This document shows, piece after piece, positions 1 to 64,000 of a stretch of 64,000 nucleotides of DNA (positions are counted from its first letter, which is position 1; every line of letters begins with the position of its first letter). A model generated the notes under the pieces. That model was not told the DNA's origin. It made no database searches and saw nothing but the letters and a program-made list of their open reading frames with translations. The position numbers and the translations under genes were made by a program. Source of the stretch: Levilactobacillus bambusae (GTDB taxonomy: Bacteria; Bacillota; Bacilli; Lactobacillales; Lactobacillaceae); NCBI RefSeq assembly GCF_003124125.1, contig NZ_QCXQ01000002.1, forward strand, positions 198,968 to 262,967, given 5' to 3'.

Positions 1-401
1 ATGGTCAGGGTTGCATTTTTAGCGCCTACATCTCCACCAGATACGGGGGCATCTAAAGCAAGCAGCCTCTGATCATGGGCGGCAGTCGAAATCTTTTCGG
101 CCAGACTAGGGGTGCTAGTCGTCATATCCACTAGAATCGTTTCGGAGGTTGCCCCCGCAAAAATTCCGTTGGTTCCAAAGTAAACCTCTTCAACGTCCGC
201 AGGAAATCCAACCATCGTCATGACCACTTGGACCTGTGCAGCAACCTTTGCGGGCGTGTCTGCCCAAACCGCACCCGCTGCTAATACTGCCTCCGCGTGG
301 GCCCTCGTTCGGTTATAGACGACGACTTCATGATTGGCCTTGAGTAAGTTTTGGACGATACTACTTCCCATAACTCCCGTTCCAATAAACCCGATTTTCA
401 T
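1..401 (-). CDS. NAD(P)-dependent oxidoreductase, 3-hydroxyisobutyrate dehydrogenase family (N-terminal part)
   Basis: The gene runs off the left edge, so only about 133 N-terminal residues are present. It starts MKIGFIGTGVMG, a Rossmann GxGxxG dinucleotide-binding fingerprint, followed by a VVVYNRT strand whose Asn-Arg is typical of NADP-preferring members. Near residues 117-123 it carries DAPVSGG, the substrate-binding signature of beta-hydroxyacid dehydrogenases (the 3-hydroxyisobutyrate / 6-phosphogluconate / tartronate semialdehyde reductase superfamily). The catalytic lysine lies beyond the window. A GGGGGGAT ribosome site precedes the ATG. The real substrate cannot be told from this fragment. 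Confidence 0.85.
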   Translation of the reverse strand, partial: MKIGFIGTGVMGSSIVQNLLKANHEVVVYNRTRAHAEAVLAAGAVWADTPAKVAAQVQVVMTMVGFPADVEEVYFGTNGIFAGATSETILVDMTTSTPSLAEKISTAAHDQRLLALDAPVSGGDVGAKNATLT

Positions 402-460
402 CTGCTTATCCCCCCTAATTTTCTATTCCTATCGTACCACGCAGCAATCAGTGGATAAAG

Positions 461-502
461 AAGGGGCGGCACTACCCGTTTGCACTGGTAATCCCGCCCC
501 TT
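461..502 (-). terminator. Intrinsic terminator downstream of the TerC gene
   Basis: A 9-bp arm AAGGGGCGG (461-469) pairs with CCGCCCCTT (494-502). On the minus strand the stem is followed by a TTCTTT tract. It lies just past the stop of the TerC-family gene and before the start of the dehydrogenase gene. Confidence 0.65.
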
Positions 503-542
503 TAGTTGGGCTACCTAAAATGATCCCAACCTGGTTTAACAA

Positions 543-1319
543 TTAATTTTTATTTTGATTTTGATTTGTTGGCTGATCCTTCCCACGTTTAACCCGAACC
601 CAGTGAATAATTAAGGTTAACACGATGGCCCCAATGACAATTCCACCGAATGCAGCGGCTGGAATTTCAATGTCAATGGCTGGGATTGACAGGAAGAGTT
701 TAATCGCAATGATTAAAATCAGAATGTACGCCATGGGTTCAAGTTCAGGGATGCGCCGCATTAACTTCATAATCACTTCAGCAACTCCCCGCATACACAG
801 AATTCCGATTAATCCCCCGATCAACACGATCACGGGGTTGGAAGAAATTGCCAGGGAGGCTAAGACGGAGTCAATGGAAAAGACGATGTCCATAAACTCA
901 ATCTGGAGCACCACCGACCAAAACTGGGACAGAATATGATGTTTGCCATCGTCCGTCTTGAGCTTTCGGGTGTGAACCACCTTACTCTTCGTAAAGAATC
1001 GAACGGAGAGATAAACGAGGTATAGGGCCCCTAAAACCTTAATTTCCCAGAAGTGAATCAGGTAGGTCCCGATCCCAATGATTAAGAAGCGGAAAATATA
1101 AGCGCCCCACAACCCGTAAAATAAGGATTCCTCCTGCTGTTTTTTGGTCGGCAACGACTGAGTTTGTGCCGCCAGAACAACCGCATTATCCACTGATAAG
1201 AGGCATTCAATGAGGACTAACGATAGTATGATAAGCCAGTCTGACCCTGACGTAATCACATCAGCCCAGTTCTGTTCACTGAAAAACGGTCCGTAAAGTT
1301 CACCCAAAAAGTGTAACAA
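543..1319 (-). CDS. TerC family integral membrane protein
   Basis: A 258-residue polytopic protein with about seven hydrophobic segments. The first carries ECLLSVDNAVVLAA and a later one EFMDIVFSIDSVLAS; these two acidic SxDN / SxDS repeats define the TerC family (Alx, YkoY, YceF), where the Asp and Asn residues are thought to bind metal. Family members have been linked to manganese export and to metalation of exported proteins; which applies here cannot be read from the sequence. The C-terminus is short, basic and polar. No yybP-ykoY manganese riboswitch was recognised upstream, only a weak hairpin. The gene appears monocistronic, with a terminator at 461-502. Confidence 0.9.
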   Translation of the reverse strand: MLHFLGELYGPFFSEQNWADVITSGSDWLIILSLVLIECLLSVDNAVVLAAQTQSLPTKKQQEESLFYGLWGAYIFRFLIIGIGTYLIHFWEIKVLGALYLVYLSVRFFTKSKVVHTRKLKTDDGKHHILSQFWSVVLQIEFMDIVFSIDSVLASLAISSNPVIVLIGGLIGILCMRGVAEVIMKLMRRIPELEPMAYILILIIAIKLFLSIPAIDIEIPAAAFGGIVIGAIVLTLIIHWVRVKRGKDQPTNQNQNKN

Positions 1320-1425
1320 TTTAGTGGCAATTCTCCTTTATGAGTCCAAAATTTTCCAATTCATCACTTCAAAATTGGTTACCCATATTCTATCATGTTC
1401 ACTTTCATTTACCTAGAAATTTCAA

Positions 1426-2034
1426 CTAGGCATCGTACTGGGAGAGCTGGTATTGATTAATGAGATTAACTAACTTTTCAGCGTAGTCAGGATCCGTTGC
1501 GTACCCGTTTTCTTGCAGCAGTTTTGCCTGACGGGAAAAGCTGGTAATTCGCTGGTTCTTTAAGTATTGATTGGCCAGCAGGGCATCATGATCCAGGATG
1601 GCCGTTTCTAACGAGGGATACGCCCGAAACGCAGCTTGAATTTGAATTTTCTTACCATTAACATATTCTGAAGTTGGGAAGGTTTTTGACTGGCCCTGAT
1701 ACGTTCCCTTGACCCCAAACGGATTATTCGCCTGTAAGTACAGTTCGGACGTGCCCCAGTTAGATTCCAAGATCCCCTGAGCAAGCACGATACTTGGCAG
1801 TACCTGACCGGTTTGATGGTAAGCAGCAACTGCTGGGGTAGCCATTTTCTTAATGAAGGCCTTATGGGCTGCAGCCGTTGGGCTAACCTCAGAGGAGGTG
1901 GTCGCATCGACTGAATTGCCCACCTGCAGCATCACGTGGCGCATACCAAAGCCAACTGCAAAGACTAAGATTACAGCCATAAAAATCATTGTTGAAAAGG
2001 TCTTCGACCGTCGCATTCTTTTTCTGCTTGCCAA
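1426..2034 (-). CDS. Glucosaminidase-domain peptidoglycan hydrolase (GH73-like), membrane anchored
   Basis: 202 residues. A very basic N-terminus (SRKRMRRSK) precedes one hydrophobic segment near residues 14-30, which should act as a signal anchor. The GH73 / FlgJ-type domain follows: the motif QGILESNWGTSEL holds the probable catalytic Glu, then NNPFGVKG, and near the C-terminus the YATDPDYAEKLVNLI block typical of endo-beta-N-acetylglucosaminidases. There are no SH3 or LysM wall-binding repeats, so it is a minimal version of the family. TTG at 2034 is the start because an AAGGGGCG ribosome site sits about nine bases upstream. Role inferred: cell-wall remodelling or septum cleavage. Confidence 0.88.
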   Translation of the reverse strand: MASRKRMRRSKTFSTMIFMAVILVFAVGFGMRHVMLQVGNSVDATTSSEVSPTAAAHKAFIKKMATPAVAAYHQTGQVLPSIVLAQGILESNWGTSELYLQANNPFGVKGTYQGQSKTFPTSEYVNGKKIQIQAAFRAYPSLETAILDHDALLANQYLKNQRITSFSRQAKLLQENGYATDPDYAEKLVNLINQYQLSQYDA

Positions 2035-2140
2035 CTTTTTCGCCCCTTAATTCCATCCGATTACCACAAATCGATTATACTAAGGTCAACTTAGTTTCCC
2101 AATTTATTTCGCAAAACCATACTAAAATTTACAATTTTAA

Positions 2141-3139
2141 TTGGAGGAATGTCCTATTATACTTCTGCTTACCTTACTCAGCTACTGCGCCTTAATCTTT
2201 AGTTGGCACGTGGAATCCCGGCGCTTAATTAACGGGTGGCTCATTAATCTGGCCCTGGTTCTAACTGCCATTTGGGCGTGGCAAACGGCCGCCACAAGCG
2301 CCGGAATTCTACTTTTCTTAACCATGGCAGTCGTGCTATACGCGGCTTTAATGCTTACAGCGACCCTCTTCTGTTTAATTCGGCTGATTTTTCAAAGCCA
2401 GCTCATCTTTAAAAAACGGGCTAGTTTACCAGTTTGGGTCCGGGTGAGTTTGACCATCTGGATTGGGTTAAGCTTGATTACTGTCATCGGGTTCATTCAG
2501 TCAGATCTATCCGGAGTTACTAGATTAAGCTTAATCTTTCCCGCCGAACTCGGTGGTTTATCCCTGCTCCTAGCCGATTTTTTGGCCTACGGTTGGTTGT
2601 ACTTGCACACCCAGCGTCCCATTATTTCTGACCAAGTGATCATCTTGGGGGCCCGGCTAAGAGCGGATAACTCGGTGGGGGTTCTCCTCTCACTCCGTTT
2701 GGATCGGGCCCTTGACTTGTACGCAGCATCAGAGAAGCAGGCCACCCTAATTGTTTCAGGCGGCTTTTCTGGAAGTGCAACCATCACCCAGGCGGATGCC
2801 ATGGCAGACTATCTGATTGCAAACGGCGTTGCTCCCGACCATATCAAGCGTGAGTCCCAAGCGCACTCGACGGCAGAAAATTTTCTCTTTAGCCGTCCCC
2901 TGCTTTCCGATACCGGACAAATCGTATTTGTAACCAATTCTTATCACGTGCCCCGGGCCGCTCTTCTAGCTAAAAAAGCTCACGTTGCCGCCCAGGGTGT
3001 CGCTGCTTTGACCCCGGCACCGTTATTTTTTACAAACGGGATTCGTGAATTTTTTGCCGTGTTATCCGAACGTCGGCTAGTCGTCATCAGTTTAGCTGTA
3101 TTAATCGGTCTTCTAAGTCTACTTTTCCTCGCCCACTAA
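2141..3139 (+). CDS. YdcF / DUF218 (ElyC-SanA) family membrane protein
   Basis: About 330 residues with four to five hydrophobic N-terminal segments, a cytosolic or surface DUF218 domain (VIILGARLR at about 168, LIVSGGFSG, DAMADYLIANGV, ESQAHSTAENF, VTNSYHVPRA) and a final C-terminal membrane segment. DUF218 proteins are linked to envelope polysaccharide metabolism, but the reaction is not established for this type. The start is odd: the frame opens at TTG 2141, which lies on the GGAGG sequence itself. A start after that ribosome site would have to be ATT 2156, eight bases downstream, or CTG 2165. Both the family and the frame are clear; only the start codon is uncertain. Confidence 0.85.
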   Translation: MEECPIILLLTLLSYCALIFSWHVESRRLINGWLINLALVLTAIWAWQTAATSAGILLFLTMAVVLYAALMLTATLFCLIRLIFQSQLIFKKRASLPVWVRVSLTIWIGLSLITVIGFIQSDLSGVTRLSLIFPAELGGLSLLLADFLAYGWLYLHTQRPIISDQVIILGARLRADNSVGVLLSLRLDRALDLYAASEKQATLIVSGGFSGSATITQADAMADYLIANGVAPDHIKRESQAHSTAENFLFSRPLLSDTGQIVFVTNSYHVPRAALLAKKAHVAAQGVAALTPAPLFFTNGIREFFAVLSERRLVVISLAVLIGLLSLLFLAH

Positions 3140-3170
3140 AAAACGATCCGCTAGCGGATCGTTTTTTAGT
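3135..3170. terminator. Bidirectional terminator, perfect 36-bp palindrome
   Basis: The sequence ACTAAAAAACGATCCGCT and its exact reverse complement follow each other. Both converging genes end inside it: the plus-strand TAA at 3137-3139 and the minus-strand TAA at 3166-3168. A-tract and T-tract flanks make it an intrinsic terminator in both directions. Confidence 0.9.
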
Positions 3171-3405
3171 AGGGTAACTTTTGGGCATCCGTTAAGAATG
3201 CGGTAAACCTCTGATCAATTTCTTGCTGACGTTTTTGCGTTCCTGAGACGGCCTTGGCTACACTCGCCGTAATCTGCATGTATGCCATTAACACCTCACT
3301 AACGTCCATTCGATACTGTTTAGCCAGTTGCGACGCAAATTCAAACCGCTGATCCGTCATCAGTGGCGCATACGGGGATTGATACCGCCGTTTGTGTTTC
3401 GCCAT
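3166..3405 (-). CDS. Small conserved-looking protein of unknown function
   Basis: 79 residues, basic N-terminus (MAKHKRRYQSPYAP) followed by a predicted helical region (RFEFASQLAKQYRMDVSEVLMAYMQITASVAKAV, in part amphipathic) and a charged tail. No membrane segment, signal peptide or metal motif. The reading frame is well supported by a ribosome site GAAGGAG a few bases before ATG 3405 and by the shared terminator at its end. I do not recognise the family. The helical middle could be a small DNA- or protein-binding module, but nothing fixes a function. Confidence 0.65.
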   Translation of the reverse strand: MAKHKRRYQSPYAPLMTDQRFEFASQLAKQYRMDVSEVLMAYMQITASVAKAVSGTQKRQQEIDQRFTAFLTDAQKLPY

Positions 3406-3624
3406 GTTAAAAACTCCTTCGTCCTATTTTTCCCTAGCGTACACTAAAAGTAAGTTAAAACAAAGCTAAATATTGTTCGGAATCGAAATGTTACATTTAT
3501 TCAAAGTTGGCGGCTTTTTATTTTATTCCCTCAAAATAACGCCATAGTATGATAAAATTTAAGATAAATACGATTATTTTTCGACATAAAAACCAGTTAA
3601 CTTTGGAGAGGGAGACTACCACTA

Positions 3625-6330
3625 ATGCAGCAACAGATACATAAATTACACCATAACCGACTGATTGCATTAATTGTTTGGTTAATCATTATTTTTGCAT
3701 CCATTATTTTACTACCAAATATTAATTCAATCATCCAGTATGATGGACAACCCCAATTGGCTAATGACAGCCAACCCGTTCAAGCCTCAAACCTTCGGGC
3801 CAACTGGGGCCGCGATCTAGATGGCACCTATACGGTCAATGCCGTCTTTAATAATCCTGATGGAGCATTGACTAAGAAACAGCAAACGTCAATCAACAAG
3901 ACCATCACGTCGCTACAAAAAAATCAGACGAGTTACGGAATTAAACAACTGACCTCCGTCTCTAATACACCCGTAATGTCGCCGGTCCTTCAGTCAAAGG
4001 ATCGTTCCACGCAAATCGTCCAGCTGCAGGTTAGTTCGTCCACCGCATCCGTTCGCAATGAAGCCAAACTCCTGTCGTCCGAAATTACGACCCCCGGGGT
4101 TAAAACGTACATTACTAGCCCCCAAATGGTTAATGACGCTAACAACTCTGCCATTGCTAGTACCGGGTTTAAGGCAATTATTGCCATTTTCATTGTCAGC
4201 CTCATTATTATGGGTGTTTTATTCAGCTCCGTCGTGGCGCCGTTCATCACCATGTTCAGCGTACTTGCGGCTTACTTAGCTAGCTTAAGCCTCATTGGCA
4301 ACTTAGCAACGCGGTTCCACTTCGCCTTTTCGGCCTATACACCGGTTGAACTGCTCCTTGCGGTAGTCATGTTGGGACTTTTCGGCCATTTCTACCTTCT
4401 CAGAAACTTTCGCCGTCAAATGGATACGGATGTTGAGCCCCAAGATGCCGTAACCGCATCATTGCACTCCGTCTGGTTATCCACCACCATCTCAACAGTG
4501 GTTCTGGCCGTTGCTTTTGGTTCGTTAGCCCTCTTTAAGTTTTCCTCTATCCGCGCTTTAAGCTTAGTTGCGGTGGCCTTTATCCTTAGCACGTTAACGA
4601 CGCTTACCTTAACGCCCACCTTCATGGGACTGCTTGGCGACCAGATCTTCTGGCCAAGTAATAAGGTAGCCGGTTCTACCCAACACACGATGTGGTTTCA
4701 CCTGAGTCGCTTTGGTGCTTGGCGGCCAGTCGCTACCATTGCAGCTTGCTTAGTCATTGTTGGGGCGTTTGCCTTCTCCTACCGGGATAACCTGAACTAC
4801 ACCACCACCAACCACGTTAATGATCAAGCCATTTCGGGAGCCCAAGTCATGCAGGCCCACATGGGTGGTGGGAGTGCCACCCCGGTTACCCTTTACGTTA
4901 AGACCTCTAACAAACTGAATGATCAAGCTTACCTCTACCAAATTGATAATTTAACCCGTAAATTACAGGCCCAAAAGGGTATTCAGTCCGTGGCCTCAAT
5001 TACTCAGCCTGGTGGGCAGCCGATCACACAGTATTACGCTGATTCCCAAATGGATGCCGTTAGCGGAAACGTCAAAAGCGTTCAGGGCCAGTTAAATCAG
5101 CTTCAAGACGACTTGAAGTCTGATCGATCAAACCTCAACCAAAAGCAGCTGTCCAAGAACGTCTCTAAATTAAACAAGGTTGCGAATCAGTCAACGGATA
5201 TGCTAAATAACGCCATAACGCTAGATGCCTCCCTAGCAAGCGCTCAATCACGGGCGTCCGCATCCGGAACCAGCACGTCTAAAAGTGCCCAGTCCTATAT
5301 TAAGACCCTTGCAAAGGTAAATACGGAATTAGACCAAGCAGCTTCTGCGTTAACCGACTTAGAAACCAGCATGGCGTCAACCCAAACTGGGTTGGATAGT
5401 TCAGCAAATGCCCTTTCCTCTTATGAGAGTTCGGTTGATACAGTCACTACCAGCCTCAAAGAATCCCAGGCCGGCCTAAAGACGGCTTCAACCACCCTCG
5501 GAAAAATTTATGATTACCTAGCTGGCTACAAAACCTCTGAAGCAGCTAAGAACCTTTACCTGACACCCGATCAAATCCAAAGCGGTGATTTCCAGCAGTC
5601 CCTGTATAACTACACGGATAAGACCGCTAAAATCACTTACTTAACGATCACCTTAGATAACGTTCCCACCCGTCAAACCGCGGGGGTCGTTAAGAATCTT
5701 CAGCAAGTGGCCGATAGTCAAATCCGTGGAACGAACCTGGGCGCTGCTGACTTGATTTTCTCGGGTCAACCCGTGGTCCAAGCTGATATTCAATCCCAAG
5801 TCCAGCACAGCCTCCCAGCGATGCTCATGCTGATCTTTGGAATTATTCTATTCGCTCTCTTCATCGTTTCCCGATCCGTCTTACAACCCTTTTACTGGCT
5901 GCTCACCTTCTGTATCTCAGCTGGTGCGGGGCTCCAACTCGGTGAATTAACCACCAACTGGTTATTCGGAGAGGCCAGCTTTGATTGGGAAGGTCTCTTC
6001 GTAGTTTTGATTCCCCTCGCCATCCTCGTGACGACACAGCTCGTCAGAATTGGAATGAACATGCATGAAAGCGAAATGCCGTTAGATTCTTGGGTTGTTC
6101 CTAGCATGACCCATTTTGGTCAAACCGTACGCCACTTAACCTTCATCGGTATCATGCTGTTTGCGGCCCTATTCTTCACTGGTTCGGTAACCTTAGCTAG
6201 TATTGCTCTGATTACCATCTACACCCTATTAATCTTCAACGTGACCCTGCCGCTCATCTTAGCCGCGGTAGGTAAGCTAACCATTGTTTTACCTACCTAC
6301 CACCGTCGAAAGAGCCAGCACGCCCGGTAA
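3625..6330 (+). CDS. MMPL / RND superfamily transporter
   Basis: 901 residues. One N-terminal membrane helix (about 14-34), a first extracytoplasmic domain, a bundle of about five helices (about 180-350), a second large extracytoplasmic domain of about 390-730, and a final bundle of about five helices. This is the two-fold MmpL architecture. The second ectodomain is rich in Ser, Thr, Gln and Asn and has long coiled-coil-like heptads (for example GQLNQLQDDLKSDRSNL), as in YdfJ-type MMPL proteins of Firmicutes. Members export lipids, surface molecules or drugs; the substrate here is unknown. A GAGAGGGAG ribosome site precedes ATG 3625. The gene converges on a MerR regulator across one terminator, so regulation by that neighbour is possible but not shown. 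Confidence 0.9.
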   Translation: MQQQIHKLHHNRLIALIVWLIIIFASIILLPNINSIIQYDGQPQLANDSQPVQASNLRANWGRDLDGTYTVNAVFNNPDGALTKKQQTSINKTITSLQKNQTSYGIKQLTSVSNTPVMSPVLQSKDRSTQIVQLQVSSSTASVRNEAKLLSSEITTPGVKTYITSPQMVNDANNSAIASTGFKAIIAIFIVSLIIMGVLFSSVVAPFITMFSVLAAYLASLSLIGNLATRFHFAFSAYTPVELLLAVVMLGLFGHFYLLRNFRRQMDTDVEPQDAVTASLHSVWLSTTISTVVLAVAFGSLALFKFSSIRALSLVAVAFILSTLTTLTLTPTFMGLLGDQIFWPSNKVAGSTQHTMWFHLSRFGAWRPVATIAACLVIVGAFAFSYRDNLNYTTTNHVNDQAISGAQVMQAHMGGGSATPVTLYVKTSNKLNDQAYLYQIDNLTRKLQAQKGIQSVASITQPGGQPITQYYADSQMDAVSGNVKSVQGQLNQLQDDLKSDRSNLNQKQLSKNVSKLNKVANQSTDMLNNAITLDASLASAQSRASASGTSTSKSAQSYIKTLAKVNTELDQAASALTDLETSMASTQTGLDSSANALSSYESSVDTVTTSLKESQAGLKTASTTLGKIYDYLAGYKTSEAAKNLYLTPDQIQSGDFQQSLYNYTDKTAKITYLTITLDNVPTRQTAGVVKNLQQVADSQIRGTNLGAADLIFSGQPVVQADIQSQVQHSLPAMLMLIFGIILFALFIVSRSVLQPFYWLLTFCISAGAGLQLGELTTNWLFGEASFDWEGLFVVLIPLAILVTTQLVRIGMNMHESEMPLDSWVVPSMTHFGQTVRHLTFIGIMLFAALFFTGSVTLASIALITIYTLLIFNVTLPLILAAVGKLTIVLPTYHRRKSQHAR

Positions 6331-6347
6331 GTCGATAGACAAATAAC

Positions 6348-6387
6348 AAAGGCCCCATAACCATCAATTAATGGTTACGGGGCCTTT
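6348..6387. terminator. Bidirectional terminator between MMPL and MerR genes
   Basis: AAAGGCCCC-A-TAACCAT pairs with ATGGTTA-C-GGGGCCTTT around a six-base loop. A and T tracts lie on both sides and it sits between two convergent stops. Confidence 0.88.
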
Positions 6388-6403
6388 ATTGTTTGCTGCT
6401 AAT

Positions 6404-6907
6404 TTAAGGCATTGGTGGGCCAGGTAACGTTTCCGGTCCGATCTTCTCTAGTTTTTCAGCTACTTCCTCTTCAGGCATCACCCGGTAATGAACGTCGTCA
6501 TCATCGCCAACGTGAGCTAAGAGAATTTTTGTTTTTTCATCGTCAAAATAACCCATGTTGACCCAAAGCTGATCTTCATAAAATCCTAACCCATGGTAGG
6601 CGTTATGATAAAGTTGGTGTAATTCACTCATTCGTTTCCCTTGTTCGGTCATCTTATCCACCGCAGCCGGAAGGGTAAAGCCTTGATCGAGGAACTCTTT
6701 GATAAGAGAGACCTTCACGAAGGACTTAAAGGAATAGACCCGGGCCCGCTGCCCATCTTCCCTAGCTTCCGACTGAATGTACCCCTTTTTCTCCCAGTAT
6801 CGAAGCTGCCGAGCAGAAACCCCAGTCATCTGTGATAATTCACCAATTCGAAACATAAACCGGTCCGTATTGAGAATATTCTCAATGTTTTTCTTCGCAC
6901 TGTTCAC
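6404..6907 (-). CDS. MerR family transcriptional regulator
   Basis: 167 residues. Residues 18-85 form a MerR winged helix-turn-helix: FRIGELSQMTGVSARQLRYW, then a wing with EDGQRARVYSF. Middle helices would form the dimerisation coil. The C-terminal part (GLGFYEDQLWVNMGYFDDEK) has no cysteine metal site, so it is not a metal-sensing MerR; it may bind a small molecule or lack a ligand. The tail PPMP is unusual. GTG 6907 is preceded by AAGGGGAG. The 16 residues before the DNA-binding domain are longer than normal. It converges on the MMPL gene; a target is not visible. Confidence 0.88.
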   Translation of the reverse strand: MNSAKKNIENILNTDRFMFRIGELSQMTGVSARQLRYWEKKGYIQSEAREDGQRARVYSFKSFVKVSLIKEFLDQGFTLPAAVDKMTEQGKRMSELHQLYHNAYHGLGFYEDQLWVNMGYFDDEKTKILLAHVGDDDDVHYRVMPEEEVAEKLEKIGPETLPGPPMP

Positions 6908-7070
6908 AATATCTCCCCTTTATCTCAAGCTTATGTTAACTATTTTAACATGGATGTTATCCTAAAACGAATTTTTTGAAAGTTTTGTTTTTAACTCACT
7001 CATTTCAACCTATTTCATGTTACAAAATAAGTTTACCTGTATAACTTCAATTACCAATTAACTTTACGTC

Positions 7071-7116
7071 AAAATAGTGGCTTAATTCTATTTTAGTAGA
7101 ATTAAGCCACTATTTT
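7071..7116. terminator. Terminator downstream of the GNAT gene, 20-bp perfect stem
   Basis: Arms 7071-7090 and 7097-7116 are exact reverse complements around a TTTTAG loop, with A/T tracts outside. It closes the phosphatase-GNAT operon on the minus strand; nothing on the plus strand ends there. Confidence 0.85.
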
Positions 7117-7118
7117 GT

Positions 7119-7547
7119 CTACAATAACTCTTTTATCATTGGGTAATGCACAATCCCCGCCTCCAAAAAGGCGCCCCCAGCGACCTGAAAGCCCAACCGA
7201 TCATAAAACGAAACTGCTTGGTGTTGGGCATCCAACCTCACCTGGGGAGTGCCTGCTTTGGCAGCGTCACTAATAATCTGGGTGAGAAGCTGCTGACTAT
7301 ACCCGTGATGGCGGTCTTCTGGTAGGGTCGCGACCCGTTGAACGAGCCAACCAGTTGGCGTTAATTCAACCCGTGCCGTCGTGACGGGCCGCCCATTTTC
7401 ATAGCCGACATAATGTTTCTTATCAGAATCGGTCCCATCAAACTCCAGATCAGCATCAATTCCCTGTTCATCAATAAAGACTGTCCGTCTAATTTGAAGC
7501 GCAGCCTGATTTTCCGGGCCTTGCCCCATTGATTGTTTAATTTCCAC
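7119..7547 (-). CDS. GNAT family N-acetyltransferase
   Basis: 142 residues, a single GNAT domain. RVATLPEDRHHGYSQQLL corresponds to motif A, whose R/Q-x-x-G-x-G/A loop binds the acetyl-CoA pyrophosphate, and the C-terminal AVSFYDRLGFQVAGGAFLEAGI block matches motif B and the YitI/ElaA-like branch (FIDEQGID near residue 25 is also typical of that branch). The acceptor substrate is unknown. GTG 7547 is chosen because GAGGAAAAG lies seven bases upstream. The gene follows the phosphatase stop by nine bases, so the two are cotranscribed. Confidence 0.88.
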   Translation of the reverse strand: MEIKQSMGQGPENQAALQIRRTVFIDEQGIDADLEFDGTDSDKKHYVGYENGRPVTTARVELTPTGWLVQRVATLPEDRHHGYSQQLLTQIISDAAKAGTPQVRLDAQHQAVSFYDRLGFQVAGGAFLEAGIVHYPMIKELL

Positions 7548-7556
7548 GTCTTTTCC

Positions 7557-8213
7557 TCATTCGTTATAGCTGATCACCTGTACATCAGCTGGTGTCAGTG
7601 CTAGCTTCGTTAAACTGCCATTTTTAGGGCGCTCCGTTAAATCATATGCCCCATCGCCGTACCGCTCCATTAAGCTTAAAAGGGTATTGCCATGGCTGAC
7701 TAGCAAAACGTTATCGCCATCCTCTAACCGGGAATCATGTCGAATGGTATCTAACGCCTGATCCCAACGGGTCCAATATTCTTCGTTATTCTCCGCATCG
7801 TGAAAGGGATCGGCCGCCTTTAAAAAGTCCTTCGCCGTCCCAATATCGTATTGATTTACAATGGCCTTAAACGTCGGTAACCCATGGGGTGCCCCGGCTA
7901 CGTACCAGGTCTCATCCATATTGGCCCCTTCGTAATAACCGTAAAACTGTTCACGAAATAGCGGACTAACCGTCACATCCGTCGCCGAATGGGCTTCGTT
8001 AGCCGTTAAAATGGTCCGCGCAGTTTGCTCTGCTCGCGTCGTGTCGCTACAGTAAGCCGTTTTAAAGGTAACGTTTTTTAAGCGGTCTCCCGCACGTTGC
8101 GCATCCAAAATCCCCTTCTCCGTCAACGGTGAATTACTCCACCCCTGCAGCTTGTTGTAGATGTTATAGTAGGTTTGCCCGTGTCGAACTACATAAAGTG
8201 TTACGTCAGTCAT
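7557..8213 (-). CDS. Histidine phosphatase family protein
   Basis: 218 residues. The N-terminal VVRHGQTYYN is the RHG motif with the phospho-accepting His; the second catalytic His is in LLVSHGNTL near residue 175. LQGWSNSPLTEKG and DTTRAEQTA are the usual phosphate-binding surroundings. Members include cofactor-dependent phosphoglycerate mutases and many phosphatases; the insert after the first half and the size favour a phosphatase over a glycolytic mutase. The substrate is not known. Cotranscribed with the GNAT gene downstream. Confidence 0.9.
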   Translation of the reverse strand: MTDVTLYVVRHGQTYYNIYNKLQGWSNSPLTEKGILDAQRAGDRLKNVTFKTAYCSDTTRAEQTARTILTANEAHSATDVTVSPLFREQFYGYYEGANMDETWYVAGAPHGLPTFKAIVNQYDIGTAKDFLKAADPFHDAENNEEYWTRWDQALDTIRHDSRLEDGDNVLLVSHGNTLLSLMERYGDGAYDLTERPKNGSLTKLALTPADVQVISYNE

Positions 8214-8387
8214 TTTTGGTCACCCTTTCACCTTTAATACCCCTAGTATACTGCACTTAAGCTTTTTCTAAATTATTGATTTTTTAAGTTTTCCCGGCTA
8301 AAGACTGATAACCTAGTGACTAGTGGTACTTTTAGCCTATAATACAATGTACACTAGTGTTGCATTTCAATAAGGGAGCTATTGCTT

Positions 8388-10532
8388 GTGAATCGCATTA
8401 AATACCTATGGAGTCAAACCAGCACCCGATTAGGATTTGTCACCCTACTAATCGGCATGTTTTGGTTAAAAACTCTTTTTGCCTACTTTATCGACTTTAA
8501 TTTAGGGCTGGAAGACCCCCTCCAGTTTTTTATCGTCCTCATTAACCCCATTGCAACGACTGCATTAATCATTGGGTTAGCCCTCTATATTAAACCGGCC
8601 CGGCTGTTCTATCCCATTAGTATTTTTTTGGATATTTTGAACACCGTCCTACTCTATCTTAACGTCATCTACTTCCGCGAATTCACCGACTTCATGACCG
8701 TTAGTACGATGCTCGGCTACGATAAGGTTAACCAGGGATTATCCGGAAGCTCAATCGCCCTCACTAACATCCACGATATTTTTTACTGGCTTGACATTGT
8801 GATCGTACTCGTTTGTTTAGCCTTCCACTACATCCATATCGACCTCCGACCACTTAACTGGCGGGTGGGGGCAGCTTTTTCTTCCGCAGCCGTCCTGTTA
8901 TTTATGACTAACTTAGGGATCGCCGAAATGAACCGCCCCCAGCTGTTAACCCGGATGTTTGACCGGACCTACCTTGTTAAATACCTCGGGTTAGACGCTT
9001 TCACCGTATACGACGGGATTCGTTCCCAGCATACGAATGAACTGCGGGCGACCGCTAAAAAGTCCGAGTTAACGAGTATTGAAGCTTTTACAGACAAGCA
9101 CTATGCGAAACCGGATCCTAAACTCTACGGAATTGCCAAACATAAGAACGTTATCGTCATCCACTTGGAAAGCTTTCAGCAGTTCTTAATTGGCAAGAAG
9201 GTTAACGGCCAAGAAGTGACGCCGTTCTTAAACAAACTTTACCGGAGTCAGTCAACGTATTCGTTTGATAACTTCTTCCATCAGGTGGGCCAGGGAAAAA
9301 CGAGTGACGCAGAAAACATGTTAGAAACCAGTACGTACGGACTTCCCCAGGGATCGCTGTTCGCCTCCCTCGGATCGGACAACACCTTCCAGGCCGCGCC
9401 GGCCATTCTAAACCAACGCGCCGGCTATACGAGCGCCGTTTTCCATGGGAACGTTGCCAGTTTCTGGAACCGGAATAACGTTTACAAAAACATGGGGTAC
9501 CAGTACTTTTTTGATGCCAGCTACTACGATACCTCAGGTGACAAGGCGACCGGATACGGACTAAAGGATAAGCTGCTGTTTAAAGATTCAGTATCCTACC
9601 TGCAGCGCCTGCAGCAGCCCTTCTACGTGAAGTACATTACGGTTTCCAATCACTTCCCCTATTCCTTAGATTCTGAGGATACCAGCTTTAAAACGACGGA
9701 TACGGGCGATTCTACGGTTGATAATTACTTCCAAACCGCTCACTACCTGGATCAATCCGTTCAAGAATTTTATCAGTACCTCAATAAATCCGGGTTAGCC
9801 AAAAATTCCATTGTGATGCTCTACGGTGACCATTATGGAATTTCGGACTCCGAAAACAAGAGCCTAGCCAAGGCTCTAAACGTGGATCCTGATGATTGGA
9901 CCGACTACGATAACGCCCAGTTACAGCGGGTTCCCCTCATGTTTAACATGCCCGGATATAAAAAGGGCCGGGTTGAACACCAGTACGGGGGAGAAATTGA
10001 CGTTCTGCCAACCCTGCTGCACTTGCTAGGAATTAGTTCCAAACGTTACATTCAGTTTGGGACGGACCTCTTTTCAAAGCAGCACGATCAAGTCGTTGCC
10101 TTCCGCAATAAGGACTGGGTTGATCCGGACTACACCTCTTTGTCCGGAACCATCTACAGCAATAAAACAAAGCAGGAAATTCACCCAAAGGGCAAGCAGG
10201 AAAAACAGATTAAGGCCGACCAAAAGAAGGTTAACACCGAGCTTAGCCTATCAGATTCACTAAACGAAAAGAATCTGCTGCGCTTCTACCACCCCAAGGG
10301 ATTTAAGGCTGTCAACGCCGGCGACTACAATTACGCCAACGGTCTAGATAAGGCCATCGACATTGAGAAAAAGCTAGGGGTAAAATCAACCGACCTTTAC
10401 ACCGGTAACCGGGATCATACGACAACGAACTGGTATGAAACGGATGCCCCAGAAGTTGCCCATAAGAGTACCAACTCTAACCGGATCAAAATTACCAATC
10501 CGGATGCCAATAGTGCTTCCAACCCAAATTAA
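8388..10532 (+). CDS. LTA synthase family protein (sulfatase fold)
   Basis: 714 residues from GTG 8388, which lies nine bases after AAGGGAG; an upstream TTG at 8382 is too close. Five N-terminal membrane helices (to about residue 185) lead to an extracellular sulfatase-like domain. Metal and catalytic residues are visible: Glu in VIVIHLESF (about 261), the probable phospho-accepting Thr in KTSDAENM (about 305, close to Thr300 of staphylococcal LtaS), and GDHYG near 482. The enzyme would transfer glycerol phosphate from phosphatidylglycerol to lipoteichoic acid or a related polymer. It has a longer polar C-terminus (Lys, Asn, Thr rich) than minimal LtaS. Lactobacilli often have more than one paralogue, so which role it serves is open. 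Confidence 0.92.
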   Translation: MNRIKYLWSQTSTRLGFVTLLIGMFWLKTLFAYFIDFNLGLEDPLQFFIVLINPIATTALIIGLALYIKPARLFYPISIFLDILNTVLLYLNVIYFREFTDFMTVSTMLGYDKVNQGLSGSSIALTNIHDIFYWLDIVIVLVCLAFHYIHIDLRPLNWRVGAAFSSAAVLLFMTNLGIAEMNRPQLLTRMFDRTYLVKYLGLDAFTVYDGIRSQHTNELRATAKKSELTSIEAFTDKHYAKPDPKLYGIAKHKNVIVIHLESFQQFLIGKKVNGQEVTPFLNKLYRSQSTYSFDNFFHQVGQGKTSDAENMLETSTYGLPQGSLFASLGSDNTFQAAPAILNQRAGYTSAVFHGNVASFWNRNNVYKNMGYQYFFDASYYDTSGDKATGYGLKDKLLFKDSVSYLQRLQQPFYVKYITVSNHFPYSLDSEDTSFKTTDTGDSTVDNYFQTAHYLDQSVQEFYQYLNKSGLAKNSIVMLYGDHYGISDSENKSLAKALNVDPDDWTDYDNAQLQRVPLMFNMPGYKKGRVEHQYGGEIDVLPTLLHLLGISSKRYIQFGTDLFSKQHDQVVAFRNKDWVDPDYTSLSGTIYSNKTKQEIHPKGKQEKQIKADQKKVNTELSLSDSLNEKNLLRFYHPKGFKAVNAGDYNYANGLDKAIDIEKKLGVKSTDLYTGNRDHTTTNWYETDAPEVAHKSTNSNRIKITNPDANSASNPN

Positions 10533-10566
10533 AAAGAACGATGGTGACATCCGTTTGTAAAACAAA

Positions 10567-10607
10567 GAAACCCCCGATGTTGGAATTAGTCCAATACCGG
10601 GGGTTTC
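10567..10607. terminator. Bidirectional terminator between LTA synthase and ferredoxin reductase genes
   Basis: GAAACCCCC (10567-10575) pairs with GGGGGTTTC (10599-10607) with a weaker inner stem GTTGGA / TCCAAT. T-rich tracts follow on both strands, between two convergent genes. Confidence 0.85.
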
Positions 10608-10654
10608 TTCACCATTGAATTTGGCGGCCGTTCTTTTGGCTGATAACATTTGGC

Positions 10655-11650
10655 CTATTGGCTTATCATTGTACTGTGTAAGGGACTGCGCCGGTCAGGA
10701 AAGAACCGGTTCATAATGGCACTCACTGCGATTGGCGCCTCCCCAAAGGCGGTGGCAATTAATGCTTGCTTGCCTTCATAGTTGACGCCATCCCCAATTG
10801 CATAAATTCCCGGTTGATTCGTCGCCATCGTTCGATCAACGGCCAGTAAGCGCCGATCTTCCTCGAATTTCACCTGCCAATCAGCCATCACCCGATTATC
10901 TGACGTGAACCCGTAACTGACTAAGAGGTCATCCACCACTTCATCGTGCAATTCATTCTCCGTTTTAACCCGTTTTAGAGTTACGGAGATTTGATTATCC
11001 GGCGTCTCCGAAAGGGCCTTGATTAAAAACGGGGTTTCCACCGTTACCGTAGAAGCGTCCAGCACGTCGACGCTATGTTCTAAGGCCCGAAACTGGTCGC
11101 GCCGGTGAATTAAAGTCACGTGCTGGGCGACTTCATTTAGCATCAGGGCTTGATCAATGGCAGCATCCCCACCCCCGGCAACCATGACGTGGTGCCCCTT
11201 AAAGTGAGCTAAGTCGGCTGCCGTGTAAAATAGGTGCGTTCCTTCAACTGCATCAGCCCCATCAACCGTTAATTTCCGCGGGGTAAAAGCGCCGTTTCCG
11301 GTCGCAATTATCACCGTCTTGGTCCACGATTGTCGGCCGCCAGCCGTTATGAGGTAGCCGCCATCTTGGGGTTTAAGGTCTGTCACGGGGGACTTAGTAT
11401 AAATATCCGTCTCAAAATCCGCCAGCTGTTCCTTCAGCCGTTGAACCAGATCACGCCCCTTAATATGGGAAAATCCCGCAACATCTAAAATTTTTTTTTC
11501 GGGGTAGAGGGCGTTAACTTGCCCGCCTAAATCCTCTAAACTTTCCAATAGCTGGGTTTTTGCGTTCCGCATTCCAGCATAGAACGCCGCAAACATTCCC
11601 GCTGGGCCACCCCCTACGATGGTGATATCATACTTGGTTAATTCTGTCAT
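10655..11650 (-). CDS. Ferredoxin--NADP reductase, thioredoxin-reductase-like type (YumC family)
   Basis: 331 residues. The FAD-binding motif IVGGGPAGMFAAFYAG is at the N-terminus and LGGQVNALYPEK follows it, a signature of the TrxR-like ferredoxin/flavodoxin reductases. MVAGGGDAAIDQA near residue 165 binds NADPH. There is no CxxC redox pair as in thioredoxin reductase, which supports the FNR assignment. AIGDGVNYEGKQALIATAFGEA is the C-terminal FAD motif. It reduces ferredoxin or flavodoxin using NADPH (family knowledge). The gene is monocistronic with an unusually long, structured leader (11651-11800); its GAGG ribosome site lies 10 bases before ATG 11650. Confidence 0.92.
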   Translation of the reverse strand: MTELTKYDITIVGGGPAGMFAAFYAGMRNAKTQLLESLEDLGGQVNALYPEKKILDVAGFSHIKGRDLVQRLKEQLADFETDIYTKSPVTDLKPQDGGYLITAGGRQSWTKTVIIATGNGAFTPRKLTVDGADAVEGTHLFYTAADLAHFKGHHVMVAGGGDAAIDQALMLNEVAQHVTLIHRRDQFRALEHSVDVLDASTVTVETPFLIKALSETPDNQISVTLKRVKTENELHDEVVDDLLVSYGFTSDNRVMADWQVKFEEDRRLLAVDRTMATNQPGIYAIGDGVNYEGKQALIATAFGEAPIAVSAIMNRFFPDRRSPLHSTMISQ

Positions 11651-11655
11651 TAGTT

Positions 11656-11791
11656 ATCAGCCTCACTTCATTACTTTCCTGGTTGAACCGGTTGGCCCTC
11701 ACGCATCTCCGGCCAACTCAGCCAAAGAGTGTCTCACATCCGCCGACTCTCGGGCTAACGATGCTGATCATGCACTCTATCAGCTATATCG
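11656..11791 (-). promoter_or_regulatory. Structured leader with two alternative pairings before the ferredoxin reductase gene
   Basis: On the minus strand ATCAGC (11768-11763) can pair with either of two GCTGAT copies. One is upstream (11784-11779) and is extended by CGAT/ATCG to a hairpin. The other (11661-11656) includes the last G of the GAGG ribosome site. Between them lie further stems: GTTGGCC...GGCCAAC (11717-11691) and CCGA-GAG-TCGG. A possible TTGAAA -35 lies upstream after the preceding terminator. It matches no riboswitch consensus I know (SAM, TPP, FMN, lysine, T-box checked by eye). The pairings are seen; a switching role is inferred. Confidence 0.35.
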
Positions 11792-11838
11792 TCACCCGTT
11801 TCAACACTTTTTTCCATCATACTCCCACAGCCAAAAAA

Positions 11839-11873
11839 GAACCACACCGAACTTAATGGGTTCGGTGTGGTTC
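11839..11873 (-). terminator. Intrinsic terminator after HAD hydrolase gene
   Basis: GAACCACACCGAAC (11839-11852) pairs exactly with GTTCGGTGTGGTTC (11860-11873); on the minus strand the stem is followed by TTTTTT. It closes the gene that ends at 11880. Confidence 0.92.
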
Positions 11874-11879
11874 AATTAA

Positions 11880-12698
11880 TTACCGGTCTAAAATATCAGG
11901 AAACGCCTTTTTTAAGTACTTCGCAATCCCATCATGATTATTATCGAACGTCGTCATATCATCGGCGGCGGCCTTGACCTGATCGGTTCCGTTAACCATG
12001 GCGACCCCGTCGCCAGCGGCTTCAATCATTCCCAAATCATTTTCGGCATCCCCAAAGGTCATTAGGTTAGCAAACGTTAAATCAAAGTGGTCAAGCAGCT
12101 GCTCCAACCCGACAGCCTTGTCCATGCCGTCAGCTAAGAATTCCATGATCTTAGGCTGCGACCGTACGATGTGGTAGTGCTTATGCATGTCAGGAGTTAA
12201 CCGGTCTGCCACCTCATCCAAAACTTCCTGATTAGTTGACATAACGGCTTTACTATAATCCTGATCCGGCAGGTTTTCAAAGTCCGTTGGGACAAAATCC
12301 ATGGGCGCCTTGAGCATCTGTTGATATTGAGACGGCGTTAAATCAGCGATCGGATAAACCTGCTCAAAATCAAGCACGTCGAGCGGATTCCCATTTTGTT
12401 TGGCAAAATCATAGAGGGGCTGAAGGTCAGTCTTACTCATCCCAGACCGGGCTAAAACGTCCTTGGTCGTGTTCTGAATGACTAGTGCCCCGTTAAAGGT
12501 AATGGTGTAATCATCATCATTCGTTAATTGTAATTGTTCGATGTACTTCCAAATGGCATTGATTGGCCGACCCGTACATAAAACAATTTTTTTACCCGCT
12601 TCATGCAGCTTAATGAGTGCCTCCGCGGTCTTCGGTGAGATTTGTTTGTCCGTTGTTAAGAGTGTTTCATCTAAATCTAACGCAATCATCTCAATCAT
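11880..12698 (-). CDS. Cof-type HAD-IIB phosphatase
   Basis: 272 residues with all HAD motifs: ALDLDETLL (motif I, nucleophile Asp), VLCTGRP (motif II), a C2-type cap in the middle, KAVGLEQLL with the motif III Lys, and MTFGDAENDLGMIEAAG (motif IV). Cof/YidA-type enzymes dephosphorylate sugar phosphates or flavin and pyridoxal phosphates with broad specificity. GGAGGAATAATC places ATG 12698 as the start. A second Cof-type paralogue lies at 14877-15677; the two are only moderately similar, so this is not a recent duplication. Confidence 0.92.
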   Translation of the reverse strand: MIEMIALDLDETLLTTDKQISPKTAEALIKLHEAGKKIVLCTGRPINAIWKYIEQLQLTNDDDYTITFNGALVIQNTTKDVLARSGMSKTDLQPLYDFAKQNGNPLDVLDFEQVYPIADLTPSQYQQMLKAPMDFVPTDFENLPDQDYSKAVMSTNQEVLDEVADRLTPDMHKHYHIVRSQPKIMEFLADGMDKAVGLEQLLDHFDLTFANLMTFGDAENDLGMIEAAGDGVAMVNGTDQVKAAADDMTTFDNNHDGIAKYLKKAFPDILDR

Positions 12699-12753
12699 GA
12701 TTATTCCTCCAATTTGCTTACCCGTTTATTTTACTCTTTCAGAATTCGTCTGA

Positions 12754-13596
12754 CTAGTTTGGTTTAGAACTCGACTTTGGTTTGCCCGTCAGCAAATACT
12801 GCTCCATTAGCTTAATGATTTGCGGATTTTCGGGGAGGTCAGCGTGATTAGACGTTGATCCCGTTACCGTAATCTCCGTGTAGTGTTTGACAGAACCTTG
12901 AAATACATTACGGCCGAGTGCCACACTGCTATCGGGCACAATCCCGTCACTCTTCAGGGAGGTCCCCCCCGCAACGGAATAAACCGTAAGCGAGGACGGC
13001 AAGTAAAGCCGCTGCTTATAAAGCGTGTTATACATCCCGGTTTTAACGTTCCGGTCCTTTTCCTCCATGTTAAACGGTGATCCAATTGCCATTAACCGAT
13101 CGGCCGTTACATTATACTTACTGAGGTTTTCCTCCATAAATAGCGTCAGAATCAGTCCGCCATTTGAATGGCCCAACGCCGAAAAATGGTTGAATTGGTA
13201 AACTGACTGAAGTCGTTTGAACGCAATATTAAACCATTTAGCCTGCTGATAAATATTTTGTTCCCCGTCGGCACTATTCTCAAAGCCCACCACAATGATG
13301 GGTTGAGGATCTCGAGCCCGAATTTTCCCCGAAAACTTCAGCTGCCCGTCGGTTTTAACGAGGACCCGCAGCAAGCTGTGCTTCACGGTAGTTTTCTTAT
13401 TCAATTCAGTGACTAACCCGTCGTACCGGTTCGGAGTCGCACTGGATCCTGGAACCATAATCAACGGTGCCATATAGGTCTTTTTACTCGTCTTAAAGGC
13501 CTCCGTCTGCTTAGACAGAGTTAGATAACCCGGCAAAAAAAGGAGGACGCAAAGGCCAAACAGGAGGAGCCACCAACCGTAACGTTTCTTAATCAT
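12754..13596 (-). CDS. DUF915 alpha/beta hydrolase, membrane anchored or secreted
   Basis: 280 residues. A single N-terminal hydrophobic helix (about 8-26) suggests export or anchoring. The hydrolase core shows LIMVPGSSATPNRYDGL, an oxyanion region, and ALGHSNGGLI with the nucleophilic Ser in GxSxG near residue 150. SDGIVPDSSVALG and a late ...SNHADLPENP hold probable Asp and His. This combination matches the DUF915 family common in lactobacilli, of unknown substrate. Its ATG overlaps the stop of the EIIC gene (ATGA), so translation is coupled. Confidence 0.88.
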   Translation of the reverse strand: MIKKRYGWWLLLFGLCVLLFLPGYLTLSKQTEAFKTSKKTYMAPLIMVPGSSATPNRYDGLVTELNKKTTVKHSLLRVLVKTDGQLKFSGKIRARDPQPIIVVGFENSADGEQNIYQQAKWFNIAFKRLQSVYQFNHFSALGHSNGGLILTLFMEENLSKYNVTADRLMAIGSPFNMEEKDRNVKTGMYNTLYKQRLYLPSSLTVYSVAGGTSLKSDGIVPDSSVALGRNVFQGSVKHYTEITVTGSTSNHADLPENPQIIKLMEQYLLTGKPKSSSKPN

Positions 13597-14864
13597 TCGC
13601 TTCGCCTCTCTTCAATCCGCCCTTGAAGCCGTGCGTTCCACTTAACGAACGGGTAATAAATCGCCACGGAAACTAAAAGGCAAATCAATCCCACAATTAG
13701 CCCGCTAAGGTGACCGCCGGAGCCAAAGAACCCTTGAAACGGACCGGGAATCGCATTGTATAATGGATAAACCACCGGAACTAACCACCCCAGTTTTAAC
13801 AGTCCAAAGGCGATTCCAATGCTAGCCAGAGGCGCCAGTAAGAACGGAATTCCATAGACCGGATTCAACACAACGGGGATCCCCACTAACAGGGGCAAGT
13901 TTAAGTTTCCTAACCCGGGAACTAAACTTAACCAGGTGATCCGGCGCTCGTGGTGATCATCTGAGGCCAGCAAAATGGCAATAATTAACCCCAGTGTCAT
14001 TCCGGGTCCCCCAAAAGTCGCAAAGGTATCGACAACCGTATGAAACGTGACGGGATATGGCAAATTTTTCAAAGAATCGTGCGTGATAACGTAGGCGAAA
14101 TTTTCTAAGGAACTGACCACGTCATTGTTATTGATGGCTAACGGGCCGTTAAGTCCAATCAACCAATAAAAACCATTCAGTAAACTCTCCCCCAGCATGG
14201 CCAAAAGTTTCGTGGTTGACTGAAAGGGATAGGTTAAAAACCGGTAAAAGACGTTTACCAATCCGGTAGTCACAAACTCCCGTACTAGCAACCCGATCCC
14301 CGCGAATAAAATGACCATCCCAAGGGCCCATCCCCGAATGGTATTTTGGGTGGTAATCGAGTCCGTACGGTGATTAGCCAGACGTATGATCCAACCCACA
14401 AAGTAACCAACCATTACCGCTAAAAAGAGTCCTTTATACCCAAGCGATGCCCCATAGAAAGTCGCATTCGAACCAGATAGCGAACTCGTATTGAGCATTA
14501 AATAACCGGCTACAGCGGTAATTCCAACCCACCGTTTATGATCACCCGAAAACCGGGAAACCCACTCTGCTGTTACGTAACAACCCATGATTGCAATTAA
14601 GTGGGCGGGAATTTGTTGTAACAGTTGAAAAAACGTCCGCCACACCGAAAGTCCGGGCAGCCAATTTTTCACTCCAAGCGTTTGGTAGTAGTATCCGTTT
14701 GACGTTAAGCATCCCTTAACCACTAATTCCGCCATGGCACTTAGCCACACGAGCGGAAAAATGACCGTTAGGATCCGTTTCAACAGGAAGTATGTATCGC
14801 TGCTTAACCAATCGACTAACCCGTTTTCAATTAATCCCCAGAACTGTTTCATCTCCGTTTGCAC
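13593..14864 (-). CDS. Orphan PTS EIIC component, lactose/cellobiose-type
   Basis: 423 residues, about ten hydrophobic segments. The glycines and prolines of the EIIC fold are present: FATFGGPGMTLGL, LGNLNLPLLVGIPVVLNP and GLINPVYGIPF-like spacing, as in CelB-type subunits. No EIIA or EIIB gene lies nearby. It is flanked by a HAD phosphatase (upstream) and a DUF915 hydrolase (downstream, 4-base overlap), so all three form one transcript. Inference: uptake of a glycoside or sugar phosphate in partnership with EIIB/EIIA encoded elsewhere, or a transporter that has lost phosphorylation. GTG 14864 has AGGAAAAGA just upstream. Confidence 0.82.
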   Translation of the reverse strand: MQTEMKQFWGLIENGLVDWLSSDTYFLLKRILTVIFPLVWLSAMAELVVKGCLTSNGYYYQTLGVKNWLPGLSVWRTFFQLLQQIPAHLIAIMGCYVTAEWVSRFSGDHKRWVGITAVAGYLMLNTSSLSGSNATFYGASLGYKGLFLAVMVGYFVGWIIRLANHRTDSITTQNTIRGWALGMVILFAGIGLLVREFVTTGLVNVFYRFLTYPFQSTTKLLAMLGESLLNGFYWLIGLNGPLAINNNDVVSSLENFAYVITHDSLKNLPYPVTFHTVVDTFATFGGPGMTLGLIIAILLASDDHHERRITWLSLVPGLGNLNLPLLVGIPVVLNPVYGIPFLLAPLASIGIAFGLLKLGWLVPVVYPLYNAIPGPFQGFFGSGGHLSGLIVGLICLLVSVAIYYPFVKWNARLQGRIEERRSE

Positions 14865-14876
14865 TCTTTTCCTAAC

Positions 14877-15677
14877 CTAATACATTAACCGCAGCGCCGT
14901 TTTTAAGACTGAATCGTCGTTATTAGAAGTTAACAGAATCTCCGAAGCCGCCCGTTTCGCCGCATCAGAGGCGTTCTCAACGGCAATACCAGTTCCCGCC
15001 AGTTCAAGCAGGGGAACGTCATTTCCAGCATCTCCAAATGCCAACACCTCGGTGGGTTCAATCTGCCACTGATCCATGAGGTGCGAAACAGCAGACGCCT
15101 TTGAGATTCCGGCTAGCAAGACATCCATTCCCCCTAATCCACTGGGAGTTGCTACGAGCCGGCCCTTAAATTCGCGGTTAAAGGCGTCTGCGTAATCATT
15201 AACATCATCCTGCAGCCAAGTTAAGTCCAATTTTAAAATGGGTTCCGGAATCTCCGTCCAATCGTTGACATGCGTTAAATTCTCGTAGTAATACTGGGAA
15301 GCCTTAAACCGGTCACCGTCCTTTGGCAATTTGGTGTAGGCCCGGTTAGCTCCCGCCAAGATCACGTATGGTTCCGCTAGCTGATCCGTGGTTTCAATCC
15401 ACGTCACTGCCTCCTGCCACAAAGAATCCGGAATGGGAAAACTGCGTCTAACTTCATCATCCTGAACAATAATTGCCCCATTTTCGGCGACGGTCGTAAG
15501 CGTTGGGTAACGTTTAAATAACTTCTTAACGTGGGAAACGGGGTCGCCGGTTGCCACAACAAAGTGCCCATCAGCATCCGCTAGCTGTGCGACCAATAAA
15601 TCCATTAATTCCACATTAAATTCACCATCGTCACGTAACAATGTTCCATCTAAATCTGTTGCGATCAATTTGATCAT
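14877..15677 (-). CDS. Cof-type HAD-IIB phosphatase
   Basis: 266 residues. ATG 15677 is chosen over an upstream in-frame ATG because GAGGAGG sits just before it and the protein then begins MIKLIATDLDGTLL, the HAD motif I. VVATGDP is motif II with Asp in place of the usual Arg, KASAVSHLM carries the motif III Lys and AFGDAGNDVPLLELAG motif IV. Substrate unknown, sugar phosphates being usual. First gene of a three-gene operon with an EIIC permease and DUF915 hydrolase, which suggests it may act on the phosphorylated import product. Confidence 0.9.
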   Translation of the reverse strand: MIKLIATDLDGTLLRDDGEFNVELMDLLVAQLADADGHFVVATGDPVSHVKKLFKRYPTLTTVAENGAIIVQDDEVRRSFPIPDSLWQEAVTWIETTDQLAEPYVILAGANRAYTKLPKDGDRFKASQYYYENLTHVNDWTEIPEPILKLDLTWLQDDVNDYADAFNREFKGRLVATPSGLGGMDVLLAGISKASAVSHLMDQWQIEPTEVLAFGDAGNDVPLLELAGTGIAVENASDAAKRAASEILLTSNNDDSVLKTALRLMY

Positions 15678-15752
15678 GGTCCGTTTTCCTCCTCGGATCG
15701 ACATCTTAACTCGATTATAGCAGGTCTAAATCAAAAGATGTTGTTGCAACGA

Positions 15753-15902
15753 TTATAAATCAGAAGCTGCTAACGTCCCAAAACAAGTTGGATTATCGGT
15801 TTCCGTCAACGTGTAGTGAAGAGTTCCATCCCCTGCGATATTCGGCGGTGAGTTTTGCGCTTCTTTAAATTTTTCTTTACAGTCAGAGTTTAATCGGTTA
15901 AT
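15753..15902 (-). pseudogene. Possible gene remnant, C-terminal fragment without a start
   Basis: An open frame of 49 codons ends in TAA at 15755-15753 and is closed upstream by TAG; it has no ATG, GTG or TTG near its 5' end and no ribosome site. The translated end reads GDGTLHYTLTETDNPTCFGT, which looks protein-like, but an open stretch of this length can arise by chance. It overlaps the promoter of the thiamine operon on the other strand. Recorded as a weak candidate only. Confidence 0.2.
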
Positions 15903-15904
15903 CT
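15876..15904 (+). promoter_or_regulatory. Promoter of the thiamine operon
   Basis: TTTACA (15876-15881), a 17-base spacer and TAATCT (15899-15904), close to the sigma-A consensus. Transcription would begin around 15911, exactly where the TPP riboswitch starts. Confidence 0.75.
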
Positions 15905-15907
15905 ATG

Positions 15908-15995
15908 GGTATCGAAATTATCTGGGGTGCCATTTGGCTGAGATCAAACCCATTGAACCTGATCTGGTTAATACCAGCGAAGGGAGATGCGATCA
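15908..15995 (+). promoter_or_regulatory. TPP riboswitch (thi box)
   Basis: Carries the conserved aptamer blocks CTGGGGTGCC (15922-15931), GGCTGAGAT (15936-15944), ACCCATTGAACCTGATCTGG (15948-15966) and GCGAAGGGAG (15977-15986), with short closing complementarity ATCG/CGAT. An intrinsic terminator lies 25 bases downstream. With TPP bound, transcription of ykoE-ykoD-ykoC-tenA should stop; with low thiamine it should continue. Confidence 0.96.
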
Positions 15996-16017
15996 CATCA
16001 TAACCTGCTATGGACAG

Positions 16018-16046
16018 GACCCCACTGGATAAGTGGGGTCTTTTTT
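16018..16046 (+). terminator. Riboswitch-controlled terminator
   Basis: GACCCCACT (16018-16026) pairs with AGTGGGGTC (16032-16040), followed by six T. It stands between the TPP aptamer and ykoE, so it is the expression platform. Confidence 0.93.
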
Positions 16047-16105
16047 CGTGCATTTAGCGGGGCGTACACTAGCCGTTTCGAAAAAATTTTTTTGGAGGCT
16101 TTACC

Positions 16106-16687
16106 ATGTCACATTCAAGTTCATGGCATCTTCGTTCCATCATTTTATTAGCACTCATTAGTTTATTCTTCGGGGTTATTTTTTGGGTAATTAGTCCCCT
16201 GTATGATGTCTTAACGGCAATCTTAACCCCCATGGGGCTCGCCCCATTTGCCAATGAAATTCTCATTGGGGTGTGGTGCATGGCGGGTCCCGTAGCGGGA
16301 TACCTGTTAAGAATCCCTGTCGCCGCCTTTCTTGGTGAATTTATTGGGGCCGCCGTTGAAATGCTACTCGGCAGTCAGTGGGGCGCCAGTGATTTAATTG
16401 CGGGCGCCATTCAAGGGGTTGGCTCAGAACTGGGGTTCACCCTAACTGGTTACAAACGGTATAACTGGGGCACGCTATTATTAAGTGCCGTAACCGTTAC
16501 CCTTGTCACCTTTGGCTGGGACATGATCAAAAATGGTTATGGATCCTACCATCTGCCCCTATTGTTAGGTCTGCTAGCCGTCCGATTTTTATCTAACTTT
16601 TTCTTTGGCGGCGTACTAACAAAGGCAATCGTTAACCTTCTCGACCGGGCCCACGTCCTGGGAACCGGAGCAACACCCCAAAATTAA
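16106..16687 (+). CDS. ykoE: ECF transporter S component for thiamine precursor, YkoE family
   Basis: 193 residues, about five or six membrane helices. The segment ANEILIGVWCMAGPVAGYLLR and GAAVEMLLGSQWG are typical of YkoE, the substrate-binding component of the thiamine-regulated ykoEDC importer, believed to bring in hydroxymethylpyrimidine or thiamine. TTGGAGG precedes ATG 16106 by six bases. First gene after the TPP riboswitch; ykoD, ykoC and tenA follow on the same transcript. YkoF, the soluble partner in Bacillus, is not present here. Confidence 0.93.
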   Translation: MSHSSSWHLRSIILLALISLFFGVIFWVISPLYDVLTAILTPMGLAPFANEILIGVWCMAGPVAGYLLRIPVAAFLGEFIGAAVEMLLGSQWGASDLIAGAIQGVGSELGFTLTGYKRYNWGTLLLSAVTVTLVTFGWDMIKNGYGSYHLPLLLGLLAVRFLSNFFFGGVLTKAIVNLLDRAHVLGTGATPQN

Positions 16688-16709
16688 CTGATGAGAAAGG
16701 ATGGTTAAC

Positions 16710-18128
16710 TTGGTTAATGTGACCGTTCATGATTTTACCTTTCAATATGACCATGCTCCCCGCCCCACGTTAAACCACGTTAACGTGACCTTCCCGGATC
16801 ACCGCTTTTCCTTACTATCAGGGCCATCGGGAACTGGTAAATCTACACTGCTGAAAAGTATTGCCGGATTATACCCTGAGTTTAGCGGCCACCAATTATC
16901 GGGAACCATTACACTTGGTGAACATGCCGTTTCTGATATTGCGGCCAGTCAGCGATCCTCACTAGTCACCCTTTTATTTCAAGATCCAAACCAACAATTT
17001 GCGATGGACACCGTTGAGCATGAATTAGTCTTTGCACTAGAAAATTTACAGGTTCCCGCAAATGAAATTAATGATCGGCTAGATAAAGCCCTCGCATTTA
17101 TTGGGATTTCCCAGCTGAAGCACCGAACCCTAACGCAACTTTCCGGGGGGGAGAAACAAAAGGTGGCGCTAGCCATTATTGTGGCCATGAACAGCCAGGT
17201 TATTCTGTTAGATGAACCGTTTGCCAGCGTTGATCCCGAGGCTCGACATAGCTTGCTCCTCAATCTAAAACGGCTGGTCAACCAAGGAAAAACCGTCATT
17301 TTAGCTGATCATGACCTAACGGAGTACGAGACCATCGCTGATAACGTGTTTGCATTAGATTCTGCTTCTCGCCAGATTAAGGAATTGGATCGGGATGAAC
17401 GGTACCAGCTATTTCAACCCTTTACTAGGCCCCTAAGCCAGCAGTTTTCATTGCCTCAACAACAACCAGAAATGATGTCCGTTCAAGATTTAAAACTCGT
17501 TCAAAACGGCCGGCTGCTGCTTGGACCTAGCACCTTTGCCCTAATGGCCCACCGCGCAACCTTAATTACGGGAGCCAACGGGACGGGAAAATCCACCTTT
17601 TTTTCGGCACTCACCCGACTAACTAACTATACGGGGCTCATCACCTACCAACAAAAAAACATTCAAAAAATCCGCCGGTCCCGATATGCCACCACCGTTA
17701 ACCTTATGTTTCAAGATGCTGAAACCCAGTTTGTTAACGTCACCGTTAACGAAGAGTTAGCGCTCTCGATCAAACACAGTCAAACCAATTTTTATACTCA
17801 GCACCGAATCGACAGTATGCTAGCCGATTTAAACTTGACCGAGCACCGCAATCAAGTTTTGTATAGTTTAAGTGAGGGTCAAAAAAAGAAGGTTCAGCTA
17901 GTCTGCATGCTAATTATGGGGGCTCCGGTTTTATTACTCGATGAACCCTTTAAAGGATTAGACTATCAGTCCCTTCAAGTGGTGGCCCAACTGCTTAAAT
18001 CGGCAATGACCGAACTCGGTCAGACCCTCATCGTTATCAGTCACCAATTAAACGGGCTTGATGGACTCTTCAATTACCACCTTCAACTAAGGGACGGCCA
18101 ATTCAGCTATCAGGAGGCATTAGGATGA
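16710..18128 (+). CDS. ykoD: ECF transporter duplicated ATPase, YkoD
   Basis: 472 residues with two ABC domains in tandem. Domain 1 has Walker A GPSGTGKST (about residue 37), signature LSGGEKQKV and Walker B VILLDEPFA; domain 2 has GANGTGKST (about 290), a degenerate signature LSEGQKKKV and VLLLDEPFKGLD. This is the fused EcfA-EcfA' arrangement of YkoD. TTG 16710 is preferred to ATG 16701 because the AAAGGA ribosome site directly abuts the ATG. It powers YkoE/YkoC uptake. The next gene overlaps by ATGA. Confidence 0.93.
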   Translation: MVNVTVHDFTFQYDHAPRPTLNHVNVTFPDHRFSLLSGPSGTGKSTLLKSIAGLYPEFSGHQLSGTITLGEHAVSDIAASQRSSLVTLLFQDPNQQFAMDTVEHELVFALENLQVPANEINDRLDKALAFIGISQLKHRTLTQLSGGEKQKVALAIIVAMNSQVILLDEPFASVDPEARHSLLLNLKRLVNQGKTVILADHDLTEYETIADNVFALDSASRQIKELDRDERYQLFQPFTRPLSQQFSLPQQQPEMMSVQDLKLVQNGRLLLGPSTFALMAHRATLITGANGTGKSTFFSALTRLTNYTGLITYQQKNIQKIRRSRYATTVNLMFQDAETQFVNVTVNEELALSIKHSQTNFYTQHRIDSMLADLNLTEHRNQVLYSLSEGQKKKVQLVCMLIMGAPVLLLDEPFKGLDYQSLQVVAQLLKSAMTELGQTLIVISHQLNGLDGLFNYHLQLRDGQFSYQEALG

Positions 18129-18778
18129 ACCCAACGGTGAAGTTAACCTTAATAATGGTCCTAGCCTTAGAAATCTCATTTACCCAATCCATTACGATGA
18201 ACGTCATCCTCACCCTTTTGGGGTTAATATACTTACTGATTCATCGGATTCGCTGGCAAACACTGTTCTATTTTCTAACCATTCCGGGACTTTTTGCTGC
18301 GGCCTTAGTTTGGTCACTGCTTTACCAAGGAACCGCCACTAACCACTTTGCCGGCGTTATTTTCTCACGGATGTACGCCTACGTTTTTTTAGGGGGCGCC
18401 TTCTCATTAACTACGACACCTTACCAGTTAGCACAGTCCCTGGAGCAAAATGCCCATTTACCAACCAAATTTGTGTACGGCATTTTAGCGGCGGTTAACA
18501 TGCTGCCACGGATTCGCCGCGAGGTCGCCACCATTCGGTCGGCCGCCCAAATGCGTGGCGTTACCCTCCACTTTTGGTCCCCCGTCCTCTACTTTAAAGC
18601 TATTCTGGCCGCTTTAAAATGGTCGGAAAATACCGCCGAGGCCATGACCTCACACGGATACGTTGAGGATACTCCCCGGAGTCACGTAATCACTATTTCA
18701 ATTTCTCGCTGTGATTACGTTACCGCCGTGAGTCTATTCATTCTCCTCCAAGGAATTCTTTTTCTACCCGTTCCGTAA
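18125..18778 (+). CDS. ykoC: ECF transporter T component, YkoC
   Basis: 217 residues, four to five membrane helices, then the coupling region with AAQMRG, the Ala-Arg-Gly coupling motif that docks into the ATPase. The location between ykoD and tenA under a TPP riboswitch identifies it as YkoC. Its start overlaps the ykoD stop by four bases, giving coupled translation. Confidence 0.92.
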   Translation: MNPTVKLTLIMVLALEISFTQSITMNVILTLLGLIYLLIHRIRWQTLFYFLTIPGLFAAALVWSLLYQGTATNHFAGVIFSRMYAYVFLGGAFSLTTTPYQLAQSLEQNAHLPTKFVYGILAAVNMLPRIRREVATIRSAAQMRGVTLHFWSPVLYFKAILAALKWSENTAEAMTSHGYVEDTPRSHVITISISRCDYVTAVSLFILLQGILFLPVP

Positions 18779-18801
18779 TATATATGATTGGAGAAATCAC
18801 C

Positions 18802-19473
18802 ATGTTGTTTACAGTTCAAGCCCATAAAGCTACCGAAGCGATCTGGCAAGCATCTAAGGATCATCCCTTTATCAAGCAGCTCCAGGCGGGAACCCTTCCC
18901 ATTGAAACCTTTCGTTTTTACCTTCTCCAGGACCGCTACTACCTTGAACAGTTCGCCAACATCCACGAGCAAGCTGCCCATCAGGCCCGGGTTCCCGAGG
19001 TTGCCCAACTGCTTTCAAAGGGTGCCGAGGGACTCAGGGAAGGTGAGATTGCGACCCGTAAAACCTACTTTAGTCAACTAGGGATCACTGCCAAAGAAGT
19101 TGAACAAACTCCGGTTGCCCCTACCGCCTACAATTACACCTCGCATATGTACCGCGCCCTCCTGTTAGATGGTGTTTCAGGTGCCGTTGCTTGCCTGCTT
19201 CCGTGCTATTGGCTTTACGCCGAAGTTGGCCAAACTCTTAAAAGCACGGGATCCCCGAATCCCCTTTATCAGCAGTGGATTGATGACTATACCAGTGAGG
19301 ACTATACCAGCAGCATGACCAGCCAGCTCCAGTTGGTAAACCGATTAGCAGATCAAGCCGATCAACTCACGTACCAGCATATGCTTCAGGCCTTTAAAAT
19401 AAGCAGTTTATACGAACTAGATTTTTGGCAGATGGCCTTAGATCATGAACAATGGCCCCTAGTTCAGTCATAA
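18802..19473 (+). CDS. tenA: Thiaminase II / aminopyrimidine aminohydrolase TenA
   Basis: 223 residues, all-helical. Catalytic and binding residues of TenA can be seen: LLQDRYYLEQF (Asp and Tyr that bind the pyrimidine), ACLLPCYWLYAEVG with the active-site Cys near residue 135, and the late Glu in SSLYELDFW. It hydrolyses aminomethyl-aminopyrimidine from degraded thiamine to hydroxymethylpyrimidine for salvage. ATG 18802 follows GGAGAAA at five bases; an earlier in-frame ATG at 18784 lacks a ribosome site. Last gene of the TPP-controlled operon; terminator at 19475. Confidence 0.95.
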   Translation: MLFTVQAHKATEAIWQASKDHPFIKQLQAGTLPIETFRFYLLQDRYYLEQFANIHEQAAHQARVPEVAQLLSKGAEGLREGEIATRKTYFSQLGITAKEVEQTPVAPTAYNYTSHMYRALLLDGVSGAVACLLPCYWLYAEVGQTLKSTGSPNPLYQQWIDDYTSEDYTSSMTSQLQLVNRLADQADQLTYQHMLQAFKISSLYELDFWQMALDHEQWPLVQS

Positions 19474-19474
19474 A

Positions 19475-19514
19475 AGGACGGTCCACCAAGTCGATTGACC
19501 TGGCGGACCGTCCT
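19475..19514. terminator. Terminator of the thiamine operon
   Basis: AGGACGGTCC-A-CCA pairs with TGG-C-GGACCGTCCT around a 12-base loop; T-rich sequence follows on the plus strand and A-rich sequence precedes it, so it may also serve the minus-strand peptide gene ending at 19564. Confidence 0.88.
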
Positions 19515-19563
19515 CTTTTACTACCTTGGAGTTAATGATGAACCCCCACAAACAAGCCGTGCA

Positions 19564-19740
19564 TTAAACACGGGATCCGTTTGATGGTTCTGAGTGTGAA
19601 CCAGTTGGGGCCACCTGCTCCGTGTGGGGAGTTTGGGTTTGGCCTGGCTGGCTTGGGGCGTGAGCATCCACCGTTGCTAACGGAACTCCCGCAAAAACCA
19701 CTGCGGCAATTAATGCTAATATCGTCGCCTTTAAATTCAT
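19564..19740 (-). CDS. Small secreted Pro/Ser/Thr-rich peptide, unknown
   Basis: 58 residues, below usual gene-caller cutoffs. A ribosome site GAGGTG lies before ATG 19740. The N-terminus MNLKATILALIAAVVFAGVP is a short Sec signal sequence with lysine followed by a hydrophobic core; cleavage after VDAHA fits the A-x-A rule. The mature part of about 30 residues is hydrophilic, with Gln, Pro, Thr and Ser and no Cys. There is no LPxTG, membrane anchor or Gly-Gly leader. I recognise no family. Likely exported and free; it could be a signal or wall-associated peptide, but that is conjecture. Confidence 0.6.
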   Translation of the reverse strand: MNLKATILALIAAVVFAGVPLATVDAHAPSQPGQTQTPHTEQVAPTGSHSEPSNGSRV

Positions 19741-19963
19741 TCAGTCACCTCGTTGATAAAATCCGTCCGTTTTGTATGCTTCCTACTTTACCGAAAAAAT
19801 ATATCAAAATCGTGACAGTCGGGTAATAAATGTTTAACAAACTGTTACAGAAAGCTGTTTTACCCCAAACGCTTAACGTCAAAAGGAATAATTCATGTCA
19901 CTTTTAACGAACTTCGCTATAATAGAGGTATAGAGTTTACTAATGTACGCGGAGGGAATATTT

Positions 19964-20149
19964 ATGAGTGAAGGTTTAACCGATATTGCAGAACAAATCA
20001 TTGCCTACCAAAAGAAACACGATAAAACCGATGCCCAAATGGCATTCGATTCTCGGTTATCAGTTGAAAAATACCATACCATTAAATCAGGGGAAGCTAA
20101 ACCAACTCCTGATGAGTTAGCCGCCCTGGAACGGGTCTTAAGTAAGTAA
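19964..20149 (+). CDS. Small helix-turn-helix-like protein (LBP_cg2779-like, tentative)
   Basis: 61 residues from ATG 19964, which follows GGAGGG; an upstream ATG at 19943 is ignored. The sequence (SEGLTDIAEQIIAYQKKHD, MAFDSRLSVEKYHTIKSGEA, TPDELAALERVL) looks like a shortened Xre fold: a helix, a turn with 'RLSVEKYHTIKSGEAKPTPDE', and a last helix. Lactobacilli have many such 60-70 residue proteins; I associate it with the LBP_cg2779 family from memory only. DNA binding is not shown. TATAAT at about 19917 gives a likely promoter. Confidence 0.75.
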   Translation: MSEGLTDIAEQIIAYQKKHDKTDAQMAFDSRLSVEKYHTIKSGEAKPTPDELAALERVLSK

Positions 20150-20194
20150 GTAAGTTTACGTTAGCTGGGGATTGGAACAAGTTAAACCACGTCA

Positions 20195-20236
20195 AATAGG
20201 GACGAAGATCGAATGTGATCCTCATCCCTATTTTTT
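20195..20236. terminator. Terminator hairpin, member of a dispersed AATAGGG family
   Basis: AATAGGGA pairs with TCCCTATT and GAAGATC with GATCCTC inside, followed by TTTTTT. The left flank AACCACGTCAAATAGG closely resembles that of the hairpin at 31547. It lies between two convergent genes. Confidence 0.85.
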
Positions 20237-20273
20237 GTGTCTTATTTTCAGTCGGGGACGCCCCCTATCGTGG

Positions 20274-20798
20274 CTACCTGTCCGATGAAATCATCCTGTT
20301 GAGGCACGTTTGATACACTTCAGTCGTGTGGGCATCATAGCCGACGATCCTCACCCGGTGGACAAACAGGGTCATTTGTAATTCAGTTTCAAGTGTTTGC
20401 AAGGCAATCTGAGCGGCTTGTTCCAACGGAAAAGCGTAGACCCCCGTACTGATGGACGGAAAATCCACGGTTTGACATTGCGACTGATCTGCAAGCCTCA
20501 AACTATTTCGGTAACACGCTGCTAATAACGGGGCCTCTTGAAATTGGCCACCCCGCCAAATTGGCCCCGGCGTATGAATCACGTAGTTGGCCGGCAACTG
20601 AAATCCGGGTGTTATCCGAGCTTCGCCGGTCGGACAGCCGTTAAATTTCAGACAAGCCCGAAACAGCTCTGGACCGGCCGCACGGTGAATGGCGCCGTCA
20701 ACACCTCCACCACCTAACAGGGTCGTGTTAGCCGCATTAACTATGGCATCGACTCGTCCCGCCGTAATATCGCCTTGAATAATTTGAATTTTGTTCAT
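20274..20798 (-). CDS. Macrodomain protein, probable O-acetyl-ADP-ribose deacetylase / ADP-ribosyl hydrolase
   Basis: 174 residues, a stand-alone MacroD-type macrodomain. Motifs: IIQGDITAGRVDAIVNAANT (Asp and Asn contact ADP-ribose), LLGGGGVDGAIHRAAG (the catalytic GGGGVD loop) and SISTGVYAFPLEQAA (diphosphate loop). It would remove acetate from O-acetyl-ADP-ribose or mono-ADP-ribose from protein side chains. It is 18 bases downstream of an unusual repeat protein (20817-21977), so both are probably made from one transcript. Confidence 0.95.
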   Translation of the reverse strand: MNKIQIIQGDITAGRVDAIVNAANTTLLGGGGVDGAIHRAAGPELFRACLKFNGCPTGEARITPGFQLPANYVIHTPGPIWRGGQFQEAPLLAACYRNSLRLADQSQCQTVDFPSISTGVYAFPLEQAAQIALQTLETELQMTLFVHRVRIVGYDAHTTEVYQTCLNRMISSDR

Positions 20799-20816
20799 CT
20801 GATCGTTAACCCTCGC

Positions 20817-21977
20817 TTACAGCCCGTTGCTTTGATTTTCCTTAGTGACTAAATAAACGTCCAAATAATCAAACGCTAATTCATCAATCTCACGAATCGA
20901 AACCGGTTTATTCCGCATCGACAAAATTTCTGAACCGTCAACAACCGCATAGTCTAACTGATCATTTTGCAGAGATAACGGATAAATGAGTTCGTTTTGA
21001 CCATCGTGCATCCGAATTCGGACTAACCGGTTAAAGTGAACCGCCTGGCTAATTAATTCCAAAAACAGGTCGTCCGTTGAATCAAAGAGCCGTTCATCGT
21101 TCAACACGGGCTGGGACGCCGTGCCCAATACCTCATTTATCATAACGTAAACTTGCATACTGGTTAGGTAATCAGACGCTGTTGTAACGGACGCAATATT
21201 CCGTCGGGCAATTAGAACGTACCCGCCAAATTGCCCCACCATATCCACCAGTTTCAACAAAACCGCTTCCTGATTTAAAGCAGCCACGGTCCCCACGTAT
21301 GACATATCCGTATGTTGTTGGGGCGTAATCATTAAGAGTTGTTCACTATCCACGTGATCCGCCAGGGAATCCGCAATTCCAGATCGGGATTCAAACACCA
21401 GCTTGTCAACGTGGTCCTTTTTAGCAATGGTATCGTTGGCCGTTGATTCCATCGTGAGTTCCTTACCGGAAAATTCAATGACTGAAATCGAGTCAAACGG
21501 AATGACCAGACTGGGCTGGTTTAAAAAGTCAAACTTATTAACGGTTTGTAAGATCGCTTCATCCAGCATAACGTCCGTTACAATTCCTTCGTAGTAAGCC
21601 GGATCATCATTTTGCATCAGCATAATGACCTGTTGATTTGCCATGGACCAACTAGTGATTTGAGTCATTAAACCGCTCATTGAATCAAAGGGAATCTCAA
21701 TTTGGACCGGTTCCACTAAATCACTTTTTGCTACCCGTATCCGAAAATTCATTCGGTCCAAATCATCACTGTCGAAGTCAATCCAATCAATGACATCTAG
21801 GCTAAGGTAGACCGCCCCATCCGTTAATCCATAGTCATCATAAGTTCGTAAAACGACCCCGGTATAGTCTAAAGCCAATACCCGCCCCGTATATACGATA
21901 CTCTGATTTTTAGGAAAGACATCAATCAGTAATTGATCGTTATAAGCGTGATTTAGATCCTCACTAATTTCATCCAT
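20817..21977 (-). CDS. Uncharacterised protein with three or four tandem Sm-like beta-barrel repeats
   Basis: 386 residues from ATG 21977 (GAGGTGA seven bases upstream). No signal or membrane segment. At about 29-67, 128-168 and 227-266 the chain repeats the pattern Y-x-G-x-V...acidic...x-L-x-T...hydrophobic strand...I-x-x-I: YTGRVLALDYTGVVLRTYDD, YEGIVTDVMLDEAILQTVNK and YVGTVAALNQEAVLLKLVDM. A fourth weaker unit may occur around 310-365. Strand-turn-strand patterns of about 40 residues ending in an I-x-x-I edge strand resemble LSm/Hfq barrels. I know no described function. Acidic overall, so RNA binding is not certain; a macrodomain hydrolase follows in the same operon. Confidence 0.75.
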   Translation of the reverse strand: MDEISEDLNHAYNDQLLIDVFPKNQSIVYTGRVLALDYTGVVLRTYDDYGLTDGAVYLSLDVIDWIDFDSDDLDRMNFRIRVAKSDLVEPVQIEIPFDSMSGLMTQITSWSMANQQVIMLMQNDDPAYYEGIVTDVMLDEAILQTVNKFDFLNQPSLVIPFDSISVIEFSGKELTMESTANDTIAKKDHVDKLVFESRSGIADSLADHVDSEQLLMITPQQHTDMSYVGTVAALNQEAVLLKLVDMVGQFGGYVLIARRNIASVTTASDYLTSMQVYVMINEVLGTASQPVLNDERLFDSTDDLFLELISQAVHFNRLVRIRMHDGQNELIYPLSLQNDQLDYAVVDGSEILSMRNKPVSIREIDELAFDYLDVYLVTKENQSNGL

Positions 21978-22096
21978 GTTCTTCACCTCAATCCCTTTGT
22001 TGTGGGGCCATCATACCATAAAAGCTCCCCGAAAATCGACTATTGCTGCAGACAAAACTGCGAATAAACGGTCGTTGTATCAGTGACGTTAACGGC

Positions 22097-22195
22097 CTAG
22101 TATTCCTTAGTCCGCATAAGTGAATCAACCGGGGCAAACGTAAAAACGATTCCCACGTCCGACAGCCAGCCGAACCAGAGAATCGTCTTAGATTT
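22097..22195 (-). pseudogene. Possible AgrB-like C-terminal remnant
   Basis: In the 220-base gap between asparaginase and the Sm-like gene, a minus-strand open frame of about 32 codons reads ILWFGWLSDVGIVFTFAPVD and ends in TAG. A hydrophobic run ending in an APxD/APxx block is how AgrB-type peptide-processing proteins end. There is no start codon or ribosome site and no sign of the rest of such a gene. Tentative; it may be chance. Confidence 0.2.
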
Positions 22196-22199
22196 TGAA

Positions 22200-23174
22200 T
22201 TATGAGATGGCATTACTCATGTATTGAACGAGGTCGTCGCCTCGAAGTCCACCACTTAAACCAACCAATAACTTAATTCGAGCCTTTTGCCCGTTTAGTC
22301 CTTGGCAGAGTGTTAAGCCCATTTCCTTCAGCTGAATTCCGCCACCTTCATAGTCGTAGATATCCTGGGCAACGCCGTTAGGGCAACGCGATACCAACAC
22401 AATTGGAATGTTTCGATCGAGTAACCGTTGAATCGCCGTTAACGTTGCAGGTGGAACGTTCCCCGCTCCCAAGCCTTCAATGACTAGTCCCTGGGTGGCA
22501 TCATTATCAAGCATTTCAAATAGGTCGCCCGTCATTCCAGCGTAGGCCTTCAATAGATAGACGTGGTCAATCACGTGGTCAATATCACAGACGGTGGACC
22601 CAATTAATTCTTGGAAGTAATGGGGTTCATGTTTTACCACAATTCCAATCGGTCCAAACGTCGGGGTCCTAAACGTTGCGACGTTGGTTGTATGCGTCTT
22701 TGTGACGTAACGGGCGGTATGAATTTCATCGTTCATGACAACGAGGACGCCCCGGTCCCTTGAGGCATCGTCCGCCGCCACACTAATGGCGTTTTGGAAG
22801 TTATAAAGCCCGTCTGACCCAACCTCATTGGAAGAACGCATTGCCCCGGTAACGACTACCGGAATTCGGTTTGGCAGCGTTAAGTCCAAGAAATACGCTG
22901 TTTCTTCTAACGTATCCGTTCCGTGTGTCACAACGACACCGTCGATTCCTTCATCAACGGCCCGAACAATCCGGTCCTTAATCTGTAACATGACATCTGG
23001 TGTCACGTGTGGCGATGGCAGATTGAAAAGTTCGTCCGTCACTAAGTTAATCCCGCCACGCAAAGCCGTGGTCTGATTAGCAATTGGATTTTCAGCGTTT
23101 GGCACAATTTCCCCGTCCGAATTCTTTGACATTGAAATCGTTCCGCCCGTATGAATAGCAAGTATTGTTTTCAC
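22200..23174 (-). CDS. L-asparaginase, type I (AnsA-like)
   Basis: 324 residues. Begins with KTILAIHTGGTISM, the first catalytic-Thr motif, and has VVVTHGTDTLEETAYFL, the second catalytic motif, at about 80-95. IEGLGAGNVPP and VSRCPNG are further conserved blocks. The absence of a signal peptide indicates the cytoplasmic type, hydrolysing asparagine to aspartate and ammonia. GTG 23174 is preceded by AGGAGG. A HAD nucleotidase gene ends 27 bases upstream, so the two could be an operon. Confidence 0.94.
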   Translation of the reverse strand: MKTILAIHTGGTISMSKNSDGEIVPNAENPIANQTTALRGGINLVTDELFNLPSPHVTPDVMLQIKDRIVRAVDEGIDGVVVTHGTDTLEETAYFLDLTLPNRIPVVVTGAMRSSNEVGSDGLYNFQNAISVAADDASRDRGVLVVMNDEIHTARYVTKTHTTNVATFRTPTFGPIGIVVKHEPHYFQELIGSTVCDIDHVIDHVYLLKAYAGMTGDLFEMLDNDATQGLVIEGLGAGNVPPATLTAIQRLLDRNIPIVLVSRCPNGVAQDIYDYEGGGIQLKEMGLTLCQGLNGQKARIKLLVGLSGGLRGDDLVQYMSNAIS

Positions 23175-23200
23175 GCAGTATTCCTCCTAGTCACCGACAG

Positions 23201-23899
23201 CTAATCGGCCGCCCCGTAGTTTCCCGTAATGGTCAACAGATCCCGGACGTCCGAAAAAATATAGGTCGGTGTAATAACCGTTCGATTAGGCAAGTGACGG
23301 GGATTGAACCACGCCGAGTCACTACCGATTCGAATTGCACCCACAATATCAGCGGATAAAGAATCACCAATATACAGGGCTTCTGATCCATTATAATCCG
23401 AAACTGACATTCTGACAGCCTCATAAAAAGCGGGGTTCGGTTTTTGCTCGCCCAATTCACCCGAAATAAAGATGCCGTCAAACAGATTCGTTAAGCCAGA
23501 ATCCGTTAGGCGCTGGCGCTGAGTCGTTGGGTTTCCGTTCGTCACGGCAAACAACCGGTGATCGGGTTTAAGGACCTCCAACGTTTCTTTGGCGTGCGGA
23601 ATTAAGTCGTGGCCCCCATCCAAGTACGTCCGAAACTTTTCTTTATCCTCTTCTGGGTGGGGCAGCCCCAAGCTGGCAAACACCTTTGTAATCCCCTCGT
23701 TAAAGACCACTTCACTACTAATTAGGTTATCCTGATATTTTTGCCAGAGAATTTGATTCAGCTGTTGATATGTCCGGTAATTATCCCCCGTTAACGGTAA
23801 ATGTTCTTCAGCAAAAATTCGAATTAACGCATTGGCCTCCGCCATATCAAAGTCTAAAATTGTATCATCTAAGTCAAAAAACAAATCACGGTAGCTCAT
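23201..23899 (-). CDS. YjjG-family noncanonical pyrimidine nucleotidase (HAD-IA)
   Basis: 232 residues: FDLDDTILDFD (motif I), FAVTNGNPTTQRQRL (motif II), GEQKPNPAFY (motif III Lys) and YIGDSLSADIVGA (motif IV) with a helical cap between 15 and 90. The DFDxAEANAL stretch and PTTQRQRL are signatures of the YjjG/YfnB group, which dephosphorylates noncanonical pyrimidine nucleotides. Start ATG 23899 has GAGGGGG upstream. Confidence 0.92.
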   Translation of the reverse strand: MSYRDLFFDLDDTILDFDMAEANALIRIFAEEHLPLTGDNYRTYQQLNQILWQKYQDNLISSEVVFNEGITKVFASLGLPHPEEDKEKFRTYLDGGHDLIPHAKETLEVLKPDHRLFAVTNGNPTTQRQRLTDSGLTNLFDGIFISGELGEQKPNPAFYEAVRMSVSDYNGSEALYIGDSLSADIVGAIRIGSDSAWFNPRHLPNRTVITPTYIFSDVRDLLTITGNYGAAD

Positions 23900-24060
23900 T
23901 TAGCAGACCCCCTCTCAATTTGATTACAGTATTAAAAGTATACGCAATTTTAAGGGGGTTAGCCAGTGTTTTATATTTTCCCGTTTATGAAAACGGGGGT
24001 TGTTTTTTCACAAGTGGCATGCTAAAGTAAGAACACATCAAAACACTAATATATTTTTCA

Positions 24061-24130
24061 TTGCCTATATAATGTCATGATATGGATGACGAGTTTCTAC
24101 CCAGAACCGTAAATTCTGGACTATAAGCAA
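24061..24130 (+). promoter_or_regulatory. Purine riboswitch, guanine class
   Basis: P1 arms TTGC (24061) and GCAA (24130), the core TATATAATG, GATATGG in loop 2, GAGTTTCTACC in the junction, and CCAGAACCGTAAATTCTGG as P3/L3. The base that contacts the ligand is C at 24121 (GGACTATAAGC), which in this class specifies guanine, hypoxanthine or xanthine rather than adenine (U in adenine switches). A terminator follows at 24200 and a xanthine permease gene at 24277. Confidence 0.95.
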
Positions 24131-24199
24131 ATTGAGCCTCGAACTCTTTTTGCCAACGAGTTCGTTGGCAGACTGTTCTTAAATCTACGAACTTTTGTA

Positions 24200-24226
24200 G
24201 GACTCCATTTGCTGGGGTCCTTTTTT
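24200..24226 (+). terminator. Riboswitch-controlled terminator before xanthine permease
   Basis: GGACTCCA (24200-24207) pairs with TGGGGTCC (24213-24220), with six T following. A separate stable hairpin TGCCAACGAGTTCGTTGGCA lies between the aptamer and this stem. Ligand binding should favour the terminator. Confidence 0.9.
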
Positions 24227-24276
24227 GTATCCATTGATTGGCCTTATCACACCCAACCAAATAGGAGGAGCTTATC

Positions 24277-25623
24277 TTGCAATCAACCCCAAAATCTGAA
24301 TCCCATTTGTCTAACGGTAAAGCCGCCATTCTCGGTTTTCAACACCTCCTAGCAATGTATGCCGGAGATGTCATCGTTCCCCTTATGATTGGGGGCGCCC
24401 TGCATTTTTCAGCCGCACAAATGGCGGCCTTAATATGTGCCGACATCTTTATGTGTGGAATCGCCACCTTACTTCAACTGAAGCGGACCCCGCTAACCGG
24501 GATTGCGCTCCCCGTTGTACTAGGCTGTGCCGTTCAAGCCGTTGGACCCCTAAAAACTATCGGGGCCCAATACGGACTTGGGGTCATGTACGGGTCCATC
24601 ATTGCCGCAGGAATCTTTGTTTTTCTAATTAGCGGATGGTTTGCAAAGTTAAAGTCATTTTTCCCACCTGTGGTCACGGGGTCATTAATTACGATCATTG
24701 GATTTTCCTTAGTTCCCGTGGGATTCCAAGATCTTGGCGGCGGTGATTTAGCCTCTAAATCATTTGGTGCTCCCAGCGCCCTGCTGGTTGGATTTTTTAC
24801 AATGGTTGTCATCTTGCTCTTAAATGCATATGCAAAAGGGTTTCTGAAGTCCATTTCGATCCTTGTGGGGATTCTGGCAGGTACCCTGCTTGCCGAAGCC
24901 ATGGGAATGGTATCCTTAAAATCCGTTGGTCAGGCTTCCTGGCTTCAGCTCCCCCAACCATTTCGGTTTGCCACCCCGAAATTTGAGTGGTCTTCAATCG
25001 TAACGATGATTTTAGTTTCCCTCACTACCATGATTGAATCAACGGGCGTCTTCTTCGCCCTCGGCAACATTACCGGCAAGGAAGTCAACAGTGACGACCT
25101 TAAGCGCGGGTATCGGGCTGAAGGATTGGCCGTCATTCTCGGCGGAATTTTCAATACGTTCCCCTACTCCACCTTCTCTGAAAACGTAGGAATTGTTCAA
25201 CTATCCGGGGTCAAAACTCGGCAGCCCGTTTACTATTCAGCTGTTTTCCTCATGCTCTTAGGGTTACTCCCTAAGGTGGGAGCTTTAGCCACCGCCGTTC
25301 CAACTCCCGTCCTTGGGGGCGCCATGATTGTTCTGTTCGGAATGGTCGGGGTTCAAGGCATTCGGATGCTTCAAGACGTTGACTTTCAAAATAACAATAA
25401 CTTATTAGTGGCAGCGATCTCCATTGGTTTAGGGATGGGCGTTACGGTTTACCCCCAAGTCTTTCAGGATCTCCCCACTTCAGTCCAAATCATTTTAGAT
25501 AACGGTGTTGTTATCGGTAGCTTTTCAGCTTTACTGCTCAACATTCTCCTTAACCGGCGGGCAAAGCCAGCAGTTGTGGAAGCCCAAGTTCAATCGCAAG
25601 CCGTGGAGTCTAAGTCAAAATAA
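24277..25623 (+). CDS. pbuX: NCS2 family xanthine permease
   Basis: 448 residues, 12-14 membrane segments. GFQHLLAMYAGDVIVPLMIG is the N-terminal signature of xanthine/uracil permeases; the central TMIESTGVFFALGNITG (Glu-containing) and NTFPYSTFSENVGIVQLSGV blocks form the substrate site. Proton-linked uptake of xanthine. TTG 24277 follows AGGAGG. Control by the guanine-class riboswitch fits this substrate. No xpt gene follows, unlike the Bacillus operon. Confidence 0.94.
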   Translation: MQSTPKSESHLSNGKAAILGFQHLLAMYAGDVIVPLMIGGALHFSAAQMAALICADIFMCGIATLLQLKRTPLTGIALPVVLGCAVQAVGPLKTIGAQYGLGVMYGSIIAAGIFVFLISGWFAKLKSFFPPVVTGSLITIIGFSLVPVGFQDLGGGDLASKSFGAPSALLVGFFTMVVILLLNAYAKGFLKSISILVGILAGTLLAEAMGMVSLKSVGQASWLQLPQPFRFATPKFEWSSIVTMILVSLTTMIESTGVFFALGNITGKEVNSDDLKRGYRAEGLAVILGGIFNTFPYSTFSENVGIVQLSGVKTRQPVYYSAVFLMLLGLLPKVGALATAVPTPVLGGAMIVLFGMVGVQGIRMLQDVDFQNNNNLLVAAISIGLGMGVTVYPQVFQDLPTSVQIILDNGVVIGSFSALLLNILLNRRAKPAVVEAQVQSQAVESKSK

Positions 25624-25789
25624 CAATTATGGGTTATCAGGCAACTACGCCTCGTTAAATGGGGACGACCCCATAAAGCTTTGATTTTCTTAGCCAAACG
25701 GCCCGCCAATTTCTTTGACCGAACTAAATTGCATTTTCGCCCAATCTTGGCTATGATGGGGAACGAAAACTTAGTCAGGAAGTGAGCTC

Positions 25790-26167
25790 ATGAGTTCAAA
25801 CGAGCGGTTTTATCAACCTAGTGATGCCGAAGGCGCCCTAAAAAAAGTTGAGAGCTTATTTAACAGCTATCGGAGTGCCCCACTAACTCAGGAATTAGTT
25901 GATTACCATAATAATTTGATTCATCGATTAGACACCGATCTCCAACAGGCCGCGGAAGCCGAGCATCGAACTGATTTAACGCAGGCCGCTAAGACAATGG
26001 CCTCCGCCATGCGGACCTGGCTACGAATACGAGCCTCGGGACAGCCCTTTGGCGGCCGACTGCGTCACTTTAAGTTTGTTGCCGACTCTACCGCCCCGGC
26101 GTTCAAACGAAAGGTGATTAAAAATCGCGGAACAAGCAACCATCGGGCTAGCCGGCACGGTGGTTAA
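25790..26167 (+). CDS. Uncharacterised helical protein
   Basis: 125 residues. The first 85 residues look helical with an amphipathic pattern (EGALKKVESLFNSYRSAP, LVDYHNNLIHRLDTDLQQA, TQAAKTMASAMRTWLRIR), then a basic tail (KRKVIKNRGTSNHRASRHGG) with Arg, Lys and His. No membrane segment or motif. AGGAAGTGAGCTC before ATG 25790 gives a ribosome site. I do not recognise the family. The basic tail hints at nucleic-acid or polyanion contact, which is inference. Confidence 0.6.
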   Translation: MSSNERFYQPSDAEGALKKVESLFNSYRSAPLTQELVDYHNNLIHRLDTDLQQAAEAEHRTDLTQAAKTMASAMRTWLRIRASGQPFGGRLRHFKFVADSTAPAFKRKVIKNRGTSNHRASRHGG

Positions 26168-26223
26168 CCAAAAAAGATCCCCGTTCAAACCAATTGGTTT
26201 GGACGGGGATCTTTTTTGGTTAA
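26164..26223. terminator. Bidirectional terminator, near-perfect 60-bp palindrome
   Basis: TTAACCAAAAAAGATCCCCG is mirrored at the other end as CGGGGATCTTTTTTGGTTAA; the centre CAAACCAATTGGTTTG is also palindromic and only one symmetrical base pair is mismatched. The plus-strand TAA (26165-26167) lies in the left arm and the minus-strand CsbD stop adjoins the right arm. Confidence 0.93.
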
Positions 26224-26436
26224 TTATTTATCATTTCGAACCTTGTCTTTAACATCGTCTAGGGTTTCTTCGACCCGATCCTTTGCATCCTCTAACTTTT
26301 CTTTGAGTTTACCCTTGGATTTTTCCGCTTTGCCTTGGCCTTCGCGGGCTTTATCATTCGTCACCTTACCCTCGACTTCCTTGGCTTTGCCACTAAGTTG
26401 GTCCTTTGCGCCATCAATCCGTTTATCTAAAGTCAT
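26224..26436 (-). CDS. CsbD family stress protein
   Basis: 70 residues, almost entirely charged and helical: TLDKRIDGAKDQLSGKAKEV, then EGQGKAEKSKGKLKEKLEDA. The first 45 residues match the CsbD core (VKGKxKExxG pattern); the remainder is a Lys/Glu/Asp helix of the same kind. CsbD is a small general-stress protein (sigma-B dependent in Bacillus) of unknown action. ATG 26436 is the real start, with AGGAGGG upstream; the frame extends further but that part has no ribosome site. Confidence 0.93.
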   Translation of the reverse strand: MTLDKRIDGAKDQLSGKAKEVEGKVTNDKAREGQGKAEKSKGKLKEKLEDAKDRVEETLDDVKDKVRNDK

Positions 26437-26644
26437 ATAAAATCCCTCCTTAGTTTGATTACCCATAGTATGACAAGAATTTTGACGCTTCGCAATGAAT
26501 ATGCAAGGGCTGCCAACGTTAAAATTCCAAAATAATTCGACGGGGATACCGAAAGTTTCTCTGTTCATCCCGTTAAATTATTAGTCAACTTCTCGATACT
26601 GTATCAAACTTGACCGGCACCGGATAATTGCCGAGTTTTTTGCT

Positions 26645-26672
26645 TTGCACCCCCAATTGAGCGCGCTATAAT
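26645..26672 (+). promoter_or_regulatory. Promoter of the polyamine regulator-transporter operon
   Basis: TTGCAC (26645-26650), 16-base spacer and perfect TATAAT (26667-26672). Transcription should begin about 26680. Confidence 0.75.
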
Positions 26673-26684
26673 GTAGTCTGAGGT

Positions 26685-26697
26685 AAACTTAAAGTTT
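26685..26697 (+). promoter_or_regulatory. Palindromic operator candidate for the Xre-cupin regulator
   Basis: AAACTT-A-AAGTTT is a perfect inverted repeat just downstream of the expected transcription start, in a position where the regulator would block its own operon. GAGGT and ACCTC flank it more widely. Position and symmetry are seen; the binding protein is inferred. Confidence 0.45.
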
Positions 26698-26731
26698 AGT
26701 TTTGCATAACCTCGGATTGGAGACCTTTATT

Positions 26732-27274
26732 TTGGATTTGGGACAGCAACTCCGCAACTTGCGGCTACAGAAAAACTTAACGCAGGAAGAGTTAGGTGAA
26801 CGAACTGACTTAACTAAGGGATACATTTCCCAACTTGAACATAATCAATCATCCCCGTCCATGGAGACCTTTCTAACCCTATTAAACGTTTTGGGTGAAC
26901 GCCCCGCCGATTTTTTTGCCAACCAAACAGCTGAACCAAAGGTGGTTTTTCACCCCGATGAACAAGCAGAATTTAAAAATTCAACTAAGGGCTACATAGA
27001 AAAATGGTTGGTGAAGGAATCCAATGATAATAGTATGGAACCCGTCCACATTACCTTAGCCGCAGACGGCGCCTTTAAAACGTTTGAACCATCAGCATCC
27101 GAAACCTTTATTTTAGTGACGAAGGGTAAGATTCAACTGAGACTCGGACCCAATACTTATGACGCTGCCGTCGGGGACAGCCTTTATTTTTACGCTGACC
27201 GGCAGCACCAAATTAAAAACCAATCAAAGACCACCAGTCAATTTATTCTGGTTGCAACTGCATCCTATTTATAA
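26732..27274 (+). CDS. Xre family regulator with cupin domain (PuuR-like)
   Basis: 180 residues from TTG 26732 (TTGGAG nine bases upstream). Residues 3-60 are an Xre helix-turn-helix ([40 protein letters not shown]), and 100-178 a cupin beta-barrel (HITLAADG...[14 protein letters not shown]...[17 protein letters not shown]), where a polyamine or metabolite would bind. It leads potABCD by 22 bases, the common arrangement of polyamine import operons in lactobacilli, so it most likely represses the operon when polyamines are abundant. Confidence 0.93.
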
Positions 27275-27296
27275 CCAGTCACGGAGGAGAGAGCCA

Positions 27297-28382
27297 TTGG
27301 CGAAAACAATTGTAGAACTTAAAAATGTCTCAAAGAGTTACGGGGAGACCACCATTTTAAAGCACATTAATTTAGAGCTCGAAGAGGGCAAGTTTTATAC
27401 TCTGCTGGGCCCCTCTGGTTGTGGAAAAACCACCATTTTACGTACTATTGCGGGTTTTACGGACGCCACCACCGGGGAAATCCGGTTTGACGGGCAAAAG
27501 ATAAATGACGTTCCCGCGAATAAGCGTAAGGTCAATACAGTTTTTCAGGATTACGCCCTATTTCCGCACATGTCAGTCTTTGATAACGTGGCCTTTGGAC
27601 TTGCCATCCATAAACTCGATAAAGCCGAAATTAAGCAGCGGGTGCAAGCCGCCCTCACCCTAGTCCAACTTGAGGGGTATACAAACCGGGGGATTGCTGA
27701 ATTATCCGGGGGCCAGCAACAGCGGGTTGCCATTGCCAGGGCTATTGTAATGAAACCCCGGGTCCTACTCTTAGACGAGCCCCTGTCTGCCCTTGACGCT
27801 AAGTTACGGCGCGCCATGCAAGTTGAGCTTCGCAACCTGCAACAACGGTTAGGGATTACCTTTCTATTTGTGACTCACGATCAAGAAGAGGCCTTAGCGA
27901 TGAGTGACGACATCTTCGTGATGAATAACGGAGAGATTTTGCAGAGTGGGTCGCCGGTTGATATCTATGATGAACCCGTGAACCATTTTGTGGCGGATTT
28001 CATTGGGGAAAGCAACATCTTGCCGGGACATATGATTAAGGACTACGAAGTCGAATTCGGTGGCCAAAAGTTCACCTGTTCCGATGCCGGAATGAAACCA
28101 AACGAGCCCGTTGAAGTGGTCTTGCGGCCTGAAGACCTAACAATCACCACCCCAGAAAATGGCAAACTGGTGGTGACCATTGAAACTCAGCTATTCCGCG
28201 GGGATTACTATGAAATCGTTGGTTACGATGACGATCACCATGAATGGTTAATTCATTCCATCCATTCACCTAAGGATGGCGAACGGGTGGGGTTAACCTT
28301 TGACCCCGATGATATTCACGTCATGCGCTACGGTGAAAAGGAGGCTGAATTTGAGGCCCGGCTAGATGCTTACGAAGATTAG
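27297..28382 (+). CDS. potA: Spermidine/putrescine ABC transporter ATPase
   Basis: 361 residues from TTG 27297 with GGAGGA upstream; the longer frame before it overlaps the regulator gene and is not used. Walker [10 protein letters not shown], signature [10 protein letters not shown], Walker [13 protein letters not shown], and D-loop and H-loop (FVTHDQEEA) are all present. A C-terminal TOBE domain begins near residue 240 ([10 protein letters not shown]), as in PotA. ATP hydrolysis drives PotBC import. Cotranscribed with the regulator and potB, potC, potD. Confidence 0.96.
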
Positions 28383-28394
28383 GGGGGATTTGTC

Positions 28395-29216
28395 ATGCCG
28401 CATCGTCACACGAATTGGCTCTACGGAATTCCATACTGGCTGTGGATCGGCCTGTTTGTCATTGCACCCGTTGCGCTAATTATTTACCAGTCATTTTTTA
28501 ACATTGATTCTCACTTTACGTTAAACAACTATGCCACTTACTTCCATTCTGGAACGTACCTGCAAATGACGGTTAATTCCGTTTGGTACGCCCTATTAGT
28601 CACCTTTTTCACCCTATTAATCAGCTATCCAGCGGCCTACATTATGAGCCACCTCAAGCACCGGGATCTCTGGTTGCTCCTCATCATTCTGCCCACCTGG
28701 ATCAATATTTTGCTCAAGGCCTACGCCTTTATCGGCATCTTTAGTCAGGCCGGCATTGCCAACCAGTTCTTAACCCTGATTGGCATTGGCCCTAGACAGC
28801 TGCTCTTCACTAAATCGAGCTTTCTCTTCGTGGCCACCTACATCCAAATTCCGTTCATGATTCTTCCCATCTATAACGCCATTCTTGACCTCAGCCCATC
28901 ATACGTCAACGCCAGTCGGGACCTTGGTGCAACAAACTGGCAAACGTTTTGGCGGGTCATTTGGCCGCTTACCCTACCCGGCGTAAAATCCGGGATTCAA
29001 GCGGTCTTTATTCCCTCCCTGTCACTCTTTATGCTGACCCGGCTCATCGGTGGAAATAAGATCATTACCTTAGGAACCGCGATTGAGGAACACTTCCTGA
29101 CCACCATGAATTGGGGGATGGGGTCGACAATTGGGGTCGTCCTCATTATTGCAATGGTCATTATTATGATTTTTACCAATTCCGACAAACCAACGAAGGG
29201 AGATCGTCCATCATGA
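28395..29216 (+). CDS. potB: Spermidine/putrescine ABC transporter permease PotB
   Basis: 273 residues with six membrane helices. The EAA loop ASRDLGATNWQTFWRVIWPL contacts PotA. AGGGGGG lies eight bases before ATG 28395. The stop overlaps the potC start as ATGA. Confidence 0.95.
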   Translation: MPHRHTNWLYGIPYWLWIGLFVIAPVALIIYQSFFNIDSHFTLNNYATYFHSGTYLQMTVNSVWYALLVTFFTLLISYPAAYIMSHLKHRDLWLLLIILPTWINILLKAYAFIGIFSQAGIANQFLTLIGIGPRQLLFTKSSFLFVATYIQIPFMILPIYNAILDLSPSYVNASRDLGATNWQTFWRVIWPLTLPGVKSGIQAVFIPSLSLFMLTRLIGGNKIITLGTAIEEHFLTTMNWGMGSTIGVVLIIAMVIIMIFTNSDKPTKGDRPS

Positions 29217-30028
29217 AAAAACACCGTTTTTCCTGGTCCCACCTCTACCTCGTTCTGGTTTTTGCCGTTTTGTATGCGCCCATTTTATTTTTAATTGTGT
29301 ACTCCTTTAGTCAGGGAAATTCCATGGATCATTTTCACGGATTTACGTTGCAGCACTACCAGGAACTCTTTGACGATCGACGGATGATTGTCATTGTCAT
29401 TAACACCATGCTGATTGCCCTATTATCCGCCCTGATTTCAACCTTAATTGGGACCCTCGGCGCCCTGCAGATTGACAAAACGACAAATAAGCTCACGCGG
29501 GGAACGATTTTATCCCTCAACAATATTTTGATGGTTTCTCCCGACGTGATTATCGGAGCGAGTTTTCTGATTTTCTTCACCCGGTTTCACATTGGGTTAG
29601 GATTTTGGACCGTTTTACTCAGCCACATTGCGTTTGAAATTCCGATCGTCGTTCTCATGGTTTTACCCCGCCTATCCGAAATGAGCGGTACCATGCTCGA
29701 TGCAGCAGAGGATTTAGGGGCCACTAATTGGCAGATGCTTTCCCGGGTTATTCTGCCCTTTATTTCACCGGGGATTTTTGCCGGATTCTTTATGGCCTTA
29801 ACCTACTCGTTAGATGACTTTGCCGTCACCTTCTTCGTAACGGGGAATGGATTTTCAACCCTTTCCGTTGAAATTTATAGTCGGGCCCGGCAGGGAATCA
29901 GCCTAGAGATTAACGCCTTATCCGGGTTAATGTTTATTTTTGCCCTGGGTCTGATTGTGGGTTACTACTTCATCCAGCAGGCCAATCAGCATCGGCTCCA
30001 AAAGCACCAAAAATCGGGGGCGGTTTAA
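29213..30028 (+). CDS. potC: Spermidine/putrescine ABC transporter permease PotC
   Basis: 271 residues, six membrane helices; the EAA loop is AAEDLGATNWQMLSRVILPF. Start ATG 29213 overlaps the potB stop and follows GGGAGATCG, so the longer frame from 29111 is not real. TYSLDDFAVTFFVTGNG is characteristic of PotC. Confidence 0.95.
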   Translation: MKKHRFSWSHLYLVLVFAVLYAPILFLIVYSFSQGNSMDHFHGFTLQHYQELFDDRRMIVIVINTMLIALLSALISTLIGTLGALQIDKTTNKLTRGTILSLNNILMVSPDVIIGASFLIFFTRFHIGLGFWTVLLSHIAFEIPIVVLMVLPRLSEMSGTMLDAAEDLGATNWQMLSRVILPFISPGIFAGFFMALTYSLDDFAVTFFVTGNGFSTLSVEIYSRARQGISLEINALSGLMFIFALGLIVGYYFIQQANQHRLQKHQKSGAV

Positions 30029-31099
30029 ATGAAAAAATTAACGATGACGATCATTGCCATATTAGTGACGTGCGGTCTCCTTGCCTTTTCTGGCAACCGA
30101 CTCCAAGCGAGCTCGGGCGAGTCCGGGGCTAAAGTCCTCAACCTTTACAACTGGGGGGACTACATTGATCCCACGCTTATCACCAAGTTTGAAAAGCAAA
30201 CGGGATACCACGTCAACGTCGAAACCTTCGATAGCAACGAAGCCATGTTTACGAAAATTAAGCAGGGGGGCACCAACTATGACCTAACGGTACCCTCCGA
30301 ATACATGATTGAAAAGATGAAGGCCAGTCACCTGTTAGTTCCGTTAGATCAGTCCCGGCTGCACGGGATGGCTAACTTTGACCCCCGCTTTCTCAACCAA
30401 TCGTTTGATCGGCATAATACGTACTCCATCCCCTACTTTTGGGGAACGCTAGGTATTATTTACAATGATCAGAAAATCAAGCCCGGCAGTGTCACCCACT
30501 GGAACCAACTTTGGCAATCGAAGTACCGCGACGATATTATGCTAATCGATTCCGCCAGGGACGTCATGGGATTTTCATTAATCTCCCAGGGTCAATCCGT
30601 TAACACCACTAACTCCGCAAAGTTGGAAGCAGCCAAGAACAAGCTGGATCGACTATCCCCGAACGTGAAAGCCATCGTTGCGGATGAAATTAAAATGTAC
30701 ATGGTTGACGATGAAGCCCCCCTAGCCGTTGATTGGTCTGGTGAAGCCTCTGAAATGCTCGCCAAGAACGATCACCTTCATTACGTGGTACCGGAAGAGG
30801 GCAGTAATTTGTGGTTTGATAACCTGGTCATTCCTAAAACGGCAAAGCACTATGATGCGATCTACGCCTTCCTCAACTTTATGATGGAACCTAAGAACGC
30901 TGCCCAAAACGCGGAATACATTGGTTATGCCACCCCCAACCAAAAGGCTAAGGCCTTACTGCCTAAGTCCATCCGGGATGACCGCCAGTTCTACCCCGAC
31001 CAAAAAACGCTCTCCCACCTGGAGGTCTATCAGGACCTCTCACCGGATAAGGTTGGCGAATATAACGACCTCTACCTTGAGTTCAAGATGCACCACTAG
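30029..31099 (+). CDS. potD: Polyamine-binding protein PotD
   Basis: 356 residues. Signal-like N-terminus MKKLTMTIIAILVTCGLLAF without a proper lipobox (the Cys is preceded by V-T), so it may remain anchored by an uncleaved helix. LNLYNWGDYIDP begins the periplasmic-binding fold; EMLAKNDHLHYVVPEEGSNL and YNDLYLEFKMH complete it. Residues such as the Trp and Asp in the NWGDY stretch usually contact the polyamine. Starts directly after the potC stop. Possibly spermidine preferring, judged only from the family. Confidence 0.94.
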   Translation: MKKLTMTIIAILVTCGLLAFSGNRLQASSGESGAKVLNLYNWGDYIDPTLITKFEKQTGYHVNVETFDSNEAMFTKIKQGGTNYDLTVPSEYMIEKMKASHLLVPLDQSRLHGMANFDPRFLNQSFDRHNTYSIPYFWGTLGIIYNDQKIKPGSVTHWNQLWQSKYRDDIMLIDSARDVMGFSLISQGQSVNTTNSAKLEAAKNKLDRLSPNVKAIVADEIKMYMVDDEAPLAVDWSGEASEMLAKNDHLHYVVPEEGSNLWFDNLVIPKTAKHYDAIYAFLNFMMEPKNAAQNAEYIGYATPNQKAKALLPKSIRDDRQFYPDQKTLSHLEVYQDLSPDKVGEYNDLYLEFKMHH

Positions 31100-31143
31100 G
31101 TCATTCCCGGGGATTGCGCTAAAATAAGGTTGAGGTGATTAAC

Positions 31144-31506
31144 GTGAGTAAAAACGAACGACAAGAGCGCGATAAAGTAATCGTGGATATGAATGATTTC
31201 TTAATGGATTATGCCGGGCGCAAGTTCGGTCGGACTCCCGGCTTGGCCCAGCGTGTATACGATGCGGGTAAGAATGATCTTACGGGATTGGATACCCTTT
31301 TTGAAGATGACGGGGTCGGCCGTCGAACCAAGTACCTCGAAATTGCGGCCGGTAACGTACGCAATATGAATGACGAAAGAAATGGCGTTGATAGCCAGCC
31401 ATTAACGGATGATAATATTCGTGATCGTTCCCAGGCCCTAGCAGAAGAAGCCATGGCCTACTTAGGGGGTCATACCACTGATTTTGATCGGTGGGAAGAT
31501 GACTAA
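31144..31506 (+). CDS. Uncharacterised acidic protein
   Basis: 120 residues from GTG 31144, where GAGGTGATT lies just upstream. The start of the frame at 31135 has no separate ribosome site. Rich in Asp, Arg, Glu and Asn: KNERQERDKVIVDMNDFLMD, RKFGRTPGLAQRVYDAGKND, DERNGVDSQPLTDDNIRDRS. Probably helical and soluble. No known domain. Expressed independently after the pot operon, or as its last gene by read-through, since no terminator lies between them. Confidence 0.6.
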   Translation: MSKNERQERDKVIVDMNDFLMDYAGRKFGRTPGLAQRVYDAGKNDLTGLDTLFEDDGVGRRTKYLEIAAGNVRNMNDERNGVDSQPLTDDNIRDRSQALAEEAMAYLGGHTTDFDRWEDD

Positions 31507-31546
31507 CTCAGTCCCAGGCCGAAACATAACCCATTACAACCACGCC

Positions 31547-31602
31547 AAATAGGATGATGACCACGTTCGATTGTACGATCGGACTGAGTCATCATCCTAT
31601 TT
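31547..31602. terminator. Terminator hairpin, second member of the AATAGG family
   Basis: AAATAGGATGATGAC pairs exactly with GTCATCATCCTATTT, loop with GTTCGATTGTACGATCG. Left flank ACCACGCCAAATAGG resembles that at 20186. Convergent genes on either side. Confidence 0.85.
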
Positions 31603-31652
31603 ATTTTATGGGTTAGTGTCGGTACCGTTAGGGGATTAAACTGCTAAAAGTT

Positions 31653-31853
31653 TCACGCCCTGATATAGGCAGCCTGCATCTGTACCCCTACGATTTTCAT
31701 GATTAACTCAATCATTTGATCGGGCATGTAAGTTGCCGCATCTAATTCCGCATCCTGATGATTAATCTTAATAATCCGGGTCCCTGCTACCTTGAGTTGA
31801 ACCCCAAATTGAGCCGCCACCTGAACTAATTTTTGAACTTGAACTTCCGACAA
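31653..31853 (-). CDS. Small uncharacterised protein
   Basis: 66 residues from TTG 31853, with GGAGATGAC upstream. Sequence is a helix (SEVQVQKLVQVAAQFGVQL), a two-strand hairpin (KVAGTRIIKINHQDAELDA) and a final helix. No cysteine, membrane segment or motif. It overlaps only upstream non-coding sequence of the SDR gene. Unknown function; I cannot place it in a family. Confidence 0.5.
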   Translation of the reverse strand: MSEVQVQKLVQVAAQFGVQLKVAGTRIIKINHQDAELDAATYMPDQMIELIMKIVGVQMQAAYIRA

Positions 31854-31973
31854 AGTGAGTCATCTCCACTAATATTTTTATTTAATGTACCACAAAAGTC
31901 CCCATCCTTGACCCCCCTGTTAAAAAACGCTAACTTAAAACTAGATTTAAAAAAGTTAAGGGGGAAACACAAC

Positions 31974-32705
31974 ATGACCATTAAAGATAAAGTCGTTATC
32001 GTTACCGGTGCATCCAGTGGCATTGGCGAAGCCACCGTACGTAAATTGGCTCAAGAAGGGGCCCGACTAGTGATTGGCGCACGCTCTGAAGACAAACTGG
32101 AAGACTTAGCCCAACAACTCATCCCAGCAGAAATCGTGACCCGCGTCACTGATGTACGGGTTCGTAAGGACGTTGAAGCCCTTGCAGCACTGGCACTGAG
32201 CCAATTTGGCCGGATCGATGTGATCTTTAATAATGCCGGCATCATGCCCGTTTCCCGGTTAGATGAGTTTAAGACTAACGAATGGAACGACATGGTGGAC
32301 ACGAATATTAAGGGAGTCCTAAACGGGATCGCCTCGGTCTTGCCAACCATGGAAAAACAGCGGTCGGGTCAAATCATCACAACCGATTCCGTCGCTGGTC
32401 ACATCGTTCACGAAGGAACCGCCGTTTATGCGGGCACCAAGTTTGCAGTCCAAGCCATTATGGACGGCCTACGTCAGGAAGAAGCAGCCTTCAATATCCA
32501 GACCACCATGATTTCACCCGGTGTCGTTAATACCAACCTCTACCAAACCATCTCAGACGATAAAACCCGACAGGCCACCCAAAAGAGCGAGGCCAAGGGA
32601 ATTCCTGCCGAGGACGTGGCTGACGCCGTTGCGTACGCCATTGATTCACCAGCTGGAACCAGCATCAACGAAATTTTGATGCGCCCAACGTGGCAAGTTA
32701 TGTAA
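31974..32705 (+). CDS. SDR family oxidoreductase
   Basis: 243 residues from ATG 31974, behind AAGGGGGAAA. VVIVTGASSGIGEATVRKL is the NAD(P)-binding motif, NNAGIM follows near residue 85, Ser near 138, and YAGTKFAV contains the catalytic Tyr-x-x-x-Lys. A classical short-chain dehydrogenase; arginine in GARSEDKL suggests NADP use. Substrate not known. Terminator at 32730. Confidence 0.92.
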   Translation: MTIKDKVVIVTGASSGIGEATVRKLAQEGARLVIGARSEDKLEDLAQQLIPAEIVTRVTDVRVRKDVEALAALALSQFGRIDVIFNNAGIMPVSRLDEFKTNEWNDMVDTNIKGVLNGIASVLPTMEKQRSGQIITTDSVAGHIVHEGTAVYAGTKFAVQAIMDGLRQEEAAFNIQTTMISPGVVNTNLYQTISDDKTRQATQKSEAKGIPAEDVADAVAYAIDSPAGTSINEILMRPTWQVM

Positions 32706-32729
32706 ATCAAAATTGATTAGTAACATTAT

Positions 32730-32769
32730 GTTAAACAGGGACCGGCGAATTCGCTGGTCCCTGTTTAAC
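32730..32769. terminator. Terminator after SDR gene, near-perfect 40-bp palindrome
   Basis: GTTAAACAGGGACC pairs with GGTCCCTGTTTAAC around GGCGAATTCGCT. It can also stop the PspC gene from the other strand. Confidence 0.88.
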
Positions 32770-32787
32770 AGTTTAATGGGCCATCTG

Positions 32788-32958
32788 TTAATTTAAATAC
32801 TGATCTCGTGGCATAACACACCATAAAATAAGGTAAAGACCAAACCAGCCGGCCACCAAAAAGTTGATCCGCACTAAAGTTGATGAAATCCCCCAGACCG
32901 TTGCTAAACCACCACAAACCCCTGAGATTACCCTATCCTTGTTCGACTTTGCTATCAT
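32788..32958 (-). CDS. Mini PspC-domain protein
   Basis: 56 residues, too short for many gene callers. KDRVISGVCGGLATVWGISS, then TLVRINF and YLILWCVMP is the PspC domain (phage shock protein C): basic start, GVCGGLA, one long hydrophobic helix, ending in a Pro. RBS GGAGG before ATG 32958. It has nothing after the membrane helix, unlike longer PspC or LiaG proteins. A single-helix envelope-stress factor is likely. The promoter TCGACA-17-TATAAT (33079-33051) precedes it. Confidence 0.85.
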   Translation of the reverse strand: MIAKSNKDRVISGVCGGLATVWGISSTLVRINFLVAGWFGLYLILWCVMPRDQYLN

Positions 32959-33050
32959 TATTTTTTATCCTCCCCCGAGACACATTAGGTTGTACGGCAC
33001 TACGCGTTTAATCACGATCAACAATCTCTTCTTCCACGTTTAGCCAGCCC

Positions 33051-33079
33051 ATTATACGGAATTCATCCGACATTGTCGA
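33051..33079 (-). promoter_or_regulatory. Promoter of the mini PspC gene
   Basis: On the minus strand TCGACA (33079-33074), 17-base spacer and TATAAT (33056-33051). It also lies in a 21-codon open stretch, which I regard as chance. Confidence 0.65.
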
Positions 33080-33135
33080 TCATCACTTTTCTGCGAGCCC
33101 TTGCTTTCCAGCTTACCGTCAATAGCTTCGGAAAC

Positions 33136-33251
33136 GTGCGACCCCAATCTGATCCCTGCGGTCAACCACAATTTGACACTATGCCCAAGAACCAGGCATA
33201 GTGTCAAATTGACGTTCATCCTCAGGATCAACCGATTGGGGTCGCACTCTA
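33136..33251. repeat. Modular inverted-repeat element, copy 1
   Basis: Outer arms GTGCGACCCCAATC (33136-33149) and GATTGGGGTCGCAC (33234-33247) are exact, inner arms AATTTGACACTATGCC (33169-33184) and GGCATAGTGTCAAATT (33195-33210) are exact 16-mers, and GATCC/GGATC pair between. The minus-strand reading has TAGAGTGCGAC at its start, TGAGGATGAACG and TGGTTGACCGCAGGGATC, all shared with other copies at 41155 and 56570. It sits between the divergent promoters of the PspC gene and the helicase operon. It is not an intrinsic terminator (no T run), nor an IS. Confidence 0.75.
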
Positions 33252-33265
33252 ATTTCGAACACACG

Positions 33266-33293
33266 TTTGCTTTTTCGTCAGATAAGCTATAAT
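33266..33293 (+). promoter_or_regulatory. Promoter of the helicase operon
   Basis: TTTGCT (33266-33271), 16 bases, and a perfect TATAAT (33288-33293), 25 bases before the helicase start. Confidence 0.6.
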
Positions 33294-33318
33294 ATTGTTT
33301 TGAAATGGAGGGAATTTG

Positions 33319-35709
33319 ATGACTAAGATTGGGGTCCGCGAGCTGGTTGAATTAACGTTGCGGTCGGGAGATTTAAATAGCCACACGGGTAGCCAAAACA
33401 CAGCACAGCGGGGCGCACAAATCCACCGAATGCTGCAACGAAATCGATCCGATGCCTACCAAAAAGAATACTACCTAGAAGAAGCGGTCACCCTAAACGG
33501 CGTTGAGTACCTCATCAACGGCCGGGCCGATGGTGTCACTCTTGCGGGCAATAATTCCGAAATTGAAGAAATCAAAACCTCCGATGTGCCGTTTGACCAA
33601 ATTGCGCCGGCCACTTTAACCCTCTATTGGGCTCAGGCAAAGGTCTACGCTTACCTATTGATGGCCGCCGAGGGAATGACTCAGGTCACCCTTGCACTGA
33701 CCTACTACCAAACGAATACGAATGAAACGACAACGACCCACCAGACCATTACCCAAACCGAAGCCGAAAGCTTCTTCAACCAGGTTATCGGCATCTTTGA
33801 GGGCTGGTTAAAGTTCCGGGCGGAAATCATTGCCGACCGGACCCCGTCGATTCAAGCCTTGCAGTTTCCGTTCGGTCACTACCGACCGGGGCAGCACGAA
33901 CTTGCAGCGGCCGTCTATAAAACCATCCTTACCCGGAAGCGCCTGTTTGTTGAGGCCCCAACGGGAACTGGAAAAACAATTTCCACCCTCTTTCCCACGA
34001 TTAAGGCCATTGGGGAGGGGGAAATCGACCGGCTCTTTTACCTCACAGCTAAGCAGAGTACACGCCAAGTTGCGGAAGATGCCGTTGACCTTATGGTAAG
34101 CCGGGGGTTAAAGATCAAGAGTATCACCCTCACCGCTAAGGATAAAATTACCTTTCCGGAAGAAGTGGATCTTTTGCCTGAGGAGAATCCGTACATGATT
34201 GGGTACTACGACCGGTTGCAAGACGGGTTGCAGGATATGCTGCGTAACCAGTACCAGTTAACCCGGCCCGTGATCGAGCACTTCGCGCGCAAACACATGC
34301 TGGACCCCTTTGAGTTTTCTCTCGACGCTAGTCTGCTATGCGACGTGATTATTTGTGATTATAACTACCTCTTTGATCCCCGGGTCCACCTAGAACGCTT
34401 TTTTTCTGAACCGGATGACCGGAACTTTTTCTTAATCGATGAAGCCCATAACTTAGTCAGTCGGTCGCGTGATATGTACTCCGCAGCCATCGACAAGGCC
34501 CCGTTAGTCGACCTCATCACCCTCGCAAAAAAATCAGCTACCGCTAGTCGCAAACTGAAGACGGCAATGACAAAACTCAAGAAGGCGTTTGATCAAGTAG
34601 CGGCGCCCTTAAAGCGGGAGCACCGCACTGAATGGACGGGTGAAACCCAGCCCCCAGATTTTGATCACGCCCTCGGTCGATTTACCGATACGGTTTCTGA
34701 GTGGCTACCCGATCAGCCGAACGATGACTTTACACAGGCGGTTTTAACCTATTTTTTTGCCGCCAACACCTACGTCAAAATTAGTGACTACTACAATGAG
34801 ACGTACCGGATGCACCTCACATTAAGTGATCATAACGTCATCATTAAGCAAGTCTGCCTTGATCCAAGCCAGTACCTGTCAGAGTCGCTTAAATTAGGCC
34901 ATGGGGCCGTTCTTTTTTCTGCCACTCTATCACCCGTTGACTACTATGAAACGGTGTTAGGCGGAACTAAGGAGGCCCTTAGCTACCAATTACCCTCACC
35001 CTTTCCCCCAGCCCATCAGGCATTGTACATCACCAACTACATTCAAACCACCTATAAACAGCGTGACGCCAATCAAGGCCGCATTATTCGGGCCATTAAA
35101 TCGCTCACCGACGGCAAACTAGGAAACTACCTGATTTTTTTACCGTCCTACACTTATTTATTGACGGTGAGTGAGGCTTTTCACGATGCCTTTCCGGATG
35201 TTTCTATGCTGACTCAACAAGCCACCATGACCGAGGCAGACCGGGAACGGTTTCTCAATGAGTTTAAGGCCGAACCCGAGCAAACCTTAGTGGGGTTTGC
35301 GGTTCTTGGGGGCAGCTTTTCCGAGGGAATTGACCTGAAGGCAGACCGATTAATCGGGGTGGGGATTGTTAGTGTCGGACTCCCGGGAATGAATCCGGAA
35401 ACCGACTTGCTCAAAGACTACTTCGATAAGCAAAACGGGAATGGTTTTGCTTACGCTTACCAGCTTCCCGGTCTAAACAACGTTTTTCAGGCTGCCGGCC
35501 GCTTAATTCGGGGCGTCCATGATCATGGAATCGTGTTACTCATGGACCAGCGGTTTACCCAATCCCGGTACACCACCCTTTTTCCCCAGCATTGGCGCCA
35601 CTACCAGAACCTGTACCGCCCGGATCAGTTGACCCGAGTCGTCACTGATTTCTGGCAACCATCATTTACGGAGGACCCAAATCCTAATGAAAACGAAACT
35701 CACGCTTGA
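33319..35709 (+). CDS. RecB-like nuclease fused to XPD/DinG-type ATP-dependent DNA helicase
   Basis: 796 residues from ATG 33319 (GGAGGG seven bases upstream). Residues 1-175: a Cas4/RecB-like nuclease with RGAQIH (about 32-36), GRADGV (Asp71), EEIK (Glu84, Lys86) and QAKVY (106-110). From 185: superfamily 2 helicase with R-P-G-Q (Q motif, about 189-192), Walker A APTGTGKT (213-220), DEAH (374-377), and helicase motifs V/VI (SFSEGIDLKADRL; QAAGRLIRG). In related XPD/DinG-type helicases four Cys bind a 4Fe-4S cluster; here the corresponding places read EENPYMIGYYDR and MLDPFEFSLD, without Cys. DNA repair or defence role is inferred. Overlaps the next gene by 23 bases. Confidence 0.88.
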   Translation: MTKIGVRELVELTLRSGDLNSHTGSQNTAQRGAQIHRMLQRNRSDAYQKEYYLEEAVTLNGVEYLINGRADGVTLAGNNSEIEEIKTSDVPFDQIAPATLTLYWAQAKVYAYLLMAAEGMTQVTLALTYYQTNTNETTTTHQTITQTEAESFFNQVIGIFEGWLKFRAEIIADRTPSIQALQFPFGHYRPGQHELAAAVYKTILTRKRLFVEAPTGTGKTISTLFPTIKAIGEGEIDRLFYLTAKQSTRQVAEDAVDLMVSRGLKIKSITLTAKDKITFPEEVDLLPEENPYMIGYYDRLQDGLQDMLRNQYQLTRPVIEHFARKHMLDPFEFSLDASLLCDVIICDYNYLFDPRVHLERFFSEPDDRNFFLIDEAHNLVSRSRDMYSAAIDKAPLVDLITLAKKSATASRKLKTAMTKLKKAFDQVAAPLKREHRTEWTGETQPPDFDHALGRFTDTVSEWLPDQPNDDFTQAVLTYFFAANTYVKISDYYNETYRMHLTLSDHNVIIKQVCLDPSQYLSESLKLGHGAVLFSATLSPVDYYETVLGGTKEALSYQLPSPFPPAHQALYITNYIQTTYKQRDANQGRIIRAIKSLTDGKLGNYLIFLPSYTYLLTVSEAFHDAFPDVSMLTQQATMTEADRERFLNEFKAEPEQTLVGFAVLGGSFSEGIDLKADRLIGVGIVSVGLPGMNPETDLLKDYFDKQNGNGFAYAYQLPGLNNVFQAAGRLIRGVHDHGIVLLMDQRFTQSRYTTLFPQHWRHYQNLYRPDQLTRVVTDFWQPSFTEDPNPNENETHA

Positions 35710-36388
35710 TCTTGAAAGTACCCTTTACCAATACTGTTTGGATAATGACGCCTACGCCGTTGAGGAAGTCAGTATGCCCGATGATCAAGGAATTGTTGAT
35801 ACCCTCAGCTATAAAGAATTAGCGCCTGGCAACATTGAGTGGCGCTGTTACGAACTGAAGGTCACCAAGAATGATTTTCACTCCACCGCAAAACTCTCCT
35901 TTGTTGGCCACTTTAACTACTTCGTCCTGACCCCTGAACTATACCAGGAGGTGCAGGATGAAATTCCCGCTAACGTTGGTGTCCTGACCTACCGTCCCTA
36001 CGACGCTGAGTTAGCCGCTGACGCCGAGTACCCACCGTTAGCTCCCGGTTACCTGACCATTGAAAAAACGGCCCGGCGAAGGGACCTGCAAGTTCCGGAA
36101 GACGAGTTAATCTCGGCCTTTATTGCTTCAATGGGTCGTGAGGTGAATAAGGCGAAACGGATGGCGACCGGAATCGACCAGTTTTCCACCGAAAAGCTCT
36201 ATAAAGCCCTCAAGCGCCGAAACCAGCACTACCAAATTTACGATCCCGAAGCAAACCTCTACGACCGATTTATTGATGATATGCAATCCAGCGCAGTAAC
36301 GGCACTGCAAGAGGAGATTGACGCCCTAAACGAAGACGTTTTCCAGCTCAAACTGGCCCTCAAGAAAGCACGTGATGCCGGTGCTTAA
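35687..36388 (+). CDS. PD-(D/E)XK-like protein of unknown function
   Basis: 233 residues from ATG 35687; GGAGG lies 12 bases upstream inside the helicase gene. Asp38 in IVDTLSYK and WRCYELKVT (Glu56, Lys58) give the D...E-x-K pattern of a restriction-endonuclease-like fold; FVGHFNYFVLTPELYQEV follows as core strand and helix. The C-terminus (about 195-230) is an acidic coiled coil. Related phage and repair proteins (MmcB-type) have similar short nuclease cores, but I cannot name the family. Coupled with a helicase before and sce7725-family gene after, overlapping both. Confidence 0.7.
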   Translation: MKTKLTLDLESTLYQYCLDNDAYAVEEVSMPDDQGIVDTLSYKELAPGNIEWRCYELKVTKNDFHSTAKLSFVGHFNYFVLTPELYQEVQDEIPANVGVLTYRPYDAELAADAEYPPLAPGYLTIEKTARRRDLQVPEDELISAFIASMGREVNKAKRMATGIDQFSTEKLYKALKRRNQHYQIYDPEANLYDRFIDDMQSSAVTALQEEIDALNEDVFQLKLALKKARDAGA

Positions 36389-37304
36389 TTACTACCCTTA
36401 TTTTCGGGGACGCCAGTACGACTTAATCGCTCTGAGGGAAGCGGTAGAAAGTGGGGACCTATCTCCCCACCTAATTCCCATTCTGGAACCCGTTAAGGAC
36501 TCGAGCGGCCTACTGAAAACGGTACGGGCCTTTATTAAGCGGGATCACCCGATTGCCATCATTGTGAATCCCCAGGTTAGCCGCTACCTCTTTACCACCA
36601 AAAAACGGTTCCCCCTAACCCCACTAATGGACCAGTCGCAGGTCATTCCAACGGCCATCCTTACGCCTCAGTTCGTCCCCGATCTGCTTCGCCATTCGCC
36701 GCGTCAGTCCACTATGATGCTAGTCGATTCAGCAAGGGCGCTCCGGGTCGCCCAGGAACATAACTACCTTGCGCTCGCAGATCAGATCATTATTCCCCCG
36801 GAGGCCCGAATTCGGCGAAGCATCCAACAACCTAAAATTCGGTTAGTCGATCATTTTCCGCTCCGTGACCACACGTCGGATTACGCTGAGTTAGCGGATG
36901 AATTCTTTTCCGATGACTTAACGTTCGCCGAGATGATGGGGTACACTGGTTTTAGCGATTACAGTATCATGGGGCACCACTACTTTGAACGGGGCCATGC
37001 CTCCCGGGCCATCGCCCTCCACATCGTCTACGCCCACCCTGATGGTGGTACGCGCATCCACCATTTCGTATCGGACAGTAACGCCACCTTCACAAACCCC
37101 AAGCAAAAGTTTTTTGAGGCCCTCGCAAAGTTATCCCAGTGGGATGCCAAGCAAGCGACCATTAATCAAACTAAACCCTTGCAGACCCTGTTAGCCTACC
37201 AGGACAGTCACAAGTTTCCGGGTCTGGGGACCGTCAAAAAATTAATGATTGAGCATCAGTTAATCATTTTTTCCAGGTTATTAGATCAGTCTAAGTCCCA
37301 CTAA
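36375..37304 (+). CDS. sce7725 family protein
   Basis: 309 residues from ATG 36375; GTG 36372 is the alternative. N-terminal YYPYFRGRQYDLIALREAVE is the recognisable signature of the sce7725 family as I remember it (YYPYLRGKQFELxALRE). The rest (LIPILEPVKDSSGLLKTVRA; IAIIVNPQVSRY; MMLVDSARALRVAQ) is alpha/beta with no signal or membrane segment. Family members are usually found beside sce7726-type nuclease-like proteins in accessory regions and have no known activity. Here it is the third gene of the helicase/nuclease operon. Ends in a strong terminator (37299). Confidence 0.75.
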   Translation: MPVLNYYPYFRGRQYDLIALREAVESGDLSPHLIPILEPVKDSSGLLKTVRAFIKRDHPIAIIVNPQVSRYLFTTKKRFPLTPLMDQSQVIPTAILTPQFVPDLLRHSPRQSTMMLVDSARALRVAQEHNYLALADQIIIPPEARIRRSIQQPKIRLVDHFPLRDHTSDYAELADEFFSDDLTFAEMMGYTGFSDYSIMGHHYFERGHASRAIALHIVYAHPDGGTRIHHFVSDSNATFTNPKQKFFEALAKLSQWDAKQATINQTKPLQTLLAYQDSHKFPGLGTVKKLMIEHQLIIFSRLLDQSKSH

Positions 37305-37358
37305 ATAACGATCACCACCCCGTTAGAACCCTAACCGGATGGTGATCGTTATTTAGTG
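37299..37358. terminator. Bidirectional terminator, 19-bp perfect stem
   Basis: CACTAAATAACGATCACCA and TGGTGATCGTTATTTAGTG are exact reverse complements with GTTAG/CTAAC as inner stem. The TAA of the sce7725 gene (37302-37304) lies in the left arm. Confidence 0.9.
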
Positions 37359-37386
37359 ATGCATTTTATTATTTTTCTCGTCTCGT

Positions 37387-38439
37387 TTAATCATCGGCAT
37401 CCGATCTTAAGACGCTAACCCCTTCTGGAACCTCATAGTCCTTCTGAAGCATGGTCAGTTTTCCTGTTTCAGGATCCCGTTTGTAAAGCGTTAGGTTATC
37501 CGTATTCTGATTGGCAGCAATTAAATAAGTTTGGTCCCCGTTAAAGTTGAAGTCCCGGGGGAAGTCCCCCTCCGTACTAATTAGCTGAACCAACTCGAGT
37601 TCCCCGTGCCGGTGTGTTTTAAAAACTGCAATTGAATTATGACCCCGGTTAGAGACATACAGAAATTCTCCGTCACGAGTTAACCGAATTGCGGCAGCCC
37701 CGTTATGGGTTGGCCAGTCACTCGGAATGGTATGGGTAATTTGCCGAATGCTCAGAACTCCCGCCACTTGATCGTAGTTTAAGGTGGCGACGTTACTGCT
37801 CAATTCGCCAACCAAGTACGCGACGTTTTTGACGGGATCAAACGAAATATGCCGGGGCCCAAATCCAGCGGGCATCTGTAACCGACTAACCTCCGTGAGC
37901 TGGCCCTCATTTAAAACATCGTAAATGTACACGAGATCTAACCCTAGGTCACAAACCACCAGCCGGCGTTCCGGGGTTAAATCAGCGTAATGGGGGTGGG
38001 GGCCGTCTTGCTGCTCAGGTTTTGGTCCTACCTCTCCTTCATCAAATACCCGGTGGGCTAACTGAAGGGTGCCATCCGCAGCAATTTGATAGACACTCAC
38101 GGCTCCCGTATGGTAGTTAGCGGTAAAGACGAGGTCCCGATCATTATCCACCCCCACGTACGCGGGCGAAGAACCTTTGTCTAGGGTTGATTGAACCTTA
38201 ACGGCCGGAGTCCGGTTCAAATCATAGACTAAGAGGCCGCCGGTAGTTTCGTGATCTGTCGTTTCCTTATCCACGGCGTAAAGAATATTATCCTTGGATT
38301 GCGCTAAGTAGGTTGGACTACCTGCTGCCGCAACGAACTGGGTATTTTGTAACCGGCCCGCTTCGGGATTTAGCTCGACTGAGTAAACCCCCTGACTTGT
38401 CTTATGGGTATAGGTACCAATGTAGAATTTTTCTAGCAT
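37387..38439 (-). CDS. Lactonase family protein (6-phosphogluconolactonase, YkgB/Pgl type)
   Basis: 350 residues from ATG 38439, preceded by GGAGGACGGA. A seven-bladed beta-propeller: FYIGTYTHKTSQGVYSVELN starts blade 1, and GPHPHYADLTPERR, AGFGPRHISFDPV, PTHNGAAAIRLTRDGEFLYV and EGDFPRDFNFNGDQTYL are the repeated blades with the conserved His and Arg residues. It would hydrolyse 6-phosphogluconolactone, an enzyme expected in a heterofermentative or pentose-phosphate-using lactobacillus. Promoter not seen. Confidence 0.92.
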   Translation of the reverse strand: MLEKFYIGTYTHKTSQGVYSVELNPEAGRLQNTQFVAAAGSPTYLAQSKDNILYAVDKETTDHETTGGLLVYDLNRTPAVKVQSTLDKGSSPAYVGVDNDRDLVFTANYHTGAVSVYQIAADGTLQLAHRVFDEGEVGPKPEQQDGPHPHYADLTPERRLVVCDLGLDLVYIYDVLNEGQLTEVSRLQMPAGFGPRHISFDPVKNVAYLVGELSSNVATLNYDQVAGVLSIRQITHTIPSDWPTHNGAAAIRLTRDGEFLYVSNRGHNSIAVFKTHRHGELELVQLISTEGDFPRDFNFNGDQTYLIAANQNTDNLTLYKRDPETGKLTMLQKDYEVPEGVSVLRSDADD

Positions 38440-38581
38440 ACTTTCCGTCCTCCAAACCTTCTGGGTTAACGCTTTCATTATAGCATGATTTTTTCACTTT
38501 CAGTGTCAATATTCCCATAACCCCGTTAAATTCGTTATACTAAGGGAAAATCACTCCCACTTGACGAAAGGACGTGCTTCA

Positions 38582-39070
38582 ATGGTACTTTTTGAACAGT
38601 ATCATCCCATACTTACCCCACACTATACCCTAGACTGGCTGACCGAATTTGACCTCATGAAGGTGCATCAAGCACGACTCGGCTTAAACCATTACGCAGC
38701 AAGCGGGCTGACCGAACCAACCATCCAGCAGACGGCAAATTTCGTTAACCAAACCATGCATGACATCATGACCGAAAAGGAGCTCACCTGGGGAATTAAA
38801 ACCCGGTCCGATAACTTTTTCGTCGGGATGGTTTCACTCATGGCAATTACCAAAACCAGTGCCGAACTTCGGTTTATGCTATTTAACGAATCTGAAATCG
38901 ATCAGCACCAAGAAATTATTACCCGGGTAATCGACCTCGCCTTTCACCAGCTGGGCCTCATTAACCTAACCGCTGACGCCAACCAGACAACTTTACTGGG
39001 CCAGCGGCTGCTGCTAGCCTGTGGATTCATCAAGGATAATGATCGCTTCACTTTAAAAAAACTACCATAA
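38582..39070 (+). CDS. GNAT family N-acetyltransferase, RimJ/RimL-like
   Basis: 162 residues from ATG 38582; GAAAGGACG lies about ten bases upstream. GIKTRSDNFFVGMVSLMAIT and SAELRFMLFNESEIDQHQEI resemble the strand 4 region of RimJ/RimL-type acetyltransferases, with LGLINLTADANQTTLLGQRL as the late helix-strand. The Q/R-x-x-G-x-G/A loop that binds acetyl-CoA is poorly conserved (DQHQEIITRV), so catalytic activity is uncertain. Acceptor unknown. Terminated with the VIT1 gene at 39074. Confidence 0.7.
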   Translation: MVLFEQYHPILTPHYTLDWLTEFDLMKVHQARLGLNHYAASGLTEPTIQQTANFVNQTMHDIMTEKELTWGIKTRSDNFFVGMVSLMAITKTSAELRFMLFNESEIDQHQEIITRVIDLAFHQLGLINLTADANQTTLLGQRLLLACGFIKDNDRFTLKKLP

Positions 39071-39073
39071 TCA

Positions 39074-39140
39074 TAACCAAAAAGCCATTTAGTTCCGGTC
39101 AACCTTAAGTTGAACCTGACTAAATGGCTTTTTATGGTTA
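39074..39140. terminator. Bidirectional terminator between GNAT and VIT1 genes
   Basis: AAAAAGCCATTTAG (39079-39092) pairs with CTAAATGGCTTTTT (39120-39133), with TAACC/GGTTA beyond and the inner stem TCAACCTTAAGTTGA. It contains the VIT1 stop codon. Confidence 0.88.
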
Positions 39141-39845
39141 CATCAGAACTCCCACCGCATAGTGAATGATCATGGTCAGAATTCCAACAATAATGTTTCG
39201 AATGACGGCCGTCTTAACGAGACCGTCCCCTAACTTTGCACTTAAAAACCCGGTAATCGCTACTGAAACAATGACCGCTAAAATGGTTGCCGGCCACTGA
39301 AACTGGACCGGAGAAAGTGTCATTGCTAACAGTGGAAATGCTCCGCCGGCAGCCGCAGAAAACAGGGATGAAAAGGCGGCGGCCCAGGGATTCATGTACT
39401 GGCCGAGTTGAATATCATCCTTAACGTTCACGACCGTTTCTAACGGCTTTTTACTCAGTAAGTCTTTTGCAATGGCTAACGCCGTTTTTTCTGAGACGCC
39501 CCGCGCCATGTAGTACTCCTGCACGGACTGAAGTTCCCCCTCAAAATCGGTCTTCAGCAGCATGGCTTCATTTCGCACCGCCGATTCTTCCGTATCCTTT
39601 TGGGTGCTAACGGAGGCGTATTCGCCACAAGCCATTGAAAACGCACAGGCTAATAGGTCAGATAGACCCGCAATAAAGATGGTGAAGTTGTCCGTAGTGG
39701 CTGCCGCAACACTCACTAAGACTCCTACCACGGTCAGGATGCCATCGTTTGACCCCAAAACCCCGGCCCGGATAGTATTTAACCGTTCCTGCATGGTGGA
39801 GTGCCGTTTTTCCTTAACCTCAACTTTTTTAACATCCGATATCAT
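39138..39845 (-). CDS. VIT1/CCC1 family transporter, first paralogue
   Basis: 235 residues from ATG 39845, ten bases after GGGGG of the preceding gene's end. The VIT1/CCC1 pattern is clear: RAGVLGSNDGILTVVGVLVS in helix 1, ACGEYASVSTQKDTE (the metal-binding domain start), then a soluble metal-binding insert with Glu-rich helices and helices 3-5. Proteins of this family export or store iron and manganese. Directly follows a second copy (39850) and lies under a PerR box, so iron or manganese efflux under oxidative control is likely. Confidence 0.92.
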   Translation of the reverse strand: MISDVKKVEVKEKRHSTMQERLNTIRAGVLGSNDGILTVVGVLVSVAAATTDNFTIFIAGLSDLLACAFSMACGEYASVSTQKDTEESAVRNEAMLLKTDFEGELQSVQEYYMARGVSEKTALAIAKDLLSKKPLETVVNVKDDIQLGQYMNPWAAAFSSLFSAAAGGAFPLLAMTLSPVQFQWPATILAVIVSVAITGFLSAKLGDGLVKTAVIRNIIVGILTMIIHYAVGVLM

Positions 39846-39849
39846 ATCA

Positions 39850-40533
39850 TTAGCCCCCAATCAAATGACCAATTAAGAAGGTCACCGCCATCGTTAAAAT
39901 CCCCGCCACAATGTTACGCCACATGCCCTTCCACCGGTTAGAGTGACCTAGGGCTGCCGCAGCGTACCCCGTAATTGCCAAGGCAATTAGTACGGCCATA
40001 AACGTCGCCGGAATTTTAATGGCGCTCGGGAACAGCCAGACGGCCATCATCGGTAGGCAGGACCCTAACGGAAACGATACCATGGAAGCAATGGCAGCGT
40101 CGTACGGGTTCGTGTACTCGTTAACGTTAAAGCCAAACCGTTCCCGAACCGTGGTTGTTAGCGGATCCTTGGCCATCATTTCTGACGTTGCTTGTCGAGC
40201 TAGCTGGGGGTTAATCCCCGTATTTTCGTACTTTTGCTGCACAAACTTAAACTCATCGTCATACTGATTATCAAGCGCCAATTGCTGCTTATTAACAGCG
40301 TTTCTTTGGGCATCCTTCTCGGCGTTCACGGACACATATTCTCCCATTGCCATGGATACGGTTCCTGCAATCATTCCAGCAAACCCAGAAAGTAAAATGG
40401 CAAAACTGCTCGTTGACGCTGCTGCAACCCCGACTACAATTCCCGCAACCGAAACAATCCCGTCGTTAGCACCCATTACGGCAGCCCGCATAATATTAAT
40501 TCGTTGGGCTAACGTTTTCTTTTTCTTTGGCAC
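39850..40533 (-). CDS. VIT1/CCC1 family transporter, second paralogue
   Basis: 227 residues from GTG 40533. Same architecture as its neighbour: RAAVMGANDGIVSVAGIVVG, SMAMGEYVSVNAEKDAQ, insert with QQKYENTGINPQLARQA, then helices 3-5. The two are clear paralogues (shared N-D-G-I-x-x-V-x-G, G-E-Y-x-S-V, P-F-D-A-A-like blocks), probably an old tandem duplication or a functional heteromer. It is the promoter-proximal gene, below the PerR box at 40561. Confidence 0.92.
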   Translation of the reverse strand: MPKKKKTLAQRINIMRAAVMGANDGIVSVAGIVVGVAAASTSSFAILLSGFAGMIAGTVSMAMGEYVSVNAEKDAQRNAVNKQQLALDNQYDDEFKFVQQKYENTGINPQLARQATSEMMAKDPLTTTVRERFGFNVNEYTNPYDAAIASMVSFPLGSCLPMMAVWLFPSAIKIPATFMAVLIALAITGYAAAALGHSNRWKGMWRNIVAGILTMAVTFLIGHLIGG

Positions 40534-40560
40534 CTGGTTTCCTCTTCTCTCGTTCCTTAT

Positions 40561-40575
40561 TTATAATGATTCTAA
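40561..40575 (-). promoter_or_regulatory. PerR/Fur box before the VIT1 operon
   Basis: TTATAATGATTCTAA matches the 7-1-7 PerR consensus TTATAATTATTATAA at 13 of 15 positions. It lies 28 bases upstream of the VIT1 start, where binding would overlap its promoter, and opposite the gene of a Fur-family regulator. Confidence 0.7.
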
Positions 40576-40650
40576 AGTTATAACGACTCTATTTTACTCA
40601 ATCGATTCGAATCTGTAAACCATTAGTTTCCAGCAAATGTGTCTGGTTAT

Positions 40651-40679
40651 TTGGAAAAGTTCTAAATTCATGGTTTAAT
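40651..40679 (+). promoter_or_regulatory. Promoter of the PerR-like gene
   Basis: TTGGAA (40651-40656), 17-base spacer and TTTAAT (40674-40679), 31 bases before the ATG. Confidence 0.65.
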
Positions 40680-40709
40680 AGAGGAAAAATGAGAAGGGAA
40701 GGTTTTTAG

Positions 40710-41153
40710 ATGAGCGATCCTGATATGCAGGCTGCAACCAAAATTCTGCAAGACAACCATGTTCGAGTTACCGCTCAGCGGCGGGTGATTTTGAACTACT
40801 TGATGACCCACCACAATCACCCGTCCGTTGAAATGATAGCGACTGACTTTCAACGGGCCGGACTGAACCTCAGTGTCGCCACTCTATACAATACCCTTAA
40901 CCTATTTGTTGACCTGGGAATTGTCATTGAACTGCCAAGCGACAATGGCGTGCATTACGATTACTTTGGCCGCCCCCACTACCACGTGATTTGCGAAAAT
41001 TGCGGGAAGATCACCGATGTGTTTTCCCCGCGCTTTCCCGAAATTGAACGGGACCTTGAAGAGGAGGCTGCCAGAGAAACAGGTTATGAAATTTCCGGTA
41101 GCCACGTGGAAGTCTACGGCCTGTGCCCAGACTGTCAAGCAAAGCTAAACTAA
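40710..41153 (+). CDS. Fur family regulator, PerR-like
   Basis: 147 residues. N-terminal winged helix (RVTAQRRVILNYLMTHHNHP; LSVATLYNTLNLFVDLGIV), then a dimer domain with the metal-site region HYDYFGRPHYHVICENCGKI and CPDCQ, giving a zinc site of two CxxC pairs. The Asp/His arrangement is like PerR, which senses peroxide through iron-catalysed His oxidation. It should repress the VIT1 operon from the box at 40561 and perhaps peroxide-stress genes elsewhere. ATG 40710 follows GAAGGG. Confidence 0.9.
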   Translation: MSDPDMQAATKILQDNHVRVTAQRRVILNYLMTHHNHPSVEMIATDFQRAGLNLSVATLYNTLNLFVDLGIVIELPSDNGVHYDYFGRPHYHVICENCGKITDVFSPRFPEIERDLEEEAARETGYEISGSHVEVYGLCPDCQAKLN

Positions 41154-41154
41154 A

Positions 41155-41262
41155 AGGGTGTGGCACTTCTCGCTTACTTTTGAGGATTAACGGAGCTCCC
41201 CAAAAATACTGGGGTTTAGTATTATTGGGGAGCTTGGTTAACCGCAGGGATCTGAGCGGTAG
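41155..41262 (+). repeat. Modular repeat element, copy 2
   Basis: AGGGTGTGG (41155-41163), TGAGGATTAACG (41181-41192), a copy-specific hairpin AGCTCCCC/GGGGAGCT (41194-41234) containing AATACT/AGTATT, then TGGTTAACCGCAGGGATCTG (41235-41254). The last block is 19 of 21 identical to the reverse-complement sequence in copy 1 at 33148-33168, and the TGAGGATTAACG block is 11 of 12. A stem terminator of a second family follows (41272). The repeat lies between convergent PerR and YibE/F genes. Confidence 0.7.
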
Positions 41263-41271
41263 AACCCAACC

Positions 41272-41327
41272 AATAGGGACGATAACCCAATTCGATCAAA
41301 AAATCGAACCTGGTTATCGTCCCTATT
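41272..41327. terminator. Terminator hairpin, third member of the AATAGGG family
   Basis: AATAGGGACGATAACC (41272-41287) pairs exactly with GGTTATCGTCCCTATT (41312-41327), with TTCGAT/ATCGAA as inner stem. It is the same type as 20195 and 31547. Confidence 0.85.
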
Positions 41328-41368
41328 TAGCATGGCCTAAACGTCTTGTCTTCCAATCTGCCGCCCCA

Positions 41369-42205
41369 TTATTTTTTCCGGTTGGCCAGTGCTTCTTGCT
41401 GCAGCCGTTCATGATCGGCCTGCGTCAAATCACCCGAAACGGGCAGATCATGTCTGCGCCGGTAACGAACGAACCGAGCCATAATCCAGGTCGTCGCTGG
41501 GACCACTAAGATAACGCTAACCATGGCAAATAGAACCATTAACACCTGCGCCACAAAAATTTTATCGTTTAAAATTTCACCAAATGTGTAGTGAACGCTT
41601 GAGAACCAGACAAACAGGGCTAAAAATCCGCCAAAGAAGCCAAAAAACAGGGTATTAAACGTGGTCCCCATAATTTGGCGGCCAATGGCCATCCCCTCCC
41701 TCATCAGGCCCTGTTCGCTTACCTTAGGGTGCTGTTCCAGGATTTCGTTTAACCCGCTGGAAATTGCCATGGCCGCCTCTGCAATTGCTCCTAGGGTACT
41801 TAAAATGGCCGTTGCCATGGCGACCTTGATGAAGGGAATTCCAATTAAGAGTGACATCCCCTCTAAGTCCTCACTGTCTTCCGGTCCGAACCCCTGAACC
41901 TGGGCCCATTGTTCGACCGGAATGATGAGGAGCACCAAAATTGCCAGGACAGCCAGCGACGCCAGAAAGGCCACCGTACTGGATAAATCATCGTCCGCAC
42001 TCAAAAAGATGGTTAACGCCAATACAATGACTGCCGTCACCAAGGTTACCGTAAGAGGGGGAAAGTGAAAAGCCACCAGAACAATCGCAAAAAAGAGTAC
42101 CCCGAAATTAAGCAGCAGTCCGATAAAGGCCCGAACCCCCGCTCGGCCGCCCACTAACATCATTAAAACGAACAACACTATTCCAAGGGCCATCGTTGTA
42201 GTCAT
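41369..42205 (-). CDS. YibE/F family membrane protein
   Basis: 278 residues from ATG 42205, with AAAGGAG ten bases upstream; GTG 42214 is too close to it. About seven membrane helices. SAFV-like start GIVLFVLMMLVGGRAGVRAF and the GAIAEAAMAISSGLNEILEQHP block are typical of YibE/F proteins. The family is conserved in lactic acid bacteria and of unknown function, possibly a transporter. Cotranscribed with the longer YibE/F gene upstream. Confidence 0.88.
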   Translation of the reverse strand: MTTTMALGIVLFVLMMLVGGRAGVRAFIGLLLNFGVLFFAIVLVAFHFPPLTVTLVTAVIVLALTIFLSADDDLSSTVAFLASLAVLAILVLLIIPVEQWAQVQGFGPEDSEDLEGMSLLIGIPFIKVAMATAILSTLGAIAEAAMAISSGLNEILEQHPKVSEQGLMREGMAIGRQIMGTTFNTLFFGFFGGFLALFVWFSSVHYTFGEILNDKIFVAQVLMVLFAMVSVILVVPATTWIMARFVRYRRRHDLPVSGDLTQADHERLQQEALANRKK

Positions 42206-42206
42206 C

Positions 42207-43316
42207 TTAATCACGCTCCTTTATGAACCGGCTGGCTAACCAGCTTGCGATCGGAACGGCTAAAACAATGCCGATCCCGCTAATGAGACTCTGGATAACC
42301 CCTAATGACATATTCATTTGGTACGTATACTGCCAGGAGTTCCCGTTTTTTAAGTACAAAAGGGCCATGGCAAACGTGTCCGCAACAAAGATAAAGAAGA
42401 GCACGTTAATTAAGGGACCCATGATCGATTTTCCAATGTTCCGGCCCGAGAGAAAAATCTGGCGCGCGGAAAGGTCCGGCCGTTCCCGTTTTAATCCGTA
42501 CAGGGATGAAATGATATCCGTTGATTCATCCATCACGGCCCCTAACGACCCCACCATGGTTTCCGCTAAGAATAACGGTCGGGGCAGCTGCGTCACGTAC
42601 TGCATCGACTCGTAGTACATCCCGCGTTCCTTCGTCAGTTTGAATACGACTAACGCCACGACAACCGATAACACCGTTCCCCCTAGGGTCGCAACCCAGG
42701 TCATGAGCATTTGCCGGTTCAAGCCAATGACGATCCACAGGGCCACCCCGGCAAAAATAACGGCAAGGCTGCCAAAGATCCATAGGACGCCCGCTCCCTG
42801 CGTACTACCATTTAGCCGAATAGCCGCAATAAAAAGGAGCGCATTAATCACAACGCTCAAGAACGCCATTAACCCGCTAAACCGCATGAGCAAGATCAGA
42901 AGGACAAATGTTAACCAGACTAAGAAAGCTAAACTAACGTCCCGTTTGCTATCCTTGACGGTAGCATGTAACTTTCCGTCCTGACGGTGCAGCGTCAAAA
43001 AAAGCTGGCTGCCTGGCCGATAATCGCGGTCCAACGCCTGCGACATTGAATATGTATTGCTAACCGTAACGGTCTGACCCCGGTCTGCTCCATTCAGGAT
43101 CACTCCCGTTAATCGTTGGGTAACCTGTTGATCCCGATTGTCAAAGTCATCTTTTTCGTGTCGGACGCCTATCGTTGTGGCCGTCTGCACCTTCATGACG
43201 GGTTCCCGGTAAAGTCTAGCATCGTGGGCCGTTCCCCAAATAACCAGCAGACCAAGCAGTAAAAGTCCCAGACTTTGCCACCAGACTAATCGATGAACGG
43301 CGTTTCTTTTTTTCAT
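42207..43316 (-). CDS. YibE/F family membrane protein, longer form with N-terminal extracytoplasmic domain
   Basis: 369 residues. One N-terminal helix (about 8-27), an extracytoplasmic beta-rich domain (about 30-118; TATTIGVRHEKDDFD, LTGVILNGADRGQTVTV), then seven helices with GSLGAVMDESTDIISSLYGL and FLSGRNIGKSIMGPLINVL. The last two blocks correspond to the same region of the smaller partner, so the pair appear homologous. Always paired in lactobacilli as far as I recall. Function unknown. Confidence 0.88.
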   Translation of the reverse strand: MKKRNAVHRLVWWQSLGLLLLGLLVIWGTAHDARLYREPVMKVQTATTIGVRHEKDDFDNRDQQVTQRLTGVILNGADRGQTVTVSNTYSMSQALDRDYRPGSQLFLTLHRQDGKLHATVKDSKRDVSLAFLVWLTFVLLILLMRFSGLMAFLSVVINALLFIAAIRLNGSTQGAGVLWIFGSLAVIFAGVALWIVIGLNRQMLMTWVATLGGTVLSVVVALVVFKLTKERGMYYESMQYVTQLPRPLFLAETMVGSLGAVMDESTDIISSLYGLKRERPDLSARQIFLSGRNIGKSIMGPLINVLFFIFVADTFAMALLYLKNGNSWQYTYQMNMSLGVIQSLISGIGIVLAVPIASWLASRFIKERD

Positions 43317-43494
43317 CCTTTATCACCCATTTCTTTTCTACTAATAGCCTACCACGTCAGCCTTAAATCCACTCCTTTCAATTAAATTTTAACCGAACTT
43401 TTAGTTCTCTTCTCAGCTGACCCTTGATTTTTATAGTAAATCATCGTAAAATGAAGAGCGAATTGTTATTTTTGGAATAAGCGAGGGTTTAATT

Positions 43495-43611
43495 ATGAGA
43501 AAAGCACATCCAAATGGCGTACAAGGTCGTCGTAAGATCAACGCCAAAAACGATCGTAAGCGTCGCGATGCCACCGCTGAGTTACAACGTTGGCTCAAAA
43601 ACAAGAAGTAA
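43495..43611 (+). CDS. Very small basic protein, unknown
   Basis: 38 residues: MRKAHPNGVQGRRKINAKND and then RKRRDATAELQRWLKNKK. About 15 Lys or Arg residues, no Cys, and one helix at the end. GCGAGGG precedes ATG 43495. A short intrinsic terminator follows directly (43633), so it forms its own short transcript of about 170 bases, like a small ribosomal or ribosome-associated protein. I do not recognise the family. The composition suggests RNA or ribosome binding, which is inference. Confidence 0.6.
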   Translation: MRKAHPNGVQGRRKINAKNDRKRRDATAELQRWLKNKK

Positions 43612-43632
43612 GCCACTTACTTCAACTTACGT

Positions 43633-43667
43633 GGGACTGGGCCAGTATGGTGCGGTCTCTTTTTTTA
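43633..43667 (+). terminator. Terminator of the 38-residue basic protein gene
   Basis: GGGACTG (43633-43639) pairs with CGGTCTC (43653-43659) with two G-U pairs, followed by eight T. Confidence 0.75.
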
Positions 43668-43702
43668 TTTGTCTCTTACCATCAACTATTGGAGGAAAAA
43701 CC

Positions 43703-44593
43703 ATGAAAAAAGCCATTGGCTACCTATTTGGATTAGCGAGTCTAACCCTCCTACTTGCCGGCTGCAGCAGCACCAAAATTAGCACCACTAAGACAAGTTA
43801 TGCACCCGAAGAAATGAATGCGATGGTCAAGGGAACAACTAAAGCCAAAACCATTCGTTACACCGTTGATAACGGTCAGTCGCATAAAGTAACGGTATCA
43901 GGAGGCACCTTCTTCTTCCAGGTTCCTGCCACGACAAAGGACCAGACGGTTAAAATTACCGCTAACTCCGCGGAAAAGACGGTCACCGTCAAAAAGGCGA
44001 AGGCCCTGGGAAACTACAAAACCATTGCCAATAAGTATAACAACGCTGTCATTGCCATGAAGATGCCGGAAAAGACCCGGAATCAGCTTATGGACGCCCA
44101 AAAGAACGGTGCCAAGACGAAGGCTAAACTTCAGGCCCTAGCTAAGACCGATCCTGCAGCCGCAGCTCAGGCCGCTCAGGAACAAAAGCAGGCGGCTGCT
44201 ACCATGCAACAGGCCTTTAATAACGCTAAGAAAAAGGCGAACGGCGAACTTTTGCCCGTAACCCCTCAGCAGGGGATTCACAATGCCATTACCCAAAAGA
44301 ACGCTACCGTACGGCTTAACGTTAACGGAACTAAACTCATGGGGATCACACTCATTACGCCGAACGAAGCCCTTAAAACCAAGTCTGGCAAGTCGGAGTT
44401 TGGAACGACCTTCGCCCTACTGGGTAACGCCTTAGATGCTAAACCTAAGACCGTCATGAAGAAGTTTGAAACGGTGATGAAGGATGCTAAGAATTCTAGT
44501 TCCTCCACAACCACCAAAACCATTTACTCCAACCATATTCGGTTTAATACTGGTTTTTCAGCCTCTCACCTATACATTTACATGAATAAGTAA
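43703..44593 (+). CDS. Lipoprotein of unknown function
   Basis: 296 residues from ATG 43703, after GGAGG. MKKAIGYLFGLASLTLLLAG then Cys: lipobox LLAGC. The frame before it has no ribosome site. Beta-rich domain (TIRYTVDNGQSHKVTVSGGT, FFFQVPATTKDQTVKITANS), an Ala/Gln/Lys helical region (DPAAAAQAAQEQKQAAATMQ), and a C-terminal alpha/beta part. Rich in Lys and Thr, as often in exported lactobacillus proteins. No catalytic motif. Unknown role, anchored to the outer face of the membrane. Confidence 0.8.
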   Translation: MKKAIGYLFGLASLTLLLAGCSSTKISTTKTSYAPEEMNAMVKGTTKAKTIRYTVDNGQSHKVTVSGGTFFFQVPATTKDQTVKITANSAEKTVTVKKAKALGNYKTIANKYNNAVIAMKMPEKTRNQLMDAQKNGAKTKAKLQALAKTDPAAAAQAAQEQKQAAATMQQAFNNAKKKANGELLPVTPQQGIHNAITQKNATVRLNVNGTKLMGITLITPNEALKTKSGKSEFGTTFALLGNALDAKPKTVMKKFETVMKDAKNSSSSTTTKTIYSNHIRFNTGFSASHLYIYMNK

Positions 44594-44596
44594 ACC

Positions 44597-44633
44597 AACA
44601 GCCATTCCGCCTAATTCCAGGTGAATGGCTGTT
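44597..44633. terminator. Terminator of the lipoprotein gene
   Basis: AACAGCCATTC (44597-44607) pairs with GAATGGCTGTT (44623-44633), followed by five T. Confidence 0.88.
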
Positions 44634-44885
44634 TTTGCATCGCAAGCTGCCGTTAATAAAAAATTAACAATTATTCACAGGATGAACCATTTAGGGAATC
44701 GTTCCCCTATCACCCACCTTGTCGAATTAACACTCAAACCAGCATGGCCGATGCAGTGGGATTTTAGATTGTCCGCAAGCTAATTTTGTTCAAAACTGTT
44801 CAACTAGGCCAAAATTCATTTCGTTTCCTTGTGCCCGTCACGCCCCCGTAAATTACGGATATTTAATGTTTCACCCCTCAAAGCA

Positions 44886-44978
44886 TGTTAGACTGAACCT
44901 TGTGGCTAAGAAAAAGTGGGGATTACCAATTACGGTAACTTTTTCGCCGCAGTATCCTGCACCACACGGAGTCTAACA
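44886..44978. promoter_or_regulatory. Long leader with inverted repeat before MarR gene
   Basis: In the 365-base gap upstream of the MarR gene TGTTAGACT (44886-44894) and AGTCTAACA (44970-44978) are exact reverse complements 75 bases apart. Between them lies a small stem TTACC-AATTAC-GGTAA. Further upstream (about 44700) is TAGGGAATCGTTCCCCTA. No open frame with a ribosome site was found in this gap. The arms could be two operator half-sites or a leader stem. What lies in the rest of the gap I cannot say. Confidence 0.35.
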
Positions 44979-44998
44979 ATTTGTTATGGGGGTAAATT

Positions 44999-45499
44999 AT
45001 GGTTGATGATGAAATGTTCTTTGAATCTTTTCTATGGCAATATCGCGAAGTTTTCCGGGTAATGGAGGGCGATGCCCAGATGATTACGTCCGCCCACGGG
45101 ATTAGTTTCGAACAGTATTTACTTCTTAAGCGGATTCGTGAACACGCTAATATTACTTTAAGTGAATTAGCGGATGAAACCCACACCACTCGTTCGGCAG
45201 CTGCCCGGAAGTTGCGTACCTTACTGATGAATAAATTTGTTACCCAGAATACTAAGTCGGATGACCGACGCGTCAAGGGACTGGTACTCACCCGACAGGG
45301 CCTTTCAACGGAAAAGTCCATTCGCCGGGACTTTCTTACCCGGTGCCACCAATGGAATAGCATTCCCGATCGCCCTTCCATCACGGAAATCAACAATTTT
45401 TTTGCTCGCTACGAGCACCAAGTGACCGCATGGAAGTCACTCCTGACCGGGACAGAATCCTGTCACACGGAACCAAAAGTAACCGAACCGGTAGAATAA
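44999..45499 (+). CDS. MarR family transcriptional regulator
   Basis: 166 residues. Helix-turn-helix ITLSELADETHTTRSAAARKLRTL, then wing KFVTQNTKSDDRRVKGLVLT, the typical MarR D-x-R-x-x-x-x-x-L motif. N-terminal helices (FFESFLWQYREVFRVMEG) provide the dimer interface. The C-terminal extension (about 140-166) is polar and longer than usual. Two Cys, one each near residue 117 and 155, could be redox active. GGGGGT precedes ATG 44999. Convergent with the MFS gene. Confidence 0.9.
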   Translation: MVDDEMFFESFLWQYREVFRVMEGDAQMITSAHGISFEQYLLLKRIREHANITLSELADETHTTRSAAARKLRTLLMNKFVTQNTKSDDRRVKGLVLTRQGLSTEKSIRRDFLTRCHQWNSIPDRPSITEINNFFARYEHQVTAWKSLLTGTESCHTEPKVTEPVE

Positions 45500-45552
45500 G
45501 TATAAAAACGACGGCGGGTTTAAACCATCCAACGGTTCAACCCGACAAAACG

Positions 45553-45610
45553 GGCGGCATAGTTAGCTTCGATTAGAGTGTAATCGAAGCTAACCATGCC
45601 GCCTTTTTGT
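45553..45610. terminator. Bidirectional terminator between MarR and MFS genes
   Basis: GGCGGCAT-A-GTTAGCTTCGATTA pairs with its complement around GAGTG (to 45603), with T tract after. A second hairpin CGGGTT...AACCCG (45516-45545) precedes it. Confidence 0.88.
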
Positions 45611-45631
45611 TGTCACCAGTTAAATGTTTGA

Positions 45632-46837
45632 TTAATTAGATTGCGATTTATCTGAGTGGTGCCCCATGTCCAAGAAGCCGTTCACAACGGATAAAATTAG
45701 CAAAATTACCGCTGCAACTCCCAACGTAAAGTCGGGTTGGGTATTTCCAAATAGCCCGGACACAAAGTCAATGGCGATTGGAGATAGGAAGCAGCCTAAG
45801 TTCATCCCCATAATGAGGAACGAACTTGAAACGGTGTTGGCACCAGCGGGGCCCTTGGTGTTGGCCTGCTGGAACAGGTAAGGATTAAGAATCAAGCAGC
45901 CCCCCATCACACAGAGCGCAATTCCCGTAATCCAGATATTACTTGACCAGGCAATCACGCCCATGGCAATTCCCATTACCAGTAAGCAGACGGGTAGGAT
46001 AAACCGGCCAAGCGCCTTATAAATTTTACCGTACATGGCACTCGCAATCACCCCGAAGATGGTCATAATGCTAATGAGCAAACTAGCAGTTGATCCATTC
46101 CCGTAATTCTTCTGCATTAAGACCGATGCCAGCTTGACAATCACAATGTAAAAGGCTGCATAAATCATTAAAATGTAGATGGCGTAACCAATGACGCTTT
46201 TGTTGGTTGAAATTTTAGTGGATGAACTCGTCGTACTCTTTTTCTTGGTGTTCGGAACGACCAGTCCAAAGGCTAAAATACAAAATAGCGCTACCAAATA
46301 AATCCAGTAAGCCATGTGCCAACCGTAAGCTAACAGGAACCCCGCTAGGAAGGTTAGCGCTGCCGACCCGAAGTTCGCTACCGCATTTTCGTACCCGTAC
46401 ATCTTCGATAATTCTTCCCCTGAGTAGTAGTACGAAATAAACGTGTAAACTAACGGATTAAACAGCCCGATCCCTGCACCTAACGCAAACCGTGATACGA
46501 GGACTAAGGTGTAGTTATCGGTGAAGATTGGTGTCATCCCACCGATTAGCGCGATGATTAACCCTAACATAACGGTCTTTTTGTTACCAATCACCTTGGC
46601 AACCCCACTACTTAAAATCACAAACAACATGATCCCGAGGTTGGGAACCGTCGACAACGTTTCAACGGCAGACAGCGGCTGCGATGAGAACGTCTTTCTC
46701 ATTAACGGTAATGTTCCTGCCACGGCAGGAGCCGCTTGTACTAATAACGCAATAGACAATATGGCAGTCTTAAACCACCAAGCATTGACATTGGGCGACT
46801 TTTGCTGACTTTGATTCTGTGATTGACTCTGATCCAT
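45632..46837 (-). CDS. MFS transporter
   Basis: 401 residues, 12 membrane helices. The N-terminus DQSQSQNQSQQKSPN is a Gln/Ser-rich cytosolic tail. The loop 2-3 region GVAKVIGNKKTVMLG carries a shortened MFS signature; SRFALGAGIGLFNPLVYTFI is in helices 4-5 and SSFLIMGMNLGCFLSPI in the second half. It resembles drug or sugar-type exporters (12-TMS). Substrate unknown. AGGGGG before ATG 46837. The MarR gene converges with it, so regulation is only a possibility. Confidence 0.9.
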   Translation of the reverse strand: MDQSQSQNQSQQKSPNVNAWWFKTAILSIALLVQAAPAVAGTLPLMRKTFSSQPLSAVETLSTVPNLGIMLFVILSSGVAKVIGNKKTVMLGLIIALIGGMTPIFTDNYTLVLVSRFALGAGIGLFNPLVYTFISYYYSGEELSKMYGYENAVANFGSAALTFLAGFLLAYGWHMAYWIYLVALFCILAFGLVVPNTKKKSTTSSSTKISTNKSVIGYAIYILMIYAAFYIVIVKLASVLMQKNYGNGSTASLLISIMTIFGVIASAMYGKIYKALGRFILPVCLLVMGIAMGVIAWSSNIWITGIALCVMGGCLILNPYLFQQANTKGPAGANTVSSSFLIMGMNLGCFLSPIAIDFVSGLFGNTQPDFTLGVAAVILLILSVVNGFLDMGHHSDKSQSN

Positions 46838-47006
46838 AATTGATTCCCCCTATTATCAAAATGATCAAAACTAATCGTCCTCGAATCTACCTTAGCACGA
46901 CTTCTCAAAAAATGAGAAAATAATGACTCACCCGTCGAGTTAAGGGCGTTTTAATGTGAATGACGGTATAATGAAATTATCTTATATCCTTTGGGAGGCT
47001 TTTTTG

Positions 47007-48929
47007 ATGAAACAATATCCAGTCGAGACTGCAAAAATTAAAGACGACCTCTACGATGCCGTTAATGACGCCTGGTTAAGCCAGGCTGAGATTCCAGCTG
47101 ACCACTCACAGACTGGCGGCTTTGTTGAACTAATGGACGAGATTGAAAAAACACTCATGCATGACTTTGATGAGTTAAGGGACGGCAAAGCCCAGCCAGA
47201 TAGTTCTGAAATGGCTGAATTCACAAAATTTTATCAATTAACCAGTGATTTTAACCAGCGGGAGGCTGACGGTACCAAGCCATTGCAGCCAATTTTAGAT
47301 CGGATTACAGCGTTAAATAGTCTGGCTGATCTCAATGCCCAACTGAGCGACTGGATTCTAAGCGACCTCCCGCTCCCTGTGAGTCTGAGCGTTGAAGCAG
47401 ACATGAAGCACACTGAAACGTACGCCTTGTACGCAAATGCTCCGAGCCTGTTCATGCCTGATAAGACTTACTACGACGAAGGCAACCGAGCGGCCGAAAC
47501 CTTAATGTCCGCCTTTACCACCGCTGCTGTAGGATTACTTGAACAAGTGGGGTACACCAAAGCAGACGCCGAAAAAATCACGGCTCTGGCCAAGGAATAC
47601 GACCGCGCGATTGCACCCAACGTTAAGTCGGCCGAAGAATCAGCTGACTACGCCAAAAACTATAACCCCGAGCAGTTTGCGGACTTTCTCCAGTTTGTGC
47701 CCGCCCTAGACCTTAAATCTGCGGTCCACACCCTCGTTGACGGGGATCCCGACACCATCATCGTTACCGAACCCGTCTTCTACCAGAGTGTTAACCAACT
47801 TTTAACCACCATTAGTTTTGATCAGATCAAGGCTTGGATGCTGGTTAAGGTTCTCTTTAACTACAGCAATTTGATGAACGACGAATTCCGGCAAACGGCG
47901 GGGACCTATAGCCGAACGTTGAGCGGTCAAAAGGAACTTCGCTCCGTCGAAAAGGCCGCCTACTATCAAGCAAAGGCCGCCTTTTCTCAGGTAACCGGGT
48001 TATATTACGGCCAAAAATACTTTGGTGAAAAGGCTAAGGTAGACGTTCAAAATATGGTTAAAGCCATGATTGCCGTTTACCAAAACCGACTTAAAACCAA
48101 TACCTGGTTAAGTAAGGAAACCCGCGAAAAGGCGGTTACTAAGCTCTCAAAACTGGAAATTCAGGTTGGCTACCCTGATAAATTAGACCCAATGTACAGT
48201 CAGCTTCACGTTACCCCAGCATCGGAGGGCGGAACCGTCTTAAGTAATCTCGATCAGTTCAGCCGGCAATGGACCGAATACCACTTTAGCAAGTGGAATA
48301 AGCCCACCGATCGGACCCGCTGGGAAATGAGTGCGGACACCGTGAATGCTTACTACGAACCCCTCCACAACATTATTGTCTTCCCCGCCGCCATACTTCA
48401 GGCCCCGTTTTACAGTCTTGATCAATCTTCAAGCCAAAATTACGGGGGTATTGGCGCCGTCATCGCCCACGAAATTTCCCACGCCTTTGATAATAACGGG
48501 GCCAAGTTTGATGAATACGGGAACCTACACAACTGGTGGACCGCGGAAGATCTCGACCACTTTGACGCCCTCGCCCAAAAGATGATCGCTGAATTTGATG
48601 GGTTGCCGTTTGCCGGTGGCCACGTCAATGGAAAGCTCACCGTGTCCGAAAACATCGCTGATGCCGGTGGCTTAAGCTGTGCCCTAGAGGCCGCGAAAGG
48701 TGAACCAGACGTAGACTTAGCCGCCTTCTTTATTAACTGGGCCACCATTTGGCGCACCAAGGCCACCAAGCAAATCGAACAGCTACTCTTAAACATCGAC
48801 GTTCACGCACCAGCTAAGCTGCGGGCCGACGTTCAAGTGAAAAATCTGGATGATTTTTACTCAACTTTCGGCGTTGTAACCGGTGATCCGATGTATTTAG
48901 CTCCCGACAAGCGAGTTCACATCTGGTAA
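47007..48929 (+). CDS. pepO: M13 family metallopeptidase, PepO-like endopeptidase
   Basis: 640 residues from ATG 47007, with GGGAGG upstream; the frame extends 51 bases earlier without a ribosome site. AHEISHAFD (about 487-495) is the zinc site HExxH, and SENIADAGG supplies the third ligand Glu. NAYYEPLHNIIVFPAAILQAPF and the terminal PDKRVHIW are neprilysin-family signatures. The protein is cytoplasmic, without a signal. It cleaves oligopeptides imported from casein or other proteins. Terminated by a large palindrome. Confidence 0.95.
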   Translation: MKQYPVETAKIKDDLYDAVNDAWLSQAEIPADHSQTGGFVELMDEIEKTLMHDFDELRDGKAQPDSSEMAEFTKFYQLTSDFNQREADGTKPLQPILDRITALNSLADLNAQLSDWILSDLPLPVSLSVEADMKHTETYALYANAPSLFMPDKTYYDEGNRAAETLMSAFTTAAVGLLEQVGYTKADAEKITALAKEYDRAIAPNVKSAEESADYAKNYNPEQFADFLQFVPALDLKSAVHTLVDGDPDTIIVTEPVFYQSVNQLLTTISFDQIKAWMLVKVLFNYSNLMNDEFRQTAGTYSRTLSGQKELRSVEKAAYYQAKAAFSQVTGLYYGQKYFGEKAKVDVQNMVKAMIAVYQNRLKTNTWLSKETREKAVTKLSKLEIQVGYPDKLDPMYSQLHVTPASEGGTVLSNLDQFSRQWTEYHFSKWNKPTDRTRWEMSADTVNAYYEPLHNIIVFPAAILQAPFYSLDQSSSQNYGGIGAVIAHEISHAFDNNGAKFDEYGNLHNWWTAEDLDHFDALAQKMIAEFDGLPFAGGHVNGKLTVSENIADAGGLSCALEAAKGEPDVDLAAFFINWATIWRTKATKQIEQLLLNIDVHAPAKLRADVQVKNLDDFYSTFGVVTGDPMYLAPDKRVHIW

Positions 48930-48976
48930 TTTTCCGGCTGTTTCATCCCAGGAGGATATCAATTGATCAGCCTAAC

Positions 48977-49032
48977 ATAACGAAAGGATCCCCATTTGAG
49001 CTACGTAGCTCAAATGGGGATCCTTTCGTTAT
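48977..49032. terminator. Bidirectional terminator, perfect 56-bp palindrome
   Basis: ATAACGAAAGGATCCCCATT followed by TGAGCTAC meets its exact complement at 49004/49005. It lies between pepO and galR, whose genes converge. The symmetry is perfect over all 28 pairs. Confidence 0.93.
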
Positions 49033-49051
49033 CTCTACTAAAACCTAACTT

Positions 49052-50059
49052 TTAATTTAACTTTGGCGTACTGTCCCTTAGCACTAATTCCGTTCCCAGT
49101 TCAATTCGTTGGGGTATAGTCCGGTGGGTCGTTAACCGGTTATGCATTAAGTTAACTGCCGTTTCACCCATTAACTCAGTCGATACTTTAACGGAGCTCA
49201 GCCTCGGAAAGACGTAGCTGGCAATCGAAGTATCGTTATAGCTAAAGACACTCACCCGATCCGGCACCGAAATTTTAGCTTCAGCGAGGGCTCTCAAGGC
49301 CCCGGCCGCCATCGGATCATTGGCGACAAAGAACGCATGGGGAAGTTTATCCCCTAATTTAGCAATCACATTCTTCATGACCTCATAACCGGATTGGTTA
49401 GTATAGTCCCCCGCAAAGGTCCAATCCTTCCGGTAGGCACCCCGCTTTTCCATCGCTTCTTTAAATGCGATCCAACGGGGATCCACCACGTTTAACTCGT
49501 TATCCGTGGTTTCTTCCTTCCCGTAAATCAGGCCAATGTCATGAATCTGCTGTTGCCAGAACGTTTCAACGACTGAATCAACGGCAAAGTGAAAGTCCGT
49601 TAATATGGAATCGTATCCGTGGGCAAAGTGGTCGTGATCAACAAAGATGACGTTGGGTGTAATCCGGGCGAAGGCTTGTTCCTGAGACCGGCTGAACTTC
49701 CCGATGGCAATGATGCCATCGACGTCGGTCACATCGTTTAAACTCACCTCAAACGCTGTCGAAACATCGTAATGTAACTGTTGCGCCCGCTTTTCAATTC
49801 CCATTCGAATCGCCATATAGTAAAGGTCATCCAGTTCCCGGGATTCACTGTACCATTGAATCACCGCCAGTTTCCCCGTTGGGTTAGCGTTCACCGACCG
49901 CCGCTTGGTCTTGGTGTAATTCAGTTCTTCAGCCGCCGTAAAGATTCGCTGACGTGTCTCATCACCAACGGATAACGAATAGTCATAGTTTAGCACCCGG
50001 GAAACGGTTGCTAGCGAGACGTGTGCCCGTTTGGCAATATCCTTTAACGTTGCTGACAT
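49052..50059 (-). CDS. galR: LacI family galactose operon regulator
   Basis: 335 residues. DNA-binding LacI motif ATLKDIAKRAHVSLATVSRV, with the hinge helix following (TKTKRRSVNANPTG), then a sugar-binding core (DGIIAIGKFS, FFVANDPMAAGALRALAEAK, ELGTELVLRDSTPK). It is the last gene of the gal operon, so it should autoregulate it, being released by galactose or a gal metabolite. GGAAGGAAG lies before ATG 50059. Inference from position. Confidence 0.9.
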   Translation of the reverse strand: MSATLKDIAKRAHVSLATVSRVLNYDYSLSVGDETRQRIFTAAEELNYTKTKRRSVNANPTGKLAVIQWYSESRELDDLYYMAIRMGIEKRAQQLHYDVSTAFEVSLNDVTDVDGIIAIGKFSRSQEQAFARITPNVIFVDHDHFAHGYDSILTDFHFAVDSVVETFWQQQIHDIGLIYGKEETTDNELNVVDPRWIAFKEAMEKRGAYRKDWTFAGDYTNQSGYEVMKNVIAKLGDKLPHAFFVANDPMAAGALRALAEAKISVPDRVSVFSYNDTSIASYVFPRLSSVKVSTELMGETAVNLMHNRLTTHRTIPQRIELGTELVLRDSTPKLN

Positions 50060-50086
50060 ATTGACACTTCCTTCCTAATATAACGG

Positions 50087-51547
50087 CTAAATGGTCTTAA
50101 TAAACCGGCTAAACGCTTGTTGACCCTCGGCATTCTGCTTAAAGACGCCGGCATCCTCTAATACCCGGGCAAAAACGGCCCCAATTTCTTGATCCAGAAT
50201 TTCCGTAACGTTCTCGACCGTAAACTGGTGTCGGTCCTTCAACTGGTCGGCCCATTCTTGGTGAATGGGTGCCATGTTGTTGGGCTGCCCCAGTACGTAC
50301 TTTTGAACTTCGACCATTTCCGTCTTTAACCGGGCTGGCAAAATTGCCCGCCCCATGACTTCAATCAACCCAATGTTTTCCTTTTTAATGTGCTGAACAT
50401 CCTGGTGGGGATGAAAAATTCCGTCCGGATATTCCTTCGAGGTTTGGTTATCCCGCAAGACAATATCCAAAATGTAATCCTTCCCGTCCCGGTAAGCAAT
50501 GGGCGTTGTGGTGTGATGCCGTTCTCCATTAGTCAATGCCCGAACATTCACGGACTCGTCGGAGTAGGACACCCAAGCGTTATGAATAACACTGGCGGCA
50601 CTAACGAGGGCGGATCGATTTTGACTTCGTAACCGAATGGTTGACATTGGCCACTTAACAATCCCCGCTTGAACGTCCGGCAGGTTCAGGTTCAACTGCT
50701 TAGCAATCTTGGCCTTCATCATCGGAAACTGGTGCCGCCCACCCTGATAGTGTTCGTGGGTAAGCACTGATCCACCGACAATCGGCAGGTCGGCATTACT
50801 GCCGACGAAGTAGCTCGGAAACATCGTGACGATCTCCAGCAGGTTGCTAAACGTTTGGGTATTAATCACCATGGGGGTATGCATCTTGTTTAAAAAGATC
50901 GCATGCTCCGTGAAGTAAGCGTACGGCGAATACTGGAACCCCCACGTTTCGCCACCGATTTGAAACCGAATAATCCGGTGGCTCGAGCGGGCGGCGGAGT
51001 TAGGCCGGCCAAGGTAGCCCTCGTTTTCCATACAGAGGGCACACATTGGGTAGCCGGTCTGCGGCTGATTCCGGGCGGCCGCAATGTCCTTAGGGTCCTT
51101 TTCGGGCTTGGACAGGTTAATCGTAATTTCGATGTCCCCATAGTCCGTCGCTGTATCAAAGACGACGTTTTTAGCAATCGCCCGGGTCTTAATGTAGTCG
51201 TTCCTCTGGCTTAGATCGTAGAACCAATCCGTGGCCTTCTCAGGTGCTACCTGATACCGGCTCCAAAACCGCTCGTTAACGACCGATGGGATTGGTGTAA
51301 CCAAATCCATCAGCTGGGCGTTTAAAATATCCTTAGCCGATTGCGTATCTTCGATTTTACCGTTGTTAATGGCGGTTTCAATTAACGCATCCACAACGGC
51401 CAACCGTGACTGATCGGCAGCTTCAACGGGGTTTTCATCCCCGACCAAAGCTAAGATTTTGTTTTGAACGTAAATTCGGTCCATATCGTCATAGCTGGCA
51501 CCGGATTCAACGATGTCATTCACAAATGCATCAACACTTGTTAACAT
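50087..51547 (-). CDS. galT: UTP--hexose-1-phosphate / galactose-1-phosphate uridylyltransferase, type 2
   Basis: 486 residues. The long Firmicutes form (GalT type 2). PMCALCMENEGYLGRPNSAA is the N-terminal conserved block; GGSVLTHEHYQGGRHQFPM contains H-E-H-Y-Q-G-G, the active-site region of this type. It exchanges galactose-1-phosphate with UDP-glucose to produce UDP-galactose and glucose-1-phosphate. Between galE and galR. Confidence 0.96.
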   Translation of the reverse strand: MLTSVDAFVNDIVESGASYDDMDRIYVQNKILALVGDENPVEAADQSRLAVVDALIETAINNGKIEDTQSAKDILNAQLMDLVTPIPSVVNERFWSRYQVAPEKATDWFYDLSQRNDYIKTRAIAKNVVFDTATDYGDIEITINLSKPEKDPKDIAAARNQPQTGYPMCALCMENEGYLGRPNSAARSSHRIIRFQIGGETWGFQYSPYAYFTEHAIFLNKMHTPMVINTQTFSNLLEIVTMFPSYFVGSNADLPIVGGSVLTHEHYQGGRHQFPMMKAKIAKQLNLNLPDVQAGIVKWPMSTIRLRSQNRSALVSAASVIHNAWVSYSDESVNVRALTNGERHHTTTPIAYRDGKDYILDIVLRDNQTSKEYPDGIFHPHQDVQHIKKENIGLIEVMGRAILPARLKTEMVEVQKYVLGQPNNMAPIHQEWADQLKDRHQFTVENVTEILDQEIGAVFARVLEDAGVFKQNAEGQQAFSRFIKTI

Positions 51548-51562
51548 GCTGATTGCTCCCTT

Positions 51563-52555
51563 CTACCGATCGTTATAGCCATTCGGATGCTTTTGCTTCC
51601 AATTCCAGGCCGTTTTAATAATTTCATGTACGTCATCAAACTGGGGGTCCCAGCCCAGAACATCGCGGGCCTTATCGGACGCCGCAATTAAAGTACTGGG
51701 ATCACCAGGCCGCCGGGGTGCCATTTCGGCAGGAATTTCCTGACCAGTAACGTCGCGGGCGGCCTGCAGCATTTCCATGTTTGAGAAACCGGTGGATGAA
51801 CCCAAGTTAAAGGCCGTACTTTCGCCACCGTTATTCAGATATTCCATGGCCAAGATGTGGGCATCCGCCAGATCAACAACGTGGACGTAATCCCGAACAC
51901 AGGTGCCGTCCTTCGTCGGGTAATCGTCCCCAAAGATTTGGAGTTGATCCCGTTCACCAGCTGCCACTTGAAGAATGATCGGAACTAAGTGGGTTTCGGG
52001 GTGGTGGTCTTCGCCAATACTGCCGTCTGGCTTAGCACCAGCAACGTTGAAGTAGCGTAAGGCAACGAACTTAATGCCGTACGCAATGTCGCACCACTTC
52101 ATAATTTTTTCCATCCCTAACTTGCTCTGACCGTAAGGGTTTGTCGGGTCTTGAGGATCCGTTTCCTTGATGGGAATCTGTTTTGGCTCGCCATAGGTAG
52201 CTGCCGTACTAGAAAAGACAATCTTATTGACGTTGTGATCCCGCATCACTTCAAGAAGGGCAATCACCCCACCCGTATTGTTGTCAAAGTACTTCAACGG
52301 GTCCTTCATGGATTCTGGGACAATCGAAAAGGCCGCAAAGTGAATCACAGCATCAACATTTTCCCTGTCAAAGACGTCGGCCATGAAAGCCTTGTCCCGA
52401 ATATCACCTTCGTAGAACCGGGCGTTCTCATTTATCGCCTTAGCGTGACCCGTTACCAAGTTATCAACTACGGCAACGTCTTCACCCTTTTCAATTAGCC
52501 GATCAACAGCGTGGGAGCCAATGTATCCCGCTCCACCTAAAACCAAAACAGTCAT
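51563..52555 (-). CDS. galE: UDP-glucose 4-epimerase
   Basis: 330 residues from ATG 52555; GAGGAGG precedes it. [20 protein letters not shown] is the NAD-binding glycine motif; the Ser in [11 protein letters not shown] and [12 protein letters not shown] (Tyr-x-x-x-Lys) form the catalytic site. Interconverts UDP-galactose and UDP-glucose in the Leloir pathway. Follows galK and precedes galT. Confidence 0.96.
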
Positions 52556-52597
52556 CAAAAATCCTCCTCATCAATATGGCAATCCATTGTCTAAATA

Positions 52598-53770
52598 TTA
52601 GTCAGCTGAAAGTTCACGGGGACCATCAGCAATTTCAGCAACGTAGAAGTCTGCGTTGTACCCAATCTTGTCGCGATACGTTTGACCAACGTTCTGCTTA
52701 AAGTTTTCGGTTTCATCCTTCTTGACGATCGCAATTGCGCAACCCCCAAACCCAGCACCGACCATCCGGGCGCCTAAAACGCCTGGTTGAGCCCAAGCGG
52801 TTTCAGCTAGGGTATCAAGTTCGACCCCTGTGACATCATAGTCATAGTGCAATGATTCATGGGAAGCATTAATTAGTTTGCCAAAACTCTTTAAATCATG
52901 GTCGCGTAAGGCCGGTTCAGCCTTAATACACCGTTGGTTTTCAAAAACGGCATGGCGGGCCCGGGCAATTAGGGTCCCATCATTAATGAGGTAGGTATAT
53001 TGATCAAACAGATCCTCCGTTAAATCACCCAGCGAGTTAATGTCGAGTCCCACTTGCAGCCGTTTTAAAGCTTCCTCACATTCCGAGCGGCGTTCATTGT
53101 ACTTGGAATCCGTGAGTTCACGCCGTTTATTCGTATTCATAATAACGATCACGTAGTCGCCTAATTCAACGGGAACGTAGTGGTAGTCCATGGAGTTCGT
53201 ATCCAATAGTACCGCCTCGTCGGCCTTCCCCATTCCAACGGCGAACTGATCCATAATCCCGGAGTTCAGCCCGATGTAGTCATTTTCAACTTCCTGGCCG
53301 GCCTTCACAAGGGTTAATTGGTCAACGTCTAAGTTAAAGACCGCCCGTAAAATTTCACCCATTAATAATTCGATGGATGCTGATGACGATAATCCAGCAC
53401 CGTCAGGTAAATTACCGTGAACAAACAGGTCAAATCCGTGGTCAAACCGATAACCGTGCTTAGTCAGTTCATACATCATCCCAGCCGGATAGTTAACCCA
53501 ACCGTGATCCTTATTGTAATCAAGGTCATTAATGGAGAACTCAACTATTCCCTTATCCGGAATGTTGGCGGAATACATCCGCACCTTATCATCCGTCCGA
53601 GCCGAATAGACGCCGTAGGTTCCCAAGCTAATCGCACACGGGAAAACGTGACCGCCGTTATAATCCGTGTGTTCACCGATTAAGTTAATTCGACCGGGTG
53701 AAAAGAAAACTCGTTCGGGTTCAACATCAAAATGTTCCTTGAATTCAGTCGTTAAACTTGCGTAATCCAT
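52598..53770 (-). CDS. galK: Galactokinase
   Basis: 390 residues from ATG 53770 with GTGAGGG upstream. GRINLIGEHTDYNGGHVFPC is the galactokinase signature; DGAGLSSSASIELLMGEIL is the ATP-binding GHMP motif, and GARMVGAGFGGCAIAIVKKD the C-terminal motif. Phosphorylates alpha-D-galactose at C1. Confidence 0.97.
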   Translation of the reverse strand: MDYASLTTEFKEHFDVEPERVFFSPGRINLIGEHTDYNGGHVFPCAISLGTYGVYSARTDDKVRMYSANIPDKGIVEFSINDLDYNKDHGWVNYPAGMMYELTKHGYRFDHGFDLFVHGNLPDGAGLSSSASIELLMGEILRAVFNLDVDQLTLVKAGQEVENDYIGLNSGIMDQFAVGMGKADEAVLLDTNSMDYHYVPVELGDYVIVIMNTNKRRELTDSKYNERRSECEEALKRLQVGLDINSLGDLTEDLFDQYTYLINDGTLIARARHAVFENQRCIKAEPALRDHDLKSFGKLINASHESLHYDYDVTGVELDTLAETAWAQPGVLGARMVGAGFGGCAIAIVKKDETENFKQNVGQTYRDKIGYNADFYVAEIADGPRELSAD

Positions 53771-53791
53771 AGTGGTATCCCTCACTTTTAA

Positions 53792-55207
53792 CTAGTCTTG
53801 ATTATCTAAATTATTCTCTAATTGGGCAACGATCTTAGCGTGTTCCGCCTCACTCAGTTTGACGTGGCGAGCGAAGATAATGGCGGCGATGACTAACAAG
53901 ATCATTGGGGCATAAAACATGTAGGTCTTGAACTGTAAGATGCCGCTAGCTGAAATACTGGACGCCTTAGCCGAACCCGTCATCCCAGCCGCGATGGCAG
54001 CGAAGGCAACGATTCCGTTGGCAAACGCACCCGCTAACTTATCAATTAACGGCCGCACGGATAAGGTCACGGATTCATTCCGGGTCCCGTTCTTTAACTG
54101 GCCGTATTCCACGGAATCCGTAATGGTCATTAAGGTCGCCAGGAACACCATTGGGTATGGGAAAAAGAAAAGTGCAACCCCGATTAAGACGATGGTTAGA
54201 TTTGTTCCTGCAAAGAGGAAGGTCACGTAACCTAGCAGCATCACAGCAATTCCGCCCATGTAAATGGCCCGCCGTTTAATCCAAGATTCAACTAACGGGA
54301 AGATGGCAACGGAAATCACACCAAGAATGGCGGTTTCAACCCCAACCAGACTAAATTCAGTTGGTTTGCCCATAATGTAACGGAAGTAGTAAATCAGAAG
54401 TGAGTTGGTCACTACGTAGCTTAATGCAAACAGAAAGTAGGAGAAGGCTAACCACATTAACTGGTCGTTTTCACCGATTACCTTGAAGACGTCTCGGAAA
54501 CGTGTGTGCTCCGTTTGTTCCCGGATGGCGTTGGTTTGTTCCTTGGTTCCTAAGCAAGTGGCCAAAGCCCCTAAGAAGGAGACTACGGCAATCACAACGG
54601 CAAACCAGAACCAACCGGTCCGCGTCTGCGTTTGCCCCGTCGTACCAGAGAAGATGTGCGAGAAGTACACAACTAATGGGACAATGATAATGGCAACCCC
54701 TTGGGCGCCTAAAGTTGAACCAAACCGAGCAATGGTCCCAAACTTAGTCCGAGTCTTAGAGTCCAAACTCAGTGCGGGCAGCATTGACCAAAACGAAATA
54801 TCTTTAAATGAATAGAAAATATCTAAAATAACAAACGCAATTGCAAATAAAATCAAGTAAAGCATCGGGTTAGATACCGTAAGGCCCCCGAAATTCGTAA
54901 AGATCAGCATAAGCATGAGGCCGGAAATTAACGCCCCTACGAAAAGCCAGGGCTTAAACTTTCCCCATTTTGTTTCGGTGTTATCCACTAACCCACCGAT
55001 CAGCGGATCAAACATAATTTCAACTAACCGAATCACCACAATCATCGTGGTCACGTACCCAATCATTTTAGCGTTCTGGGCGGCGCTGTCGCCATCGAAT
55101 AGTTGACTTGTCACAAACATCATAAAGTACGTGCTCAATGTGGCGTAAAAGGCATCATGCCCAAACGCACCAAATGCGTACGAAAAATACTGATTAATTT
55201 GTTTCAT
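53792..55207 (-). CDS. galP: Galactose / galactoside permease, GPH family cation symporter
   Basis: 471 residues, 12 membrane helices. FGAFGHDAFYATLSTYFMMF, LVDNTETKWGKFKPWLFVGA and ATLMTITDSVEYGQLKNGTR are GPH (glycoside-pentoside-hexuronide) motifs. There is no C-terminal EIIA-like domain, as LacS has. Imports galactose or melibiose/galactoside with a cation. First transport gene in the gal operon, after an unknown 83-residue gene and a hairpin. Confidence 0.9.
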   Translation of the reverse strand: MKQINQYFSYAFGAFGHDAFYATLSTYFMMFVTSQLFDGDSAAQNAKMIGYVTTMIVVIRLVEIMFDPLIGGLVDNTETKWGKFKPWLFVGALISGLMLMLIFTNFGGLTVSNPMLYLILFAIAFVILDIFYSFKDISFWSMLPALSLDSKTRTKFGTIARFGSTLGAQGVAIIIVPLVVYFSHIFSGTTGQTQTRTGWFWFAVVIAVVSFLGALATCLGTKEQTNAIREQTEHTRFRDVFKVIGENDQLMWLAFSYFLFALSYVVTNSLLIYYFRYIMGKPTEFSLVGVETAILGVISVAIFPLVESWIKRRAIYMGGIAVMLLGYVTFLFAGTNLTIVLIGVALFFFPYPMVFLATLMTITDSVEYGQLKNGTRNESVTLSVRPLIDKLAGAFANGIVAFAAIAAGMTGSAKASSISASGILQFKTYMFYAPMILLVIAAIIFARHVKLSEAEHAKIVAQLENNLDNQD

Positions 55208-55241
55208 CTTCTTAGCCTCTCAATCAATTCATAGACTTCCA

Positions 55242-55274
55242 TTATCTCGCCATTCAAAGTAAAACGCGAGATAA
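55242..55274 (-). promoter_or_regulatory. Intercistronic hairpin before galP
   Basis: TTATCTCGC (55242-55250) pairs exactly with GCGAGATAA (55266-55274), a 9-bp stem without a following T run. It may be an RNA-processing or stability site that sets galP translation apart from the small upstream gene. Confidence 0.4.
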
Positions 55275-55279
55275 ATTTT

Positions 55280-55531
55280 TTAGTGATAACGGCGTTCAAC
55301 GATTTTCTCGAGGATTTGGTTCCGTTGATCTTCCTTTGCGACGTCAAACTGAGTTTCCTCAAGTTCATTAAAATCATCAACTAGCAAGAGTGCTTCAAGG
55401 TAAAGCGTTAGTTGACGCTTAATGTACGTCTTGTTTTGTTCACCCGGCTTCTGGGGGTTCCCCGCCAAAACCGCACTCGCAAATTGTTGATCGTTAATCG
55501 TGACCTTTTTACTCTTTTTTGCTGCCATCAT
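55280..55531 (-). CDS. Small unknown protein heading the gal operon
   Basis: 83 residues from ATG 55531 or the ATG three bases later (GGGAGAATTC upstream). Lys-rich start (AAKKSKKVTINDQQFASAVL), a helical Leu-rich middle (YIKRQLTLYLEALLLVDDFN) and a charged end (NQILEKIVERRYH). No family recognised. It lies between the gal promoter and galP with only 72 bases separating it from galP, so it is in the same transcript. It could be a regulator or chaperone of the transporter; no direct evidence. Confidence 0.65.
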   Translation of the reverse strand: MMAAKKSKKVTINDQQFASAVLAGNPQKPGEQNKTYIKRQLTLYLEALLLVDDFNELEETQFDVAKEDQRNQILEKIVERRYH

Positions 55532-55601
55532 GAATTCTCCCTTCGATAAAATACCTTCACAAGTGACCTCTCGGGATCCACTTTTATAATAAAAATATTA
55601 A

Positions 55602-55615
55602 TGTAAGCGCTTTAC
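55602..55615. promoter_or_regulatory. LacI-family operator / cre-like site of the gal operon
   Basis: TGTAAGCGCTTTAC contains the palindromic centre AAGCGCTT with flanking TA and GTAA/TTAC. CcpA and GalR sites both have this shape. It overlaps the expected transcription start (about 55616) of the promoter at 55623-55651, ideal for a roadblock repressor. Confidence 0.6.
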
Positions 55616-55622
55616 GATACAT

Positions 55623-55651
55623 ATACTAAAGGTTATCGTACCATATTGCAA
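55623..55651 (-). promoter_or_regulatory. Promoter of the gal operon
   Basis: On the minus strand TTGCAA (55651-55646), 17-base spacer and TAGTAT (55628-55623). First gene start at 55531. Confidence 0.65.
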
Positions 55652-55789
55652 GGGCCGAAGTAAAATTCAGTAAAAATTTTCGTAAAAATATTTTTTCTGC
55701 AACCGGTTGGAGTGCCGACATAGCGTTCTTTAAGTCTTGAGCCACCCTTCTAAAAAAATTTTACCTAATTTGATTTTCATTTTATTTTG

Positions 55790-55839
55790 AACCAAAGAAA
55801 ACCACCGCCTCGATTTCGAAGCAGTGGTTTTCTTTGGTT
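55790..55839 (-). terminator. Terminator after the NAD(P)-binding gene
   Basis: AACCAAAGAAAACCAC (55790-55805) and GTGGTTTTCTTTGGTT (55824-55839) are exact complements, with an inner TCGATTTCGA. Closes the gene ending at 55864; no T-tract issue, since the arm itself supplies it. Confidence 0.8.
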
Positions 55840-55863
55840 TATTTTCGGTTAACTTTCTAACCA

Positions 55864-56472
55864 TTACTGGGGCCGGTTAATCCCAACGCTAGCCCGAACA
55901 TCCTGTGCGGGGTCCTTCACTAACTGTAGAACGTAGTGGCCCACGGCATCAACTGAAACACAGTTACCGCCGGGCTGTTCCCCCTTCTTGGTAAGTTCAT
56001 ATACCGTTGCCCCAAAGTCATACCAGGCGGGACGAATTACCGTATAATCGGTGTTTGACGACTCAACGATGTCGGCAGCCTTCCGGTAGACGTGCAGTGA
56101 AGGATTATGGTCTAAATTCTTCGACTCCCCGTAACGAGCGGGAACTTCGTTATAAATACCCATTGAAGTAATAAAGACCAACCGTTTAACGCCCGCATCC
56201 GTCATGGACTGCGTAATATTTTGGGCCATGAGATCTAGGTTCCGCCCCCGCAAAGCAACGAAAACAACGTCTTGACCGGCCATGACAGCCTCTAAGTCAG
56301 CTAACTTTTCGGCATCCCCGTCAAAGGCCGTTTCCCGGTCAGGGTCCTGGTGAAGAATCCCCGATGCGTGCCGACAAAATAACGTTAACTGAGCGTCCGT
56401 ATCCTCCAATAAGCGTTCGCGGACGACTCCCCCAATGGTTCCTGATGCTCCTAGAATCAAAACCTTTTCCAT
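55864..56472 (-). CDS. NAD(P)H-binding protein, NmrA/atypical SDR-like
   Basis: 202 residues. KVLILGASGTIGGVVRERLL is an atypical SDR nucleotide-binding motif, and VFITSMGIYNEVPARYGESK is near the normal catalytic position but with a shifted Tyr. NADH-binding NmrA-like family, often reductase-like or redox sensors. It lies between galP and pgm on the minus strand but has its own terminator; the leader contains the repeat at 56570-56612. Function unknown. Confidence 0.85.
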   Translation of the reverse strand: MEKVLILGASGTIGGVVRERLLEDTDAQLTLFCRHASGILHQDPDRETAFDGDAEKLADLEAVMAGQDVVFVALRGRNLDLMAQNITQSMTDAGVKRLVFITSMGIYNEVPARYGESKNLDHNPSLHVYRKAADIVESSNTDYTVIRPAWYDFGATVYELTKKGEQPGGNCVSVDAVGHYVLQLVKDPAQDVRASVGINRPQ

Positions 56473-56569
56473 CCGATGTCACACTCCATTCCCTATATGC
56501 TAAGTTATCAATTAGTGATTACATTATAGGCCGTTCCCTAAAGTTGGTGGGAAAGATTGACTTGTAAAA

Positions 56570-56612
56570 TAGAGTGCGACTTCAACCGGGTTGATAACGA
56601 GGATTCACGTAA
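56570..56612 (+). repeat. Modular repeat element, copy 3 (half)
   Basis: TAGAGTGCGAC (56570-56580, identical to the reverse complement of 33241-33251), GGTTGAT (56589-56595) and CGAGGATTCACG (56598-56609) align with copy 1 in the same order and spacing. The 3' half, with TGGTTRACCGCAGGG, is missing; the pgm terminator starts where the copy-specific hairpin would be. Confidence 0.6.
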
Positions 56613-56617
56613 TTGAA

Positions 56618-56659
56618 AAAAAGCTAAGCCATACCGAACTCGGCGTGGCTTAGCTTTTA
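56618..56659 (-). terminator. Terminator after phosphoglucomutase gene
   Basis: AAAGCTAAGCCA (56620-56631) pairs with TGGCTTAGCTTT (56646-56657); a run of seven A on the plus strand gives the T tract. Confidence 0.85.
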
Positions 56660-56671
56660 TACTTAGTCGAC

Positions 56672-58411
56672 TTAGTTTTCTTCTTGTTCGACGTAATCCT
56701 TTAGTGCTTGTTCGTATCCTTCTAGTTGAGCAGCAGCCGTTTGAGCATCAGCGGCGTGGGTCCCAACGTAGAATTTGATCTTTGGTTCCGTTCCGGATGG
56801 TCGGATACAGATCCAACTGCCATCTTCTAACCAGAACTTCAGGACGTTTGACTGTGGCAACTCGATGTTACTGGTTTCACCAGTGACGTCATTAGTCTTC
56901 ACTTGGGTTTCAAAGTCTTCCGTGGATACGACCTTTACCCCGTTGAATGCAGTGGGTTTGTGATCCCTAAACGAGGTCATGAGCGCACTCATTTTAACCT
57001 TACCGTCTAACCCCGGAAAATCCTGTGAGATCGTCTTTTCGTCGTAGTAACCGTACTTTTGGTAAAGTTCCTGAATCCCATCGTACAGGGTCATCCCCCG
57101 TTTTGCATAGTAAGCAGCTACCTCAGCTAGCAGGACGGTTGATTGAATGGCATCCTTATCGCGGACAAATGGTTTGATCAAGTAGCCGTAACTTTCTTCA
57201 AATCCAAAGAGGAAGGTGTGATCCCCCGTCTCCTCGTAGTTTTTAATCTGTTCGGCAATAAACTTAAACCCGGTTAAAACGTCCACCGTTTCAATTCCAA
57301 AACTAGCGGCAATCTTAGTTGCTAAATCCGTTGAGACAATTGATTTTACCACGCGGCCGTTTGCGGGCAGATCATGGGCTTCCTGACGGGCGGTCAAGAT
57401 GTAATTTAACAGAACGGAAGCGATTTGATTACCAGACATGAGTTGATAATCCCCGTTTGGTAATCGAACGGCTGCGCCAAGACGGTCAGCATCCGGATCA
57501 GTCGCCACCAGGAGATCAGCTCCCTCCTGTTTCCCCATCTGAATAGCTAAGTCAAAGGCTTCCGGAAATTCAGGGTTAGGGAACGGAACGGTTGGAAATT
57601 CAGGGTCCGCAATGGCTTGTTCGGGAACCATGGTGAAGTCCTTAAACCCGGCCCCACGAAGCGCCCGCTCTCCGATGACCTTCCCTGTTCCGTGGAGTGG
57701 CGTATATACCAACTTCATCGTTGGGGCCACTTCGGCTAATAACTCATGGTTAATCGTCACGGATTCAACGTTTTGCAGGTAGGGCAGATCAACATCTTCC
57801 CCAATAATATGCATTATCCCGTCCTCACGGAGTTGGGGTTCGGCCACCGTTTGAATGGCAAACAGGTCAGTGGCACTCTGAACGTATTCCGTAATTTTAT
57901 CGGATTCAACGGGCGGCATCTGGCCCCCATCCGGACCATAGATCTTAAACCCGTTGTATTGCTTAGGATTATGGCTAGCAGTAATCATAATTCCCGCGTA
58001 CGTGTTTAAGTGCCGTACGGCAAAGGATAATTCAGGGGTAGGTCGTAAATCATCAAACACGAAGGACTGAATACCATGGGCACCTAAAACCATAGCCGCT
58101 TCATGCGCAAATTCCTCAGAGTGGTAGCGGGAATCAAAGCTGATGGCGACTCCCCGTTTTTTCTCATCGGCACTTAGGGTATCCATGAACCGCGCGACCC
58201 CTTCAGTGGCTTGCCGGATCGTATATACGTTCATCCGACCAATTCCAGGCCCCATTAACCCCCGCATCCCAGCGGTCCCAAACGTCATGGGTTCAGAGAA
58301 AGCTTCCTTTAAAGCATCTGGATCGCTTTCCATTTGGTTCAACTCTGATTTAATGTAGGGAATCATATCCTTTTGGTCCTGCCACAGTTGATAAGTTTCT
58401 TGCCAAGTCAT
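56672..58411 (-). CDS. pgm: Phospho-sugar mutase, phosphoglucomutase type
   Basis: 579 residues. MITASHNPKQYNGFKIYGPD contains the phosphorylated Ser of the T-A-S-H-N-P loop; VATDPDADRLG is the metal loop, GFEESYGYL the sugar-binding loop and IRPSGTEPKIKFYV the phosphate-binding loop. It links galactose-derived glucose-1-phosphate to glucose-6-phosphate. Cotranscribed behind galM (36-base gap). Confidence 0.96.
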   Translation of the reverse strand: MTWQETYQLWQDQKDMIPYIKSELNQMESDPDALKEAFSEPMTFGTAGMRGLMGPGIGRMNVYTIRQATEGVARFMDTLSADEKKRGVAISFDSRYHSEEFAHEAAMVLGAHGIQSFVFDDLRPTPELSFAVRHLNTYAGIMITASHNPKQYNGFKIYGPDGGQMPPVESDKITEYVQSATDLFAIQTVAEPQLREDGIMHIIGEDVDLPYLQNVESVTINHELLAEVAPTMKLVYTPLHGTGKVIGERALRGAGFKDFTMVPEQAIADPEFPTVPFPNPEFPEAFDLAIQMGKQEGADLLVATDPDADRLGAAVRLPNGDYQLMSGNQIASVLLNYILTARQEAHDLPANGRVVKSIVSTDLATKIAASFGIETVDVLTGFKFIAEQIKNYEETGDHTFLFGFEESYGYLIKPFVRDKDAIQSTVLLAEVAAYYAKRGMTLYDGIQELYQKYGYYDEKTISQDFPGLDGKVKMSALMTSFRDHKPTAFNGVKVVSTEDFETQVKTNDVTGETSNIELPQSNVLKFWLEDGSWICIRPSGTEPKIKFYVGTHAADAQTAAAQLEGYEQALKDYVEQEEN

Positions 58412-58447
58412 AAATCCTTGTCACTCCTCTATTCTCTCGTTACGCCA

Positions 58448-59473
58448 TTATAAGCGTTCGTATTGGTAACTAATTGTATGCGTCACCGTTTCATTCTTAG
58501 GTAACACAATATTACCAAAGCCATCGTGATTGATCGCATCCGGCAGGGTTTGAGCTTCCGTCGCCAGTGCATCATAATCGTGTAAATTTTGCCGGGCGGT
58601 TGATTGCGGGTTGGCCGTAAAAATAACAAGTCCGTTTCGATCCGAATAAATCGACACTTGACGGTGGCCATCGTTATCACCTACTTGGGCGACTGGCACC
58701 TGGCTGCTTGGGGATACTTCGTAGGCGTCATCAAACTCAATCCCGCCCGTTTCAGCGCTGAGGGCATCCAACGCGGTCTTCATATCGGGCCCTTCCCGAA
58801 AATCATACGCTGTATCCGCCACCGAAACGATTTCACCCGTTGGGATCTTCTCGGCGTTAGTGACAACACGCTGATCACCGTTAATTTTAAGCCACTGGTT
58901 ATTAATGGTATAGCCACTATCCGTCACGTTCCAGTACACGTGAATCGTCGGATTAAACAGCGTGTCCATGTCACTGTGACCCGTTAGGTTAACGTTAACC
59001 CGGTTATCATTCGTTAGTTCATATGTAATGGTTGCCTCTAACGGCCCCGGAAACCCATCATCTTCTTCCGTAAACCGGTGGGTTAAGGTCACGGAGACCT
59101 GATCCGTAGATTCCTCAACGGTTCCGTCCCAGTTCACAAACGCAAACCCATGGGGTCCGCCATGAAGGAGGTTTTGGCCCTCATTCGCCTCTAACTGATA
59201 GGGAGTTTGACCAATCGTAAAGGCAGCGTTCGATATCCGTCCTGCAACGGGTCCGACCGCCTTACTCAGGTTCCAGACGTTATCCGTGTAGACATCGGGA
59301 TTGGGTTCGGAAACTAACAAATCATGTTGTTCGTCCCCCTCGGTAACGATAAAGCTTTGAAAAGTTGCCCCGTAACTCAAAATAATAATCGATGTGCCCT
59401 TATCGTTCGTTAAAACGTAGCGGGTACACGTTTCACCGTGAGCATTTCGGTAGGTTGACTGTGTCGTTTTCAA
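58448..59473 (-). CDS. galM: Aldose 1-epimerase (mutarotase)
   Basis: 341 residues from TTG 59473, with AGGAGG eight bases upstream; the longer GTG start at 59482 is not needed. Catalytic residues are in AGRISNAAF and NLLHGGPHGF (His), NPTIHVYWNVTDSG (second His) and the late Glu region. It interconverts alpha- and beta-galactose, feeding galK, which takes the alpha form. TATAAT at 59508-59503 and two cre-like sites lie upstream. Confidence 0.93.
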   Translation of the reverse strand: MKTTQSTYRNAHGETCTRYVLTNDKGTSIIILSYGATFQSFIVTEGDEQHDLLVSEPNPDVYTDNVWNLSKAVGPVAGRISNAAFTIGQTPYQLEANEGQNLLHGGPHGFAFVNWDGTVEESTDQVSVTLTHRFTEEDDGFPGPLEATITYELTNDNRVNVNLTGHSDMDTLFNPTIHVYWNVTDSGYTINNQWLKINGDQRVVTNAEKIPTGEIVSVADTAYDFREGPDMKTALDALSAETGGIEFDDAYEVSPSSQVPVAQVGDNDGHRQVSIYSDRNGLVIFTANPQSTARQNLHDYDALATEAQTLPDAINHDGFGNIVLPKNETVTHTISYQYERL

Positions 59474-59553
59474 AAAAAGCACCTCCTAAGGTTCATTAGG
59501 CTTATTATACCTTAGTTTACCAATGAAAGGCCGGAATCACGGCATTTTTTATC

Positions 59554-59583
59554 TGAAAGCGGTGAAAATAGTTAGCGGTTTCA
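59554..59583 (-). promoter_or_regulatory. Two adjacent cre-like sites upstream of galM
   Basis: TGAAAGCGGTGAAA (59554-59567, plus) and TGAAACCGCTAACT (59583-59570, minus) each match TGWAANCGNTNWCA at 13 of 14 positions, two bases apart. They are about 50-75 bases above the -10 (TATAAT, 59508-59503), where CcpA could affect galM-pgm; GalR binding is the other possibility. Confidence 0.65.
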
Positions 59584-59597
59584 AACAATTGCTGCCA

Positions 59598-59656
59598 AAT
59601 AACGGCATCCCCTCTCCTTGAGAGAATTTCACTCGAAGAAGGGGTATGCCGTTATT
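59598..59656 (-). terminator. Terminator after ABC-F gene
   Basis: AATAACGGCAT plus CCCCT pairs with AGGGG-T-ATGCCGTTATT around a 27-base loop containing CTCTCCTTGAGAG. Located past the ABC-F stop; the minus T tract is weak. Confidence 0.7.
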
Positions 59657-59695
59657 AGTCGGAAAAATCAGGCGTTATTTTACCTGGTTGAGTCC

Positions 59696-61318
59696 TTATG
59701 CATATAATTTTTTCAGTTGTTCTTGAACCTGCGGATGACCCAAAAATTCCTCGTAAGTGGTATCCGCCCGTTCAACCATGCCGTTCCCGCTTACTTCAAC
59801 AATGTGATCGGCAATCGTTTGGATAAACTCTCGGTCATGGGAGGTAAAGATAATGGAACTATTAAATGACACCAGGGCATCATTTAATGCCGTGATCGAT
59901 TCCAGGTCTAAGTGGTTGGTAGGGTCGTCCATTAGAAGGACGTTCGCCCGACTTAACATCATCTTAGAGAGCATTCCCCGAACCTTTTCGCCCCCGGACA
60001 TGACGCCAACCTGTTTGTTCACGTCATCGCCTGAGAAGAGCATCTTTCCGAGAAAGCCCCGGAGGAAGGTGTTGTCGCTTTCCGCCTTTGAAGCAAACTG
60101 TCGCAACCACTCAATCAGGGGGAGGTCCTGCGTAAATTCAGCCGTTAAATCCTTAGGCAGATAGGTTTGGCTGGTGGTTTGGCCCCACGTCACCGTTCCG
60201 GTATCGGGTTCCATTCGGCCCGCAATAATTTCCATTAACGCCGTCGTGGCCAAGTCATTTCGACTAATTAACGCCGTCTTTTCACCGGGCCGGAGCGTGA
60301 ATGAAATATTGTCCAAAATCTTCACGCCGTCAATCGTTTTCGAAACGCCATCGACGCGGACAAGGTCGTTACCCAGTTCCCGTTCGGGAGTAAACTTAAT
60401 GAACGGGTACTGCCGGGATGAGGGTTTGATATCTTCCAACGTAATCTTATCAAGCTGCTTCTTTCTAGAAGTGGCCTGCTTGGATTTAGACGCGTTCGCA
60501 CTAAACCGGGCAATAAACTCCTGCAGTTCTTTAATTTGATCGGTCTTCTTGGCGTTCGCATCCGCCTTTAACTTAGCGGCTAACTCACTAGATTTCATCC
60601 AGAAGTCATAGTTACCAACGAAGAGCGTAATTTTACCGTAGTCCACGTCACAAATATGCGTACAAACCTGATTTAAAAAGTGTCGGTCATGGGAAACCAC
60701 AATGACGGTTTGTTCGTAGTCCGCCAGAAAGTTTTCCAACCAGTCAATCGTCTGAACGTCTAACCCGTTGGTTGGTTCGTCCAAAAGCAGGAGATCAGGA
60801 TGGCCAAACAAAGCCTGACCCAGCAAGACCTTCACCTTTTGAGGTTCGGTAAGTTCACTCATCTTTTCCTGCTGCATCTTTTCGTCGATTCCCAGGCTCT
60901 GGAGCATTTGACTGGCTTCAGCTTCCGCGTTCCAACCATCAAGTTCGGCAAACTCGGCTTCCAGTTCGGCGGCCCGCAACCCATCTGCATCACTAAAATC
61001 TGGTTTCATGTAGATGGCATTTTTTTCCGTCATAATGTCATATAACTTCGTGTGTCCCTGAATCACCGTATCCAAAACTACTTGGTCTTCAAACGCAAAG
61101 TGATCCTGGTTCAAACTGGACATCCGTTCGTTAGGGTCTAACGTTACCGTTCCCGTACTGGGTTTCAACTGACCCTCAAGAATCTTAAGGAAGGTGGATT
61201 TTCCCGCCCCATTCGCCCCGATCAAGCCATAACAGTTTCCGGGAGTAAACGTTAAGTTAACGTCGGAATACAAAGTCCGATCGGAGAAACGCATTTCAAC
61301 ATTATTTACCTTCAGCAA
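59696..61318 (-). CDS. ABC-F family ATPase, YkpA/YbiT-like
   Basis: 540 residues, two ABC domains. Domain 1: GANGAGKST, signature SELTEPQKVKV, Walker B LLLLDEPTNGLD. Domain 2: a degenerate Walker A (SRNDLATTALM, where the usual GKS/T is lost), a good signature MSGGEKVRGM and LLMDDPTNHLD. The linker between them carries a Lys-rich coiled-coil arm (SKQATSRKKQLDKI). The N-terminus is that of YkpA/YbiT, soluble ribosome-associated translation factors rather than transporters. TTG 61318 has GAGG seven bases upstream. Confidence 0.92.
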   Translation of the reverse strand: MLKVNNVEMRFSDRTLYSDVNLTFTPGNCYGLIGANGAGKSTFLKILEGQLKPSTGTVTLDPNERMSSLNQDHFAFEDQVVLDTVIQGHTKLYDIMTEKNAIYMKPDFSDADGLRAAELEAEFAELDGWNAEAEASQMLQSLGIDEKMQQEKMSELTEPQKVKVLLGQALFGHPDLLLLDEPTNGLDVQTIDWLENFLADYEQTVIVVSHDRHFLNQVCTHICDVDYGKITLFVGNYDFWMKSSELAAKLKADANAKKTDQIKELQEFIARFSANASKSKQATSRKKQLDKITLEDIKPSSRQYPFIKFTPERELGNDLVRVDGVSKTIDGVKILDNISFTLRPGEKTALISRNDLATTALMEIIAGRMEPDTGTVTWGQTTSQTYLPKDLTAEFTQDLPLIEWLRQFASKAESDNTFLRGFLGKMLFSGDDVNKQVGVMSGGEKVRGMLSKMMLSRANVLLMDDPTNHLDLESITALNDALVSFNSSIIFTSHDREFIQTIADHIVEVSGNGMVERADTTYEEFLGHPQVQEQLKKLYA

Positions 61319-61350
61319 AGCATTACCTCGTTCTTTCTGTGCATGAAAAA

Positions 61351-61373
61351 AGCCGGCATCATATGTGCTGGCT
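61351..61373 (-). terminator. Terminator after small membrane protein gene
   Basis: AGCCGGCA pairs with TGCTGGCT (61366-61373) with one G-T pair; five A before it on the plus strand become a T tract on the minus strand. Confidence 0.7.
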
Positions 61374-61432
61374 ACACGTCGAATTCATTATTCGAGTTAT
61401 TGTATCATGACTCATCTAAACATGCAATGCGG

Positions 61433-61597
61433 TTACTTTTTCCGAAAGGCTTGCACCATACAGACGGCGGCTTCCGCCAGCATCCCGATGGCCATCATGT
61501 ACATCGCAATCATATTATGGTCTTGGATCACTTCAATTAATAAAATTATGTAAAAGATGAATAGAATGACACTAAACCACTTTGAATACATCATCAT
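61433..61597 (-). CDS. Small two-helix membrane protein
   Basis: 54 residues from ATG 61597 (or the next two ATGs, 61594 and 61591), behind GGAGG. Two hydrophobic helices: WFSVILFIFYIILLIEVI and MYMMAIGMLAEAAVCMVQAF, with a basic end RKK. I know no family. Separate from the YugP gene by an opposite promoter. It is missed by most callers because of size, but the ribosome site, terminator and composition support it. Confidence 0.65.
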   Translation of the reverse strand: MMMYSKWFSVILFIFYIILLIEVIQDHNMIAMYMMAIGMLAEAAVCMVQAFRKK

Positions 61598-61720
61598 TAA
61601 TCAGCCTCCTCGATTGTTCCTTCACCATAGCAAGAAAGCCCCCAAAATGTAAATTAAAATGACTCGACTTTTAGGATGAATTTGATAGAATGATGGAAAA
61701 TACACAAGGGAGGCTTTAAT

Positions 61721-62416
61721 TTGGGATTCTTTTTTGACCCCACCTACGTTCTCGTGATTGCGGGAATGCTTATTTCCATGGCCGCCTCGGCTTATGTGAA
61801 TACCACCTTTCGCCGGTACGATCAGGTTCCGTCAGAAAGACGACTTACTGGAACGGAAGCGGCGGCCTACATTCTTCAACAGTCTGGCATTACTGACGTT
61901 CGGATTACGTCAATTCCCGGAGAGTTAACGGATAATTATAACGGGAGTGATAAAACCCTCAACCTATCGCAGTCGACCGCCAATTCTACCTCCGTAGCTG
62001 CGATTGGCGTTGCTGCCCATGAATGCGGACATGCCGTTCAGGACGCTAAGGGGTACTGGCCCATGCGGCTCCGAACGGCGTTAGTGCCCGCCGCCAACAT
62101 CGGATCCACCCTATCGTTTCCAATTATTATTGCGGGGGTATTAATGAGCTGGAATCAGACCCTCATTCATATTGGGATCCTGTTGTTCTCGTTAGCCCTG
62201 CTCTTTCAGCTGGTGACCCTGCCCGTTGAATTTAATGCTTCACACCGGGCCCTTTCGATTCTTTCTAGCGGCGGTTTACTCACGCCAGAAGAGGTTCCAA
62301 TGGTTCGTCACGTTTTAACGGCGGCGGCTTTAACCTACGTTGCAGCCGCGTTAGCAACGTTTCTCCAACTCCTCCGCTTGATTTTGCTGTTCGGAAATAA
62401 TCGCGATGACAATTAA
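61721..62416 (+). CDS. Zinc metallopeptidase, YugP family
   Basis: 231 residues from TTG 61721, with AGGGAGG upstream. One N-terminal helix, then a cytosolic or surface domain with AAHECGHAVQD (HExxH zinc site at about 105-113) and three further helices (about 120-225) including PVEFNASHRALSIL, a signature of YugP. Peptidase activity and substrate have not been shown. Membrane located. No neighbouring partner recognised. Confidence 0.93.
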   Translation: MGFFFDPTYVLVIAGMLISMAASAYVNTTFRRYDQVPSERRLTGTEAAAYILQQSGITDVRITSIPGELTDNYNGSDKTLNLSQSTANSTSVAAIGVAAHECGHAVQDAKGYWPMRLRTALVPAANIGSTLSFPIIIAGVLMSWNQTLIHIGILLFSLALLFQLVTLPVEFNASHRALSILSSGGLLTPEEVPMVRHVLTAAALTYVAAALATFLQLLRLILLFGNNRDDN

Positions 62417-62479
62417 CGTCCCACCCCATTTAGGTTATAATCAAGCTATCAACAATAACGAAACGGGGTGCCAGGCCAG

Positions 62480-62647
62480 ATGAACATGATCACCTATTTA
62501 GAAGATCAAATTAACTTTCTCACCGAGCAAGTTAACGATGCTAAAAAACAGAACAACGAAATGATGCGGGTAATGACTGAATCCCGTCGCGATGAAGCAG
62601 CTCATATCTTAGAAGCCATTCATTCAGGACAAATCACCACCCTCTAA
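62480..62647 (+). CDS. Small coiled-coil protein
   Basis: 55 residues: NMITYLEDQINFLTEQVNDA, then KKQNNEMMRVMTESRRDEAA, ending in HILEAIHSGQITTL. Almost wholly helical with heptad Leu/Ile/Val/Met, and acidic. ATG 62480 has GGGGTG nine bases before; a TATAAT at 62434-62439 and TTAACG -35 give a promoter within the end of the previous gene. A terminator follows directly. Unknown function; it may oligomerise. Confidence 0.6.
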   Translation: MNMITYLEDQINFLTEQVNDAKKQNNEMMRVMTESRRDEAAHILEAIHSGQITTL

Positions 62648-62652
62648 TCATC

Positions 62653-62698
62653 AACAAACCCGGTTCGGCCAAACTCCTTGTGCCGCATCGGGTTTGTT
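62653..62698 (+). terminator. Terminator after small coiled-coil gene
   Basis: AACAAACCCG (62653-62662) pairs with CGGGTTTGTT (62689-62698), inner TTCGGC/GCCG, T-rich tail. Confidence 0.85.
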
Positions 62699-62771
62699 TG
62701 TCTAAACTCTTTGTGCTTTCGCCTAATGTGGTGTAGGCTTAGGTGGAATTATTAAATAGGAGGAAATCGAC

Positions 62772-63566
62772 TTGATTACAATTAAATCACCACGTGAAAT
62801 TGAAAAGATGGGTGACTCAGGCCACGTCTTGGCGGGCGTTCACCTTGGTTTGCGTGATTTAATCAAACCCGGTTTAGACACCTGGGAGATCGAAGAATTC
62901 GCCCGGGACTACATTAAATCAAAGGGCGGTTACCCATCCGAAATGGGATTTGACGGCTATAAATTTGCCACGTGTATCAGTATTAACGATGAAATCGCCC
63001 ATGGAATTCCCCGTAAGGGCCTTAAATTAAAGAATGGTGACGTCCTCAAGGTTGACCTTTGCGTTAACCTTGACGGCTTTGAAAGTGACTCCTGTTGGAC
63101 TTACGCTGTCGGTGATCTAAGTGACGAAGCAACCCATTTGATGGACGTCACTAAAACGGCCCTCTACCTTGGGATTGATCAAGCTAAAGTCGGTAACCGG
63201 ATTGGTGATATTGGTAACGCCATGCAGCGCTATATTGAATCCGAAAATCACATGGGGGACGTCCGCGACTTAATTGGTCACGGTATTCAGCCTTCCATTC
63301 ACGAACAGCCGAACGTTCCAGGATACGGTCAGGCCGGTCGCGGATTGCGGCTACGTGAAGGGATGACCATTACCATCGAGCCCATGGTTAACTTAGGTTC
63401 GTGGAAAATGAAGTCCCGTTACGATGCTAAGGACGACTGGGAATACTACGTTACCGCTGATGGCAGCCTTTCCTCCCAGTACGAACACACCTTAGCGATC
63501 ACCAAAGCGGGACCGAAAATTTTAACCTCCCAAGATCCCGAATTTGACGCTAAATACCTATTATAA
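62772..63566 (+). CDS. map: Methionine aminopeptidase, type I
   Basis: 264 residues from TTG 62772, with AGGAGG upstream. The five metal ligands are visible: Asp in VDLCVNLDGF, Asp in FESDSCWTYA, His in LIGHGIQPSIHE, Glu in GMTITIEPMV and Glu in QYEHTLAI. The IHEQPNVP block with His is characteristic. Removes the initiator Met from nascent proteins. An essential cytosolic enzyme. Confidence 0.97.
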   Translation: MITIKSPREIEKMGDSGHVLAGVHLGLRDLIKPGLDTWEIEEFARDYIKSKGGYPSEMGFDGYKFATCISINDEIAHGIPRKGLKLKNGDVLKVDLCVNLDGFESDSCWTYAVGDLSDEATHLMDVTKTALYLGIDQAKVGNRIGDIGNAMQRYIESENHMGDVRDLIGHGIQPSIHEQPNVPGYGQAGRGLRLREGMTITIEPMVNLGSWKMKSRYDAKDDWEYYVTADGSLSSQYEHTLAITKAGPKILTSQDPEFDAKYLL

Positions 63567-63609
63567 TCAGAAGTCTAGCGCACCGGATTTTTAGTTTGGA
63601 GGCGATGAA

Positions 63610-63981
63610 ATGACCACCATTAAAGTTGAACGAATCTACACAAAGCCAGAAGATTTATCTGGCTACCGGATTCTAGTTGACCGCGTTTGGCCCCGCGGGA
63701 TCTCCAAGGAGGTTGCCCACCTTAACCAGTGGGAAAAGGATGTGGCCCCGACGACGGAACTTCGCAAATGGTTTAATCACGATCCCGAAAAATACCCGGA
63801 GTTTAAGCAGCGCTATCTGGACGAATTAAAGGCCAATCCAGCTACCCCGGCCTTTGTGACGCTGGTTAAGGATCAGTTGGTCCACAAAGATGTCATTCTG
63901 TTATTTGGGGCTAAGGATGAACAAGATAATCAAGCTCAAGTGTTGAAGGACTTTCTGGAAACGAATGAAAGTGAGTCCTAA
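63610..63981 (+). CDS. DUF488 family protein (YeaO-like)
   Basis: 123 residues. RIYTKPEDLSGYRILVDRVW followed by PRGISKE is the DUF488 / YeaO signature; LRKWFNHDPEKYPEFKQRYL and LLFGAKDEQDNQA follow in order. Small cytosolic proteins, function unknown. GGAGGCG precedes ATG 63610. Translation likely coupled to or close behind map (44-base gap). Confidence 0.92.
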   Translation: MTTIKVERIYTKPEDLSGYRILVDRVWPRGISKEVAHLNQWEKDVAPTTELRKWFNHDPEKYPEFKQRYLDELKANPATPAFVTLVKDQLVHKDVILLFGAKDEQDNQAQVLKDFLETNESES

Positions 63982-64000
63982 CCAAAAGAAATAAGACGAT

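Follow-up and report, generated by a model that had tools for sequence, protein, structure and literature searches.

A pair of genes with remote kin in anti-phage systems behind a widespread helicase-nuclease in a probably SOS-controlled operon of Levilactobacillus bambusae

Several described systems share components with the operon studied here. The gop-beta-cII system of satellite P4 is reported to protect against lambda and P1 (PMC9122126), and PD-lambda-2C is reported to be required for defence (PMC9519451). An integrative element of P. aeruginosa carries RES, sce7725 and sce7726 genes (PMC9394441). EndoDinG has been described as a subgroup of DinG-like helicases (PMC11981726). The passages that we read on sce7725 or sce7726 assign a function to neither family, and our literature search found no paper on RES/HEPN/PD-DEXK defence and none on the structure 9KQH. 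In our comparisons, sce7726 is homologous to P4 cII (97.3%, 1.7e-11), and the PADLOC family cll was found in 13 of 13 cases.

The window, a stretch of 64,000 nucleotides of the L. bambusae genome, contains three plus-strand genes (Table 1). The initial annotation described three overlapping frames; the genes are real, they overlap by exactly 23 and 14 bases, and the operon has no gene beyond the three. The single promoter placed in front of them is less clear, as scan matches were at chance level (7 sites vs 6.8 expected), although a TATAAT is visible by eye. The proposed terminator corresponds to a strong inverted repeat that overlaps the gene 3 stop codon, but it is absent from the terminator-scan list. 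A palindrome further upstream (33136-33247) was considered as a member of a repeat family and matches itself alone in the genome. A profile scan of the eight flanking ORFs in the window identified polyamine transport, an SDR oxidoreductase, a lactonase, a weak TIGR00267/MbfA-like match and a PerR/Fur-type regulator, with two ORFs matching nothing. No defence name was found among these eight, and we rejected the idea of a defence island around the operon on that scan.

Table 1. Features of the operon and its control region (positions in the window)
Feature	Position	Strand	Description
Predicted LexA (SOS) box CGAACACACGTTTG	33256..33269	+	49 nt before the gene 1 ATG
Candidate -10 element TATAAT	33288..33293	+	by eye, just behind the SOS-like box
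Gene 1	33319..35709	+	796 aa, EndoDinG-like PD-(D/E)XK nuclease-helicase (predicted), without Fe-S cysteines
Gene 2	35687..36388	+	233 aa, PD-(D/E)XK-type protein, phrog_2776, distantly MmcB-like
Gene 3	36375..37304	+	309 aa, sce7725 family, possibly a distant P4 Beta family relative
Inverted repeat, likely terminator	37299..37358	.	arms of 28 nt, 93% complementary

The initial annotation took gene 1 for a fusion of a RecB/Cas4-like nuclease with an XPD/DinG-type helicase, and our results agree. The gene matches the Pfam families Helicase_C_2 (3.1e-40) and, below the cut-off of 22 bits, PDDEXK_1 (20.1 bits, 6.6e-4), and PDB entry 9kqh_A matches residues 3-760 with an E-value of 1.1e-151. All of the motifs named from the sequence are present (GAQIH, GRAD, EEIK and QAKVY in gene 1, D38...ELK in gene 2). 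His36, Asp71, Glu84, Lys86, Gln106 and Tyr110 are invariant, together with the helicase motifs, in 125 of 125 aligned gene 1 rows; the gene 1 alignments kept open frames of ~700-870 aa and dropped identical ones, and the window sequence may stand twice among these rows. The four positions of the Fe-S cysteines are occupied by Thr, Leu, Asn and Asp in the window gene. All four cysteines are missing in 94 of 97 rows from Lactobacillaceae, whereas all four are present in 26 of 27 rows from other Bacillota. As judged from these residues, gene 1 is an EndoDinG-like enzyme whose predicted catalytic residues are intact and whose Fe-S cysteines are gone. Such an enzyme in the Lactobacillaceae provides a natural test of the role of the cluster in XPD/DinG helicases.

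The PD-(D/E)XK signature noticed in gene 2 is borne out. Glu10, Asp38, Glu56 and Lys58 of its E...D...ExK signature are invariant in all 100 aligned rows, and on these motifs gene 2 encodes a putative nuclease. The phage family phrog_2776 aligns over residues 1-179 (9.1e-22). We rejected the assignment of gene 2 to sce7726 (NF033832): searching NCBIfam up to E = 1 gave nothing, and an hhalign profile comparison gave 1.3%; nevertheless, gene 2 takes the slot that sce7726 holds elsewhere. At the other loci examined, sce7725 is paired with sce7726, often beside a RES-type gene (identified by HMM for L091, L092 and L094 and by eye through similar N-termini for L251-L256 and L211-L213, leaving out L258), and three of the five genomes with the sce7726-sce7725-RES type (G009, G171 and G178) lack gene 1. 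The MmcB-like family PF06319 does not match gene 2 up to E = 1, and a relative of gene 2 from a prophage region reaches 17.2 bits, below the 22-bit gathering cut-off. Gene 3 does belong to the sce7725 family, as first proposed: it matches the NCBIfam family sce7725_fam (NF033831) over residues 6-302 with 281 bits against a cut-off of 60 (1.5e-83), and its AlphaFold2 model has a pLDDT of 95.1 and a pTM of 0.93. Among 46 aligned sce7725 relatives, nine weakly match the Beta_protein family PF14350 (best 8.9e-6) and 17 weakly match PADLOC PD-Lambda-2_C, and a direct hhalign comparison of sce7725 with P4 Beta gives 9.5%, confined to an N-terminal motif. Gene 3 may be distantly related to the P4 Beta family.

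Genes 2 and 3 travel together. In 201 Lactobacillaceae genomes the two occurred together in 47 of 47 cases, with gene 1 directly upstream in 41; the spacing to gene 1 was close or overlapping in 39 of these 41. Among the named loci, counted for 80 of the 183 found, the pair was intact in 80 and had the helicase directly upstream in 73. The start of gene 3 could be placed in 96 of 100 loci; genes 2 and 3 overlap in 82 of these, by exactly 4 nt in 73. The initial annotation treated the three genes as one set. This conservation of the pair and of its position behind the helicase makes the set non-random. However, gene 1 is also independent and widespread, being present in 106 of the 201 genomes, 59 times without the pair and then sometimes at the same chromosomal place, as well as in 33 of 348 Bacillota genomes (our own included). 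Therefore, the operon is a core helicase with a two-gene module rather than one indivisible system. Gene 1 corresponds in part to the housekeeping helicase with varying neighbours that the initial annotation had set against a joint system. It had likewise set against it a pair standing mostly apart from the helicase; in the family of L. bambusae this holds for 6 of 47 pairs only, whereas in family f135 (f135 and g1 are our codes for a family and a genus) genes 2 and 3 are together in ten of ten genomes and apart from the helicase in all ten.

Could the arrangement be fortuitous? In the Lactobacillaceae the pair is found in 47 of 106 genomes with gene 1 and in none of 95 without it, and in a sample of the order in 12 of 28 and none of 80, respectively, both comparisons ignoring kinship. 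Genomes without gene 1 and the pair may be reduced genomes. The pair occurs in eight of eight g1 genomes (g1 being inferred to be Levilactobacillus) among those listed with a genus. It changes state only six times on the gene 1 tree and seems to be inherited mostly within genera. The lasting linkage may therefore be inertia: the pair could have been inserted behind the helicase and kept by inheritance, with no joint function. The few state changes and the 59 genomes that have gene 1 alone fit this explanation. We nevertheless consider it quite improbable, given the tight spacing of the linked cases and the fact that every genome searched that has the pair also has gene 1, including those where the two are unlinked and the ten genomes of the other family.

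A feature that the initial annotation missed lies upstream of gene 1. The predicted LexA (SOS) box matches CGAACN4GTTCG, a consensus taken from Table 1 of PMC9578287, at 9 of 10 positions; a literature search for Lactobacillus SOS boxes with CGAAC found no paper. In the same genome the pattern precedes ORFs that we named lexA, recA, dinB and umuC-like by inspecting their translations, as we did for dnaE, parE, mraZ and gmk. Several of the 18 genome sites with the pattern fall inside genes (e.g. L323, L324 and L331). The box also precedes operons of Levilactobacillus. Of the 41 operons in which the pair follows gene 1, G003 and G159, whose gene 1 is fragmented, were left out; the box is present at 24 of the remaining 39, vs 6 of all 59 helicase-only genes, two of the stretches compared being short. 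Unlinked pairs have a box of their own in 18 of 24 cases (5 of 7 lineages as grouped by us), vs 2.9% of shuffles. Two pair-bearing genera lack it (g20, 0 of 5; g13, 0 of 4). On the gene 1 tree a link between box and pair was not supported: five independent contrasts gave means of 1.4 for, 1.2 against and 2.4 without difference. Judging from the predicted sites, the operon is probably under LexA (SOS) control, that is, induced by DNA damage.

Predicted SOS boxes would also suit ordinary SOS repair, with gene 1 as a repair helicase-nuclease, genes 2 and 3 as accessory repair factors and no immunity. Consistent with this possibility, the operon adjoins the lactonase and PerR/Fur-type regulator genes in several genera, and some phage homologues of gene 2 are annotated as MmcB-like DNA repair proteins. 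We think it unlikely, however, as homologues of gene 2 occur in phages and prophage-like regions (54 phage records match), and relatives of sce7725 are part of mobile cargo, such as the P. aeruginosa element mentioned above.

Mobility raises a further alternative, in which genes 2 and 3 stand by themselves as an anti-phage or toxin-antitoxin-like module, kin of gop-beta-cII and sce7726-sce7725-RES, for which the helicase is a frequent landing site or provides a shared promoter. A plasmid of Enterococcus faecium, typed as conjugative, carries the pair, and the helicase is not among its 25 displayed features. The pair also occurs in a 10.5-kb Listeria phage record, which is unverified; the plasmid and the phage or viral records with the pair were read apart from their host genomes. 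Two unlinked pairs of Lapidilactobacillus are sister to a Lactiplantibacillus copy (support 84). The homology of sce7726 to P4 cII, the weak matches of sce7725 relatives to PF14350 and PD-Lambda-2_C, and the reported defence roles of gop-beta-cII and PD-lambda-2C point in the same direction. Against such a module stand the 8/8 presence in g1, the lack of defence names among the eight flanking ORFs scanned and the absence of a pair without gene 1 from the genomes searched. Moreover, no third gene, toxin-like or other, is common to the 11 loci of unlinked pairs that we read. We therefore regard the module as rather doubtful. The ORF after the pair is GNAT-like in L259, L260, L296 and L299 (L294, L295, L297 and L298 were outside that look).

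The role in DNA processing or defence that was originally suggested is plausible. We favour, with a probability of about 0.5, a nuclease module that is induced by DNA damage and either cooperates with the helicase-nuclease or controls it when the DNA is damaged or foreign. LexA would be relieved by DNA damage or phage attack, and the three proteins would then be produced together. The gene 2 and gene 3 proteins could assemble with each other, as may also happen with sce7726/cII and sce7725/Beta, and their complex would recruit, license or restrain the helicase-nuclease where DNA is broken, stalled or foreign. The targeted DNA would be unwound and then cut, and the cell could benefit through repair, through immunity to invading DNA or through both. 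A more far-reaching and tentative possibility, to which we give well under even odds, is that Lactobacillales have an immune or genome-surveillance system that DNA damage induces. In it, the Beta-like sce7725 and a phage-type PD-(D/E)XK subunit would control a housekeeping EndoDinG-like helicase-nuclease in the manner of a switch, so that the type of pair accompanying a RES toxin elsewhere would have become coupled to a motor that degrades DNA, in a lineage whose motor is also without its Fe-S cluster. With sce7726 tied to P4 cII, sce7725 weakly to Beta, and one branch of the family to predicted SOS control and a defined helicase-nuclease, the function of these proteins can be tested in food bacteria that are easy to handle.

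As far as sequence comparison can tell, the operon joins a pair with remote kin among the components of known anti-phage systems to a widespread helicase-nuclease, and it differs from each described system. The helicase part of gene 1 (182-760) resembles CasDinG of Type IV CRISPR systems (PADLOC typeIV_DinG, PDLC01439, 1.8e-115). We rejected this identity: the PADLOC match is limited to that part, the nuclease fusion and the 9kqh match fit EndoDinG better, and no Csf family was found among the eight flanking ORFs scanned. Like EndoDinG, gene 1 has an N-terminal PD-(D/E)XK nuclease (H, D, E, K) and an XPD/DinG motor, but it lacks the CCCC Fe-S motif and shares its operon with genes 2 and 3. Gene 2 aligns through residues 1-179 with phrog_2776/MmcB-like proteins of Bacillus and other phages; it differs in a longer C-terminal part and in always being partnered with sce7725, whereas six prophage or viral copies (L127-L129 and L243-L245) are without it. 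As in the sce7726-sce7725(-RES) sets, a smaller PD-(D/E)XK-like gene lies close before the sce7725 gene, but here the partner is phrog_2776, there is no RES gene and the pair is tied to gene 1 in occurrence. Compared with gop-beta-cII, the three genes of the operon include neither gop nor cII, their order differs, a helicase is present and gene 3 itself does not match PF14350; what connects the two is that cII is an sce7726 protein and that beta is named a beta family protein, the Pfam family that some of the sce7725 relatives weakly match.

The initial annotation placed three overlapping frames between one promoter and one terminator. The frames are present on the + strand, and neighbouring frames share 23 and 14 bases. 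GGAGGG precedes gene 1, and a 28-nt inverted repeat at the operon's end is a likely 3' terminator. Promoter-scan matches around the operon are no more than chance level. A predicted SOS box follows the Gram-positive consensus listed in Table 1 of PMC9578287. An imperfect palindrome of 112 nt (33136-33247) lies immediately upstream of it and matches only itself in the window's genome.

Features of the operon, in window coordinates
Feature	Position	Strand	Details
Predicted SOS box CGAACACACGTTTG	33256-33269		9/10 positions of CGAACN4GTTCG
Gene 1, EndoDinG-like nuclease-helicase	33319-35709	+	ATG start, 796 aa
Gene 2, phrog_2776 protein	35687-36388	+	233 aa
Gene 3, sce7725 protein	36375-37304	+	309 aa

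Gene 1 had been described as a RecB/Cas4-like nuclease fused to an XPD/DinG-type helicase, and both domains were matched. Pfam gave a helicase C-terminal domain (3.1e-40) and PDDEXK_1 (6.6e-4, slightly under the curated cut-off). Residues 3-760 align with PDB 9kqh_A ('DNA 5'-3' helicase'; E 1.1e-151), an entry named in no paper found by our literature search. The nuclease residues H36, D71, E84, K86, Q106 and Y110 and the helicase residues K219, T220, D374, E375, H377, Q724, R728 and R731 are invariant in all 125 aligned sequences. PD-(D/E)XK-DinG fusions are called EndoDinG in a review of DinG-like proteins, a passage of which states that a CCCC Fe-S motif is conserved in them (PMC11981726). 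In contrast, none of the four positions (278, 285, 290 and 329) is a cysteine in the window's protein. All four cysteines are absent from 94 of 97 Lactobacillaceae sequences, including the window's; L105 and L106 retain all four and L113 one. In Bacillota outside the family, 26 of 27 have all four and the remaining one has three. Additional relatives gave CCCC in 16/16 outside Lactobacillaceae and in none of three within. The open frames of two other relatives (L101 in G134:C7, and one in G181:C9) measure 916-956 aa and carry an insertion beyond roughly residue 426; in these genomes the pair of genes 2 and 3 is located away from gene 1.

The only strong family match of gene 2 is phrog_2776 (9.1e-22). 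E10, D38, E56 and K58 are invariant in 100/100 sequences, a pattern which, judged from sequence, is that of a PD-(D/E)XK active site and bears out the endonuclease-like core claimed earlier. Gene 2 has 54 phage homologues; the 30 listed are mostly labelled 'hypothetical', some as an endonuclease or MmcB-like DNA repair protein. Gene 3, said to start like sce7725 proteins, belongs to that family (NF033831, 281 bits). Its AlphaFold2 model is confident (pLDDT 95.1, pTM 0.93) and alternates between strands and helices.

In a set of 201 Lactobacillaceae genomes, gene 1 occurs in 106, gene 3 in 51 and gene 2 in 47, excluding three weak matches (a second place each in G195 and G172, and the single one of G114; L127-L129) that are prophage-like in appearance and have no adjoining sce7725. 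Co-occurrence of the three genes stood for the pair, adjacent in 47/47, and in part for gene 1, which lies immediately upstream in 41 and elsewhere in 6. None of the 95 genomes without gene 1 has the pair. The spacing between genes 1 and 2 is -28 to +47 nt in 39 of the 41 linked pairs; G081 and G108, both of genus g13, have an additional ~875 nt. At L105 (G081:C15), whose gene 1 also retains the Fe-S cysteines, this gap holds an extra 274-aa ORF, and G108:C6 has the same type of gap. Searching genome contigs with gene 2 gave 183 relatives; among the best 80 loci, gene 3 adjoins in 80 and gene 1 lies upstream in 73. In 108 Lactobacillales genomes gene 1 occurs in 28 and gene 2 in 12, all 12 also having gene 1; the 80 without gene 1 include Lactobacillaceae members. 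Fisher tests of co-occurrence gave 1.8e-16 and 7.5e-8, with kinship ignored. Ten of these 12 belong to another family (f135); gene 3 adjoins gene 2 in all ten (gene 2 is split into two pieces in G629) and gene 1 is 7 kb to 200 kb off or on another contig. A search of 348 Bacillota genomes gave gene 2 in the window's genome and, weakly, in G455 but in no other, and sce7725 in 8 including the window's. That the genes have no joint function is improbable.

At four helicase-only loci (L110, L119, L123 and L124) gene 1 ends shortly before the same lactonase gene that, in the window, L108, L111, L125 and L130, comes after the pair, which means that at this place a standing gene 1 gained or lost the pair behind it. 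Other helicase-only loci have different neighbours. In a gene 2 tree made by a quick method, with a long-branch warning, a Lactiplantibacillus copy groups as sister with two unlinked Lapidilactobacillus copies (support 84), and the copy on an E. faecium plasmid is almost identical with one in a Listeria record. The pair can thus also move without the helicase.

The window's genome (1.97 Mb) has CGAACNNNNGTTYR at 18 sites (19 hits over both strands; reversed control, 9). Sites precede ORFs read from translation as lexA, recA, dinB and a umuC-like gene, and some fall inside genes. Two SOS-type boxes 27 nt apart (L328/L329, G000:C1:339692-339732) have a gmk-like gene on one side and a divergent ORF of 111 aa on the other. 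A box of at least 8/10 precedes 24/39 pair-bearing operons versus 6/59 helicase-only genes (reversed-box control, 4 and 1; P = 8.9e-8, kinship uncorrected), an association unsupported on the gene-1 tree. By genus, pair-bearing operons have it in 7/7 (g1, the window's), 6/8 (g12), 6/7 (g38), 3/5 (g4), 2/3 (g21), 0/5 (g20) and 0/4 (g13), and helicase-only genes in 4/8 (g14), 1/1 (g11) and 1/1 (g3). Separately from that comparison, a box of the pair's own stands within 120 nt of 18/24 unlinked pairs, in 5 of 7 lineages by our grouping, versus 70/2400 shuffles; the pairs counted include the near-duplicates L259/L260 and the closely alike L215/L216. A pure repair role, for which the box and the MmcB-like names speak, is unlikely. 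We read the operon, whose parts, pairing, co-occurrence and predicted box are computational observations, as an SOS-inducible DNA-processing system that combines a resident EndoDinG-like enzyme with a mobile nuclease/sce7725 pair (probability about 0.5; the readings are not mutually exclusive, and their probabilities do not add up to one). The operon would be induced via the SOS response and its proteins may form a complex. The pair would cooperate with, or act on, the resident enzyme, a direction of control that we infer.

The wider sce7725 family bears on a purely defensive role, which we consider possible but doubtful. Pfam Beta_protein matches 9/46 aligned members (best 8.9e-6) and PADLOC PD-Lambda-2_C weakly matches 17/46 (best 8.4e-4); the window's gene 3 matches neither. 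PD-lambda-2C is described as a relative of a P4 phage antitoxin and as necessary for defence (PMC9519451); gop-beta-cII is reported to give E. coli protection from lambda and P1, with gop toxic without beta (PMC9122126). Other Lactobacillaceae sce7725 genes (G009, G021, G171, G178 and G195) are flanked by genes of two further clusters, by HMM sce7726 upstream (2/2 tested) and a RES-domain protein downstream (3/3 tested). Six other Bacillota loci (L251-L256) are arranged similarly, RES being assigned by eye; viral loci L230, L232 and L233 have, by eye, a sce7726-like ORF and sce7725 with no RES-type third ORF. PADLOC cll is matched by 13/13 aligned sce7726 proteins, the sce7726 profile matches P4 cII at 97.3%, and the P4 record itself assigns cII to the sce7726 family and beta to the beta family. 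The recurrent sce7726-sce7725-RES-type triplets of Bacillota (L091-L095, L251-L256) are likely a gop-beta-cII relative with a RES protein replacing gop. Since the neighbour of sce7725 at these other loci is sce7726/cII and here is gene 2, gene 2 occupies the sce7726/cII place; the comparison does not establish homology, and the likeness is one of position beside sce7725.
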